This document shows, in pieces, positions 1-47,483 of a DNA stretch of 47,483 nt; within the stretch, counting starts at the first letter, position 1, and each line of letters opens with the position of its first letter. The translations under genes were made by a program, and so were the position numbers. This stretch comes from Acidobacteriaceae bacterium (GTDB taxonomy: Bacteria; Acidobacteriota; Terriglobia; Terriglobales; Acidobacteriaceae): the NCBI GenBank assembly GCA_025352065.1, contig JANXUC010000147.1:1-47483 (forward strand), in the 5' to 3' direction. Under the pieces are notes generated by a model. The model did no database searches and had not been told where the DNA came from. It was given only the letters and a program-made list of their open reading frames with translations.

Positions 1-194
1 CATATCATCTGCTACCGACACCCGCCACAAATCGCATTGACAAAGCATGTCCGCAGGCACAAACTATTGTGCGTCCCGCGAGGGCAGAATCGTTGGGGTT
101 GCACGCCATCCGTGTCGTCTCTGGTCGCCAGAGAACCCATCGGCAAATCGCAGGGACTACTTCCAAACGATACAAATTTCAAGGAGGAGTCCAC

Positions 195-596
195 ATGTTC
201 AGTAACACTTTGAGAAAGAGTTCTTCCACTCTCGTCGCGCTGGTGGTTGTGCTGGGGATGATGCTAGGAATGTCGCAAGCGGCACACGCGCAGAAAGCTA
301 CCGTCCTGCGCGTAGTCCGAATTCAGACCGACGACATCGCCGTCTATATGAAAGGTCTGGATCAAGGGAAAAGCATCATGAAGAAACTGGGCCTCACGCA
401 GAACCTGCGCGTCTGGCGGGCGCAATTCGCCGGACCGGAAACGGGTAACGTGGTGGTGGCGATCGAGTATCCCGACATGGCAGCTTTCGCAGCCGCCGAA
501 GCGAAAACCAGCGCCGATCCGGAATACCAAGAATGGCTGAGGAGCATGATGAAGGTACGGAAGATCGTTTCCGACAGCACTTACCGGGAGCAGTAG
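195..596 (+). CDS. Small secreted protein of unknown function
   Basis: Encodes 133 residues. The ATG at 195 was chosen over an upstream in-frame start at 69 because a strong GGAGG-type ribosome site (AAGGAGGAG, 181-189) precedes it and the product then opens with a classical signal peptide: basic start, hydrophobic stretch at about residues 13-28, and AHA-type cleavage near residue 32. The mature part is about 100 residues, and its alternating hydrophobic strands plus the closing YREQ tail remind me of small dimeric alpha/beta-barrel (NIPSNAP- or EthD-like) proteins, but no catalytic motif is visible. It stands alone and is followed by a clear intrinsic terminator. I am confident that it is a real exported protein and unsure of any function. 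Confidence 0.75.
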   Translation: MFSNTLRKSSSTLVALVVVLGMMLGMSQAAHAQKATVLRVVRIQTDDIAVYMKGLDQGKSIMKKLGLTQNLRVWRAQFAGPETGNVVVAIEYPDMAAFAAAEAKTSADPEYQEWLRSMMKVRKIVSDSTYREQ

Positions 597-614
597 CGTC
601 CGAACAAATACCTT

Positions 615-660
615 ATTGAGAAGGGGCTGCTTCTCCGCAGCCTCTTTCTCAATTTTTTTA
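615..660 (+). terminator. Intrinsic terminator after the small secreted protein gene
   Basis: A G/C-rich stem with the apical arms GGCTGC (625-630) and GCAGCC (637-642) continues outward for about nine more pairs with one bulged T at 647, and runs into a seven-T tract (653-659). It lies 19 bases after the stop codon at 596. Confidence 0.85.
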
Positions 661-736
661 ATGAATCTCCCGGAAACACACCCCATCCAAGGCTTCGTCG
701 CTCCTCTCTGCAAAACCATTCTTTAAGGAGAAACTT

Positions 737-1249
737 ATGCGCTTAGTAGATCCCATCGTCGATGAAATCGACCAAAAAGCTCCCATAACTCGCTGAATAC
801 TAGCGGCTGTTCCAGAAGACAAACTCCCCTGGAAGCCCCACGCAAAATCCATGCCCCTGGCGCGACTGGCGCAGCACGTTGCCGAGATTCAGGGCCGACT
901 CGCGCAAATTATGGTCCACGACAGCTTCGACCCCACAACTTTCCCGCAGCAGGCGGAACCGACGACGCTAGCCGAAATCATGACTACGTTCGAGACTGGC
1001 CGAGCGCGTGCGAAGGAGCTCATCTGTCAAACCGGCGACGAACGCGCGTTACAGAACTGGTCGTTTGTGGCTGGCGGACAACCCTCAATGACGCTCCCAC
1101 GCATAGCCGCGTACCGCGTTTTACTCATGAATCACCTGTACCATCACCGTGGGCAGTTGTCGGTGTACCTCCGACTGCTGGATGTTCCAGTTCTCCACAT
1201 CTACGGCCCCACGGCGGATGACAATCCGTTTATGCCAAAAGCCGCGTAA
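737..1249 (+). pseudogene. DinB-family (putative metalloenzyme) gene with in-frame stop
   Basis: Translation from the ATG at 737 (ribosome site AAGGAG at 726-731) gives 19 residues ending ITR, then TGA at 794-796. It then continues in the same frame through ILAAVPEDKL and on to 1249, for 171 codons in all, which is the usual size of DinB/YfiT four-helix proteins. The start MRLVDPIVDE, the HVAEIQG stretch and the LMNHLYHHRGQLSVYLR stretch are typical of the family; its members bind a metal through histidines and include thiol-dependent transferases. CGA to TGA is the simplest explanation of the stop. A shorter product could restart at ATG 851 but would lose the first helix. A sequencing error is equally possible. 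Confidence 0.75.
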
Positions 1250-1269
1250 TTCGCGAGATTTAGCGGAGA

Positions 1270-1296
1270 CCCGCTCTACTGAGTGGGGCTTTTTCT
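1270..1296 (+). terminator. Intrinsic terminator after the DinB-like gene
   Basis: The stem CCCGCTC (1270-1276) pairs with GAGTGGG (1281-1287), with one G-U pair, across a TACT loop. GC and a five-T run at 1290-1294 follow. It begins 20 bases after the DinB-like stop codon. Confidence 0.65.
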
Positions 1297-1412
1297 CTGT
1301 AAGCTCCGAATTTCTTACGTGGATCGAACAGTCCCCGAGAGGTAACATAAGTGGCTTCCTATGAGAAACTAGAACACTAGGATTCGTGACCTTCGCGTCG
1401 GAAACAGGCAAG

Positions 1413-2554
1413 ATGAAGAAGCTTAGTCTCAATGCAATCGTCGTGCTCCTTGCTTGCCTATCATTGTTCGCGCAAGACATCCAACCTGTGCTGGCACCTG
1501 CTGAAGTCGTGCTCAATTTCAATACCGAAAATGGACGTCACGAGTTTCACCTTGGAGAATTGATATCAATCACATACTCCTACCGGGCAACTACGACGCG
1601 CAAGTACACATGGCTGGAACAAAGCCAGAAGCTGATCGCTGGGCGCCGCCTGCGTATCGAATGCTCTCCTTCGGCCGAAACGGTTCAGCTCGCTCCAGGT
1701 GCCTCCGATGATAAGTTCGAGAACATGCTCGCAGCTCCCTGTGGTGGATACGAAGGCGGTATTGGTAGCGGGTGCGTGGATTGTGATGCAGAACTCCCGC
1801 TAGGCGAAACACCGATCAATTTCGGACCGGTCCCATTGAATACTTTTGTTCGTTTTCGCACGCCGGGCAGATATATGTGCGTTGTCTCCTCCGCAGATGT
1901 CACCACCTCGTCGAAAGACGAGAGCCTTCGCTACGCTTTGCTAGTAAACTCAAAGCCGCTCGAACTCAGGATCACGGACGACCCAACGTGGTCGCGATCT
2001 GTCGCCACTACCTACGCCAGCGCCTATGATCGATCTTGTCTGGGCGAAGATGTGGCGCGGAACAACTTTTCAGAATGCACCGACCTTGCGCGGCGCATCA
2101 CTTACATGGACACCGTGGATTCCTTGACGAACGAGGCGGCACGTATAGACGGTCGAGACACGGTTGGGACAACGGATTCCGGGAGGCCATCCGGCGTTCG
2201 TCGTACCCGGTCGACGCCCTGCAGCTCATGACGGCTCGTATGCAAGAGCCTGATTTTGAAGTGTCCCAGTCGACGATTGAATGGCTGGCCAGTAGCGAAC
2301 TTAGAATCGAGTCGCCTGACGCTTTCGAAACAACTTCTCCGGCCGACTATCACGCGCAGGCAGTTGACAATCTGCGCAAGTTCGTTCGCTTGCTCGGTGC
2401 TAGCCTTGCCGCAAAGGACCCCCGAGTAGTGCGGGAGAGCGCGAAAATCTACTCGTTCTTTGCCACGCAGGAGTACTGTGAAGGCAAGCCGTTGATCCCA
2501 CAACAAGAGCAGGATCTTATACTGTCAGCCATAAAATCGGCTTCTAAGAAATGA
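1413..2554 (+). pseudogene. Secreted protein gene of unknown function, split by a frameshift
   Basis: Two overlapping frames belong together. The first, from ATG 1413 (a GTG at 1386 is a less likely start), begins with a signal peptide and reads well to about position 2150, including CTDLARRITYMDTVDSL. It then degenerates to an Arg/Ser-rich tail ending at 2231. The second frame picks up with HGWDNGFREAIRRSS at about 2155 and continues to 2554 with good amino-acid composition. Joining them needs the addition of one base between about 2145 and 2165 and gives a protein of roughly 380 residues. The N-terminal half is beta-rich and carries several cysteines; the C-terminal half looks helical. I do not recognise a named family. 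The 3' end overlaps the MarC-like start by four bases (ATGA), suggesting translational coupling. Confidence 0.7.
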
Positions 2555-3225
2555 TCGGTCTTCCCTTCTTTCACACCATCGCGCTCGTGGTCGCCGCTCT
2601 GGTTCCCATCATCAATCCAGTGGGCAGCGCACCTATCTTCCTGTCCATGACGCAAGAATTCCCACGGGAAGCGCTCGGGGGGCTCGCGCGACGCATTGCT
2701 CTGAACGTTTTTGTATTGCTTATGGCTGCCACGTTCGTAGGAACCTATGTGCTGGAGTTCTTCGGACTTTCGTTGTCGGCGGTACAAATTGGCGGCGGAC
2801 TACTGGTGGCGTCCAACGGCTGGAAACTACTTCGTGGCGAAGAGAATGACGAAAAGACATCCACTCTCCAATCGAATGCCACCGCGGAAGCTCGCATAAG
2901 AATGCGGGCGTTTTATCCCTTAACGTTTCCGCTGACTGCGGGGCCTGGCACGATTTCGGTGGCCATTGCCTTGGGTGCCAGCTTGCCTGCGCAGGATCTG
3001 CCTCGGCTTGCTCTCTTGCTCGCAATCTTGCTCGGCATTTTGTTGGTGACGCTCTCCGTGTACCTGAGCTACCGCTTCGCCCACAAGCTATTGCGATGGC
3101 TGGGAGCTACCGGCGCCATGGTCTTGCTCAGGTTTTCCGCGTTTATTCTGATTTGTGTAGGTGTGCAGATCCTGACCAACGGCGTAGGCAAAGTTGTAGA
3201 AGTGTGGATTCGACACAGCCACTAA
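2551..3225 (+). CDS. MarC-family integral membrane protein
   Basis: Encodes 224 residues with about six hydrophobic segments. The N-terminal ALVPIINPVGSAPIFL, central FPLTAGPGTISVAIALG and late LLRFSAFILICVGVQIL stretches are the conserved segments of the MarC/YchE/YhgN family of inner-membrane proteins, whose transport substrate is not established (the old link to multiple antibiotic resistance has been withdrawn in E. coli). The start codon overlaps the stop of the broken gene upstream (ATGA at 2551-2554), so it may have been expressed by coupling to that gene. Length matches the family. Confidence 0.9.
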   Translation: MIGLPFFHTIALVVAALVPIINPVGSAPIFLSMTQEFPREALGGLARRIALNVFVLLMAATFVGTYVLEFFGLSLSAVQIGGGLLVASNGWKLLRGEENDEKTSTLQSNATAEARIRMRAFYPLTFPLTAGPGTISVAIALGASLPAQDLPRLALLLAILLGILLVTLSVYLSYRFAHKLLRWLGATGAMVLLRFSAFILICVGVQILTNGVGKVVEVWIRHSH

Positions 3226-3341
3226 AACACGGGTCGAAAGGAAAAATATGGGGCAGAGATGAAGACATTGCTGCCTGACATCGTGCGTCGCATCCCAGCG
3301 AAAATCTCCCCCTAACGAAGAACCTGCGGAACGCCAACTTC

Positions 3342-3960
3342 TCAGAGCGCTTCGCAAATCAGTTGGTGCCCGTGACTATTATTTCGGGATAGCGTTCGAG
3401 TGATTTCGGTCAACCTTCGGTAATTGACCAGCAGATTGATTCCAAACAGCATGCCCAGGTTGGGTACCTGAGGCAAGTGCTGCGCTGGCCACAGGTCAAC
3501 ACGGAGCACCCGCCAAACCCAAAGTTTGCATTGTGCCGCGACAGCATAAATACGAAGCTCTGTAGCCGTTTCCAGCGCTTCCAAAACCAATCGCTCGTTG
3601 CGGCTGTAGTCCTCAGGATATTTCCCTTTCATGTGAGGATACTCCCCTGCGACCCAATTTTGGATCACTTGCACATTGTGATTGACTCGGCTTAGGTATT
3701 CGCGAACTAGCCGGATGTGAGTGTCGAGTTCGCGGCGATAGGCTTCCTCGGAAAGGGATTCCCGCAGCTTCAGCGGCACCTGCGGATCGAGCAGGGCAGC
3801 TAACTCCCACATCAACCCGGCGCACAAGGAACGCCAGATCCTCAAGGCTGCCCGGAGGTCGACGGTAGACGGTAAAACGGGCGGCCAAGATTAGAAGAGC
3901 TAAAGCGCCAAGGAACGGAAGGAGGAACAACCACACATGCGGAACGGATCCTACACTCAT
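3342..3960 (-). pseudogene. Membrane-anchored protein of unknown function, frameshifted
   Basis: The frame starting at ATG 3960 gives an N-terminal transmembrane segment (HVWLFLLPFLGALALLILAA, residues 8-27) and reads well to GSLEDLAFL near 3826, after which it becomes Ser/Pro/Arg-rich. A second frame on the same strand continues as CAGLMWELAALLDPQ from 3824 and stays helical and charged to the stop at 3342. Removing one base within about 3823-3831 (CTTGTGC) fuses them into a protein of about 205 residues. The cytoplasmic part has a repeated Arg/Glu/Leu helical pattern with no motif I can name. Genuine decay and a base-calling error are both possible. Confidence 0.65.
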
Positions 3961-4023
3961 TCTCGGCCAAGCTTTCTAGTGCACTTATCTTGGGCCCTTT
4001 ACGCTCAAATGAACAGTCTCAAA

Positions 4024-4776
4024 TCAGCGCGTACTATTTCTAACAAAAGAACGAAGATTGCGCAACTGCGATTTTAAGCCAGCCACGATTTCCACAGGCG
4101 GTTCCGAAATCGCGCCGTCTTTCGGCACGGGGTGAACCACCGCCGAGAACCAGATCAGAAGGGCGATGAGGTACCCGATGGGCTGAGCCTGTCGGCTGAC
4201 GAATTCGAAATGCGATCCAAAGACGGCACGGACCGACCCGCCAAATGCAACGGCCAGCGCCGCAATACCGAAACCCAGCATGAATCGGTGTTCGTGAACC
4301 CGCCAGGGAACGTGAAGCAGCGCAACCAGTCCGAAAAATAAAACGGCAACAGCCAGCATTGCATAGTGCGCGGCAACCGTGACATTGATAATGGCCGCCT
4401 GCGCCGGAGTCGCCTCCACCGGAGGAAATCTGTATCCCTGGAGTGCGGCATACCCCAGCGCGATCAGAATCGCTGCGGGAAGAACAAATCGGAACCAGCG
4501 CAACAATTGAAAGCTCCTCAAGACCCGCCAGAAGCTTTCCAGCGTGGCAAGTATAGTGAGCAGGATTTCCACAGGTGCCGTGAGCCAAAAAAAATAGAAG
4601 TAGTAGCGGGGATGGGAGACAGTCGCAATGCCCAGTAATGTCTGAATCAAAACAAACGCCGAGTACACCGTAAAGACCGGAAACGTTCGCCAGATCGAGA
4701 GCGACAGCAATTGCCTTACGATCAGGAGGCCAAGAGCCGCGCAAATTGATGCAATCAATAGCTCGGACGGGTTCAT
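4024..4776 (-). CDS. Polytopic membrane protein of unknown function
   Basis: Encodes 250 residues with about seven hydrophobic segments of 18-22 residues and a short basic cytoplasmic tail (LKSQLRNLRSFVRNSTR). It begins MNPSELLIASICAALG, so the first segment acts as an uncleaved signal anchor. Weak ribosome site: AGG about 8 bases before the ATG. Small proteins of this seven-segment form are common beside regulatory genes in acidobacteria, but no histidine or charged motif suggests a mechanism. A longer overlapping frame at 4040-4828 on the same strand is not supported: it is Ser/Gly/Cys-rich and lacks membrane segments. Confidence 0.75.
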   Translation of the reverse strand: MNPSELLIASICAALGLLIVRQLLSLSIWRTFPVFTVYSAFVLIQTLLGIATVSHPRYYFYFFWLTAPVEILLTILATLESFWRVLRSFQLLRWFRFVLPAAILIALGYAALQGYRFPPVEATPAQAAIINVTVAAHYAMLAVAVLFFGLVALLHVPWRVHEHRFMLGFGIAALAVAFGGSVRAVFGSHFEFVSRQAQPIGYLIALLIWFSAVVHPVPKDGAISEPPVEIVAGLKSQLRNLRSFVRNSTR

Positions 4777-4858
4777 AAGTGCCTGCGGGATGTGAGCTTA
4801 CAGCAGACCCCCGCAGGCGACAAGACATATTCTTAGTTTTCGTGCTCAGATTTCGGAA

Positions 4859-5398
4859 TCAACTATTCGCCGTCCCCGGTTTCTTCGGCCACGGTACAGG
4901 TAGTCCACTTGCCGTCACCGTCGGCATCTCACCGACAACACCAATGCACCCCTTACCGGTACACGGCCACGGTACAGGTAGTCCACTCGCCGTCACCGTC
5001 GGCATCTCACCGACAACACCAATGCACCCCTTACCCGTACACGGCCATGGCGTAGGAAATACGTTCGCGAGCGCAGGCGGCATCTCACCCGCAACGGAGG
5101 TACACGATTTACCGTTACAGGGCCACGGAGTGGGAAATACGTTCGCGATCTGTGTTGGAGACACAGCGCCCGCTCCTAAGCCATCTATGACCAACGGCAT
5201 CTCAGTCACAACAGAGGCGCATGATTTTCCCGTGCACGGCCAAGGCGTGGGAGTTATTCCCGCAGTCACAGTCGGCATCTGCACCGTTCTATCTGGGTTC
5301 CTCCGCTCCGCCGCTTTCGCGCCGCTACCGGCCACAGGAACTGCAATTACCGCCAGTAGAACAGCGGCGAGTAAGGACTGCACGCATACTTGTTTCAT
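4859..5398 (-). CDS. Exported protein with tandem PWPC-x-GK-x-C repeats
   Basis: Encodes 179 residues. A good ribosome site (AAGGAG) lies about 9 bases before ATG 5398, and the first 30 residues form a signal peptide (MKQVCVQSLLAAVLLAVIAV, cleavage near AKA/A). The mature protein has four copies of a unit starting PWPC[T/N]GK[S/G]C and containing an EMP element: the first is 39 residues, the next three are 26. A truncated PWP ends the array. In DNA the GGCC anchor of each unit lies at 4887, 4965, 5043, 5121 and 5238, that is 78, 78, 78 and 117 bases apart. Each unit carries two cysteines four residues apart. No known family is recognised. An open plus-strand frame over the same bases lacks a signal peptide and is taken as its shadow. 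Confidence 0.7.
   Translation of the reverse strand: MKQVCVQSLLAAVLLAVIAVPVAGSGAKAAERRNPDRTVQMPTVTAGITPTPWPCTGKSCASVVTEMPLVIDGLGAGAVSPTQIANVFPTPWPCNGKSCTSVAGEMPPALANVFPTPWPCTGKGCIGVVGEMPTVTASGLPVPWPCTGKGCIGVVGEMPTVTASGLPVPWPKKPGTANS
4887..5245 (-). repeat. 78-bp tandem coding repeat
   Basis: Successive repeat anchors (GGCCACGG or variants) are at 4887, 4965, 5043 and 5121, then 5238 after a 117-bp unit. The copies at 4887 and 4965 differ at only two or so positions and the others are more diverged, suggesting a recent duplication at the 3' end of the gene. Confidence 0.85.
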
Positions 5399-5672
5399 GG
5401 GGAGTTCTCCTTAGACATCTTTTGGATTGGTCTAGCTTCGCAGCCCAACTCTGGAACAAGGGGCCCAAGCGCTGAGTTGCAGAGGACGGAACTGCCTGAA
5501 CAGTATTCTGCGACTGGAATGTACTGCGAAGATAGTAAATAAGGGGTAAGGGTTATCGAAACACTAACTAGTGCGAGAACAATTTCCTTAGGTAGAACGA
5601 CTGAGGGAGCGAGGAAAGAACGGCAAGGAAAGGACGTCAGAGTGGCGGGAGTACAAGAACGAAGGGGTTCGG

Positions 5673-6080
5673 CTAGGCGCTCTGCTGGCGCCAGTGCGTG
5701 ATTTCGCGGAGACCCTTGTCGTCGCGACGTTCAAAGAGGCGGACAAAATGGCGCTGGTTCTCGAATTCATGAATGTCGGCCCAAACCTCAGCCTGCCAGC
5801 TGTGATCGTGGATGGCGCTCAGACCACAGGAAGCGCATCGCGTATGCCACTGCAACGGAAGCGGCAGCGGGATTGGGTGCTCGCCTAACTCGATGAAAAT
5901 CGACCGCACATCCTGGATTTCATCCTGCTCTTCCATCACGTGTTCGTAGCGCAGCAGGTAGCCGAAACGCAGGCGGCGCGCCGTAGCCTCGGCTTCCGCG
6001 CGTGTGGCAAATGGACCATACTCGGCCCGAGTGCTCTCAGTGGAATCGCAGGCCATCCAGAAGGTTTCGGTGTAAGCCAT
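5673..6080 (-). CDS. Small cytoplasmic protein of unknown function
   Basis: Encodes 135 residues from ATG 6080, with GAGAAACC just upstream. A TTG at 6107 would add nine residues and is less convincing. The sequence starts MAYTETFWMACDSTESTR, has no signal peptide or membrane segment, is rich in Glu, Arg, His and Trp, and includes a CASCG pair followed by HDH (about residues 82-91) that could bind a metal. No family recognised. It is separated from its neighbours by a few hundred bases on each side and looks like a single-gene unit. Confidence 0.6.
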   Translation of the reverse strand: MAYTETFWMACDSTESTRAEYGPFATRAEAEATARRLRFGYLLRYEHVMEEQDEIQDVRSIFIELGEHPIPLPLPLQWHTRCASCGLSAIHDHSWQAEVWADIHEFENQRHFVRLFERRDDKGLREITHWRQQSA

Positions 6081-6630
6081 CGGTTTCTCGTGACCCCGTG
6101 TTTCCAAGCTCCGTCTCGGACGGCAGCCTCGCCCAAACCAGCGGGCGACTCCCTACGTATCTGCATTTACTGCGCCTCGGGGTGGACAGAGCAGCCCCAC
6201 TAACCAATTGTGGTGCAAGGACTTACAAATCTTGCCCTGCCGACTGAGCCCAAGCTTCTGCAATCGATTGCAGACTAGTGCCCAAGTTCAGAGCGAAACG
6301 CGCGCCGCAGCGAACCTCGACGAGGACCCATCTTGGCAGCCAGAGCTTGAGTTTCGGGTTCCTGGTTTCGAGTTCCTGATTTCGGGTTCCTGATTTCGAG
6401 ATTAATTTTCACTTTTGGCCCCTTTGCGACTACTCTTCGACGGTCAGAACCGCCTGGAACCCTCACGCTCTCCGAAGACTGAAAACCGAGAAACCGAAAG
6501 AACTGCAACTTGAAACACCAAATTTGAAACGGCCACGCAAACCCGCAGAAACTCTTACTCTCTCCCGCCAAAACTCGACGGGGTCCGCGAAGCTGGGTTC
6601 GGGCAAAATGACGTGCATCCGAGAGAAGAT
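6081..6630. other. Intergenic region with no supported gene
   Basis: About 550 bases between the small unknown gene and the candidate small frame at 6631. It holds the 14-bp tandem repeat at 6352-6401. The minus-strand frame at 6275-6571 translates the repeat into Arg/Asn/Pro-Glu-Thr strings and is not believed. No promoter or terminator is convincing. Confidence 0.5.
6352..6401. repeat. 14-bp tandem repeat, about 3.5 copies
   Basis: Units TTTCGGGTTCCTGG (6352), TTTCGAGTTCCTGA (6366) and TTTCGGGTTCCTGA (6380), then a partial TTTCGAGA (6394). The variable base alternates G/A between neighbours, so the underlying period may be 28. It lies in non-coding DNA. Confidence 0.85.
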
Positions 6631-6816
6631 TCAGTCACCCGACTGCGCCCGGTAAGGCGCGTCCCACTTCGCGAAACCCAGCCAGGAGCAGACCGCGGAT
6701 TCCCCCATTTGGACTCTGTAAGCCCGCTCCGTCTCAAACTTTGCCGTGCCGTTCCAACCACCCTCAAAGCTAGTCCGCGCGATGTTCCATTCGAATAACC
6801 GTAACGCTGCCGCCAA
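6631..6816 (-). CDS. Candidate small ORF overlapping the HTH gene's 3' end
   Basis: A 61-codon frame from TTG 6816 overlaps the last 47 bases of the HTH gene ending at 6770 in a different frame. It has balanced, protein-like composition ([19 protein letters not shown], then CSWLGFAKWDAPYRAQSGD) with many Trp/Phe/Tyr and mostly G or C at third codon positions, which is unlike the shadow frames around it. There is no good ribosome site close to the TTG; a GGAGG lies about 17 bases upstream, so the start is uncertain. No family recognised. It could be chance. Confidence 0.3.
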   Translation of the reverse strand: MAAALRLFEWNIARTSFEGGWNGTAKFETERAYRVQMGESAVCSWLGFAKWDAPYRAQSGD

Positions 6817-7042
6817 CCGGAGCGATGGAGTCCTCCCAAGCCGCCCCGCCGTGGCTCGCCACATACAACGCCAGTTCCAGCCGGCTCCACACTCCTAATT
6901 TGTCGAACGCGCTGCGCAAATGGTTCTTCACCACCTGTTCACTGGTTCCAATCCGTGTGGAGATCTCGCGGTTTGTATGCCCTTCCCACACTAGCGTGGC
7001 TACCATTCTTTCCTTCGCGGTCAAGCGATCTCGCGGTTGCAT
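6770..7042 (-). CDS. LuxR/GerE-type HTH protein (second gene of pair A)
   Basis: Encodes 90 residues consisting almost entirely of a GerE/LuxR helix-turn-helix: [15 protein letters not shown] opens the domain (residue 7) and the recognition region is [28 protein letters not shown], with family-typical KNHL and KLG. There is no receiver or ligand-binding domain, so it must act as a stand-alone DNA-binding unit or as partner of another protein. Its ATG at 7042 lies inside the 3' end of the preceding gene (22-base overlap), pointing to translational coupling and perhaps heterodimer formation. Its closest relative in the window is the HTH protein at 11354-11584. Confidence 0.85.
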
Positions 7043-7257
7043 AGTTGCTCCCTTTCGTAGACAGCGGTAGCTAAAATGACGCGCTTGCGTCCTTGCCGAA
7101 TCCCGGCGCGAAGAAACAGCGTGCGCAAATGCTGCTTGACCGTGCGCGGACTAATAGTGAGCTGCCGGGCAATTTCTTTGTTGCTACAGCCCTGTGCCAG
7201 CAGGCGAAGCACATCTCCATCCCGCGGCGTGATCTTGATAACGTTGAGGTCGATCAT
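7021..7257 (-). CDS. LuxR/GerE-type HTH protein (first gene of pair A)
   Basis: Encodes 78 residues that form a lone GerE-like domain: [25 protein letters not shown] followed by the recognition helix [19 protein letters not shown]. The tail ends [11 protein letters not shown] in the overlap with the next gene. It lacks any sensory domain. It is transcribed away from the GAF-domain gene at 7872, with a 614-base region between them from which both could be controlled. Its closest relative in the window is the first gene of pair B (from 11793): both carry the FLR-x-GI-x-QG-x-KRV-x-LAT pattern. Confidence 0.85.
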
Positions 7258-7871
7258 GTTCGGTATTTCCTCCTGTTTTGTGCTTCCCTCGTGGAAATTG
7301 TGTCCGGCGCGACCGGCACAATATCAAATGCAAGGACGCAGCCAAAGGACGCTCACCGCTAAGGGCTATGGACTCTGGTACTTACGAGAGGACGTGGAAA
7401 ACTCTTCGAGACAATGTGGTCCAGAGAGGGCCAGCTTTCCCGATTCGGGCGGGAAACGCAATTTAAGCTCCCGCAGCCCCACACGGGGCTACTCTCGGTT
7501 CATGACTCCGTTCATGACTCCAAAAGGCCGGATTCGTCTGCTTAAACCGGCGGCGGGGCTCTCTAGCTCGAATAAATGGCTTCGTGTGCACATTCTTGCA
7601 GCTCGAAACACGGTCTTGATCCGAACCCTGCGCAGCCTGTACTGAACTCTTGCCAGCGGAATTCGGTTGAAATCTTTCCGACGGACGCATAGCATTCATT
7701 AGCTTGGACTTAGCCTATGCAGAAGCCTTGGGCATCGGACGGTTCCCCCAGCCCTCCGAGATTGCCGCTCGAGTCCAGCGGACTCCCAAGCCGAAGTCTT
7801 TGGATAAGCAATTGCTTTCTCTAGGTCATCCGGTGTGAAATTAGGATAATGGTACGAAAGTAATCCAACCA
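7258..7871. other. Divergent intergenic region, probable control region
   Basis: A 614-base gap between divergent genes. It contains a perfect 6-bp hairpin (AGCCCC 7475-7480, GGGGCT 7485-7490) without a following T tract, and just downstream a direct repeat of TTCATGACTCC (7499-7509 and 7511-7521). Short minus-strand frames at 7463-7699 have no ribosome site and unlikely composition. No sigma factor element can be called with confidence. Confidence 0.45.
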
Positions 7872-9638
7872 GTGAGCAGCTCGTCCCATCTCGATGAGAG
7901 GTCTTTCGAACAGCTGCTGGCTGCGGCGTATGCGCTGCAGCTACAGCAACGTCGACCCGTGCTGGTTCCCTCCAGCGCAAAGGCTGCTGACGTGCTACCC
8001 ACATCTTCGCAACGCAAAACTGTTCAAATGGCCGTAGGCAAGAATGTTGGCGCTCCGATGACGGCACACAGTTCCGGCGTGCTAGCTCGCAAAGGCACAT
8101 CAGCGGAAGTTGACGAAGCCGCACGCTTGGCGGCCATTGCGGAAACGCACACCGCGGTTCATAAGAACAATTTGGGATTGCCACAAGCGTTGCAGTTGAT
8201 CGCCTCTAGTGCTTCCAATATCACGCAGGCTTCCGCCACAGCCATTTGGCTGGTACAAAGCAGCAGTGCGGTGTGCCGGGCCGCAACCGGCACCTACGAG
8301 GATGTCGTGGGGCAGCACCTGGAGATTGCGACGTGTCGCTTGGCAGCCTGCCTGCAGCGAGGCGAAGTGCTCCGAATATGGAACGCTCAAACCGGGACTG
8401 CCGGCAGCGACGAAGCCAAGACCTTAAGGAGCGAGCCTGTCGCCGCGGGTGCTTCCCTGCTTGCTGTTCCAATTCACCGCGAAGGAAGAGTGGAAGGCGT
8501 GCTCGAAGTTGTTTTTCCTCGTTCGCAGCATTTTTCGGACTCCGATCTGCGAACCTGCCAGATATTGGGTGGGCTGGTCAGCGAGGCGATCACTCTGGCG
8601 GCTGGGCAGGAATGGAAACATGTCCTGGATTCGGAACGCACCACGCTATTGCAAGCGTTGGACCTGATCCAGCCACACCTCGCGCGCCTTCTGACCGAAG
8701 CTGAAGCCAGGCAACCTGAGCCCAGGAAAGAGCTGCGACCCGTCTCCGAAAATTCTAGTGGATTGGCACGCTCCAGCAACATGGCAAAGCTCGGGGAGTA
8801 TCTTGTGACACAGCAGACAAGTCAGACCGGCACCGAGAACGCCATCGAAGAGAATCAGGAAGACGCCGACTTCGAGAGGGAGGCATTCGAAACGGGGGCG
8901 CGGGAAAGCGAGGCAGCGGAGCGATCTCCGGAAAGTTGGCGAAGTCACCATCAGCTTTTGCAGGAAGCGCCTCCGAGCACAGTGCGTCGCGCGCCGCGCG
9001 AAGTGCAAACGGCCCTAAATTCCTCGATTGCGTCAGCATCGCCTTCGGCGCCTCCATTCGGTGAAGGGGGAGACCTCGATCCCGCAACCTCCGACGGTAT
9101 CCAATACACGAAGTTGTTAGCGAGGAAAACTGGGAGCCTCGAACACGTTGCCGATGCCCAGCCCGAAATCGTTATCGAGCACAACCTCATCGATGAAGAA
9201 AGCGGTCTCGTCGTCTATCCCGAACCGAAATACTCAGAGCCGGAAAATCTTGCATCCGGAGACTTCCGGACTTCCCTCTTGGAATTTTGGAGGCTACGCT
9301 GGGCCGATGTCTGCTTGGCGGTTTCCGCTGCGATCCTCGCCATCAGTCTGGTTTGGACGTTTTGGCCGCATACCGCCCCTCAAGGCCGATCCGGCGGACA
9401 GCTAGAACTCACACCTTTTGAGCAGTTGCTAATAGCCGTGGGACTGGCCGAAGTACCGCCTCTCGTTACAGTGTATGCGGGATCTCCGAATGCGCAGGTA
9501 TGGGTGGATATGCACACTGCACTCTATTACTGCAGCGGTTCCAGCGAGTACCGCAAAACTGAAAAAGGAAGGTTCCTCGCGCAGCACGACGCTCAGTATC
9601 AGCAGTTTCAACCGGCCTCCGGCCGGGCTTGCGATTAA
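7872..9638 (+). CDS. GAF-like domain membrane protein, putative sensor
   Basis: Encodes 588 residues from a GTG start at 7872; the ribosome site is weak. In order: a low-complexity N-terminus; a GAF-like domain at about residues 103-245 (LPQALQLIASSASNITQAS, LLAVPIHREGRVEGVLEVVF, LRTCQILGGLVSEAI); a long acidic disordered linker at 270-465; one transmembrane segment at about 478-498; and a C-terminal domain with VWVDMHTALYYCSGSSEYRK, a short Tyr/Cys motif I recall from other acidobacterial proteins. There is no kinase, cyclase or output domain, so it probably senses through GAF in the cytoplasm and displays the tail outside, or the reverse. It pairs with the next gene, which has the same linker-membrane-tail plan. 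Function inferred only. Confidence 0.7.
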   Translation: MSSSSHLDERSFEQLLAAAYALQLQQRRPVLVPSSAKAADVLPTSSQRKTVQMAVGKNVGAPMTAHSSGVLARKGTSAEVDEAARLAAIAETHTAVHKNNLGLPQALQLIASSASNITQASATAIWLVQSSSAVCRAATGTYEDVVGQHLEIATCRLAACLQRGEVLRIWNAQTGTAGSDEAKTLRSEPVAAGASLLAVPIHREGRVEGVLEVVFPRSQHFSDSDLRTCQILGGLVSEAITLAAGQEWKHVLDSERTTLLQALDLIQPHLARLLTEAEARQPEPRKELRPVSENSSGLARSSNMAKLGEYLVTQQTSQTGTENAIEENQEDADFEREAFETGARESEAAERSPESWRSHHQLLQEAPPSTVRRAPREVQTALNSSIASASPSAPPFGEGGDLDPATSDGIQYTKLLARKTGSLEHVADAQPEIVIEHNLIDEESGLVVYPEPKYSEPENLASGDFRTSLLEFWRLRWADVCLAVSAAILAISLVWTFWPHTAPQGRSGGQLELTPFEQLLIAVGLAEVPPLVTVYAGSPNAQVWVDMHTALYYCSGSSEYRKTEKGRFLAQHDAQYQQFQPASGRACD

Positions 9639-9745
9639 TCCTCTGGCCCAATTTTACGCAGGATAGCTTTTGACAGACGCCGAGAAATGGCATCGAATTA
9701 AAGGCATCGGATCAAGTTTGGTTCCGCCAAGGGGGGATCACGGCC

Positions 9746-11245
9746 GTGCAGGATACGGGCGAACCACATAAGAATGGGCCAGACACGAAAGCGGAGGAAA
9801 CAGGGCCCCGTTCACACTCTCTTCCCGACCAAAGCCTGAGTCCCGTGCTGAACCCTCTCCTCGCTAACCAACTCGGACGCTGGGCAGAGATTTACTACAC
9901 AACCCCCGCCGAGAATCGCGAGGAGGCCGTTCGACAGTTGCTGCAGGAGTTAGAAGCCGAGGCCCAATCCGGCTCCACTTCCTGGAAATCTGTACAAGCG
10001 GAAAAGGTCGAAGAGGCGGCACCGAAAGATTTCCTCGCGCCGCTGGAAACCCAAACCGCGTTCCCTCCAATGCAAGTACGGGATCACTTCGTGTCAGCAG
10101 CAGCGCCGCTTGCCGGACCGCTGCCAATGGAGATTTCAGAGGCGGAGCACTTGGCGGATTTGTCCGACGCAAACCTGCCAAACCAGAACTTACCAAACTC
10201 GACCTTGTCCGACCCGACCTTGTCCGACCCAGACTTGTCCGACCCAGACTTGTCAGATTTTGACTCTACAGAGTCTTCCGTTGAAGCTCCCGCTGTGCAG
10301 AAACACAAAGAACCCTCGAACACGCCCGCTTCGCAGAAACATCAAGACACTCCCGCCGCATGGCCCGGACTAGAAGCCGTCGAATCGGCTGATGCTTCGT
10401 CGCAGGAAACACCGCAACTCCCGACGATTCCACCCCTCGCGGAAATGCAGGAAGGAGAAATACATGCCGGAGAAGGTGGGTCCGCTAAGAGCGCGCCACC
10501 AGATGAAGCAATCGAGCCTCAGGCTGCCGCGACACATGCCTTGTTCGAGCCCTCACAGGACTTTCAATCCGATTTTTCTACCGCTCAATTTCGCAAATTG
10601 CTTTTGCCCGCTGCGACAACCGTCCAGTGGATCCCACGAATGACAGCGGTAGTAGCCCTGCTGGTCGTTGGTTTTACGGCGATGATTTGGACTCTACGTC
10701 GTGGAACAGAAAGTTCAAGAGCGCTTTCAGGTCATACCGCGACGACCGGTGTGCAGCAAGCGCCGACGCCACCTGCGGTGGAAACGACAGCATCAGGGAA
10801 GGTTTCTTCGCAAGAAGCGCAGGGCGCACCGGGATCCAGTCGGCGTGAACCAGCCCAGCCCACATCCGATCCAATAGGTCCAGCGCCCTCGCAGATAGCA
10901 AGACCGGCGGGCGGAAAAACGGCTATCGAGATATCGGCAGCCGGAAAGCCTGCGACGGAGAAATCGGCGCCCGAACCCACTGACCCCGACCTTGAGGCAG
11001 GCCTGCAGTATCTCCGAGGCAATCCCGCCGAGCGCAACAGCGCTGAAGCGGCTCGTCATCTTTGGAAATCAGTGCGTCGGCAAAATGGCAGGGCGCTCCT
11101 GGAACTCGCCGGACTCTACGCGAAAGGGGACGGAGTTGAGAAGGATTGCGATCAGGCCAAGATTTTGTTGCAGGCGGCTTCCCGCCACAAGGTTTCAAGG
11201 ATCGGAACTGTTTTCAAAACACTCCGTCGAGCTGGATGCGAGTAG
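9746..11245 (+). CDS. Single-pass membrane protein with Sel1-like repeats
   Basis: Encodes 499 residues from GTG 9746, preceded by a purine-rich GGGGGG ribosome site (9731-9736). A Q/E/P/S-rich acidic N-terminal region of about 290 residues includes a pentapeptide-like LSDPD run. One transmembrane segment lies at about 296-316 and a Pro/Ala/Ser linker follows. A C-terminal Sel1/TPR-like segment (LEAGLQYLRGNPAER, HLWKSVRRQNGRALLELAGLYAKGDGVEKDCDQAKILLQAA) ends in GCE. Sel1 repeats are protein-binding scaffolds. The gene follows the GAF-like protein by 107 bases on the same strand and the two share architecture, so they are likely co-expressed and possibly partners. Confidence 0.75.
   Translation: MQDTGEPHKNGPDTKAEETGPRSHSLPDQSLSPVLNPLLANQLGRWAEIYYTTPAENREEAVRQLLQELEAEAQSGSTSWKSVQAEKVEEAAPKDFLAPLETQTAFPPMQVRDHFVSAAAPLAGPLPMEISEAEHLADLSDANLPNQNLPNSTLSDPTLSDPDLSDPDLSDFDSTESSVEAPAVQKHKEPSNTPASQKHQDTPAAWPGLEAVESADASSQETPQLPTIPPLAEMQEGEIHAGEGGSAKSAPPDEAIEPQAAATHALFEPSQDFQSDFSTAQFRKLLLPAATTVQWIPRMTAVVALLVVGFTAMIWTLRRGTESSRALSGHTATTGVQQAPTPPAVETTASGKVSSQEAQGAPGSSRREPAQPTSDPIGPAPSQIARPAGGKTAIEISAAGKPATEKSAPEPTDPDLEAGLQYLRGNPAERNSAEAARHLWKSVRRQNGRALLELAGLYAKGDGVEKDCDQAKILLQAASRHKVSRIGTVFKTLRRAGCE
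10201..10260 (+). repeat. 15-bp tandem coding repeat (LSDPx units)
   Basis: Four units of 15 bases (starting 10201, 10216, 10231, 10246), the first two identical and the last degenerate. They encode LSDPT/LSDPD repeats in the acidic linker of the Sel1-type protein. Confidence 0.85.
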
Positions 11246-11292
11246 TTCCGAGAGCAATTCCCTGCGGTTCGTGGCGAATCTTGGTGGCTAAA

Positions 11293-11793
11293 TCAGTGAA
11301 TCGCAGGGGTGCGACGAGCGCTGGGGCGCGCACTTTCCCACGAAGCGAATTCACTAGGCTTGAGAGAATTCGAAGCGCCGGGCTTCATACCAGAGGGCGA
11401 GCTCAACCCGATTCCAGAGTCCGAGCTTGTCGTAGATAACGCGAAGGTAGTTCTTGACGACGTGCTCAGTGGTTCCGACTTCGCTGGCAACATCGCGGTT
11501 CTTGAGTCCTTGGGCAACGAGTTCAATAATGCGGTATTCCCGTTCGCTGGGAACCCGGTTTCCGTAACGTTCGCCTGCAAGCATAGTTGCCTCCGATAAA
11601 ATAAAGTTGCGAGTTTTACTCGCTTGATTCCCTGTGTAATTCCGAAACGCAAGAACAACCGATTAAAGTGCGCTTTGACTGTGCGGCGCGCCATGTTGAG
11701 TTGACGAGCGATTTCGTCGTTGTCGCAACCCTGCAGCAGCAGGTCTACGATCTGCCTTTCCCGGGGTCCGAGTCGGACCTTGGAATCCTCCAT
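11293..11793 (-). CDS. LuxR/GerE-type HTH protein with run-on C-terminus (first gene of pair B)
   Basis: The ATG at 11793 is preceded by a purine-rich ribosome site (GGAAGG). Residues 8-72 are a GerE domain (LGPRERQIVDLLLQGCDNDEIARQL, then RRTVKAHFNRLFLRFGI) closely resembling the first gene of pair A. In pair A the frame stops 22 bases into the next gene. Here no stop occurs, and the frame continues 95 residues through and past the partner gene as a Ser/Thr/Pro/Arg-rich tail with no family resemblance. The tail is likely dispensable read-through caused by loss of the ancestral stop. The functional part is probably only about 11580-11793. Confidence 0.7.
   Translation of the reverse strand: MEDSKVRLGPRERQIVDLLLQGCDNDEIARQLNMARRTVKAHFNRLFLRFGITQGIKRVKLATLFYRRQLCLQANVTETGFPANGNTALLNSLPKDSRTAMLPAKSEPLSTSSRTTFALSTTSSDSGIGLSSPSGMKPGASNSLKPSEFASWESARPSARRTPAIH
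11354..11584 (-). CDS. LuxR/GerE-type HTH protein (second gene of pair B)
   Basis: Encodes 76 residues, a lone GerE domain: VPSEREYRIIELVAQGLKN then RDVASEVGTTEHVVKNYLRVIYDKLGLWNRVELALW. The pattern VVKN-x-LR then DKLG-x-W-x-R-x-ELAL matches the second gene of pair A. It starts at ATG 11584 inside the preceding gene, at the same CAACTATGC junction seen in pair A. Here it is wholly enclosed by the longer frame of its partner, read in a different frame on the same strand. The HTH conservation argues that this frame, not the overlapping extension, is the coding one. Confidence 0.85.
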   Translation of the reverse strand: MLAGERYGNRVPSEREYRIIELVAQGLKNRDVASEVGTTEHVVKNYLRVIYDKLGLWNRVELALWYEARRFEFSQA

Positions 11794-12202
11794 CTGGCCT
11801 TCCCTTCCTTTTGGCGCGGTTCTGTTACTTGTGCGTTACCTGTTGCAGCCAGACTGCCATTTTGAGACAAAGAATTGCACAGGCGGGTTCTGGAGCCTGT
11901 TTGGGCTTCTCCGTACGAGCCTGTTTAATACGGTAAACTACTGATAATGAAAGAATTATTGCCTTAGACCTAAGGGGGTAACTATGGTACTTTCGTAGGT
12001 AGGTTGAGCCCCGCGGCTTGATCTGGTTTTATCCACAGGTGTGAACTTTCTACGTAGTTTCACTTAGAACAATCTTCCTATTTGCCCAGCAATTCTAGCT
12101 TCCGTAACCAGATTGAGACACAGGCCGGGAGCATCGGAAACACTTCCGCTGCCGCATACTGGAAGCGAGCGCGGCAAAGACCAGAGGGGAAAGGCAGCAA
12201 CC
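11794..12202. other. Intergenic region upstream of the GT2 gene
   Basis: A 409-base divergent region between pair B and the glycosyltransferase. It contains the 8-bp palindrome CTACGTAG (12050-12057) set between GTGAA (12041-12045) and TTCAC (12059-12063), a plausible operator-like inverted repeat, and an A/T-rich segment near 11930-11960. No gene is supported. Confidence 0.4.
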
Positions 12203-12916
12203 ATGAAGTTATCCGTCGTGATGCCGGTATATAACGAGCGCGCCACGCTTCGCGAGGTTGTGGAGAGGGTCCTTGCCGTCCCCATTGACCTTGAACTGCT
12301 TTGCGTTGACGATGGTTCGAAGGACGGGTCCCAGGAAATCCTAACCGAACTGCAACAACAGCATCCGCAGATTCGCGTCTTCCTGCAGCCAAAAAACATG
12401 GGCAAAGGCGCCGCTCTAAGACGAGGGATCCAAGAAGCAATTGGGGACTATGTAATTGTTCAGGATGCCGATCTCGAATATGATCCGGCGGAATATCCGG
12501 TACTGCTGGGACCGCTGGACAACGGGAAGGCGGACGTAGTCTTCGGATCGCGGTTCCTGGGCGGGGGGCCGCACCGCGTGCTGTATTTTTGGCATTCCGT
12601 CGGCAACAGTCTGCTGACTTTACTTTCTAACGTATTGACAGACCTGAACTTAACCGACATGGAGACTTGCTACAAAGTCTTTCGGAGAGAGATTCTGCAG
12701 GCCATCCCGATCAAGGAAGATCGCTTTGGATTTGAGCCGGAAATCACCGTAAAGATCGCGAAACGGCGGCTGCGCATTTACGAAGTTGGTATCAGCTACT
12801 GGGGCCGTACTTACGAAGAAGGCAAGAAAATTGGATGGAAAGACGGGGTTCGGGCAGTCTATTGCCTCCTCAAGTATTCACTCAAAGAATCCCCGATTCC
12901 GACCCGATCCGCCTAG
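12203..12916 (+). CDS. Family 2 glycosyltransferase, DPM1/polyprenyl-phosphate type
   Basis: Encodes 237 residues from ATG 12203 (ribosome site GGGGAAAGG at 12186-12194). An upstream in-frame start at 12113 is rejected because [16 protein letters not shown] is the canonical GT-A opening. The nucleotide-binding VDDGSKDGS, acceptor-site QDADLEYDP, and FGSRFLGG and [10 protein letters not shown] stretches identify the dolichyl/polyprenyl-phosphate sugar synthase-like subfamily of GT2. No membrane segments are present, so it is a soluble or peripheral enzyme probably using a nucleotide sugar and a lipid phosphate. It is isolated between divergent and convergent neighbours but sits on the edge of the polysaccharide region. 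Confidence 0.9.
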
Positions 12917-12925
12917 TGCAGGAAC

Positions 12926-13330
12926 TCAGTGAACGCGAGGTGTTCCGGTCGCGGAGCCGGAAGAACGACGTGTGGTCATGATGCGCTTAGGCGAGTGGCC
13001 GCTAGCCTTAATCCCACTCAATTTCCCCTTTTTCTCCGTGCCCAGCTTAGGCAGCGCAACTGCTTTTGGCTCTTGCTTCGAACGGGCAGGCGCGACTGAA
13101 CTCTGCGACAAAGGCTGGTGCTCGAGCCGAGTGAGCTCTTCCGTGAGCCCATGCTTGGGAGCGCCGCCCACCGGCATGTCCGAGCTCTTCTTGTGGTGAG
13201 ACATCTGAGAGCTGGGCGATTTCATGGCTCTTGATCGCTTGGCACCACCTGCATGGCTCTGAGCAAGCGCCAAGGGACAGGCTGAGCTGAGCAGAAGGAC
13301 CGCAGTCAAAGTGGTTGGCAGTAATCGCAT
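12926..13330 (-). CDS. Small basic exported protein of unknown function
   Basis: Encodes 134 residues from ATG 13330; a GAGGAG ribosome site lies about 10 bases upstream, favouring it over GTG 13339. The signal peptide is MRLLPTTLTAVLLLSSACPLALA with cleavage before QSH. The mature part is Lys/Ser/Pro/His-rich without clear secondary structure and no family is recognised. It is convergent with the GT2 gene, stop codons 10 bases apart, with no visible terminator between. Confidence 0.6.
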   Translation of the reverse strand: MRLLPTTLTAVLLLSSACPLALAQSHAGGAKRSRAMKSPSSQMSHHKKSSDMPVGGAPKHGLTEELTRLEHQPLSQSSVAPARSKQEPKAVALPKLGTEKKGKLSGIKASGHSPKRIMTTRRSSGSATGTPRVH

Positions 13331-13944
13331 AGAAAGCACTCCTCAGAATTGGTTTTAGTGTAGCGTACTTCCCGGTATCCAATAAGGCACAACCGTGCCA
13401 GACACCGAGCAGGCTGCTCTCCGGGATGCACGGCAGCACGCGGACTAGGGTTCTACCTATCAGCACCCCTGCACAGATGGAACCCAAAACGGACTGGAAA
13501 GTTGCCTCAAAATCCTCTAGACTAAGAAGAATCGGTCTGGTCAGGACGTTTCCGTCAAGAACTGAAGTAGGGAAAGTAACCTTCGAGTCTGCCTCACGTT
13601 AGATTGCCCTCTATAGGGATCAATCACGGTCGAAAAGAAGTGCAACGGAATGCATAGTGGGCTTCGAAAACGAAGGTTACCGAGCCCGCAAATACCATAA
13701 AGCCATTGAATTGATAGAGATAACAAATACTTTGCTTCCAAGGGAACGGTCTTAGAGTTGCAACTTTCGTCACAAAGAACATAACGAATCGATGTAGCAG
13801 CGATGAACGTGTTCCTGCCGCTGAGATGATCTGAGCTAAAACTCCCCCTCGGGTTTGCAAGATGTAGATTCGCTGGTTTCTTCCTTAGTGAAGTCAGCGG
13901 ATGAGTTTCTGGAAATTCTATTCTTAATTGAAGGAGCAACAAGT
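13331..13944. other. Intergenic region upstream of sat/cysC
   Basis: About 614 bases, more A/T-rich than the flanking genes in its 3' half. A minus-strand frame at 13541-13969 (142 codons) has no ribosome site and poor composition and overlaps the Sat start, so it is not accepted. The region probably carries the promoter of the sulfate-activation operon, but I cannot name the elements. Confidence 0.4.
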
Positions 13945-15681
13945 TTGACAAGTCATCTAACCAGCCCACACGGCGGCGAATTGGTGGATCTGATTGCCAC
14001 CCCGGACCGCAAAAAAGAGTTGCAAGCTGCCTCTAAAGATTTCCCATCCTGGGACCTAACCCCGCGCCAGCTCTGCGACTTGGAGCTCCTGATGAACGGA
14101 GGCTTTTCGCCTCTACGTGGCTTTATGAAAAAGGCCGACTACGAGTCAGTCTGTAAGAATATGCGGTTGGCCGACAGTACTTTGTGGCCGATGCCGATCG
14201 CGCTGGATTTGCCGGAAGAATTCGCAGGCAAGCTGGCGGTCGGTGGAAAGCTGGCACTGCGCGATGCCGAAGGCGTCATGCTGGCCGTTCTCAACGTGGA
14301 AGAGATTTACAAGCCGGATCGCACCGCCGAAGCCCAGGACGTATTCGGAACCACGGACAAGAAACATCCGGGCGCGGATTCTGTTATCAACCGGACCAAC
14401 CCGGTTTATGTGGGCGGAAAAATCGAGGGGATGCACGCCCCGGTTCACTACGATTTCCGCGGAATTCGCCTGACGCCGAAAGAGCTGCGGGAAGAGTTTG
14501 CGCGTCTCGGCTGGCGCAAGGTTGTTGCGTTCCAAACGCGTAACCCTATGCACCGCGCTCACGCGGAGCTCAGCATGCGCGCCGCTAAGAACGTTGAGGC
14601 GAACCTCTTGCTCCACCCCGTGGTGGGCATGACCAAGCCGGGCGACGTGGATTACTACACCCGCGTGCGCTGCTACCAGTTGCTGCTGCCGAAGTACACG
14701 CCGGGAACCGTAAAGCTGTCGCTGCTGCCTTTGGCGATGCGCATGGGCGGACCGCGCGAAGCGATGTGGCATGGCTTGATCCGCAAGAACTACGGTTGCA
14801 CACACTTCATCGTGGGTCGCGACCATGCGGGTCCAGGTAACGATTCCGCAGGCAAACCTTTCTACGGCCCCTACGAAGCGCAAGAGCTCTTCGGCAAGCA
14901 CGAGAAGGAAATGGGCATCACCATGGTTCCGTTTAACATGATGGTGTATCTGGAAAAAGAAGGCATCTATGCTCCCGACAATGAAGTTCCAAAGGGCACG
15001 CCGACGCTGAACATCTCCGGCACGGAGTTGCGCGACCGCTTGAATCAGGGCCGCGACCTTCCCGAATGGTTTACCTATCCGGAAGTTGCACGCGAACTGC
15101 GTCGCAGCTATCCGCCTCGCGCCAAGCAGGGCTTCACGGTGTTCTTCACCGGGCTTTCCGGCTCCGGTAAGTCGACCATCGCAAATGCCTTGATGGTAAA
15201 GTTCCTTGAAGCGGGCGGACGTCCAGTCACGATTCTCGACGGAGATCTGGTCCGTAAGAACCTTTCTTCGGAGCTTGGCTTTTCCAAGGAACACCGCGAC
15301 ATCAACATTCGCCGCATCGGCTATGTGGCGTCGGAAATCACCAAGAACGGCGGCATTGCGGTTTGCGCTCCGATCGCTCCTTACGAGGCAACTCGTAAGG
15401 CGGTGAAAGAAATGATCGAACCGGGCGGCGGATTTATTCTGGTGCACGTTGCCACTTCGGTGGAAGTCTGTGAACAACGTGACCGTAAGGGCTTGTACGC
15501 CAAGGCCCGCGCCGGCATCTTGAAGGAATTCACTGGAATTTCGGATCCTTACGAAGTTCCGGAGAAGGCCGACATGACGATTGATACCGGAGCTCTGAGC
15601 GCGGAAGAAGCGGCCCAGGAGATCATTCTCCACCTGGAACGCGAAGGTTACATTGGCGTGAGCGATGAAAAGCAAGGGTAA
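13945..15681 (+). CDS. sat/cysC: Bifunctional sulfate adenylyltransferase / APS kinase
   Basis: Encodes 578 residues from TTG 13945; AAGGAGC at 13931-13937 is well placed and the resulting length fits the bifunctional family, whereas the in-frame start at 13855 would add a non-conserved leader. The ATP sulfurylase domain covers about 1-390 with QTRNPMHRAH (197-206), MRMGGPREAMWH (265-276), GRDHAGPG (291-298) and ISGTELR. The APS kinase domain covers 395-575 with the P-loop GLSGSGKST (403-411) and DGD after the next strand. It converts sulfate to APS and then PAPS in the cytoplasm. It heads a run with a TauE-like permease (33 bases on) and a CysQ-like phosphatase. No APS/PAPS or sulfite reductase is in the window, so supply of PAPS for sulfation is a plausible role. 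Confidence 0.95.
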   Translation: MTSHLTSPHGGELVDLIATPDRKKELQAASKDFPSWDLTPRQLCDLELLMNGGFSPLRGFMKKADYESVCKNMRLADSTLWPMPIALDLPEEFAGKLAVGGKLALRDAEGVMLAVLNVEEIYKPDRTAEAQDVFGTTDKKHPGADSVINRTNPVYVGGKIEGMHAPVHYDFRGIRLTPKELREEFARLGWRKVVAFQTRNPMHRAHAELSMRAAKNVEANLLLHPVVGMTKPGDVDYYTRVRCYQLLLPKYTPGTVKLSLLPLAMRMGGPREAMWHGLIRKNYGCTHFIVGRDHAGPGNDSAGKPFYGPYEAQELFGKHEKEMGITMVPFNMMVYLEKEGIYAPDNEVPKGTPTLNISGTELRDRLNQGRDLPEWFTYPEVARELRRSYPPRAKQGFTVFFTGLSGSGKSTIANALMVKFLEAGGRPVTILDGDLVRKNLSSELGFSKEHRDINIRRIGYVASEITKNGGIAVCAPIAPYEATRKAVKEMIEPGGGFILVHVATSVEVCEQRDRKGLYAKARAGILKEFTGISDPYEVPEKADMTIDTGALSAEEAAQEIILHLEREGYIGVSDEKQG

Positions 15682-15714
15682 CGATCGTACGAGTCATCGA
15701 GAGCGCTTCTAACA

Positions 15715-16479
15715 ATGTTCGAAATGAAGATCCTCGTTGGCTTTTTGGTCGGCACCCTGATTGGCATGACGGGGTTGGGGGGCGGCGTGTTGCTGCTCCC
15801 CATCCTCATCTATGGCCTGCATGTGCCCGCTATGCTGGCGGTTGGCTGCGACGCCCTGTTTAACTTTGTAACAAAAATTGGAACGAGCTGGGTCCATCTC
15901 ACCAAGGGCACGGTTCGCCGTAAGGTTGTCATCGCGCTCGCCTGTGGCAGTATTCCCGGCTCTTATGCCGGGGTTCAGTTCCTCAAGCATCTCCGTACTC
16001 TTTATGGAACGGGCGTGAATACATTCATCGCCCATGCGATTGGCATTCTTCTGATTTGCATTCCCATGCTTCTGCTGCTGCAAGGTCGATTTGAAAAAGA
16101 ACTTGAAGTCCGACAACCGACGTCAAAATCCTTCTTCGGAATGATCATCATCGGCCTGCTGGCCGGGTTCCTGGTAGGCATGACTTCCGTGGGTTCCGGC
16201 AGCATTGTGATGATGCTTCTCTTGTTGTTTTACAGTTATCCAGCACGAGTCATGGTGGGGACGGATATTGTTCATGCGGTTATACTCACCGGATTCACAA
16301 GTCTGCTGCACCTGCAGTTGCACAACATTGATTTCACCCTGGTCGGCGGGCTGCTGATCGGGTCCATCCCCGGCGGACTTTTAGGCGCATATCTCTCAAC
16401 GCGGGTTCCGGTGCTGTGGTTGCGTCGCATTCTTTGTGGCGTGCTCTTGATCACCGGACTACGTATGCTCTGGGCTTAA
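15715..16479 (+). CDS. TauE/SafE-family sulfite/organic-anion permease
   Basis: Encodes 254 residues with about eight membrane segments in two related halves: VGTLIGMTGLGGGVLLLPIL near the N-terminus and LAGFLVGMTSVGSGSIVMML in the second half. These are the inverted-repeat signatures of the TauE/SafE (DUF81) family, whose members move sulfite, sulfonates or related anions. Lying 33 bases after sat/cysC and 22 before the CysQ-like gene, it most likely handles a sulfur oxyanion in the inner membrane. Direction and substrate cannot be told from sequence. Confidence 0.9.
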   Translation: MFEMKILVGFLVGTLIGMTGLGGGVLLLPILIYGLHVPAMLAVGCDALFNFVTKIGTSWVHLTKGTVRRKVVIALACGSIPGSYAGVQFLKHLRTLYGTGVNTFIAHAIGILLICIPMLLLLQGRFEKELEVRQPTSKSFFGMIIIGLLAGFLVGMTSVGSGSIVMMLLLLFYSYPARVMVGTDIVHAVILTGFTSLLHLQLHNIDFTLVGGLLIGSIPGGLLGAYLSTRVPVLWLRRILCGVLLITGLRMLWA

Positions 16480-16501
16480 TTCTGAAATCTAACTCCATCT
16501 T

Positions 16502-17320
16502 ATGAATTCCACTTCGACGACGCACACTGCTACAGAAGTCCTCGCCCGTATCCAGGAAGCGCTCGATGCTGCGCGCACAATTTTTGCCCGTTTCACTCCG
16601 GGAGATGTGGCGACAAGATTCAAAGCCGGGGATGACCCCGTCACCGAAGCCGACACGCAAGTAGATGCAGCATTGCGTAAGATCCTGCTGCGCCCGGAGG
16701 AAGGTTGGCTCTCCGAAGAGAGTGTGGATGACCCGGTCCGGCTGGAACGGGAATGGGTTTGGATTGTCGACCCGCTGGATGGCACACGCGAGTTTGTGGA
16801 AGGCATACCGGAATGGTGCGTTTCCATCGGTCTGGTCCGTAACGGCGAACCTTATGCCGGAGGGATTTGCAATCCTGTTACGGGAGAGGTCTTCGTCGGC
16901 TCCGTTGATACCGGACTGACGCAAAACGGAAAGCCTGCGCTTTCGAGCCAGCGTACAAGCATGGTCGGAGCGGTAGTTCTAGCCAGCCGCAGTGAAATCA
17001 AGCGCGGCGAGTGGGAGCAGTTTGAAGGTAAGTCTTTCGAAGTGAAGCATACCGGATCGGTCGCTTACAAGCTGGGATGTGTCGCGGCCGGTTTGGCCGA
17101 CGCCACTTGGACCCTTACTCCCAAGCACGAATGGGACGTAGCGGCGGGAGTGGCGCTCATTCTTTCCGCTGGTGGCTTTGTGAGCACCCTGGATCAATCG
17201 CCCTTGCGTTTTAACAATAGAAAACCAAAACTAACTGGACTGATCGCGGGTGGTGCTGGATTGAAAGCCGAAATTCTGGAGCTGACGCGGAATGCGAAGC
17301 TGGGCCAGTCCCACCGGTAG
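16502..17320 (+). CDS. cysQ: CysQ-like 3'(2'),5'-bisphosphate nucleotidase
   Basis: Encodes 272 residues of the inositol monophosphatase fold with the metal-binding set: DPVTEAD (45-51), SEES (71-74), IVDPLDGTREF (88-98), and a late HEWDVAAG. Together with its place after sat/cysC and the permease, this suggests removal of PAP, the by-product of PAPS-dependent sulfotransferases. Family members can also act on inositol phosphates or fructose bisphosphate, so substrate is inferred from context. There is no convincing ribosome site; translation may depend on coupling to the upstream gene. It converges on the deacetylase gene (24 bases between stops). Confidence 0.82.
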   Translation: MNSTSTTHTATEVLARIQEALDAARTIFARFTPGDVATRFKAGDDPVTEADTQVDAALRKILLRPEEGWLSEESVDDPVRLEREWVWIVDPLDGTREFVEGIPEWCVSIGLVRNGEPYAGGICNPVTGEVFVGSVDTGLTQNGKPALSSQRTSMVGAVVLASRSEIKRGEWEQFEGKSFEVKHTGSVAYKLGCVAAGLADATWTLTPKHEWDVAAGVALILSAGGFVSTLDQSPLRFNNRKPKLTGLIAGGAGLKAEILELTRNAKLGQSHR

Positions 17321-17343
17321 ACTCAGGCGTTAGAATCTTGCCC

Positions 17344-18417
17344 TCAATACTCCGCCATTGCGGGCCGTTGGCCCGAGAGCGCGCTCTTCGCTTTTCGCCG
17401 CGCGGAAACCCATTGTCCGACCCCGCTGAGCCAGGCTTCAAACATAAGCAGCGGCTGACCGGAAGTATCGATGAACCGGGGCAAAAGCAAGGGATGGCTC
17501 TCGCGGTCCGCTAATCCTGGATCGCAGGTGGTCGCGGAAACTACCCCTCCCTTTTCCAGCCAGGGCAGGAAAGCCATTTCATAGTGACCTGAGGGATAGC
17601 AGAAATGTGTCGGTCGGGTTCCGCAGATTTCGGAAATGCGCTTCTGGTTGTCGGAAATCTCTCTGCGAAACAGCTGCTCATCGAGCGGAGTGCGGTGCTG
17701 GTGGGTATGCAGTTGGATATCAAAACCCTCCGCGGACATCTCGGCAATCTCCTGCGGCCGCATGAGTTGGAGCAGGCGAGAAGCCTCAAACGCCGAATAA
17801 TCAAGGCCTAGAAGCTTGGCCAGCCTCTGCAATAGTTCGTTTCTTTGCTCGCCGGAAAGATTTTCTCCGTCACAACGGGCAAACAGTCCCGCTGTAACAC
17901 GTCCACGCGCAGCTTCTGTGTGTAAATCCACGGGCTGCGCAATCCCGAGGATGGAGTCGGCCGGCAGAATCTGTTCTCTGCACTTCCACAACAAGTACGA
18001 GGATGCGGTGCGAAAAACTGGCTTGGGATAGTCGCTGTAAAAAGTAGTCTGGTAGACCGTAGCCGGGTAACCAAATTCACGCAGAATCGGCGCCGCCTGC
18101 TTGTAGAAGTCGTAGCCGCCATCGTCAAAGGTAAGTACGACACTTCTGGGCGGCAGGTCGTTTTTGTAAAGCCGTTTTACAGCCTGGTCCAGCGGTAACA
18201 CCTGGAACCCGCCGCGGCGGATAGCTTCAAAGCGGGCCCGCAGCAAAGCTGGACTCATGCAAAGGTTCGGGCGCCACTCGTGCTCGTCTGCGATCGAGAC
18301 GGCATGGTAGCAGAGAATGAGGAGCCGTTCGCGGCGCCAACGACTGGCGCTCGCCCTTTCAAACACGCCAGCGCGTTGCATGAGGCGCACGCTGGCCATC
18401 TTCATATCTTTTAGCAT
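17344..18417 (-). CDS. Polysaccharide deacetylase (NodB-fold, CE4-like)
   Basis: Encodes 357 residues. The NodB domain is marked by LILCYHAVS (33-41), TFDDG (96-100, metal/catalytic Asp pair) and the zinc motif H-x3-H at 237-241 (HTHQH), then HFCYPSGHYE. There is no signal peptide, so it is cytoplasmic or exported by an unrecognised route. It is the third gene of a minus-strand operon (heparinase-like, AsnB, deacetylase; 37 bases after AsnB). It would remove N- or O-acetyl groups from a sugar intermediate or polymer. An additional region of about 100 residues between TFDDG and the HTHQH motif is longer than in minimal NodB proteins. Confidence 0.88.
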   Translation of the reverse strand: MLKDMKMASVRLMQRAGVFERASASRWRRERLLILCYHAVSIADEHEWRPNLCMSPALLRARFEAIRRGGFQVLPLDQAVKRLYKNDLPPRSVVLTFDDGGYDFYKQAAPILREFGYPATVYQTTFYSDYPKPVFRTASSYLLWKCREQILPADSILGIAQPVDLHTEAARGRVTAGLFARCDGENLSGEQRNELLQRLAKLLGLDYSAFEASRLLQLMRPQEIAEMSAEGFDIQLHTHQHRTPLDEQLFRREISDNQKRISEICGTRPTHFCYPSGHYEMAFLPWLEKGGVVSATTCDPGLADRESHPLLLPRFIDTSGQPLLMFEAWLSGVGQWVSARRKAKSALSGQRPAMAEY

Positions 18418-18454
18418 CTTCGGTCGGTTGAGTCCTTCCTGATCAGGCTTGCCG

Positions 18455-20419
18455 TCATCTGCGTGAATCGGATACGACGCTCGTCATGGCGCTGGCGTCG
18501 CTAGCCGACGAACTCGCCAAAGAGCTGTCCCCGTCAATAAACACGCGATGCCAAATCTCGAGATTCATCAACCGCCAAATGCGGTTTGTGTGATCGCGCC
18601 GCCCCTTGCGATGCTCTTCGAACATCTGACGCAAAGCGTCGACTTGGAACAGGCCGCGCGCCACGCTGCGCTCACCGGTTAGCATGGATTCCACTTCGGT
18701 CAGCTGATCCCCTTGCAGCCAACGGGACCACGGCGTGGGAAATCCCATTTTCTTTCGGTAAAGAATGTCGTGTGGGAGAATATCCTCCAGTGCGCGCTTA
18801 AGAATCATTTTCCCCGACAACCCTTCCAGCAAATACTTGGTGGGGATTCGCATCGCCTGCTCCACCAAAGCGTGATCCAGGAACGGAACGCGGCTCTCAA
18901 TCGAAGCTGCCATGCTCATCTGGTCCTGCTTCATCAGCAGCTCGACCAGGTAGGTCTTGATGTCCGTATAGAGCAACTTATGCAACAAATCTCCCCCGGA
19001 GTTCTCCCAGGCGCCCATAACGTTGCCATAAACGTCGCCGCCGGTGCGCTGCGCCTCTGGAGTGAGCAGACTGAGTTGTTCAGGCGCGGCGAATGCGGAG
19101 TAAAAATTGTCAAAGTAGAACGACTCCCAGCTTGCGCCATCACGGCCTAGAAAAGTGTGCTCAAGCCGCCGCTGCATGGTTGCTCCCAGAGCGTTGGACT
19201 GAATCGCGCCTCGCACCTTTCGGCGTAGGAGCGCCGGAGTGATGCCGCGATAGATAGCATCCGCGCGCGCATTCCAAAGCGTCATCGCGTAGCGAGTATA
19301 GCCACCAAGCGTCTCATCGCTTCCCTCTCCAGTGAGGACGACGGTTACGCGTTCACGAGCCAATTTGGCGACAAAATAGAGCGCCACGCTGGACGGCCAG
19401 ACGATTGGCTCATCTTCGTGCCAAATCAGTCGCGGCAGAGCGTCAAAAAACTCTTCTTTTGAAACACGGACTTCGTGATGCTTGGTCCCGATGTGGGTCG
19501 CCACTTCCTGCGCGTATCCTAGCTCGCTGAACGCCGCCTCGGCATAGCCAACGGAAAACGTTTCCACTGGCTCTTTGCGAATGCGCTTGGTCAACGCCGC
19601 CACAGCGCTGGAATCGACGCCTCCGCTGAGGAATACTCCGAGAGGGACATCGCTCATCAAATGGCTGGAAACGGCCTTCTCCAGGCCATCGCGGTACATT
19701 TCGACGTAATGCTTTTCCGGCAAGCTGCCGTCATCGGGAGTGACCCGAAGATCCCAGTACTGACCGGTCTTCCATTCGCCTGCTTCGTTCAGTTCGAACC
19801 AGTGGCCCGGCATCAACTTGTGAATACCGGAGAACATTGTGTCCGCGCCGGAAGTGTAGCCGAACGCAAGATATTCGCCCAAGGTGCCGCGGTTGAACTC
19901 AGCTTTCACTCCGGGATAAGCCAAAATCGTCTTGATTTCTGACCCGAACAAGAGCGTTCCATTTTCATGTCGAAAGTAGAACGGTTTGATGCCGAGGCGG
20001 TCGCGCGCACCGAAAAGCACGCGGCGTTTCTGATCCCAGATTACGAACGCAAACATACCTTGCAGATACTGGACGCAGTCGCGACCATACTCTTCGTAGA
20101 GATGAACAATCGACTCCGTGTCGCTCTTTGTGCGGAAGGTGTGCCCGCGCGCCTGCATATCCTTGCGCAGATCTTCATGATTGTAGATCTCGCCGTTATA
20201 GACAATCCAAATATCGCCCGTTTCATTCGATAACGGTTGATGGCCGGACTTGACGTCGATGATGCTCAAACGGCGCATGGCAATGCCAACGTTGCCGTCG
20301 ACGAATAGTCCTTCGTCGTCAGGGCCGCGGTGCGTGATTTGACGATTCATCGTGGTCAGCGTGGAGCGCTCCACGAGGCGCGTTCGTTCGTGATTGAAGA
20401 TTCCGCAAATGCCACACAT
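18455..20419 (-). CDS. asnB: AsnB-type glutamine amidotransferase (copy 1)
   Basis: Encodes 654 residues. Cys2 of MCGICG is the glutaminase nucleophile. RGPDDEG (31-37), YNGEIYN (74-80) and SDTE (99-102) complete the class II amidotransferase half. SGGVDSS (265-271) is the pyrophosphate loop of the synthetase half, which continues with GEGSDE and RVPFLDH. The C-terminus ends in a Ser/Ala/Asp-rich tail of about 25 residues not needed for the fold. It begins four bases after the heparinase-like stop, so the two are one transcript. AsnB homologues in EPS loci are thought to amidate uronic acids or other carboxylates; free asparagine synthesis is the alternative. Confidence 0.92.
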   Translation of the reverse strand: MCGICGIFNHERTRLVERSTLTTMNRQITHRGPDDEGLFVDGNVGIAMRRLSIIDVKSGHQPLSNETGDIWIVYNGEIYNHEDLRKDMQARGHTFRTKSDTESIVHLYEEYGRDCVQYLQGMFAFVIWDQKRRVLFGARDRLGIKPFYFRHENGTLLFGSEIKTILAYPGVKAEFNRGTLGEYLAFGYTSGADTMFSGIHKLMPGHWFELNEAGEWKTGQYWDLRVTPDDGSLPEKHYVEMYRDGLEKAVSSHLMSDVPLGVFLSGGVDSSAVAALTKRIRKEPVETFSVGYAEAAFSELGYAQEVATHIGTKHHEVRVSKEEFFDALPRLIWHEDEPIVWPSSVALYFVAKLARERVTVVLTGEGSDETLGGYTRYAMTLWNARADAIYRGITPALLRRKVRGAIQSNALGATMQRRLEHTFLGRDGASWESFYFDNFYSAFAAPEQLSLLTPEAQRTGGDVYGNVMGAWENSGGDLLHKLLYTDIKTYLVELLMKQDQMSMAASIESRVPFLDHALVEQAMRIPTKYLLEGLSGKMILKRALEDILPHDILYRKKMGFPTPWSRWLQGDQLTEVESMLTGERSVARGLFQVDALRQMFEEHRKGRRDHTNRIWRLMNLEIWHRVFIDGDSSLASSSASDASAMTSVVSDSRR

Positions 20420-20423
20420 TCAG

Positions 20424-22823
20424 TTATCCATCCGATCTTCGAGTTCCGCCAATCGAAACCAGGGCATCGGGCCCGAACACGACCTGACTCAGCTTTTCGT
20501 GCAGCAGGATACGCTCGCTCCAGGGCGAAACGACCCTGGTCGCGTCCCCCTGCGTTACAAATTGGCAGTATGGAACGGCACCTGTTGCGGAAGCAATCCG
20601 TCTTCCTCCGGCTTCCACATAACTGCCATCATGGAAATAGATCTCACGAAGCCCTCTGGAATCGGCTCTGTAGTAGAGAAATTCAGCGTCACTAGCCCAT
20701 CCCGCGCGCAACCACGGCCCAGTTCCGCGGCGAAAGAAGAAGCCGTGCTGCTCTTGGCCCAGTTGGTAGAGATACCCGGAAACCTCCGGATCGTCAACTT
20801 CATTGATCGAATCGGAACGAAGGCACCCGCTTGCCTGCGCCCGTGAAGCCAGTGGCATCACAACGGTGGCGCATTCGGCGGGGAGCTGACATTCGCGATG
20901 AAAGCAAACGGTCCAAGACTCTTCTTTTTGCCCGTAGGCTGGCGACCACCAACTGGGTTGGACTCCACGCTGCCACGCACTTCCCTCCACTCCGACCAGC
21001 GCCAGACCGCACTCCGCCCCTGCTTCCGCAAAGAATCTGTTGCCGGATGTGTCGGGCTGCAAGCCCGAGCCAAGGTGCCAGTTCACATCAAGCTTGTGGG
21101 TTCCCGCGCCTTCCGCTAAGTCGCGTACAAACCAAAAGCGCCCGTGCAAATGGAATACCCAACGGCGATGTGTGATGCCTTGCTCCGCAAAGCCATCATG
21201 GCTGGCGCGAAGCAAATCGAAGAATTCGCCTGCCACCCAGGCCTCTTGCCGAGTCTGCGTGAGCCTTTCCCAACCGAAGGGTCCGCGAGGAAGGGATTGC
21301 CCCTGGCCATCGACCAGCAAAGTGTTATGTGCTGCGGTAATTCTAAAAGACTCGCGCTCTGGCCCAGCACCCACATATTCGAACGTACCGGGATCCTGGA
21401 GCAGCACACGGTCACCGTAGAGCAATTGAATATTGAGAGCGTCAGCGTGCCCGTGGCCGCCCGAACCAGCGCCCTGTGGCCCGACATCGACGATCAACTG
21501 TTGCGCCACCGGCTGCTCGGAACTGATGCAACAAAAACCCGAGGCTGCCAAAGATGCTGAGGCCATCGACGGCAGTGTCGATTTCAATTCGTCAAACTGG
21601 CGCACACCTTCCGGGCCAAGCAGCCAGATCATGTCTTCTCGAAGACCGCCAGCGAGGAACTTAAAATCTCCACGAGCAAACACAGCCGCGCCTGTGGCCA
21701 AGGGATCGGTCATATGTTCGGTCCGGTTGCGTTGGCCATCCAATAACCTGCCACCATCATCGTCGCCACTGCGGGCTGGAACCCCCGTACGGCTCAATAA
21801 TGCGAGCGCGTCGCACATCTTCTCCACCGTCCGAGCATAGCTGGGAGGAGTCTCCAAATCGTTTCGAGCGGCGAGAAGTCCACAGTGCAGAAACATTTCC
21901 AAAGCGTAAACATGGTAGTAAACACTTTGTTCGAAATAGAAGCCATCTTCCCGCACTTGGCTCCGTGCTTCCTCAATCATGATGCGCCAACCCAAATCAC
22001 GCCATTCGTTGGCACGCTGAAGCTCGGGACAGAGCGTTCCAATATAGAACAGAGTCATGGCTTCGCCGAGCAAATGGGTATTGGGAGAAAAATAAGTGGA
22101 GAGGTAGCGCGACAGATGGCGGCCATTGACCGCCTGGGCGTATGACATATCCGTCCAAAATGTCTGCGGCATAGCGGGACTCCCCTGCAACAGCGCACGG
22201 AGCCAAATCCACGAAAGGCTGCGGAAGCCCACTTCCAAACTGCTGGCCCAATTGATCCCGACAGGATAGGGATTCTGCTTCTGCCAGTCGTACCACTGTT
22301 CCACAATCTCTCGGGTGAAGCGCTCGTCGCTGGTCAGCAAGTACGCCTTCGCCAAGACCACGAGGTGCTGGTGCCGGCTGAGTTCCCACGTCACTTTGCT
22401 GTCGCCAACTTCGGAGAAATTCAGGTACCGCACACGAAAAGCGAAGTGTTGCGGAGCTTGCTTGCCATGAATCTTGTCCAAATGCCAATCAATAGTCGGG
22501 CCGTAGTCAACATCTTCATACCCGAGCAGATCGAAGCGATGCTGCAGAATACGCTCCGCCCGTTGGACAATCGCCTCCGCCTGCAGCGGTAACCTTTCGC
22601 GAAGAATCGCGATGATCTGGGGAATTTCCTCGGAGTTAAAGAAGAAATGCGCGGGCCGCTGGGCCGCCTCGGGACGCAAGTTCTCCTTCCAATCGCGGCC
22701 CAACCAGTGCAGCGCACCGTCCCATCGCTGGGCGGCGTACTGCCGGGAGCGGTCTTGGAATTCGGCCCTGTCCATGGAGAACATGCGCTGAATCCGCTTC
22801 TGCAAGCTCTTTCCTCTTGGCAT
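20424..22823 (-). CDS. Heparinase II/III-family protein, putative polysaccharide lyase
   Basis: Encodes 799 residues. An (alpha/alpha) toroid domain spans about 60-400, with SPNTHLLGEA (246-255) and EQSVYYHVYALEMF (298-311) giving the Asn, Tyr and His expected of the active site. A beta-sandwich domain from about 430 carries the family signature GHGHADALN (456-464). No signal peptide is seen, which fits the soluble heparinase-like proteins coded in EPS loci rather than a secreted degrader. It is first in the operon with AsnB and the deacetylase and divergent from the GDP-mannose dehydrogenase. It presumably cleaves uronate-containing polymer or trims chains. The start at 22823 has GAGAGGG very close; ATG 22784 is an alternative. 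Confidence 0.9.
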   Translation of the reverse strand: MPRGKSLQKRIQRMFSMDRAEFQDRSRQYAAQRWDGALHWLGRDWKENLRPEAAQRPAHFFFNSEEIPQIIAILRERLPLQAEAIVQRAERILQHRFDLLGYEDVDYGPTIDWHLDKIHGKQAPQHFAFRVRYLNFSEVGDSKVTWELSRHQHLVVLAKAYLLTSDERFTREIVEQWYDWQKQNPYPVGINWASSLEVGFRSLSWIWLRALLQGSPAMPQTFWTDMSYAQAVNGRHLSRYLSTYFSPNTHLLGEAMTLFYIGTLCPELQRANEWRDLGWRIMIEEARSQVREDGFYFEQSVYYHVYALEMFLHCGLLAARNDLETPPSYARTVEKMCDALALLSRTGVPARSGDDDGGRLLDGQRNRTEHMTDPLATGAAVFARGDFKFLAGGLREDMIWLLGPEGVRQFDELKSTLPSMASASLAASGFCCISSEQPVAQQLIVDVGPQGAGSGGHGHADALNIQLLYGDRVLLQDPGTFEYVGAGPERESFRITAAHNTLLVDGQGQSLPRGPFGWERLTQTRQEAWVAGEFFDLLRASHDGFAEQGITHRRWVFHLHGRFWFVRDLAEGAGTHKLDVNWHLGSGLQPDTSGNRFFAEAGAECGLALVGVEGSAWQRGVQPSWWSPAYGQKEESWTVCFHRECQLPAECATVVMPLASRAQASGCLRSDSINEVDDPEVSGYLYQLGQEQHGFFFRRGTGPWLRAGWASDAEFLYYRADSRGLREIYFHDGSYVEAGGRRIASATGAVPYCQFVTQGDATRVVSPWSERILLHEKLSQVVFGPDALVSIGGTRRSDG

Positions 22824-23340
22824 ACCCTCTCGGCTCTAACGCCCAAGTTCGGCTTTTTCGGAACGCTCCCAAATGGAAAGGGAAATCGCGTTCAGGAAGG
22901 TAAAACTGCTCCAATTTTATCAGGGTTGGATGCTATGGTTCGAGAGCAAATTGGTTAAATTACCGCTTAAAATCAATAACTTCAGTAATTTCCGGGGTAA
23001 GTTGTCGGTTGGGAGTTCGGGGCGGAAACTGGTATTCTGAGCAAGGCGCTTGCGGGGGAAGAGCAACTCGTCGGGCTGGAACGAGCTGGAATGTGCAAGA
23101 TTTTGCACCTCGACAGGATGTTCTCCAGTCGAGCTCACGGCAACGGGTCTGCCTGCTGCGTAGGTTACTGAAAAGCGGAGAGCTTGTAAGCCCTTGGATC
23201 GGGGGCCCGACAGTAGCTTCGGCAATCGACATGCGTCAGAAGTGGGTTCCCCCCGTCGAAACTAGTACTGCCAGGAACTCGCTTTCGTGCTGGTGCCTGG
23301 GGCTAATCTATAAATATCTAAAGAATTCTTAAAGGAAATC
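22824..23340. other. Divergent region between heparinase and GMD operons
   Basis: 517 bases with no gene. The first 180 are A/T-rich (likely promoters for one or both directions, elements not identifiable). The right part holds a series of short inverted repeats (23041-23210), described separately. A good ribosome site AAAGGAAATC precedes the dehydrogenase ATG. Confidence 0.45.
23041..23210 (+). promoter_or_regulatory. Candidate structured leader: six short hairpins in a row
   Basis: Consecutive, non-overlapping inverted repeats: GCAAG/CTTGC (23041-23053), CTCGT/ACGAG (23067-23085), GTGCAA/TTGCAC (23093-23108), CTCGAC/GTCGAG (23109-23133), GCTT/AAGC (23182-23191) and TCGGG/CCCGA (23199-23210). 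They lie 130-300 bases before the dehydrogenase start. Stems this short arise by chance, but their density is suggestive. No match to the known cyclic-di-GMP or other riboswitch consensus sequences I remember. Confidence 0.3.
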
Positions 23341-24663
23341 ATGACTCGCTCGATTAGCGTTTTCGGACTTGGATATGTAGGTTCTGTCAGTGCAGCGTGC
23401 TTTGCCAAACAGGGTTTTACGGTAATTGGCGTTGATTTAAGTGCCGATAAAGTGGCTAACATGAATTCCGGCCGCAGCCCCATTCTTGAGCCTGGCATGA
23501 GCGAACTGACCAGGGAAGGTCACGCCGCAGGCCGAATCCGAGCCACCATGGACGTAGCCAAAGCCGTCCTCAACACCGATATCTCGATTCTCTGCGTCGG
23601 CACGCCCAGCATGAGGAGCGGCAAACTGGATCTCGGCCACATCGAGCCGGTATGCCAGCAGATTGGCGAAGTGCTGGCCAAGAAGAACAGCTTCCACCTC
23701 GTTGTCCTGCGCAGCACGGTGCTCCCTGGAACCGCAGCGTCCCTTGTTGTTCCAGCACTAGAGAAGGCAAGCGGCAAGAAGTTTGGCAAGGATTTCGGAG
23801 TGTGCTCGAATCCCGAATTCCTGCGCGAAGGCTCGGCCGTAAAGGACTTCATGGAGCCTGCGATGACGGTCATCGGAGCCGCTGATCCCGCGCATAGCGC
23901 CTTCTTGCGCGAGATTTATGCCTGGGCGCCGGGCCGCATTTTTGAAACGTCTTTCACCTCGGCCGAAATGGTCAAATACGTTTGCAACTCCTGGCATGCG
24001 CTCAAGGTTGCGTTCGCCAATGAGGTCGGTTCACTTGCGAAAGAACTGCATGTCGATCCAGAAGCGGTAGTCGAGATCTTCTGCGCCGATAACAAGTTGA
24101 ACATTTCGACAGCTTATCTCAAGCCTGGATTCGCATTTGGCGGCTCCTGCCTGCCGAAAGATGTGCGCGCTCTAAGCCATCGCGGGCGCGAGCTCGATTT
24201 GAAACTGCCGCTATTCGAGTCCATTCTGCCCAGCAACGACCGGCACTTGGACCGCGCCATTGACATGATTCTGCGGACCGGCAAGAAGAAAATTGGATTG
24301 CTCGGCCTCAGCTTTAAGGCCCACACGGATGATCTTCGCGAGAGCCCACAGGTCATCCTCGCCAAGCGCCTGCTGGGCGAAGGCCGTCAGCTCCTGATTT
24401 GGGACGAGAATGTCACCATGGGACGCTTGATCGGATCGAACCGCCAATATATCGAAGAGGAAATTCCCCACCTTGGTTCGGTGCTCGGCAATGATCTCGA
24501 GAAGGTCATTCGCGAATCTGAAGTCATCGTAGTAGCAACACGCGTGGATCGCGAGGAGGTCCGTCGGCTGGTACGCCCCGATCAAAAGATCATTGATCTG
24601 GTGAATCTCGACAAAGACCGCCGCCCCGACGGAAGCCCCGCTTACGACGGAATCTGCTGGTAA
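23341..24663 (+). CDS. algD: GDP-mannose 6-dehydrogenase-like nucleotide-sugar dehydrogenase
   Basis: Encodes 440 residues with a strong AAAGGA ribosome site. The N-terminal NAD-binding domain opens ISVFGLGYVGSVSAACFA (5-22) and continues with VGTPS and VLRSTVLPGT (122-131). The catalytic Cys is 270 in FAFGGSCLPKD, followed by a C-terminal sugar-binding Rossmann domain (GLLGLSFKAHTDDLRESP). The GK-LDLGHIE segment after VGTPS and the overall pattern resemble AlgD (GDP-mannose to GDP-mannuronate) more than UDP-glucose dehydrogenase, but this is judged by eye. It supplies a uronic acid donor for the polysaccharide. A GT4 gene follows after 12 bases. This is the best evidence in the window that the polymer contains uronic acid. 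Confidence 0.85.
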   Translation: MTRSISVFGLGYVGSVSAACFAKQGFTVIGVDLSADKVANMNSGRSPILEPGMSELTREGHAAGRIRATMDVAKAVLNTDISILCVGTPSMRSGKLDLGHIEPVCQQIGEVLAKKNSFHLVVLRSTVLPGTAASLVVPALEKASGKKFGKDFGVCSNPEFLREGSAVKDFMEPAMTVIGAADPAHSAFLREIYAWAPGRIFETSFTSAEMVKYVCNSWHALKVAFANEVGSLAKELHVDPEAVVEIFCADNKLNISTAYLKPGFAFGGSCLPKDVRALSHRGRELDLKLPLFESILPSNDRHLDRAIDMILRTGKKKIGLLGLSFKAHTDDLRESPQVILAKRLLGEGRQLLIWDENVTMGRLIGSNRQYIEEEIPHLGSVLGNDLEKVIRESEVIVVATRVDREEVRRLVRPDQKIIDLVNLDKDRRPDGSPAYDGICW

Positions 24664-24675
24664 CGTCCGCCAACC

Positions 24676-25929
24676 GTGAAGATACTTTGGGTCAAGCCGG
24701 GCAAGCTTCTACCTCTCGATAGCGGGGGGCAATTGCGCACGTACAACATCCTGCGCTGCCTCGCCGCCGAGCACGAACTTACCTACCTCTCCTACTATGG
24801 TGGACTCAAAGACGAGGCCTACGAGAAGGAGATCGTTCAGCATTTGCCCGGCACGGTCGTAGTGCACACAGGCACTCCAGATACAACGCTGCTCGAGCGT
24901 TACATGGACTACGCCAGCCGTATCTGGTGGCGAGCACCCTATTCGGTGAGCAAGTTTACCGATCCTCAAGTACAGAAGGTCGTAGCTAGGTGGTATCAGG
25001 AGGGGCGCTTTGATGTGGCTGTGTGCGATTTTCTGGCTTCCGTCCTGAATTTTCCGCGCGACTTGAAGCTGCCCACGGCGATCTTCCAGCACAACGTGGA
25101 GAGCGTTCTTTGGAAGCGTATGGCGCAATTTGAAGTAAAGAGGCTCGACCGCACAGTGGCGAAATTTGAATACGCTAAGATGCGCCGCTTCGAGCCGCCG
25201 CAAGTGCGCCGCTTCCATCACGTGATTGCCGTTTCGGATGCAGATCGAGACGTTATGACGTCAATGGTCCCGCCATCCGAAATCAGTGTCGTGCCGACTG
25301 GGGTCGATCTCAAGAAATACCAGTACGACCCCAGCAGTGGTCCCGCTGGTCCTAATGTGGTCTTCACCGGGTCCATGGACTGGGAGGCAAATATCGACGG
25401 CGTCGAGTATTTTTGTAAAGAAGTATGGCCGCAGGTGAAGGCTCAGGTCCCGCAAGCAAAGTTTCAGATCGTCGGTCGCCGCCCTCATGCTCGCGTTAAG
25501 AACCTGGCCAGTGACACCGTGGAAGTAACCGGCACAGTGCCTTCCATTCTCGAGTATCTACAGAAAGCCTCTGTTTTCATCGTGCCCCTGCGGATTGGTG
25601 GCGGAACCCGAATCAAGATCTATGAAGGCATGGCAGTAGGCAAGGCTACGGTCTCGACAACGGTTGGCGCTGAGGGGCTGGACGTCACCCACGGCAAAGA
25701 CATCCTCCTGGCAGACGATCCCGAGACCTTCGCCCAGGCAATCATTCTCTTGCTGCAGGACGAAGCTACTCGGCGGCGTTATGAGGCAGCCGCGGCAGCG
25801 ACGGCGCAAAAGTACGATTGGCCCGTTATTACCCGGCAATTCGTCGAAGTGCTGCGGACGACGATCCGCGCGGCTGGCCAGCAAGCTCCTGTAGTCGAGT
25901 CGGCTCCCTCGGAAACCGCCGCAAAGTAG
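24676..25929 (+). CDS. GT4-family glycosyltransferase
   Basis: Encodes 417 residues from GTG 24676, 12 bases after the dehydrogenase stop. The N-terminal GT-B half starts MKILWVKPGKLLPLDSGGQ, with a sugar-transferase type glycine-rich loop. The C-terminal half has VPTGVDLKKY, VVFTGSMDWEANIDGV, and VPLRIGGGTRIKIYEGMAVGKATV, the nucleotide-sugar site of GT4 enzymes. There are no membrane segments; it acts on the cytoplasmic face. The pattern resembles the PEP-CTERM/exosortase-associated GT4 proteins. By operon logic it could transfer the uronic acid made by the preceding enzyme, which is an inference. Confidence 0.92.
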   Translation: MKILWVKPGKLLPLDSGGQLRTYNILRCLAAEHELTYLSYYGGLKDEAYEKEIVQHLPGTVVVHTGTPDTTLLERYMDYASRIWWRAPYSVSKFTDPQVQKVVARWYQEGRFDVAVCDFLASVLNFPRDLKLPTAIFQHNVESVLWKRMAQFEVKRLDRTVAKFEYAKMRRFEPPQVRRFHHVIAVSDADRDVMTSMVPPSEISVVPTGVDLKKYQYDPSSGPAGPNVVFTGSMDWEANIDGVEYFCKEVWPQVKAQVPQAKFQIVGRRPHARVKNLASDTVEVTGTVPSILEYLQKASVFIVPLRIGGGTRIKIYEGMAVGKATVSTTVGAEGLDVTHGKDILLADDPETFAQAIILLLQDEATRRRYEAAAAATAQKYDWPVITRQFVEVLRTTIRAAGQQAPVVESAPSETAAK

Positions 25930-26337
25930 CACAAACCTTGCGTGACGATCACCGTATCAGGCATGCAAGCGTTTTTTCGTCGAGTGCACTAACAGGTAAA
26001 ACCAAACTTAAGTCACATTGCATTGAGTACTGCCCAGGGTCTGGATCGCCCAATCGGGTTATTGCAGCGGCCCTATTTCCAAAGGAACCGGAGAAACCCT
26101 CCAAAACCCTGTTAAATAGCGGCTTTCCGGCACTTTTACCCGTCCGTTCCACATCGCACCTAGGCAACGAACCGTGGGTTCACGATGATCTTCGAACTTC
26201 CACGCCTGGTACATGTCCCTGTAAAAAAATACAGCGTGAACTAGTGAGACCTAGGCGCTTACCTGAGTGCAACGTACAGTCATTTTCAAGGACTCGTACA
26301 GCGAGTTCCCCCAAACTCAGCATTGAAGGGGAGTGTA
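25930..26337. other. Intergenic region upstream of the first beta-helix gene
   Basis: 408 bases without a supported gene. Two small inverted repeats are present: GAACC/GGTTC (26169-26181) and CTGTA/TACAG around an A-rich loop (26219-26234). A plus-strand frame across the region is a continuation of a shadow of the GT4 gene and has no start or composition to support it. Confidence 0.4.
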
Positions 26338-28992
26338 ATGCGAACCAGCCATTTTGCCGAGAACTGTTCAACCAATGTCGGCTTGTTTTTCTCGTTGCGC
26401 GTCGCCGCTGCTGCTTTGTTGATGCCACTAGTCTTCATCCAGGCACAGGCGGCAACCACGAACGCGGTCACGGCACAGAAGCGAAACGAGATCAAGATCA
26501 CCGCATCCTTAGGTGCTGCTAAGCAGCGCCAAGCATTCCAAGGAACGATCAAAGCTACGGGTGGCGCTCGTTTTTACACGTATTTGATCGTCTCCGGAAC
26601 TCTGCCAACCGGACTCGCCCTCCATGCCGCGACGGGCGCAATTTTGGGAACTCCAGTGCAAGCGGGGACCAGCAACTTTACGGTTCGGGCTCTGTCCGCC
26701 AGCCGGCGGCATCACGCCGATCTGGGATTGCGACTGACCGTTGCCCCCGTTCAGTCCACTATTACGGTGACGGTAACGCCATCGGCGGCAACCGTTTCCT
26801 CCGGCGCTAGCCAACAGCTCACTGCCTCGGTAACTGGAGGCACGACAACTACAAGCGCGCAGTTCACTTGGAGCGCAACCGCGGGCACCGTGACTACCAG
26901 CGGCCTTTTCACTGCGCCGACCACCAGCGTGGCGACCAGCGTGACGGTAAAGGCGACGAGCGTCGCCGACCCAACAGCTTCGGCCTCCGCGGCGGTTTCC
27001 GTCACACCGGTCACCACGGCGAATCTGAAGGTCGCCACGACCGGCTTGCCGAACGCGACGCAAGGATCTTCCTATTCGGATAGCCTAGCGGCCTCGGGTG
27101 GTTCGCAACCTTATACATGGCACTTGGCATCGGGATCGCTTCCTGCTGGCGTCTCCCTTACTTCAGCGGGAGCCTTGACTGGTAGCCCTGTCAAGACCGG
27201 TACCTTCTCGTTCACAGCGCAAGTAACGGATACGGCTTCCCGCAGCGCAACTGCGAGCCTGGCCTTGACTGTAGATTTGCCCAGCAGCGGAAAGTTTGAC
27301 GGCCCGGCGGAACTTCCACGAGCCTACGTACTCAGCGCTCTGGCGAACACTCCCGCAAACGGTAAGACGTGGCAGGTTTCCGATGCTGCCGGTCTTCAGT
27401 CAGCCCTGAATGCCTCGGCGTGCGGTGACACGGTCAGCCTAAAGGCCGGAGCCACCTTCACTGGAACCTTTTCTTTCCCCGGAAAGAGCTGCGATGACCA
27501 ACACTGGATCATCGTTCGCACCTCCGCTCCAGACTCCAGTCTGCCAGCGGAAGGCACGCGTATTTCACCTTGTTTCGGTGGCGTAGCTTCGCTTCCAGGC
27601 CGCCCGGCTCTCAATTGCAAATCTACCGCGAACGTGATGGCGAAACTGGTCATTTCACAGGCGTCTGGTTCAGGACCGGTCACGTTCCTGGCCGGAGCCA
27701 ACCATTACAGGCTGCTTGGGCTGGAAATTACGCGCACCGCTAACGGCGCGTTTATCGGCAACCTGGCATTCCCTGCGAATGGTGCGACCGGCGACCACAT
27801 CATTTTTGATCGCGTTTGGATGCACGGAACAGTACACGACGACACGACACGCGGAGTTTACTTAAGCGGGCTTACGAACACTGCGGTTGTCGACTCTTAC
27901 CTCAACGACTTCCACTGCGAAGCGAAGACTGGAAGCTGCAGCGACGCTCAGACCATCTCTGGTGGACTCGGTAACGCACCTGGCGGTCCTTACAAGATCG
28001 TGAACAATTTCCTGGAATCATCCGGCGAAGTTGTTCTGTTCGGCGGAGGCGGCGCCACGGTAACTCCTGCCGACATCGAAGTTCGGCACAATCACTTCTT
28101 CAAACCTACAAGCTGGATGCCCGGCAAACCTGGAATGGTGGGCGGTAATCACGGCAACCCGTTTGTTGTGAAAAACCACTTTGAGCTGAAGAATGCCCAA
28201 CGTGTGCTCTTTGAAGGCAACGTGGCAGAGAATACATGGGGCGGTTTTTCGCAAGCTGGGTTCACCCTGCTGCTGACTCCCAAGAACCAAGGGACACCCA
28301 ATGGACCAGTCTGCCCGATCTGCCAGGTCACAGACGTTACTATCCGCTACAGCACGTTTAGCCATGTGGGCGGAGGCTTCCAGATCGCAAACGCAATTAG
28401 TGTGGGCGGAGGTCCGCAGTTCGCGGGCGCCCGCTACAGCATCCACGACATAGTCCTGGATGATGTGGACGCCAAGGCCTACGCCGGTCAAGGACAGTTG
28501 GCGCAGGTTTCCAGCGGTCCAATCAGTCCGCTGCTGAGCGATGTTCAGCTCAACCACATCACGGCCTTCCCTTCCAATATGATCTTTGATATCGGAAACC
28601 CTGCTGCGGGCCCGAAGATGCCGAACTTCATGTTCGCCAACAGCATTGTGACCAGCGGTCCGTATCCCGTCTGGGGCATTGGAGGCGGCACCGCAAACTG
28701 CGCCTACAATGTAAACGTTCCTGCCAATCTGCTTAACAATTGTTTCGTTCCTTACAACTTCAATCACAACGTGTTGATCGGGGTACCAAGCCGATGGCCA
28801 GCCTCAACCTGGCCCAGCGGAAACACTCTGATGCCAAACGGCAATTCAGTCGGTTTCGTAAACTTTAACAACGGAAACGGCGGAGACTACCACCTGGCCA
28901 ACGGCAGTTCGTGGAAAGGTGCGGGGAGCGATGGCAAGGATCTAGGGGCGGACATGACCGCTCTGGATGCCGCTATAGCTGGCGCGTACTAA
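26338..28992 (+). CDS. Secreted Ig-like plus parallel beta-helix protein (long paralog)
   Basis: Encodes 884 residues from ATG 26338 (AAGGGGAG ribosome site 26326-26333). The signal peptide ends near QAQA/ATT (about residue 38). There follow a putative-Ig (He_PIG-like) domain, a bacterial Ig-like (BIG2-like) domain rich in Thr/Ser/Val, and a second He_PIG-like domain (SGGSQPYTWHLASGSLPAGV). A right-handed beta-helix domain of about 560 residues begins FDGPAELPRAYVLSAL and contains repeated H/N-rich turns such as DRVWMHG and RHNHFFKP. The beta-helix part is the close paralog of the protein at 30967-32733. It has pectate-lyase-like topology, but I see no catalytic triad I can assign. It has no PEP-CTERM tail. 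Likely an extracellular polysaccharide-binding or modifying protein. Confidence 0.82.
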   Translation: MRTSHFAENCSTNVGLFFSLRVAAAALLMPLVFIQAQAATTNAVTAQKRNEIKITASLGAAKQRQAFQGTIKATGGARFYTYLIVSGTLPTGLALHAATGAILGTPVQAGTSNFTVRALSASRRHHADLGLRLTVAPVQSTITVTVTPSAATVSSGASQQLTASVTGGTTTTSAQFTWSATAGTVTTSGLFTAPTTSVATSVTVKATSVADPTASASAAVSVTPVTTANLKVATTGLPNATQGSSYSDSLAASGGSQPYTWHLASGSLPAGVSLTSAGALTGSPVKTGTFSFTAQVTDTASRSATASLALTVDLPSSGKFDGPAELPRAYVLSALANTPANGKTWQVSDAAGLQSALNASACGDTVSLKAGATFTGTFSFPGKSCDDQHWIIVRTSAPDSSLPAEGTRISPCFGGVASLPGRPALNCKSTANVMAKLVISQASGSGPVTFLAGANHYRLLGLEITRTANGAFIGNLAFPANGATGDHIIFDRVWMHGTVHDDTTRGVYLSGLTNTAVVDSYLNDFHCEAKTGSCSDAQTISGGLGNAPGGPYKIVNNFLESSGEVVLFGGGGATVTPADIEVRHNHFFKPTSWMPGKPGMVGGNHGNPFVVKNHFELKNAQRVLFEGNVAENTWGGFSQAGFTLLLTPKNQGTPNGPVCPICQVTDVTIRYSTFSHVGGGFQIANAISVGGGPQFAGARYSIHDIVLDDVDAKAYAGQGQLAQVSSGPISPLLSDVQLNHITAFPSNMIFDIGNPAAGPKMPNFMFANSIVTSGPYPVWGIGGGTANCAYNVNVPANLLNNCFVPYNFNHNVLIGVPSRWPASTWPSGNTLMPNGNSVGFVNFNNGNGGDYHLANGSSWKGAGSDGKDLGADMTALDAAIAGAY

Positions 28993-29016
28993 AACACACT
29001 CAGTGCAGTCGGACAG

Positions 29017-29053
29017 GCATGAACGCCAGCTTACTACGGGCTGGCGTTCGTGC
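29017..29053 (+). terminator. Long hairpin after the beta-helix gene (possible terminator)
   Basis: A perfect 10-bp stem (GAACGCCAGC 29021-29030, GCTGGCGTTC 29040-29049) extends by four more pairs (GCAT/GTGC, one G-U), with a 9-base loop. It sits 25 bases after the stop. There is no T tract, so it may terminate poorly or protect the transcript's 3' end. Confidence 0.5.
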
Positions 29054-29137
29054 TTGTGGGAACAAGCTTTCGCCGTCTCTTGACGGTTAATTTTTGCCTT
29101 GACGCTGCAGTCGTAGCTGCTATCATGCTGGAGCCGC

Positions 29138-30901
29138 ATGGTCCATTATTTCCGCAATTCTCTTGCCCCAAATCCTCCTCTTCGTATCGGGATCCTACTT
29201 GACAGCCCGCAGCTTTCCGCTTTTTTCGCCCAAATTATCGAAGACATCCAAGCCAGCAATTTTGCCAAAATCGAACTGCTGGTGTATCGCAAAGCAGCAG
29301 CCCCCGATCCTCAGGCGCCGCAGAAAGCTTTACCAACCAGCGCTTTGGGCAAGTTCGCTTACCGAGTCCGCGATCCCAAGCTCCGTAAGCAGGCTCTGTA
29401 CGATTTCTATCTGAAGCTGGAAAGCCGCCGCAAGATCGCCAATCACCCGCTGGACCGGGTTGACTGCTCGCCCCGCTTCTCCGGAATTGATCGCCTCGAC
29501 GTCGAACCGATCGGCCAGAAGTTCATTCAACGCTTTCCGCCAGAAGCCCTCGAAGCAATTCGCGCGAAAAATCTTGATGTTCTGCTCCGTTTTGGCTTTA
29601 ACATTCTGCACGGCGAAATCCTCCAGGCGGCTCGCTATGGCGTCTGGTCGTATCACCACGGCGACAATGACTTCTATCGTGGCGGCCCTCCACATTTTTG
29701 GGAAATTTATGAAGGCTCGCCGCTGTCGGGGGTCATCCTGCAGGTTCTCACGGAGGAGTTGGACGGTGGACTTGTTCTGTGCAGGTCTTTGTTCGCCACC
29801 GAGGCGAGCCTGAGCGTCGCACAAAATCGTTTTGTGCCCTATTGGGGTTCCACCCACATGGTGATTCGAAAGCTGAACGAGCTTCATCGCTCCGGTTGGG
29901 ACTACCTGCGCGAGCACGCTATACCGCCAGCTCCTTACCAAGGGAAGCGCAAGATCTATCGGACTCCCGGAAATGCCGACATGGCCCGATGGCTGGGGCC
30001 GGCTTTGCTGAAAAAGGCCTTCCAGTCCCGGTCTCGACCGGAGATGGTTCAACATTGGCGGATCGGCATTCGAACGAATGGCAAGCGGCTTTTTGAGTCT
30101 GGCTCGGCACCGGACGGCAGCGGATTCCGCTGGGTTGATCCGCCCAAGGGGCACTTTTGGGCAGACCCGTTTCTAATCGAGCATCAAAGCAAGAAGTGGA
30201 TGTATTTCGAGGATTATTCCTACGCTAAGCAGAGAGCACTGATTGCATGCGCTGAAATCGCCACTGACGGGACACTGCACCCACCCCTGCCTTGCATCGA
30301 CGATTCCAACCAGCATTACTCCTATCCCCACGTGTTTTGGGATGGGAACGAGCTATTCATGATTCCTGAAGCACGCAGCTCCGGGCGAGTGGATCTCTAC
30401 CGCTGCGAGGAATTCCCTCACAAATGGAAGCGGGAAGTCACGCTTCTGGAAGGTAAGTTTGTCGACACAACGGTTTGGCAGCACGGTGGCCTCTGGTGGA
30501 TGGCCACAACTGGCGCGGAGCCAGCGTCGCGCGCAGGCTGTTTGTTGCTCTTTTACTCGCCATCGCTCACAGGGGAGTGGCACTTCCATCCCAGCAATCC
30601 GATCTCCACCGACATTCGCTTCAACCGCGGTGCCGGACGCGTATTCCAGCGCGGAAACAACTGGGTTCGCCCTAGCCAGAGTTGCTGCCCCATCTATGGA
30701 TATAGCTTCAGCTTCAACGAGATAACGGAACTCTCCGAAGAACGCTACTCAGAACGTCCTTTCCTGACCGTTACGCCCGACGTCTGGAAGGGCTTTTGCG
30801 GCGTCCACACCTACAACCGGCTGGGCAATATTGAACTCATCGATGGTCAGAAGACGGCCCCTCTGAGTGAGGTTTCCCTGGGCTCGGTTACAGGAAAGTA
30901 A
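29138..30901 (+). CDS. Formyltransferase-like / beta-propeller glycosyl fusion protein
   Basis: Encodes 587 residues; the start at 29138 has a GGAG five bases upstream. The N-terminal part (about 15-270) resembles the formyl_trans_N fold of methionyl-tRNA and sugar formyltransferases (LDVLLRFGFNILHGEIL, YHHGDNDFYRGGPPHFW, TEELDGGLVL). The C-terminal part (about 300-580) resembles the five-bladed beta-propeller (GH43-like) domain also found in the plant glucosamine inositolphosphorylceramide transferase N-terminus (HFWADPFLIEH, MYFEDYS, YSYPHVFWDGNELFMIPEA). The usual N-x-H of formyltransferases reads S-Y-H here. There are no signal or membrane segments, so it is cytoplasmic. Role: sugar-nucleotide or glycolipid modification is likely but unproven. 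It lies between two beta-helix paralogs. Confidence 0.8.
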   Translation: MVHYFRNSLAPNPPLRIGILLDSPQLSAFFAQIIEDIQASNFAKIELLVYRKAAAPDPQAPQKALPTSALGKFAYRVRDPKLRKQALYDFYLKLESRRKIANHPLDRVDCSPRFSGIDRLDVEPIGQKFIQRFPPEALEAIRAKNLDVLLRFGFNILHGEILQAARYGVWSYHHGDNDFYRGGPPHFWEIYEGSPLSGVILQVLTEELDGGLVLCRSLFATEASLSVAQNRFVPYWGSTHMVIRKLNELHRSGWDYLREHAIPPAPYQGKRKIYRTPGNADMARWLGPALLKKAFQSRSRPEMVQHWRIGIRTNGKRLFESGSAPDGSGFRWVDPPKGHFWADPFLIEHQSKKWMYFEDYSYAKQRALIACAEIATDGTLHPPLPCIDDSNQHYSYPHVFWDGNELFMIPEARSSGRVDLYRCEEFPHKWKREVTLLEGKFVDTTVWQHGGLWWMATTGAEPASRAGCLLLFYSPSLTGEWHFHPSNPISTDIRFNRGAGRVFQRGNNWVRPSQSCCPIYGYSFSFNEITELSEERYSERPFLTVTPDVWKGFCGVHTYNRLGNIELIDGQKTAPLSEVSLGSVTGK

Positions 30902-30966
30902 CGCCTGCCGACTGAATTGTCGCCCACCTCGCCAACATGCTAGTCTCGATTCAGAGGGACGATAGA

Positions 30967-32733
30967 ATGCGCATTTTGCTTCGAAATCTTCTTGTCACAG
31001 GGCTCTTGCTACCTGCCTCGGCAATCCTGGCCGGAGCTCAGAAACCGAGCCCGTCCTCGCCGGGTAATTTCGATGGGCCTGCGGAACTGCCCCGGCTGCA
31101 GGTGAAGAGTTCTTTGGCCGACACTCCTGCCCCAGGCAAAACGCGGTTGGTGCATGCAGGCGACGATCTGGGGCAGACCTTCAAGCAGGCCGCCTGTGGA
31201 GATACCATTAAGCTAGAAGCGGGAGCTGTGTTCTCCGGCCGCTTCGTTCTTCCAGAGAAGAATTGCGACCAGGCTCACTGGATCATTCTCCGTACCAGCG
31301 CACCGGATTCAGCACTGCCGCCCGAAGGCTCTCGTATCACTCCCTGTTACGCAGGTTTAGCGTCGCTGCCCGGTCGACCAGCCTACCCCTGCCCTCAGGC
31401 TAAAAACGTTCTGGCACGCATTGAATTTCCGGGTAAGGGTTCCGGACCCATCGTATTCGCCCCGGGCGCCAATCACTATCGGCTGCTGGGACTGGAAATC
31501 ACGCGCTCCACCACCGACGGACCTCTTAGCGGCTTAGTTACGATCAGTCCCCAGAACACCGCGAGCTATCTCGTGTTCGACCGGAACTGGATCCACGGCA
31601 CGGCCCAAAGTGAAACTACCCGAGGTATCGGGCTGGGCGGCTCCACGAATGTCGCAGTTGTGGATTCGTACCTTTCGGACTTCCACTGCATTGCCCTAAT
31701 AGGCTCTTGCACGGATTCACAAGCGATCGCCGGAGGTACTAGCCTTCTTCCAATGGGCCCCTACAAGATCGAGGACAATTTTCTCGAATCCGCGGGAGAA
31801 GGAATCGAGTTCGGTGGCGGACATGCCGACGGTCCCCCGACTGACATCGAAATCCGTCGTAACTATCTGTTTCGGCCGCTGACCTGGATGAAAGACAATC
31901 CAGGCTTTGTCGGCAGCGCAGACGGTCATCCCTTCATTGTGAAGAACATATTCGAACTCAAGAACGGCCAGCGTGTTCTCTTCGAGCAGAATGTTCTGGA
32001 GAATTGCTGGGGCGGCTTTTCTCAGGAGGGCTACGGCGTTCTCTTGACTCCCAAGAGCCAGGGTAACAACCAATGCCCGGAGTGCCGTGTTCTGGATGTC
32101 ACCATCCGATATTCAAAGATCAGGAACGTTGGCGCGGGCTTCCAGATTGCGAACATTCCGTCTGACGGCAAGGCGTACGCTAAGGACGGTGGCCGCTACA
32201 GCATTCACGACGTGCTGGTGGAAAATATCGACGGCGAGCGCTTCCACGGCAACGGAGTGCTGTTCCAGATTAACTCCAATAAATTGCCTCTGCACGATGT
32301 GACGATCGATCACGTCACAGGCATTGGAGCAAAATGGATGTTTGTCATAGGTGCTCCGACCGGCGAAGCGAAAATTGCGAACTTCACTTTCACCAACAAC
32401 CTGATTGGCGCCCGGCTGGAAATCGAGTCTCCCGGCGGAGGCCCTGGTAATTGCGCCTACAGACCCGAGGCGCAGCAACCCACTGGGATATTCGAACACT
32501 GCTTCTCCAATGCGAAGGTGACCGGCAATGTCATCATTGGAGGAAGCAAGTGGCCGCCTAAGAACACTACCGTTAAGCATCACGCAGAGATTGGCTTCCT
32601 GGCTGCTGATAAGGATCAGGTCCACGACTTCCGGCTTGGCTCAGACAGTCGTTACAAGAAGGCAGGTATCGACCAAAAAGATGTCGGAGCGGACATCGAC
32701 GCGATCGAAGCCGCAACCAATGGAACTTTGTGA
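30967..32733 (+). CDS. Secreted parallel beta-helix protein (short paralog)
   Basis: Encodes 588 residues from ATG 30967; GAGGGA lies 8-13 bases upstream, and an in-frame ATG at 30937 lacks a ribosome site. The signal peptide is MRILLRNLLVTGLLLPASAILAGA. The mature protein starts almost immediately with FDGPAELPRLQVKSSLADTP and aligns by eye along its whole length with the beta-helix half of the 26338-28992 protein (shared blocks: IIVRTSAPDS/IILRTSAPDS, GANHYRLLGLEITR, DSYLNDFHC/DSYLSDFHC, RVLFE, LLTPK-x-QG, VTIRYS). The Ig-like N-terminus is absent. The regular Asn/Asp-rich turns fit a right-handed beta helix. It converges on the sulfotransferase gene (stops 90 bases apart). Confidence 0.85.
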   Translation: MRILLRNLLVTGLLLPASAILAGAQKPSPSSPGNFDGPAELPRLQVKSSLADTPAPGKTRLVHAGDDLGQTFKQAACGDTIKLEAGAVFSGRFVLPEKNCDQAHWIILRTSAPDSALPPEGSRITPCYAGLASLPGRPAYPCPQAKNVLARIEFPGKGSGPIVFAPGANHYRLLGLEITRSTTDGPLSGLVTISPQNTASYLVFDRNWIHGTAQSETTRGIGLGGSTNVAVVDSYLSDFHCIALIGSCTDSQAIAGGTSLLPMGPYKIEDNFLESAGEGIEFGGGHADGPPTDIEIRRNYLFRPLTWMKDNPGFVGSADGHPFIVKNIFELKNGQRVLFEQNVLENCWGGFSQEGYGVLLTPKSQGNNQCPECRVLDVTIRYSKIRNVGAGFQIANIPSDGKAYAKDGGRYSIHDVLVENIDGERFHGNGVLFQINSNKLPLHDVTIDHVTGIGAKWMFVIGAPTGEAKIANFTFTNNLIGARLEIESPGGGPGNCAYRPEAQQPTGIFEHCFSNAKVTGNVIIGGSKWPPKNTTVKHHAEIGFLAADKDQVHDFRLGSDSRYKKAGIDQKDVGADIDAIEAATNGTL

Positions 32734-32822
32734 GGGTAGGCAGAACTTTAAGAAGGCGGACGGCACCAAGTTCTTACAAACTCTGCTTTGAAAAACACAC
32801 GGTTTTGGCCCTGAGAAAACGC

Positions 32823-33875
32823 TCAGCCCAGCCAAGACAGATCGCGCGTTACCAGCAGAGGTGACAGCAGTCTCCAACTCTTGAGTACGTGCTTGGTATC
32901 GAAGTATGCCTTGTACAAGGCACGCTTTCGGCGCAGATCGGGGCGGTCCAGAGCTTTCGCATCCGTTGTTGCCAATTCATAGCCAAGCTCGGTTAACGTC
33001 GGACCCAACGCTGCTTCCAGTTCAACTATTTTTTCTCCAGGAAGCGCCTGCTTCCAGCGTCCCAGCGGGTTGAATTCGGCCTCGTCGTGGCGCGGTCCAA
33101 AAGAAGTATTCGGCTTGCTCACCGAGCCGATGCCAACTTTAAGTATCTCGTCATAGTCCAGCTTTTGTCCGATGAAAGTACCCAGGCTTGCCAAGGTCTC
33201 ATGCGGACGGAGAACCAAGTCTTCGTAGCTGACTTCTCTGTAATTTGCGCCCAGCTTCTTGCCATCGCGCCGGCCACGCTGAACCATCCACTCCCAAAAA
33301 ACCGCAGCGGCAAACAGTTCCCCACCCTTGTCCCACGGTAAAGGCCGGATCCATTTCTGCTTCTCGGTGGAAAGCGCAACGTCCCTGCCATCGCGAATCA
33401 CGTGAAGCACGAGTGCATTCGGGATAGTTCGTTGTATTTTTTCTAAATAAAGAATGTGCTCGGGAGTAGTCTCCGCCCAGCGCTCTACCCCTTGTTGCCG
33501 GGCCATGGCTTCCATGTAAATACGAAGAAAATCTCCACCGTTCCGGCAGCCTTCGATGATTTCTGGTGCCAGAGTCGCCATGTCCAGGCCGGTACGCTGG
33601 AACATGCGTGTAGGTTCCCATAGCTTCAGTAACTCGCGCCGGTGAGCCGCACTCTCCAATCCGCCGACTCTGGGCTCAAGAATGTTGAAAACATTGGATT
33701 CCGCACGATACACCGCAAAGTTCCCAGATGAGTAAAGCATGTGAGACAGCCAGGTTGTCCCTGAACGAACACAGCCGAGAACAAAAACCGGAGCCTTGCT
33801 GCGCGCAGTAACGTCCGCTGCCAACGAGGCACCCGAACTCTGCACAGCCGATCTCCCCTGAATCACTGAACTCAC
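32823..33875 (-). CDS. PAPS-dependent sulfotransferase
   Basis: Encodes 350 residues from GTG 33875, overlapping the AsnB stop by four bases (GTGA). The 5'-phosphosulfate loop GCVRSGTTWLS (34-44) and the 3'-phosphate site VIRDGRDVALS (159-169) are well formed, with YEDLVLRPHETL (typical later strand-helix) and GRWKQALP near the end. It transfers sulfate from PAPS to a hydroxyl or amine, here probably on the polysaccharide or its lipid-linked precursor. There is no membrane segment. As last gene of the EPS operon, and with sat/cysC and cysQ 15 kb away, it is the link between sulfate activation and polymer tailoring. Confidence 0.92.
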   Translation of the reverse strand: MSSVIQGRSAVQSSGASLAADVTARSKAPVFVLGCVRSGTTWLSHMLYSSGNFAVYRAESNVFNILEPRVGGLESAAHRRELLKLWEPTRMFQRTGLDMATLAPEIIEGCRNGGDFLRIYMEAMARQQGVERWAETTPEHILYLEKIQRTIPNALVLHVIRDGRDVALSTEKQKWIRPLPWDKGGELFAAAVFWEWMVQRGRRDGKKLGANYREVSYEDLVLRPHETLASLGTFIGQKLDYDEILKVGIGSVSKPNTSFGPRHDEAEFNPLGRWKQALPGEKIVELEAALGPTLTELGYELATTDAKALDRPDLRRKRALYKAYFDTKHVLKSWRLLSPLLVTRDLSWLG

Positions 33876-35860
33876 GGACGACCTCCCGAAACAGGCTCCG
33901 TGGTTGACGCAAGATTCGGAATCGCGGCCAGACCCGCTTCAGGGCACAGCAGCGGCATCCCTACCGGCTGGGTCGAATATCCCCGCGCCTCGAGGAAATT
34001 GCGGTGCCAAAGCTCGAACATCAAGAGACTCCAAACCGCTCCGGTGCGCGTACGGCGTCCGCTCACGTGCTCTTCCACAAGACTGCGCACAGCGGCAGGC
34101 CTGAAATAGCCTCGCTGGGTGGCTCGCGGTTCCAGCAGGATATGCAACAGGTCGTCCTTCAGCCCTTGCCGCATCCAGTCGACCAGCGGTAGCTGAAAAC
34201 CTTGTTTCTTGCGATAAATTACTTCGCGCGGAACACCAATGCGTTCCGCTAATTTCTTCAAAATATATTTCTGCGTTCCGTTGCGAAATTTCCACTCGCC
34301 GGCAAGCCTCGCCGCCCATTCCACAAACTTGTGGTCCAGCATGGGAGCGCGCATCTCTAGCGAAGTCGCCATGCTCATGCGATCAACCTTCACCAGAATG
34401 TCGCCATTCAGATACGACTTGGTATCCAGGTAGAGCATGCGGCTCAAGGGATCGTTGCCCGGCCCGTGCTCGTGCCATGCGCGACCCTGCTCCCAGGGGT
34501 CGGGAAGTTTTTGCGCAGCTTCCAAAAACTCGGCCGAGAACAACCCTCTTTCCCTATGCAACCCAGGCAGGTATGACACGGAATCCAGAAATCTTTCAGC
34601 GGGCGGCAGTGAACCGCTCCACAAGAAATTCCTGCCGTACATTGAAGGCGGGACCAAGCCATGAATGTGCTTTCGATAAGCCTGACCTAGCCAACGCGGG
34701 ACCCGGTCAAAGTGCTGCCGGTTCATTGCTACGAGGTACCGGTCATAACCCGCAAAGAGCTCGTCTCCACCATCCCCTGAGAGAGCGACGGTCACATGTT
34801 GGCGCGCCATGTGACTGACGTGGTAGGTGGGAATCATGGAGGAATCGCCAAAAGGCTCCTCCAGCATGCCGGTTAAGTGCTGGATTGTCTGCTCGATATC
34901 AGCCTCTACAACCAGTTCATGATGCTCCGTTCCAAAACGCTGTGCTACGGCACGTGCATGCTCCGCTTCGCTGAACTTCTCGTTATTGAAAGCGATAGAG
35001 AATGTTTTCACTGGTGACGAACTGCAGCGCGCCATCATCGCCACCACAATCGACGAATCCACGCCACCGCTTAAGAGCGCTCCCAAGGGAACGTCGGAAA
35101 TTAGCCGGATGCGGACGGCCTCTTCCATCTCAGCTTCCAGTTCCTTCAGGCATTCTTCTTCGTTGGCGGGATGATAGGTGCCGTAAGCCGGAACATCCCA
35201 ATACTGCTGGGCTGCCCCCAGGCTTCCATTCTTAAACTCGATCCAACTGCCAGCGGGCAGCTTTCGTATGCGCTTAAAGGAAGAGAGCGGATCGAGAATA
35301 TAGCCGAAGTAAAAGAATTGCAGAACGCCCTCGGGATCGACCTGCGCAAGTTCCGGCGCCACCGCCAAAATAGCCTTGATTTCCGAACCGAAATACAGGC
35401 GTCCTTGGTGCTCCGCGTAATATAACGGCTTCTTACCCAGGCGGTCGCGTCCAAGGAGCAGTGATTTCTTCCGCTCATCGTAGAGTGCAATCGCAAACAT
35501 GCCGCGGAGTTTCGTGAAACATTCCGCCCCCATCTCTTCGTACAGATGCACGATCACTTCAGTGTCGCTGTGGGTATAAAACGAGTGGCCGCGAGCTTCC
35601 AATTCACGGCGCAGCTCCGGGAAATTGTAAATTTCACCGTTGAAGACCACCCAAACGCTGGCGTCTTCGTTGTGGATCGGCTGGCGCCCCCCCGAGAGAT
35701 CGATAATGCTGAGCCGACGCATTCCAAGTCCGACCGGCCCGCGCGCGTACATACCTTCGTCGTCCGGTCCACGATGTACGATCGTCTCGCACATCCTGTG
35801 GACGTCACCCGCGCTGACCTGCTCGTCTGAACGGCCTACCAATCCGGCTATACCGCACAT
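33872..35860 (-). CDS. asnB: AsnB-type glutamine amidotransferase (copy 2, EPS operon)
   Basis: Encodes 662 residues from ATG 35860 (GGAGG ribosome site 8 bases upstream); the 12 residues before it in the open frame are discarded because Cys2 of MCGIAG must follow the initiator. Glutaminase marks: HRGPDDEG (29-36), FNGEIYN (73-79), SDTE (98-101). Synthetase marks: SGGVDSS (264-270), GDGGDELFAGYDRY, EMRAPMLDHKFVE. Such enzymes are a regular member of exosortase A gene clusters. It is 49 bases after the ligase stop and coupled by overlap to the sulfotransferase. Amidation of a uronic acid is the favoured guess. Confidence 0.92.
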   Translation of the reverse strand: MCGIAGLVGRSDEQVSAGDVHRMCETIVHRGPDDEGMYARGPVGLGMRRLSIIDLSGGRQPIHNEDASVWVVFNGEIYNFPELRRELEARGHSFYTHSDTEVIVHLYEEMGAECFTKLRGMFAIALYDERKKSLLLGRDRLGKKPLYYAEHQGRLYFGSEIKAILAVAPELAQVDPEGVLQFFYFGYILDPLSSFKRIRKLPAGSWIEFKNGSLGAAQQYWDVPAYGTYHPANEEECLKELEAEMEEAVRIRLISDVPLGALLSGGVDSSIVVAMMARCSSSPVKTFSIAFNNEKFSEAEHARAVAQRFGTEHHELVVEADIEQTIQHLTGMLEEPFGDSSMIPTYHVSHMARQHVTVALSGDGGDELFAGYDRYLVAMNRQHFDRVPRWLGQAYRKHIHGLVPPSMYGRNFLWSGSLPPAERFLDSVSYLPGLHRERGLFSAEFLEAAQKLPDPWEQGRAWHEHGPGNDPLSRMLYLDTKSYLNGDILVKVDRMSMATSLEMRAPMLDHKFVEWAARLAGEWKFRNGTQKYILKKLAERIGVPREVIYRKKQGFQLPLVDWMRQGLKDDLLHILLEPRATQRGYFRPAAVRSLVEEHVSGRRTRTGAVWSLLMFELWHRNFLEARGYSTQPVGMPLLCPEAGLAAIPNLASTTEPVSGGRP

Positions 35861-35909
35861 AGGGAAACCTCCGCGCGCATATTTCCCGGGAAGCACTTGC
35901 CGCTCAACA

Positions 35910-37247
35910 CTATCGGGTCCATGCCAGCTTGTCCGTTTCTGGCGCGCCGCTAGGCAGCCGCGTCCACTTGCTTTTCTTTACCTCAGGCGCTGGATCGAGC
36001 TCGCCGTAGACTGGGCTGAATCCGATTCGGTAAAGCGAACAGGTATAGGCAATGATGAAATAACAAAAAAGATTGTATTCCGTGGATGAAAATGCGGCCC
36101 CAGAAACATACGCAGCCAGGCTCGCCCAGAGAGCATCCGTAAACAGACGGAGCTGCGGGTCTTTTTGATAGCCGGGCGACGATCGTAGCTTCTTCACGTT
36201 GCGGAAAGCTCCGGTCAAAGCAAGCAGGAAAAGACTCAATCCCAAGATTCCAGACTCCGCCGAAATCTCCGTATAGGTGTTGTGAGCAACCTGCCAATGG
36301 TCGGTAAACATCGGGAAACACCCTGGGCCGACCCCAAAGAACGGATGCAAGGCAGTCTGTCGAATACTCTCTTTTAGCAAGGCACTCCGCTTTTCGAGCG
36401 ACCCCTTGTCCCCCGAATTTTCGACGTTGCCCGCGAAAATACTGACTACCCGCGCACGGTATGTAGTCGAACTCGCCAGCAACAATACCCCTGCAACTGC
36501 TATCAGCATTGCACTTACAACAATGCCTCGCCGCTTGCCTTTGATACCGTAGGCCCAGAAACAGATCATTCCGGAAATGATCATGGCAATCAAACCGCTG
36601 CGCGATGCTGTTGCTTTCACCGCGTAGAGCATGAAAATAATGCCCACAGTCCAGAACGCTTTTTTCAGAAACCCCTTGCTCGCCAAAAGAAACGCCACGC
36701 ACAATGGAAAAGTGATCGCAATATTGATGGCCAGGTCGTTCGGATTTTCAAGGATTCCTTTTTGAACTCCTTCCAGCCGGCCTTCCACTTGGCGGTTTAC
36801 CAAAACGGAAGCGACTGCGATTAGAGTCACGGCTGTCGCTTGAATCAGAAACAACCGCCGCATCTGTGAAATGGAAGAAACAATCATTCCAATCAACATG
36901 GCGACGATCACGCCTTTGGAAAATTTCTCAATCGTGGTACTAAATGCGCCGCCTTTCCACACGGCAAACGCCGATGCCACCATCATTTGAACGAACATCA
37001 GCATCAGGACTTTAACGGCCATCGGAATTTCGGTTCTGTCTTTTGTCGCCAGACTTACCAGCAGCGCCGCCAAGGCAATGCCGCCGATAATCTTCTCCAT
37101 GGGGATAAATCCCAAGCCAGGAATGAAGTCGGAAGGACGGTAGTAATACAGAAACGTAAAAACCACCAGGGCGCCGTAAGCCAGCGAAGCTTGTTGAGTG
37201 GGCTTCTTGCCGAGCGGCCGGATCGGTATGGTTGCTGTCGTCGCCAT
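35910..37247 (-). CDS. O-antigen ligase / Wzy-like polymerase
   Basis: Encodes 445 residues from ATG 37247; GAGAAGAG lies just upstream. About ten to eleven hydrophobic segments are visible. The periplasmic loop holds PFFGVGPGCFP and WQVAHNTYTEISAESGILGL, the H-x-x-Y/L-E-x-G pattern of the Wzy_C (O-antigen ligase) domain that is conserved in ligases and polymerases. It would polymerise or ligate the repeat unit in the inner membrane. The C-terminal tail of about 30 residues is cytoplasmic and Lys/Pro-rich. 16 bases separate it from the GT2 stop. Confidence 0.9.
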   Translation of the reverse strand: MATTATIPIRPLGKKPTQQASLAYGALVVFTFLYYYRPSDFIPGLGFIPMEKIIGGIALAALLVSLATKDRTEIPMAVKVLMLMFVQMMVASAFAVWKGGAFSTTIEKFSKGVIVAMLIGMIVSSISQMRRLFLIQATAVTLIAVASVLVNRQVEGRLEGVQKGILENPNDLAINIAITFPLCVAFLLASKGFLKKAFWTVGIIFMLYAVKATASRSGLIAMIISGMICFWAYGIKGKRRGIVVSAMLIAVAGVLLLASSTTYRARVVSIFAGNVENSGDKGSLEKRSALLKESIRQTALHPFFGVGPGCFPMFTDHWQVAHNTYTEISAESGILGLSLFLLALTGAFRNVKKLRSSPGYQKDPQLRLFTDALWASLAAYVSGAAFSSTEYNLFCYFIIAYTCSLYRIGFSPVYGELDPAPEVKKSKWTRLPSGAPETDKLAWTR

Positions 37248-37263
37248 TCTGATTCTCTTCTCC

Positions 37264-38385
37264 CTACCGGCTCCAGACCGTCTTGCGGCCCAGTACAAAA
37301 TTTCGGAATGCCACCAACGCTGCCATGTTTAGCACCACGAACGTCAACGCCGCATCGGCCACGCGACTCACCACTCCCAGGCGGGCCCGCATTCCCGCTA
37401 ACAGGCTGAGCGCGTAGAAACAAAGCTGAGCCGCAAGGCAAGCTTTGTAAAAGGGACCGCCAATCCACGCCGAGCTCAACAGCACGCCCGCCAGCGCAAA
37501 CGGCACGAACAAGCGCAGCAGTTTGTGGCTCACAAAGTCCCAAAGGAGTGGGTTCTGTCCGCTCAGCAGCCAAGGCGCCACTTGCACCAGTTGGTAGTTT
37601 CCACTCAGGGTTCGGACCTTACGCCAGAACTCCCGTCCTGAGCCCAGATCGGGCTGGTCCCACGCCTTCGCTCTGGGATCGAAGACAACGCGAAATCCCT
37701 GACGCAGCACGCCCATCGGCAGGAAAACGTCATCCAAGATCAAGTCGGCGGGCAACTCAGTCAGAAGAGTACGTCGAGCCGCATAGAGCGCTCCTGTAGC
37801 GCCGATCGTCGATCCCGACGCCGACTCCATTTCCCTGACTTTCTTTTCCACCCGCCAATACAGTCCCATGCCTCGCGAGCTTTCGCCGTCTTCGGGGCTC
37901 CCCAGCATTAACTCGCCGCTGGCACAACCAACGGCAGGGTCGGCAAAGTTTTCCATGAGCAGCCGAATCGCTCCGGAATCAAGCACTTGCCGGACGTCGG
38001 TGAACAGCACAACTTCACCGCGCGCTTCGGGGATGGCATGATTCAATCCAATCGCCTTGCCACTATTTTCCGGCAACAGAATCGAACGAATTTCGCCGCA
38101 CTGCGTCCAATCCTGCAAAATTCTTTCCGTTCCATCTTGAGAACCATCCGAGACGACCAGTATCTCCATCCAGTCCCGCGGATAATCCAGTGCGGTTAAA
38201 TTCCTCAGCTTGATCGGGAGCGCCGCCTCTTCATTCCGCACGACCATGACTACAGATACAGCCGGCGTAATGCTTTCCCTCTGTACGGGCTTCCTCCTCC
38301 ATCGGCTTCGCAACCATAGCCAGACTGGATAGCCAAGATAAGCGTAGAGGATGAGTGCCGCCGATAGCCAAAATACCCATTTCAT
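37264..38385 (-). CDS. Membrane-anchored family 2 glycosyltransferase
   Basis: Encodes 373 residues. An N-terminal signal anchor (WVFWLSAALILYAYLGYPVWLWL) precedes a GT-A domain starting VSVVMVVRNEEAAL, with VVSDGSQDGT, LPENSGKAIGLNHA, FTDVRQ (D-x-D equivalent), and LILDDVFLPM. Two to three C-terminal membrane segments close it. Resembles the EPS-locus GT2 enzymes that extend a lipid-linked oligosaccharide at the cytoplasmic face. The start overlaps the stop of the upstream sugar transferase (ATGA), so it is translationally coupled. Confidence 0.92.
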   Translation of the reverse strand: MKWVFWLSAALILYAYLGYPVWLWLRSRWRRKPVQRESITPAVSVVMVVRNEEAALPIKLRNLTALDYPRDWMEILVVSDGSQDGTERILQDWTQCGEIRSILLPENSGKAIGLNHAIPEARGEVVLFTDVRQVLDSGAIRLLMENFADPAVGCASGELMLGSPEDGESSRGMGLYWRVEKKVREMESASGSTIGATGALYAARRTLLTELPADLILDDVFLPMGVLRQGFRVVFDPRAKAWDQPDLGSGREFWRKVRTLSGNYQLVQVAPWLLSGQNPLLWDFVSHKLLRLFVPFALAGVLLSSAWIGGPFYKACLAAQLCFYALSLLAGMRARLGVVSRVADAALTFVVLNMAALVAFRNFVLGRKTVWSR

Positions 38386-39761
38386 CGCGCCCCCCGGCCA
38401 AACAGCACGGTCTTCACCGTCTGAAAGATAATCAGAATATCCAGGCCCAGGGATATGTTTTTAATATAAAACAGGTCGTACTGCAGTTTTTCCTTTGAAT
38501 CTTCCACCGTATTGCCATAGCGGTAGCGAACTTGCGCCCATCCCGTTATGCCAGGACGCACAACGTGGCGCACTGGATAATACGGAATTTCTTTGGTCAG
38601 CCACTCCACAAATTCAGGACGCTCCGGCCGCGGCCCCACAAAAGCCATATCGCCGCGCAAGACGTTCCACAACTGCGGCACTTCGTCTAACCGCGACTTG
38701 CGCAAGAACTTCCCAATCCTCGTAATTCGAGGATCGTCATCGCCCGCCCACGTCGGTCCGGTATCCGCCTCCGCATTCGGGCGCATGGTACGAAACTTAT
38801 AGCAATGGAACACCAGCCCGCCTCGCCCCACGCGCTTCTGCCTGTATAGAAGCGGCCCCCGCGAATCCAGCTTGATGGCCAGAATTACCAGCGGAATCAC
38901 AGGCAGAACTACCAGCAGCAATAGCAAGGAGGCCGACCATGAAAATACCCGCCGCAACTGCATGAAGGCAGGACTAAAGCGGAAGCCCTCCGCATAAATC
39001 AGCCAGCTGGGATAGAGATGCTCCACTTCAATCTTGCCGGAAATACGCTCGTTCAGCGAGGTTGCTTCTTCAATCTTCACGCCCTGCAGCCGCAGGTGCA
39101 GAAGCTCCTTCACCGGAAGGTTGCCGCGGCTATCGGCCAGTGCCACGATTACGTGATGAATCTTCTCCCGCCGAACCGCTTCCAGAAGATGGGCGCCCAG
39201 GCTCTCGCGGTTCACTGGACCTTCCATCTGCCCGGTCCAGCTCACGACTTTCATTCCAATATCAGAACGGCGCCGCAATCCCTGCACCAGTCGCTGCGCC
39301 CGCTCCCCAATCCCCAGTACATAAACGCTGTCCTGGAAGTAGTCCTGCTGCACCAGCCAATGGTAAATCGCGCGCCAGCCAAACAGGGACACGGTGAAGA
39401 TCAGGAGCCCGATCAGGTAAGCATCGTTCCCGAGCATCAACTTGGGCTGCAGGTAACCGATCGCCGCCAGCAAAAGCGCCAACAACCCAGGCACCAGCAA
39501 AAGCCGGAAATAGAGTTCTCCGCGCTCTTCAAACTGCGCCGGGTCATACAAGTCGAACCAATACGAGGCCACCACTACAATGACGGTAACAGCCAGGATT
39601 TTGTAGTATCCGCCCTCAAAATTGAGAACGATGTAGCCTTCCTGCCACCCGCCGTACTGCATCACAGTCGCCAGCACGAACGAGGCCCATACAATCAGGG
39701 CCTCGCCCACCAGCAGAACCAGCGTGCGAATCGGGTAATAGACGTTGAAAAGGCGAATCAC
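38382..39761 (-). CDS. Polyprenyl-phosphate sugar phosphotransferase (exosortase-linked, EpsB/WcaJ type)
   Basis: Encodes 459 residues. Four N-terminal membrane helices (about 10-120) are followed by a CoA-binding-like domain (VYVLGIGERAQRLVQGL), then another helix and the bacterial sugar transferase domain (about 270-455) with FHCYKFRTM, RKSRLDEVPQLWNVLRGDM, FVGPRPERPEFV and RPGITGWAQV. It starts repeat-unit assembly by moving a sugar-1-phosphate to undecaprenyl phosphate. The pattern matches the family I know as TIGR03013, typical of XrtA loci. 12 bases after the kinase stop. Confidence 0.93.
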   Translation of the reverse strand: MIRLFNVYYPIRTLVLLVGEALIVWASFVLATVMQYGGWQEGYIVLNFEGGYYKILAVTVIVVVASYWFDLYDPAQFEERGELYFRLLLVPGLLALLLAAIGYLQPKLMLGNDAYLIGLLIFTVSLFGWRAIYHWLVQQDYFQDSVYVLGIGERAQRLVQGLRRRSDIGMKVVSWTGQMEGPVNRESLGAHLLEAVRREKIHHVIVALADSRGNLPVKELLHLRLQGVKIEEATSLNERISGKIEVEHLYPSWLIYAEGFRFSPAFMQLRRVFSWSASLLLLLVVLPVIPLVILAIKLDSRGPLLYRQKRVGRGGLVFHCYKFRTMRPNAEADTGPTWAGDDDPRITRIGKFLRKSRLDEVPQLWNVLRGDMAFVGPRPERPEFVEWLTKEIPYYPVRHVVRPGITGWAQVRYRYGNTVEDSKEKLQYDLFYIKNISLGLDILIIFQTVKTVLFGRGAR

Positions 39762-39773
39762 GTTCTCAGTCCT

Positions 39774-40664
39774 CTAGCTCTTCTTGAGTTCCGCTTCTGG
39801 CTGCCCATAGGCTGGATAGTAAGCACGGGCGTAGGAATCGAGCTTCGGGTCAATTCCATTCAGCACCACGCCCAGTAGTTGGTCGGGCGTAAATTCCATG
39901 CGCGCTTTACGAGCCGCTTCGGAAGGTGTCACGCTCGAGCGTACGACCATCAAAACACCATCGCAAAAGTTAGCCAGAACGCTGGCGTCCGATACCAAAG
40001 CCGCTGGAGGCGAATCCACAATGATCCAGTCAAACAGCGGTTCCAATCGTGCCATTAGATTCTTTAACCGTCCGTTCGATACCAACTCTGGCGCATTCGT
40101 TACCGGCCGGCCTCCGGGAATCAAGAACAAATTCTCCATGGTACCCTGCTGAATCACGCCAAATTCATCCTGCTCCCCCATCAGATATTCCGCTAGTCCC
40201 GGTTGGACCGCCGTCCCGAAAGCCTGATGGAGGCGAGGCCCGCGCATATCGGCATCAATCAGCAAGGCTCTGCGTCCACGCTGCTGCACCAACACCTGCG
40301 CCAGATTCGCGGAGACAAAGCTCTTCCCTTCCTGAGGCAGCGCGCTGGTAATGAGAATCTTCTTTAGCGGTTTACGTTCCCGCATCTGGTACAGACGGGA
40401 CCGCAGTGTCCGCAATTCCTCTTTCCCCATCGCCTGATCGGAACCCGCGAAAAACAGCATTGTATTCAGGTTCGGATTCCACTGAACGCGCGCCGTCCGC
40501 GCTTGCAACGCCTCAAAAGTCAACGGCCCGTCCGCGTTCACCGACCCGACCATCCGTGCCGACATTCCGGACGGCATCGGCTGCTCGATCACGTGGTCCT
40601 CGGGACCTCCGTGGGTGGCGCGCTCCAGTTCGGCCTTCTTTAGCGCTTCATGAATGCGGCTCAT
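39774..40664 (-). CDS. BY-kinase-like tyrosine autokinase (CpsD/Wzc C-domain type)
   Basis: Encodes 296 residues. Walker A ALPQEGKS (108-115), Walker A' LLIDADMRG (134-142), and Walker B IIVDSPP. The C-terminal tail has a tyrosine cluster (YARAYYPAYG) for autophosphorylation. There is no membrane anchor; as in many XrtA loci the activating transmembrane partner would be the Wzz-like protein two genes upstream. It controls chain length and export. The start overlaps the stop of the ATPase gene (ATGA at 40661-40664). Confidence 0.93.
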   Translation of the reverse strand: MSRIHEALKKAELERATHGGPEDHVIEQPMPSGMSARMVGSVNADGPLTFEALQARTARVQWNPNLNTMLFFAGSDQAMGKEELRTLRSRLYQMRERKPLKKILITSALPQEGKSFVSANLAQVLVQQRGRRALLIDADMRGPRLHQAFGTAVQPGLAEYLMGEQDEFGVIQQGTMENLFLIPGGRPVTNAPELVSNGRLKNLMARLEPLFDWIIVDSPPAALVSDASVLANFCDGVLMVVRSSVTPSEAARKARMEFTPDQLLGVVLNGIDPKLDSYARAYYPAYGQPEAELKKS

Positions 40665-41617
40665 AGTTTCCTTTCCTTGGACAGCTCAGTCTCGGGGCGG
40701 CGCAAACGATCCGCTAGCGTTGCCAACGTACGCAATGCCTCTACTACATCCAGCTTCTCGGAATTGGCCGCCACAACCGGAGTCGTAATCTGATCCGGCA
40801 TGCCACTCTCATGCAAATCAAAGTCGCGCGCCACAGCCTCAATAACGGTAGGGCCCACGGTCTTATGCTGGTCCACAAAACTGCTGACCAGCGCGTGCTC
40901 GCAAAGCATATTCACCACGCGAGGAATCCCGCCCGAATAGCGGTAGATGACATCGATGGATTCGGGTTCGAAAATCATGCGCCCGTTCGATCCTGCGATC
41001 TGCAGTCTCTGGGTCACGTAAGCGCGCGCTTCTTCCAGCGTGAGCGGATGCGTCTTTGCGCGCAATGTCACACGTTGACGGAGCTGTCGCAACTGCGGCT
41101 GCCGCAGCTTGGCCTCTAACTCCGGCTGACCTACCAGCACAATCTGCAACAGCTTTTCCGTAAAGGTTTCCAGATTCGTCAGCAACCGAATCTCTTCCAG
41201 CACCTCGTCGGAAAGGTTCTGCGCTTCATCCACAATCAGCACGGCCGTTTCGCCCGCGCGATAGCGGTCTAGCAGCCAGTTATACAGCCGCAGCAGCACC
41301 TGGCTCTTAAGCCGGGACTCGCACGTGATGCCGAAATCGGCCATTGCGAAGTCCAGAAACTGCGTGGTGTTCAGGCGCGAGTTAAAGATGAACGCCGTTG
41401 CCACCTGCTGCACCCGCAGCCATTCCAGCAGCTTGTTGATCAGCGTCGTCTTGCCCGTGCCTACCTCGCCTGTGAGCAGCACAAAGCCTTTGCGGCTTTG
41501 GATGCCATAGGTGAGGCACGCCAGCGCCTCTTCCGTGTGCCGCGTCAAAAACAAATACCGCGGGTCCGGATTCACATTAAACGGATTGGCTTTGAGGCCA
41601 AAAAAATCCTTATACAT
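40661..41617 (-). CDS. ExeA-like AAA ATPase of exosortase loci
   Basis: Encodes 318 residues. MYKDFFGLKANPFNVNPDPRY (split here: MYKDFFGLKA, NPFNVNPDP) opens the ExeA/GspA-like family. Walker A is GEVGTGKTT (50-58), Walker B VLIVDEAQNL (about 125-134), and the sensor region LQIVLVGQPEL. The last 60 residues are Leu/Arg-rich helix. The family I know as the PEP-CTERM/XrtA-associated ATPase; its precise role in EPS assembly is not settled. Nine bases separate it from the Wzz-like stop. Confidence 0.93.
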   Translation of the reverse strand: MYKDFFGLKANPFNVNPDPRYLFLTRHTEEALACLTYGIQSRKGFVLLTGEVGTGKTTLINKLLEWLRVQQVATAFIFNSRLNTTQFLDFAMADFGITCESRLKSQVLLRLYNWLLDRYRAGETAVLIVDEAQNLSDEVLEEIRLLTNLETFTEKLLQIVLVGQPELEAKLRQPQLRQLRQRVTLRAKTHPLTLEEARAYVTQRLQIAGSNGRMIFEPESIDVIYRYSGGIPRVVNMLCEHALVSSFVDQHKTVGPTVIEAVARDFDLHESGMPDQITTPVVAANSEKLDVVEALRTLATLADRLRRPETELSKERKL

Positions 41618-41626
41618 AAAACCTCG

Positions 41627-43204
41627 TTAGACCTCGATCGTCTCTTTCTCCGCTTCGGGCTTATTCGGTTTCCGCCAGAACGTGGGCTTGCCTTCGGTAT
41701 CCTGGTTCTTCTCTTCTTCTTGTCCCAGCCATGGCAAAGCAATCAGCGTAGGCAACTCCAGCACGGCCTCCACATCCGGCTCAGTACGGATGGACGTATC
41801 TTTCAGTTCGAACATCAGCGCCATAGCAAGCCCCAAGCCGAATCCCGCGCCTAACCCACCCAACAGGAACAACCAGCGCTTGGGAAAGCTTGGGGCATCC
41901 GGCAGATCGGCCTGACTAAGCCAATTAAACTGTTCCCCCAACTGGCTCGTTTCCACACTTTGGGTCGTTTCCGCTGTGCCTTTCTTAGCCAGCAGATCCT
42001 GGTAAACTTTGTTCGCTGTTTCGTAGTCGCGAGTTAGAAGCTTGTATTGCTCTTCCACGGCCGGACCTACCGCTACTCTGGACTGGTAGGTCTGAATGTC
42101 ACGCTGCAGGCGGCCCTGGTCACGTGAAGCCTGCGCAATGATCTGCTCGTACTGATGAATCTGCACCCGCAATTGGCGGATATCGGCGGGCTCCGCAGCG
42201 CTAACTTTCTTAGCGTCTTCCGCGCTCATCGTAACCGTGCTAGCTTCGCTCGCTTTCCTTAGAAGCTCCGCTAGATCATGTTTGACCCTGATCACATCCG
42301 GATGGTCGGGCGTGTACCGCGACTCCAACTGCAACAACTCGGCCCGCTTGGCGGTAATCTGCTGATCCAGGGCTTGCGGATTCCCTCCTGAAGTTTGCGA
42401 TGCTCGCCATGCGGTAAGCTGCGTGGCCAACGTCGACTCAGCGAATGTCTTGTCCTGTTGCGCCCGGTTCAGTGCCTGGACATTGGCGTCCAACTGAGTG
42501 TTCAAGGCCGCTAGCATGTGGAAATTGTTGTCTGTATTGTCCGGGGTCTGCCCCACATACTGGCGATTGAAAGCGGCCACTTTCGCGTCCATCTGGTCCA
42601 AATTCTGCTTTGCTTCCGCCAATTGACGCTCGTAGAAGCCCGTAACGCCTTTCGCAGCCGCCTCCCGCCGCCGCAGGTTTTCGTCCAGCAGCATCGACGT
42701 AAGCTCGTTGCAAACCTTTTGGGCAATCACCGGATTGCTGGCGGTATAGAGCACGTTGAACCCGGGGAAATCCGGCGAGGTTGAGCCGCGCGGCTTCGGT
42801 CTGGGGCCAGCGCCGCCCCCCTTCCCGGTACTGGCACTGCTGGCTGCGTCTTGATCCATCGGCTGAATGCTGAGATTCGCGCGAATGTCTGGCATCAAAA
42901 CATCGGCTTCTTCGCCCTTCGCCAAGCCTAGCTTCTCGATCATCGGGCGAAGGCGGGGAGTACTCAGGATTTCCTGTTCCATTCCGACGATGCGTTGCAT
43001 CAAATCGGCCGTAACAATTGGCTTCACATCAATTTGCTGCCCCTCCACCAGCACTTGGGCCGTCGACGTGTATTTGGGCGGCACGGCATAGGAAGCCAGA
43101 AATCCCACCACCGGCATGAGTAGCGCGGGAATTATGATCTTCCACTTCTGGCGCCGCAGCATTCCCAGGTAGTCGTCCATTCCGAGTTGGCGATTTAAAA
43201 TCAT
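41627..43204 (-). CDS. Wzz-like polysaccharide chain-length protein (XrtA-type)
   Basis: Encodes 525 residues from ATG 43204 (GGAAGAG about 9 bases upstream; TTG 43231 rejected). One N-terminal membrane segment (WKIIIPALLMPVVGFLASY), a periplasmic Wzz domain from VPPKYTSTAQVLVEGQ, a Gly/Pro/Lys-rich insertion near residues 125-140, a long coiled coil (about 210-400, Gln/Ala/Leu-rich), and a second membrane segment near residue 450 (WLFLLGGLGAGFGLGLAMALMF). A C-terminal cytoplasmic tail with acidic Lys/Glu composition would meet the BY-kinase. It sets chain length. It follows the outer-membrane barrel gene after 82 bases. Confidence 0.93.
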   Translation of the reverse strand: MILNRQLGMDDYLGMLRRQKWKIIIPALLMPVVGFLASYAVPPKYTSTAQVLVEGQQIDVKPIVTADLMQRIVGMEQEILSTPRLRPMIEKLGLAKGEEADVLMPDIRANLSIQPMDQDAASSASTGKGGGAGPRPKPRGSTSPDFPGFNVLYTASNPVIAQKVCNELTSMLLDENLRRREAAAKGVTGFYERQLAEAKQNLDQMDAKVAAFNRQYVGQTPDNTDNNFHMLAALNTQLDANVQALNRAQQDKTFAESTLATQLTAWRASQTSGGNPQALDQQITAKRAELLQLESRYTPDHPDVIRVKHDLAELLRKASEASTVTMSAEDAKKVSAAEPADIRQLRVQIHQYEQIIAQASRDQGRLQRDIQTYQSRVAVGPAVEEQYKLLTRDYETANKVYQDLLAKKGTAETTQSVETSQLGEQFNWLSQADLPDAPSFPKRWLFLLGGLGAGFGLGLAMALMFELKDTSIRTEPDVEAVLELPTLIALPWLGQEEEKNQDTEGKPTFWRKPNKPEAEKETIEV

Positions 43205-43286
43205 TTTCGTGTTCTCTTCCTGCTGCAGCAAAGCAGCTTGGCTATCAATATCTGTTAGTGACCAAAACTCTTCCCGCCCTCTATCG

Positions 43287-44708
43287 CTAATCCAATCGAA
43301 TCGGCAATGGATGCCAGCTCAACGTAACGTCCGCTATGTGTCGATTGAACGAATGGGAGCAATCGATCAGCCCCCCCGCGCAGGCTGTCGAATTGAAATA
43401 CTCGTACGCATATTGGTAATGCATGGCCAAACTAAAGAATCGGCCGAGATGGCGCGTTACTCCGCCACCCGTGAACCCGTCCTGAAAAGATCCCCCTAAG
43501 GCTCTTCCCGCCGCAGCTTGCAGCGCAGTGTGGCGGGAATAGCCAGCATCGAAACTCGCCGACCAGACGCGATTCAGCGGTCGCTGAATCCCGCCGCGAA
43601 TCACGTCGCTCTTGGATCCGAGTTGCAAGCCGGAACCGCTCGAAGTGTACCGGGCATAACTCATTTCGAGGGCGGTCCGCGGAAACCTATATTTCAAGCT
43701 GGCACGAACATTCAAGTTTACGGTCGAGAACGCGGGACTCGGAGGCTTGTTGGCGAGCATCCGCACGCCCACGGAAGTGAACTGCGGGCCCGCGCCTAGA
43801 ATCAAGCTCATTCTTCCGGAAATCTGGTGCGCGTAGAGTACTTGCACGACGTTGCTAACGATGGTCCCCGCGCCTTGGGTAGGAAACTGAAATTGCTGGA
43901 ACCCGTAGGAAACCCCGATCTGGTCAAAACGGCTCAGTACCCGGTTGTAACCCGCTTGAGCATTCACTCCGTGGCTGTTGATGGTGGCCACAGAGGTTGT
44001 ACGCAAAAAGTCGGTAAAGGAATAGCCGCCGCCGAACGTAACCGTCGAACGCGGGTTCAGGCTCTCCTGCAGATTGATGGCAGTGGAATTTGAAAGCCTG
44101 GGATCTGTATTACTGATCGACCCAAAGCTACTTCCACCGCCTCCCGTGCTACTGCCTCCGCAGCTACCACCTCCCGTACTGCCACCGCTGTAACCGAATG
44201 ACCCTTCCGGCAGGTAGGACATCGAATCGCAAACCGCGGCATTCCCGGTGCGCCAGGAGTAGCGTTGAGAGGCGTCGAGTGAATGCGTTTGTGTGGGCTG
44301 TCCCCATGAATCGCTATACAGGCTTAGTCCGCCAATATAGTTCAGATTGAGATCGTAGCGACTCCACAGCCGCTTCATATCAAGGCTTCCTAAAACTCGG
44401 GTGATACCGACCAGACCACTCCCGCCTAGGCCACTTTGGCTGCGCAAGTTGCTGTTGACGGTTTCGGTCAAGTGCGCGCCGGGCTGCAGGTAACTGCGTG
44501 CCGCGACTCCAGGCTCGAGCGACGGCTCGTCCAGTGACGTCACAGGCGGAGCTTGTGCCGGAGGTGTCGCAGTTGGCTCCTGGCCGAATGCCGGAGCGGG
44601 CGTTGGTGTTGTCTGCGCCAGAGCCGGGCGCGCGAACGCCGCCGCTCCAAGCAACGTCATCCCCAGCAAAAGGAAGGACGTTCGCGCCATAGGGTGTTTT
44701 CCGTTCAT
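43287..44708 (-). CDS. Putative outer-membrane beta-barrel protein of the EPS locus
   Basis: Encodes 473 residues from ATG 44708; starts at 44738 and 44690 are also possible. The signal peptide (MARTSFLLLGMTLLGAAAF, cut near ALA/QTT) leads to a Pro/Thr-rich segment, then alternating-residue strands ending in an aromatic/hydrophobic residue, the pattern of a beta barrel (LTLSWHPLPIRLD-like end: VTLSWHPLPIRLD). A Gly/Ser/Cys-rich insert (about residues 160-190) sits in one loop. Exosortase loci often carry an outer-membrane barrel beside the Wza-like protein. It follows the Wza-like gene by 31 bases and may help cross the outer membrane. Confidence 0.78.
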   Translation of the reverse strand: MNGKHPMARTSFLLLGMTLLGAAAFARPALAQTTPTPAPAFGQEPTATPPAQAPPVTSLDEPSLEPGVAARSYLQPGAHLTETVNSNLRSQSGLGGSGLVGITRVLGSLDMKRLWSRYDLNLNYIGGLSLYSDSWGQPTQTHSLDASQRYSWRTGNAAVCDSMSYLPEGSFGYSGGSTGGGSCGGSSTGGGGSSFGSISNTDPRLSNSTAINLQESLNPRSTVTFGGGYSFTDFLRTTSVATINSHGVNAQAGYNRVLSRFDQIGVSYGFQQFQFPTQGAGTIVSNVVQVLYAHQISGRMSLILGAGPQFTSVGVRMLANKPPSPAFSTVNLNVRASLKYRFPRTALEMSYARYTSSGSGLQLGSKSDVIRGGIQRPLNRVWSASFDAGYSRHTALQAAAGRALGGSFQDGFTGGGVTRHLGRFFSLAMHYQYAYEYFNSTACAGGLIDCSHSFNRHIADVTLSWHPLPIRLD

Positions 44709-44739
44709 AGTGGATTCTCTCATCGCGCTGGTCATCACC

Positions 44740-45399
44740 CTACGGCACCACGATGGTGTCGCCCGGCTTGAGCAGGATGTTCTGTTCCATTCGCTCGCCT
44801 TTGACGACCATCTTGTAATTAAAGGGCAGCTTCAGCTGCTTGCCGTCTTCAATGCGCAAAATATAGATCTTCTTCTGATTGGCGAACTGCGAAAAGCCTG
44901 CCGTGGACAACGCCTGCAAAACCGTCATGTTGGGCAGGAGCGGCAACGCTCCTGTATGCGTCACTTCTCCCAGCATGAAAACTTTTTGGCTGTTCATTTG
45001 CGTCACGACTACCGTGACGCGCGGATCAGCCACAAACTTCTTCAATTTTTCCGCGATCAAATCCGCGAGCTGCATTGGAGTAAGCCCGGACGCTTGCACA
45101 TCGTTGAGCAGCGGCAGCGAGATCTTGCCGTCCGGACGAACCGGCAGCGTGGCCGTCAGCTTTTCTTCGTTCCAAACCGAAACCATGAGCGTGTCTTCGG
45201 ATCCGATTACATAGTCCTTCGGCGCCGCGTTCAGCATGGGCGGCGGAGTCGACGTCGAGGTTGCAGCAGGAGGCGGCGCTGGTGCAGCCGCAGTCTCCTT
45301 CGCCGGCTCCGACTGGGCCGGACTCTCCTGCGCCCAACACGCAGTTGAAATCAGAGTGCCTACCACGAGCCCACCTACCAACATCCCAGTTCGCTTCAT
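44740..45399 (-). CDS. Wza-like polysaccharide export protein
   Basis: Encodes 219 residues from ATG 45399; AGAGGAGCGGGT lies just upstream. The signal peptide is MKRTGMLVGGLVVGTLISTACWA; the Cys at about residue 21 is not in a clear lipobox. A Pro/Ala-rich spacer is followed by the Poly_export domain (YVIGSEDTLMVSVWNEEKL, PVRPDGKISLPLL) and a SLBB-like domain (VFMLGEVTHTGALPL). Length is that of the short XrtA-locus export proteins rather than full Wza. It is the first structural gene of the operon, 85 bases after the regulator. Confidence 0.92.
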   Translation of the reverse strand: MKRTGMLVGGLVVGTLISTACWAQESPAQSEPAKETAAAPAPPPAATSTSTPPPMLNAAPKDYVIGSEDTLMVSVWNEEKLTATLPVRPDGKISLPLLNDVQASGLTPMQLADLIAEKLKKFVADPRVTVVVTQMNSQKVFMLGEVTHTGALPLLPNMTVLQALSTAGFSQFANQKKIYILRIEDGKQLKLPFNYKMVVKGERMEQNILLKPGDTIVVP

Positions 45400-45484
45400 A
45401 CCCGCTCCTCTAATAAAGTCTCAAATCGCTCTGTCACGCGGTTTTCTCTTGCTACCGCTTTATGGACTACTGACTTCGATGCTT

Positions 45485-46543
45485 CTAAGCTCCATACTCC
45501 TGGCACCCAATCTGCTTCAGTTTGTAGAGCAATGCCTTGTAACTGATCTGCAGCTCCTGAGCGGCGCGACGGCGATTCCAGCGCGTCCGGTTTAAGACCT
45601 TCAGAATGAGCTCCTTCTCAGCTTCACGCGAGGCTGCCTTCGACGCTTCTTTCAGCGATACCCGGCCATCGGTGCGCCGTCCCGGGACGATGCTCAGTCC
45701 GCGCAGCCCCCCGAGTACAAGCGCCTCATCGCCCAAAACTACAATCGCCTTAGCGACGTCCTGCAGTTCGCGTAGATTTCCTGGCCAGGAATAATCCTGT
45801 AATCGCTGTTCCGCTTCTAAGCTGAGCTGTGGAAGGCTCCGTCCAAGCTCCGCTGCGGAGCGAGTCAGGAAGAATCGCGCCAAGGGAGCAATATCTTCAC
45901 GACGCTGTCGCAACGGCGGCAGGCGCAAACAAACGCTGCTGATCCGGTAGTACAAATCTTCCCGGAAGCGGCGCTCGGCCAACTCGCGCTCCAAGTCCTT
46001 TCCAGTTGTGAAAACCAGGCGTGCGCTGGCGGCGCCTTTAGCGCACTCCAGCACTTGCATAAGCTTCTCCTGGCATTCCGCGGCAAGATTGGCAACCTCT
46101 TCCAGCAGAACGGTGCCACGGCGGAAAGTGGACATCACGTTGTGTTCGAGGGCCTCCGCAGTGAGCGTTGCGCAATCCAACGCGACGAAGGGCTGGCTGC
46201 GGCGGATCGACATTTCATGAATTCTCTGCGCCGCCGTGCCCTTCCCCGCACCGGCTTCGGCGCGAATCAAGACTGGCGCATCGCCGGCTGCCAACTCGCG
46301 CATGACCTGCTCCACCGACCGCATCGCAGCACACCCACACGGCAGAAACTGAGACCCCATCCCCTCGTTCTCCGGCGAAGATGCGCCGTCAACAAACGAG
46401 GCTTCCCGTTCGTTGGCCTTCGAGGACAATGCGCGCGAAGGAGGCACGGAGAAATTGTGGTCCATGGTCGACATAGAGTGGTGGATCTTCCCGGGGGCTG
46501 GAACGAAATCGTGTCGATCCTTGTGAAGCAATACAGATGCCAT
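45485..46543 (-). CDS. NtrC-like AAA+ regulator lacking the GAFTGA loop
   Basis: Encodes 352 residues; the GGAGG ribosome site is 10 bases before ATG 46543. Residues 1-70 are not a receiver or other known sensor domain. The AAA+ core has Walker A AEAGAGKGT (95-103), a degenerate Walker B VLLEEV (145-150, Glu in place of the usual Asp), RFREDLYYR (192-200, arginine finger region) and WPGNLREL (253-260, sensor II). A Fis-type helix-turn-helix closes it (about 315-345, NRRRAAQELQISYKALLYKL). The GAFTGA segment expected between LTAEALEHN and RRGTVLLEEV is absent, so contact with sigma-54 is unlikely. It may control the EPS operon downstream and the exosortase gene facing it. Confidence 0.88.
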   Translation of the reverse strand: MASVLLHKDRHDFVPAPGKIHHSMSTMDHNFSVPPSRALSSKANEREASFVDGASSPENEGMGSQFLPCGCAAMRSVEQVMRELAAGDAPVLIRAEAGAGKGTAAQRIHEMSIRRSQPFVALDCATLTAEALEHNVMSTFRRGTVLLEEVANLAAECQEKLMQVLECAKGAASARLVFTTGKDLERELAERRFREDLYYRISSVCLRLPPLRQRREDIAPLARFFLTRSAAELGRSLPQLSLEAEQRLQDYSWPGNLRELQDVAKAIVVLGDEALVLGGLRGLSIVPGRRTDGRVSLKEASKAASREAEKELILKVLNRTRWNRRRAAQELQISYKALLYKLKQIGCQEYGA

Positions 46544-46916
46544 GCTGGGGATGCCTCCACTTTCACGAAGCGCAGACCTAAACCCATACCGGACAACTAC
46601 TTAAGCCATTTCAAAGAAATTCCCCACATCTTTTCCTTACCCTTATCTTCCCACGGTTCAGAGTAAAAGTGGAAAACAATTACCTATTCTTTCGTAATCC
46701 TCTATTATTATCTCTCCTTCGTGGGGCTAAGCCAATGCCTATAAACCCATTTTAATGAGCAATTTACAGCTTCAGCAGCCGACCAAGCTGGGGGTACCGC
46801 CTCCCGCTCAGAGATCAGGGATAGGACCACTCGATTGGCCTTTCGAGGGCAAGTTCCCCCCGAAAGGCTATTTGCATTTCGGAAGACGTGGCATATTCTG
46901 TAAGCCAAGTCATTTC
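46544..46916. other. Divergent control region between regulator and exosortase
   Basis: 373 bases with no gene. The part nearest the regulator (46600-46730) is A/T-rich and probably carries its promoter. The exosortase side holds a strong hairpin at 46838-46868. Short frames in the region have no ribosome site. Confidence 0.5.
46838..46868 (+). promoter_or_regulatory. Inverted repeat upstream of the exosortase gene
   Basis: GCCTTTCG (46838-46845) and CGAAAGGC (46861-46868) are perfect complements. Inside them GGG (46847-46849) can pair with CCC (46857-46859), giving an 11-bp stem with one mismatched pair. It lies 48-79 bases before the exosortase ATG and may be an operator or a hairpin in the leader. 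Confidence 0.5.
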
Positions 46917-47483
46917 ATGAATTTCCCTGTCCAAGCCGCGCCTTCGGCGCAGGAAATACCGAAGGCTCCGGCGGAGTTAACCCCGAAGTTACAGTTGACC
47001 ATCTTAGTGTGTCTGCTGGGAGTTCTTTATTTTCCGGTGCTTGCGCGGCTAGCCGCGCAGTGGACGCATGATCCCAACTTTTCGCACGGCTTTTTTGTAC
47101 CGGCATTCTCCTTTTATATATTGTGGACGGAGCGGGCGCGGCTAGCGAAACTGCAGCACAATCCGTCGTGGAGCGGGCTTTGGCTGGTTGTACCCGGATT
47201 GCTCTGCTTGGTGGTGGGCACCATGGGAGCGGAGCTGTTCCTGTCGCGGCTTTCGCTCATTCCGGTGCTTGCTGGCCTTGTTGTTCTGTTTTTGGGATGG
47301 AGATTCCTGCGCGCGGTCGCGTTCCCGTGGCTCTTTCTTCTTCTGATGATTCCGGTTCCGGCCATCTTGTTTAACCAGATCACCTTTCCGCTGCAGCTGT
47401 TAGCCTCGCGAATCGCATCGACTTTGCTTCCGTTGGCAGGCGTACCGGTATTGCGCGAAGGCAATGTTATTCGACTCCCGGAG
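46917..47483 (+). CDS. xrtA: Exosortase (XrtA/EpsH-like), 3' end outside the window
   Basis: The ATG at 46917 opens a frame of 189 codons that runs off the right edge. After a cytoplasmic start (MNFPVQAAPSAQEIPKAP) come hydrophobic segments typical of the family: LTILVCLLGVLYFPVLARL, then WTHDPNFSHGFFVPAF, the conserved N-terminal exosortase motif, then ILWTERARL and further membrane helices. The last visible part (LLLMIPVPAILFNQITFPLQ) precedes where the catalytic Cys should be, so catalytic residues cannot be checked. Exosortases process PEP-CTERM proteins in the inner membrane of EPS producers. It is divergent from the regulator and EPS operon. Neighbouring XrtA-type genes favour type A. 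Confidence 0.88.
   Translation, partial: MNFPVQAAPSAQEIPKAPAELTPKLQLTILVCLLGVLYFPVLARLAAQWTHDPNFSHGFFVPAFSFYILWTERARLAKLQHNPSWSGLWLVVPGLLCLVVGTMGAELFLSRLSLIPVLAGLVVLFLGWRFLRAVAFPWLFLLLMIPVPAILFNQITFPLQLLASRIASTLLPLAGVPVLREGNVIRLPE

Follow-up and report, generated by a model that had tools for sequence, protein, structure and literature searches.

The first gene of an EPS operon in an Acidobacteriaceae bacterium encodes an NtrC-type protein that has lost the sigma-54 contact loop. The gene lies behind a conserved sigma-54-type -24/-12 site and an enhancer-like palindrome. The reading that we favor, with a probability of about one half, is that a sigma-54-driven operon would make a loopless protein able to bind the enhancer of that operon but unable to act on sigma-54, and that this protein would serve as a feedback brake. 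At the sequence level this reading is supported by the loop loss, the single clade formed by the loopless proteins, the site, the palindrome, the synteny, the likeness of the recognition helices, and the resemblance of palindrome and site to a pair in front of an intact activator's gene. The gene is part of a stretch of 47,483 nucleotides (contig JANXUC010000147.1), referred to below as the window, the features of which are listed in Table 1. Loci used for comparison carry L numbers, and contigs of the same genome carry C numbers.

Table 1. Features of the loopless regulator gene, its upstream region and the EPS operon
Feature	Position	Strand	Basis or remark
Divergent exosortase (EpsH family), cut by contig end	46755..47483	+	profile match
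Enhancer-like palindrome, GAATAGGTAATTGTTTTCCACTTT on minus	46666..46689	.	centre 135 nt upstream of -24 element
Sigma-54-type -24/-12 site, TGGCATCTGTATTGCT	46527..46542	-	overlaps annotated start; conserved position
Loopless NtrC-type regulator gene, probable true extent	45485..46474	-	annotated ORF runs to 46543; alternative start 46465
Walker A (AEAGAGK)	46241..46261	-	Lys in 89/89 loopless proteins
Position of missing L1 loop, residues 134-143, HNVMSTFRRG	46115..46144	-	alignments
Walker B, Asp replaced by Glu (TVLLEE)	46097..46114	-	alignment
Shortened L2 / pre-sensor-I stretch, residues 167-174	46022..46045	-	alignment
Fis-type helix-turn-helix	45506..45589	-	Pfam; best-conserved part of protein
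Wza-like polysaccharide export gene, next in operon	44740..45399	-	profile match
Outer-membrane-protein-like gene, EPS operon	43287..44738	-	weak TIGR03016 match, under cut-off
Wzz / chain-length determinant	41627..43231	-	TIGR03007-like, under cut-off
XrtA-system ATPase	40661..41617	-	TIGR03015-like, under cut-off
Tyrosine autokinase	39774..40664	-	TIGR01007
EpsB-type sugar transferase	38382..39761	-	TIGR03013

The open reading frame at 45485-46543 on the minus strand (352 residues) is identified by the ORF list and Pfam as an NtrC-type AAA+/Fis protein. Its Pfam matches are Sigma54_activat, in two stretches, Sigma54_activ_2, AAA_lid_14 and HTH_8. The AAA+ sigma-54 interaction domain is present, scoring 84.9 bits against PF00158 (cut-off 20.2) with an additional match to PF14532. 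In the alignment with the intact relative L028, 37 residues of the latter correspond to 19 residues of the window protein (NVMSTFRRGTVLLEEVANL). Hence 18 residues of the L1 loop are missing, GAFTGA among them, and an equal gap is seen in alignments with the PDB sequences of NtrC1, NifA and ZraR. The L2 or pre-sensor-I stretch is also 9 residues shorter, 15 compared to 24 in L028. The Walker A Lys is retained, and the Walker B Asp is replaced by Glu (E148 E149). The initial annotation, made from the letters of the window, had recognized the AAA+ and Fis domains, the loss of about 20 residues including GAFTGA and the Glu in Walker B, and all of these observations hold. With a bEBP fold, a Fis helix-turn-helix and a lost L1 loop, the protein is a GAFTGA-less bEBP; it lacks both the GAFTGA loop and the Walker B Asp of functional sigma-54 activators. 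Its expected inability to drive sigma-54 promoters is supported as well, in that direct remodelling of sigma-54 appears unlikely with the loop gone.

The AlphaFold model is confident for the AAA+, lid and HTH parts (mean pLDDT 82.4), and residues 1-61 are below 50. Structure comparison places the model close to the AAA+ domain of FlrC (4qht_B; Z 25.1, rmsd 2.1 over 217) and to VpsR (7v2b_A; Z 23.4, rmsd 2.2 over 215). No receiver domain was matched by Pfam at E 0.001. The protein scores 129.3 bits against the TyrR family (NF008085) and 157 bits against PrsR (TIGR02915), below the respective curated cut-offs of 576 and 502.6. The probable start of translation is 46474 or 46465, for a product of about 326-329 residues, because the sigma-54-type element at 46527-46542 abuts the annotated ATG at 46543. 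The latter was rejected as the likely start, being overlapped by this promoter-like site.

As the initial annotation had it, the gene heads an EPS operon, with the wza-like gene next and further EPS genes behind it. The wza-like gene lies directly 3' of the loopless gene in 83 of the 84 loci with enough sequence, and 52 of 77 loci have a divergent exosortase no more than 1.5 kb away. Elsewhere in the window, two large predicted proteins (26323-28992 and 30937-32733) contain similar stretches (FDGPAELPR...) and are apparently paralogues near the EPS genes.

Relatives were collected from 100 genomes of the same family and from the best 80 further loci of named records. Matches to the loopless protein occur in 26 of the 100 genomes, its own included, with E <= 5.4e-59 (the next best match has 3.2e-51), and the loop is absent in all 26. 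It is also absent in 103 of 110 aligned rows, the window's included, or in 89 of 96 once duplicates are removed; these counts are biased toward loopless proteins, since the relatives were found by likeness to one, and are not independent, since the genomes are related. Most of the relatives are metagenome assemblies. The exceptions among the aligned rows are L027, which has a decayed loop, L028-L030, L106, L107 and L110. Because of this bias, a second survey was anchored on the wza-like gene. Among its best 30 same-class loci, the window included, 27 carry a loopless gene directly upstream (not counting L186, a 53-bit match to an unrelated ORF), three have no activator homologue and none has an intact activator. 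The best matches of a phylum search added 25 loci, of which three have an intact activator homologue, that of L174 and L175 being of another type, and 22 have none.

The initial annotation would have taken intact GAFTGA relatives at the same locus as the mark of a local deletion. Such relatives were found only at the more distant L106, L107 and L110, and none is among the 30 wza-anchored loci of the class. Together, the family alignment and the wza-anchored survey rule out a local deletion or a sequencing error. In a midpoint-rooted tree of 102 rows, which included 57 of the 89 loopless rows and left out the other 32, the sampled loopless proteins form one side of a branch with an SH-aLRT of 100. 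The nearest neighbor of this clade is L107, followed by L106 and L110. All three are intact homologues with a wza-like gene downstream, and their records bear the names gp11 Acidobacteria, Deltaproteobacteria and Myxococcaceae. The loop was probably lost once, in an acidobacterial ancestor, and finding GAFTGA intact only in these distant homologues is what a single loss would lead one to expect.

Conservation within the 89 loopless proteins is uneven. The commonest letter has an average frequency of 0.88 in the HTH compared to 0.59 in the AAA+ part, much of which is poorly conserved, as is the N-terminal part. The Walker A Lys is invariant (89/89), and two arginine-finger positions are kept in 85 and 83 of the 89 proteins. 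The first acidic position of Walker B is D in 38, E in 26 and Q in 14 of the 89; among 27 distant members, 22 have D there. We read this pattern as retention of DNA binding and probably of nucleotide-dependent assembly, with sigma-54 remodelling lost; the loop would have gone first, and the ATPase residues would have drifted later.

The initial annotation had overlooked the elements in front of the operon. A scan for sites found an element with GG at -24 and GC at -12 upstream of the loopless gene. A gene-strand site scoring at least 17 is present in 85 of 88 family loci, compared to 13 of 88 on the reverse strand and 14.2% of Markov-resampled sequences; at a score of at least 18 the corresponding values are 72/88, 2/88 and 3.75%. 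L057 has too little upstream sequence and was omitted from the 88 loci, and a good site is lacking (score < 17) at L022, L061 and L099. On the gene strand, the site mostly lies about 200-270 nt before the Walker A codon. A scan of the window allowing two mismatches gave 33 sigma-54-type matches where 26 are expected. This is near chance, and the case for a promoter therefore rests on conservation and position and not on a single site. The genome contains rpoN. We infer that this element serves the operon as an active promoter for sigma-54.

The palindrome upstream of the -24 element has the consensus TGGGAAA-N4-TTTCCCA and was analyzed in the 84 loci that have a site of at least 17 and at least 200 nt of upstream sequence. 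The dyad GAAA-N4-TTTC occurs in 41 of these 84 upstream regions, compared to a mean of 1.2 in five resampled sets. A weight matrix places 82 of the 84 above the 99% level of resampled sequence, the matrix having been trained on those loci themselves. When the matrix was trained on one group of loci and used on the other, the palindrome was found in 56 of 58 and 21 of 26 loci, and 51 of these 56 and 17 of these 21 matches fall into the range of 110-155 nt upstream, compared to an expected 14%. This distance from the -24 element is the usual place of a sigma-54 enhancer. The palindrome thus lies where an activator site is looked for, some 100-200 nt upstream, and is a candidate site predicted from the DNA sequence.

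In the 47 kb window, the palindrome and site in front of the loopless gene are the sole pair above thresholds. Across 77 loci (1.2 Mb), pairs above both thresholds are found at 62 loopless-gene promoters (62/77), five intact-activator promoters and six other places, and none is found in 312 kb of resampled sequence. Four of the six other places precede genes that were named by eye as NusG-like antiterminators (L076:8401 and L108:16940) or TPR lipoproteins (L077:6670 and L086:6694), hinting at a larger EPS regulon. In a minority of loci, which includes L062, L077, L086, L087, L097 and L109 but not the window, a pair is present on that side of the palindrome which faces the exosortase (minus strand, near the gene). 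The palindrome pattern alone, with up to three mismatches, matches 12 distinct places in the whole genome (control 2); the window's own palindrome is too divergent for this pattern. Nine of the ten places fetched are inside ORFs of at least 150 residues, and none of the ten has a -24/-12 site of at least 17 at a distance of 100-170 nt (best 16.2). These matches were taken as chance, and a genome-wide regulon defined by the palindrome alone was rejected.

Intact activators, also missed by the initial annotation, are encoded on another contig of the same genome. Contig C161 carries a histidine kinase and a REC activator with GAFTGA, and divergently a REC-less activator with GAFTGA (L112:9672-10775). 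The REC-less activator shares with the loopless protein the AAA+ plus Fis architecture and a similar palindrome-site pair, which precedes its gene at L112:9666 (palindrome 15.9, site 18.3). It differs in having GAFTGA and in adjoining a gene with a PEP-CTERM-like end and the histidine kinase/REC-activator pair. The recognition helix is ISYRALLYKIR in the intact activator and ISYKALLYKLK in the loopless protein, with differences at three of 11 positions. Among 16 other activator homologues of the genome, a WNR..ISY[KR][AG]LLYK helix is found in only two at C161 and one at C164 (ISYRGLLYKI), and is absent from 13.

The gene with the PEP-CTERM-like end (VPEPGTLSLLGAGLVGLAGVVRRR; L112:10924-11610) directly follows the intact activator on C161, and no palindrome-site pair was found directly before it. 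At 139 nt before the histidine-kinase gene (L112, about 8840) there is a palindrome with a score of 13.7, accompanied by no good -24/-12 site.

Related loci contain 17 intact-activator genes, leaving out the cut-off one of L097. A -24/-12 site of at least 17 is present about 194-220 nt before the Walker A codon in 16 of them, and the best palindrome is 339-394 nt before this codon in all 17. The palindrome scores at least 12 in only six of the 17, and five exceed both thresholds at the set spacing. The weakest palindrome scores 4.8, and since the best palindrome at 14 other activator homologues of the genome reaches 5.0, only position sets the weakest of the 17 apart from background. Compared to those at loopless genes, the palindromes of intact-activator genes have lower scores and read TGTGAAA in place of TGGGAAA. 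Of the 26 genomes that encode the loopless protein, 25 also have the intact activator, which is present in 43 of the 74 others (Fisher test, p 1.3e-4, not to be taken at face value because the genomes are related). The intact activator is within reach in only 18 of the 47 loci with at least 8 kb of upstream sequence.

A feedback brake is the simplest reading of these findings: the gene of the loopless protein follows a sigma-54-type site, and the protein has nearly the helix of the activator whose own gene is preceded by a similar pair, but lacks the part that contacts sigma-54. According to this proposal, a sigma-54 activator homologue would have lost its contact loop once and been kept as a DNA-binding regulator, encoded at the start of an EPS operon whose promoter is of the sigma-54 type and has a palindrome upstream. 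GAFTGA activators encoded elsewhere, the REC-less one and the one linked to the histidine kinase, would turn the promoter on. The loopless protein would then accumulate and occupy the palindrome through its near-identical recognition helix, either alone or in mixed oligomers. Further activation of EPS expression would be lowered, either by the occupied enhancer or by poisoned mixed rings. Binding of the palindrome by both proteins and a negative net effect of the loopless one are both predictions of this scheme.

Several observations count against a brake. The differing and weaker palindromes at intact-activator genes indicate that the two proteins may prefer different sites. The kept Walker A Lys, the arginine fingers and the Walker B Asp of distant members would be more than a simple decoy needs. 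The location of the intact activator on another contig, its being within reach in 18 of the 47 loci only, the presence of a divergent exosortase in no more than 52 of the 77, and the three loci that have no good site (L022, L061 and L099) also weigh against it.

An extension of the brake reading, to which we give somewhat less than an even chance, is that an auto-activating sigma-54 regulator became an auto-repressor by the loss of one loop. Its position, the kind of enhancer and promoter and the helix would have been kept, and the sign of its action reversed. The intact homologue L107 (gp11) has a palindrome scoring 14.2 and, 138 nt apart from it, a weak -24/-12 site of 15.5, which is under the threshold; if the regulator did change sign, L107 would be a relic of the activating state. 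No palindrome was found at the other two intact homologues, L106 and L110, and this counts against an old origin of the pair.

The initial annotation had offered three roles for the protein. That of a repressor fits best, and the other two, a TyrR-like sigma-70 regulator and a partner of another activator, retain lesser probabilities. The protein might bind the palindrome and, like VpsR, TyrR or NtrC of Rhodobacter capsulatus, activate or repress a housekeeping promoter, for example that of the divergent exosortase or a second EPS promoter. Two divergent genes flank the palindrome, the fold closely resembles that of VpsR (7v2b_A), and GAFTGA-less homologues are reported at sigma-70 promoters (PMC10274813, PMC3162934). 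The conserved upstream site, however, is of the sigma-54 type, and a scan with a single sigma-70 consensus gave one match near the gene where 0.7 is expected by chance. The palindrome, moreover, mostly keeps the 110-155 nt from the -24 element that are usual for a sigma-54 enhancer. We therefore consider action at a sigma-70 promoter rather unlikely.

Alternatively, the loopless protein could be a partner subunit, forming mixed rings with the intact activator in which the intact subunits give the loops, and so tune or enable sigma-54 activation. The retained Walker A Lys, arginine fingers and AAA+ fold would suit such a subunit, as would its co-occurrence with the intact activator; yet the activator is present in 43 of 74 genomes that lack the loopless protein, which is thus not required there, and a ring partner sits poorly with the weak conservation at the N-terminus and through much of the AAA+ part. 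We regard this role as unlikely. That the gene is a decaying paralogue with no function of its own at the operon head is very improbable, because, although the ATPase motifs drift, as at the first acidic position of Walker B, the gene is kept directly before wza (83/84 loci and 27/30 of the best wza-anchored loci) and its HTH is almost invariant.

GAFTGA-less activators are known. Those described include NtrC of Caulobacter and R. capsulatus and VpsR (PMC10274813), and TyrR, DhaR, HupR, VpsR and YplP are listed as having a lacking or broken loop (PMC3162934). The window protein resembles R. capsulatus NtrC, Caulobacter NtrC, TyrR, HupR, DhaR and VpsR in that the L1 loop is deleted or broken, and several of these are described at sigma-70 promoters (PMC10274813, PMC3162934). 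Unlike them, the window gene lies behind a conserved sigma-54-type site and a palindrome, and its product has no recognizable receiver domain and a shortened L2 as well. VpsR of Vibrio cholerae, which has a close AAA+ fold, is reported to be loop-defective and linked to polysaccharide production (PMC3162934); the window protein differs from it in having no recognized receiver domain and in its gene setting.

In Proteobacteria, PEP-CTERM genes are described as preceded by a motif 1 and a sigma-54 site and associated with PrsK/PrsR (Haft et al. 2006, PMC1569441), and the transcription of one PEP-CTERM gene in Aquincola is reported to depend on RpoN1 (PMC9850573). The likeness to PrsK/PrsR (PMC1569441) consists in the exosortase/EPS context, a putative activator site before the -24/-12 element, and a pair of kinase and REC activator in the window's own genome. 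The PrsK/PrsR system differs in that it is proteobacterial and its motif 1 is about 63 nt from motif 2, before PEP-CTERM genes (PMC1569441), whereas here the palindrome is mostly 110-155 nt from -24, before an EPS operon.

In the open-licence literature, no paper was found that joins Acidobacteria, exosortase and sigma-54 (hyphenated spelling only), or GAFTGA and dominant negative. A conserved GAFTGA-less activator inside a sigma-54-type operon looks like a new form of this known type of protein. In the sources cited, such activators are explained as working with sigma-70, whereas here a conserved family is kept inside an apparent sigma-54 regulon. With a candidate promoter, a palindrome and an intact activator all identified, a clear test is possible of whether loop loss makes an activator a brake. 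For the exosortase-linked EPS loci of Acidobacteriota, the analysis further provides a predicted regulatory circuit and a searchable motif. If the brake reading is true, a feedback brake is encoded as the first gene of the operon that it restrains and has been kept across a class of Acidobacteriota.

Loop defects are also found outside the loopless clade. The REC-less activator at L027:1354-2466 has a decayed loop (FGCERAAGINGHEPG), apparently a further independent loss. A second group with a broken GAFTGA region (e.g. DLFGCENVGASGHIES) comprises L126:862-2154 on the minus strand of contig C164 in the window's own genome, L193-L198 and L202. It makes up eight of 20 loci fetched, and a wza-like match lies nearby in five (L192, L193, L195, L196 and L202). 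The copy in the own genome is closest to REC activators, and neither a palindrome nor a good sigma-54-type site was found there. This second group suggests that loop loss has occurred more than once in such loci.

Two metagenome contigs labelled Bacillota and Verrucomicrobia (L077, L034) hold the acidobacterial locus, and L077 groups with Terriglobia sequence in the tree; the labels reflect either mis-binning or transfer. Beside Wzz and kinase genes, L074 has another match to the loopless protein, weaker than the first and on the opposite strand, at about 10.2-10.9 kb downstream of where its loopless gene starts (minus strand).
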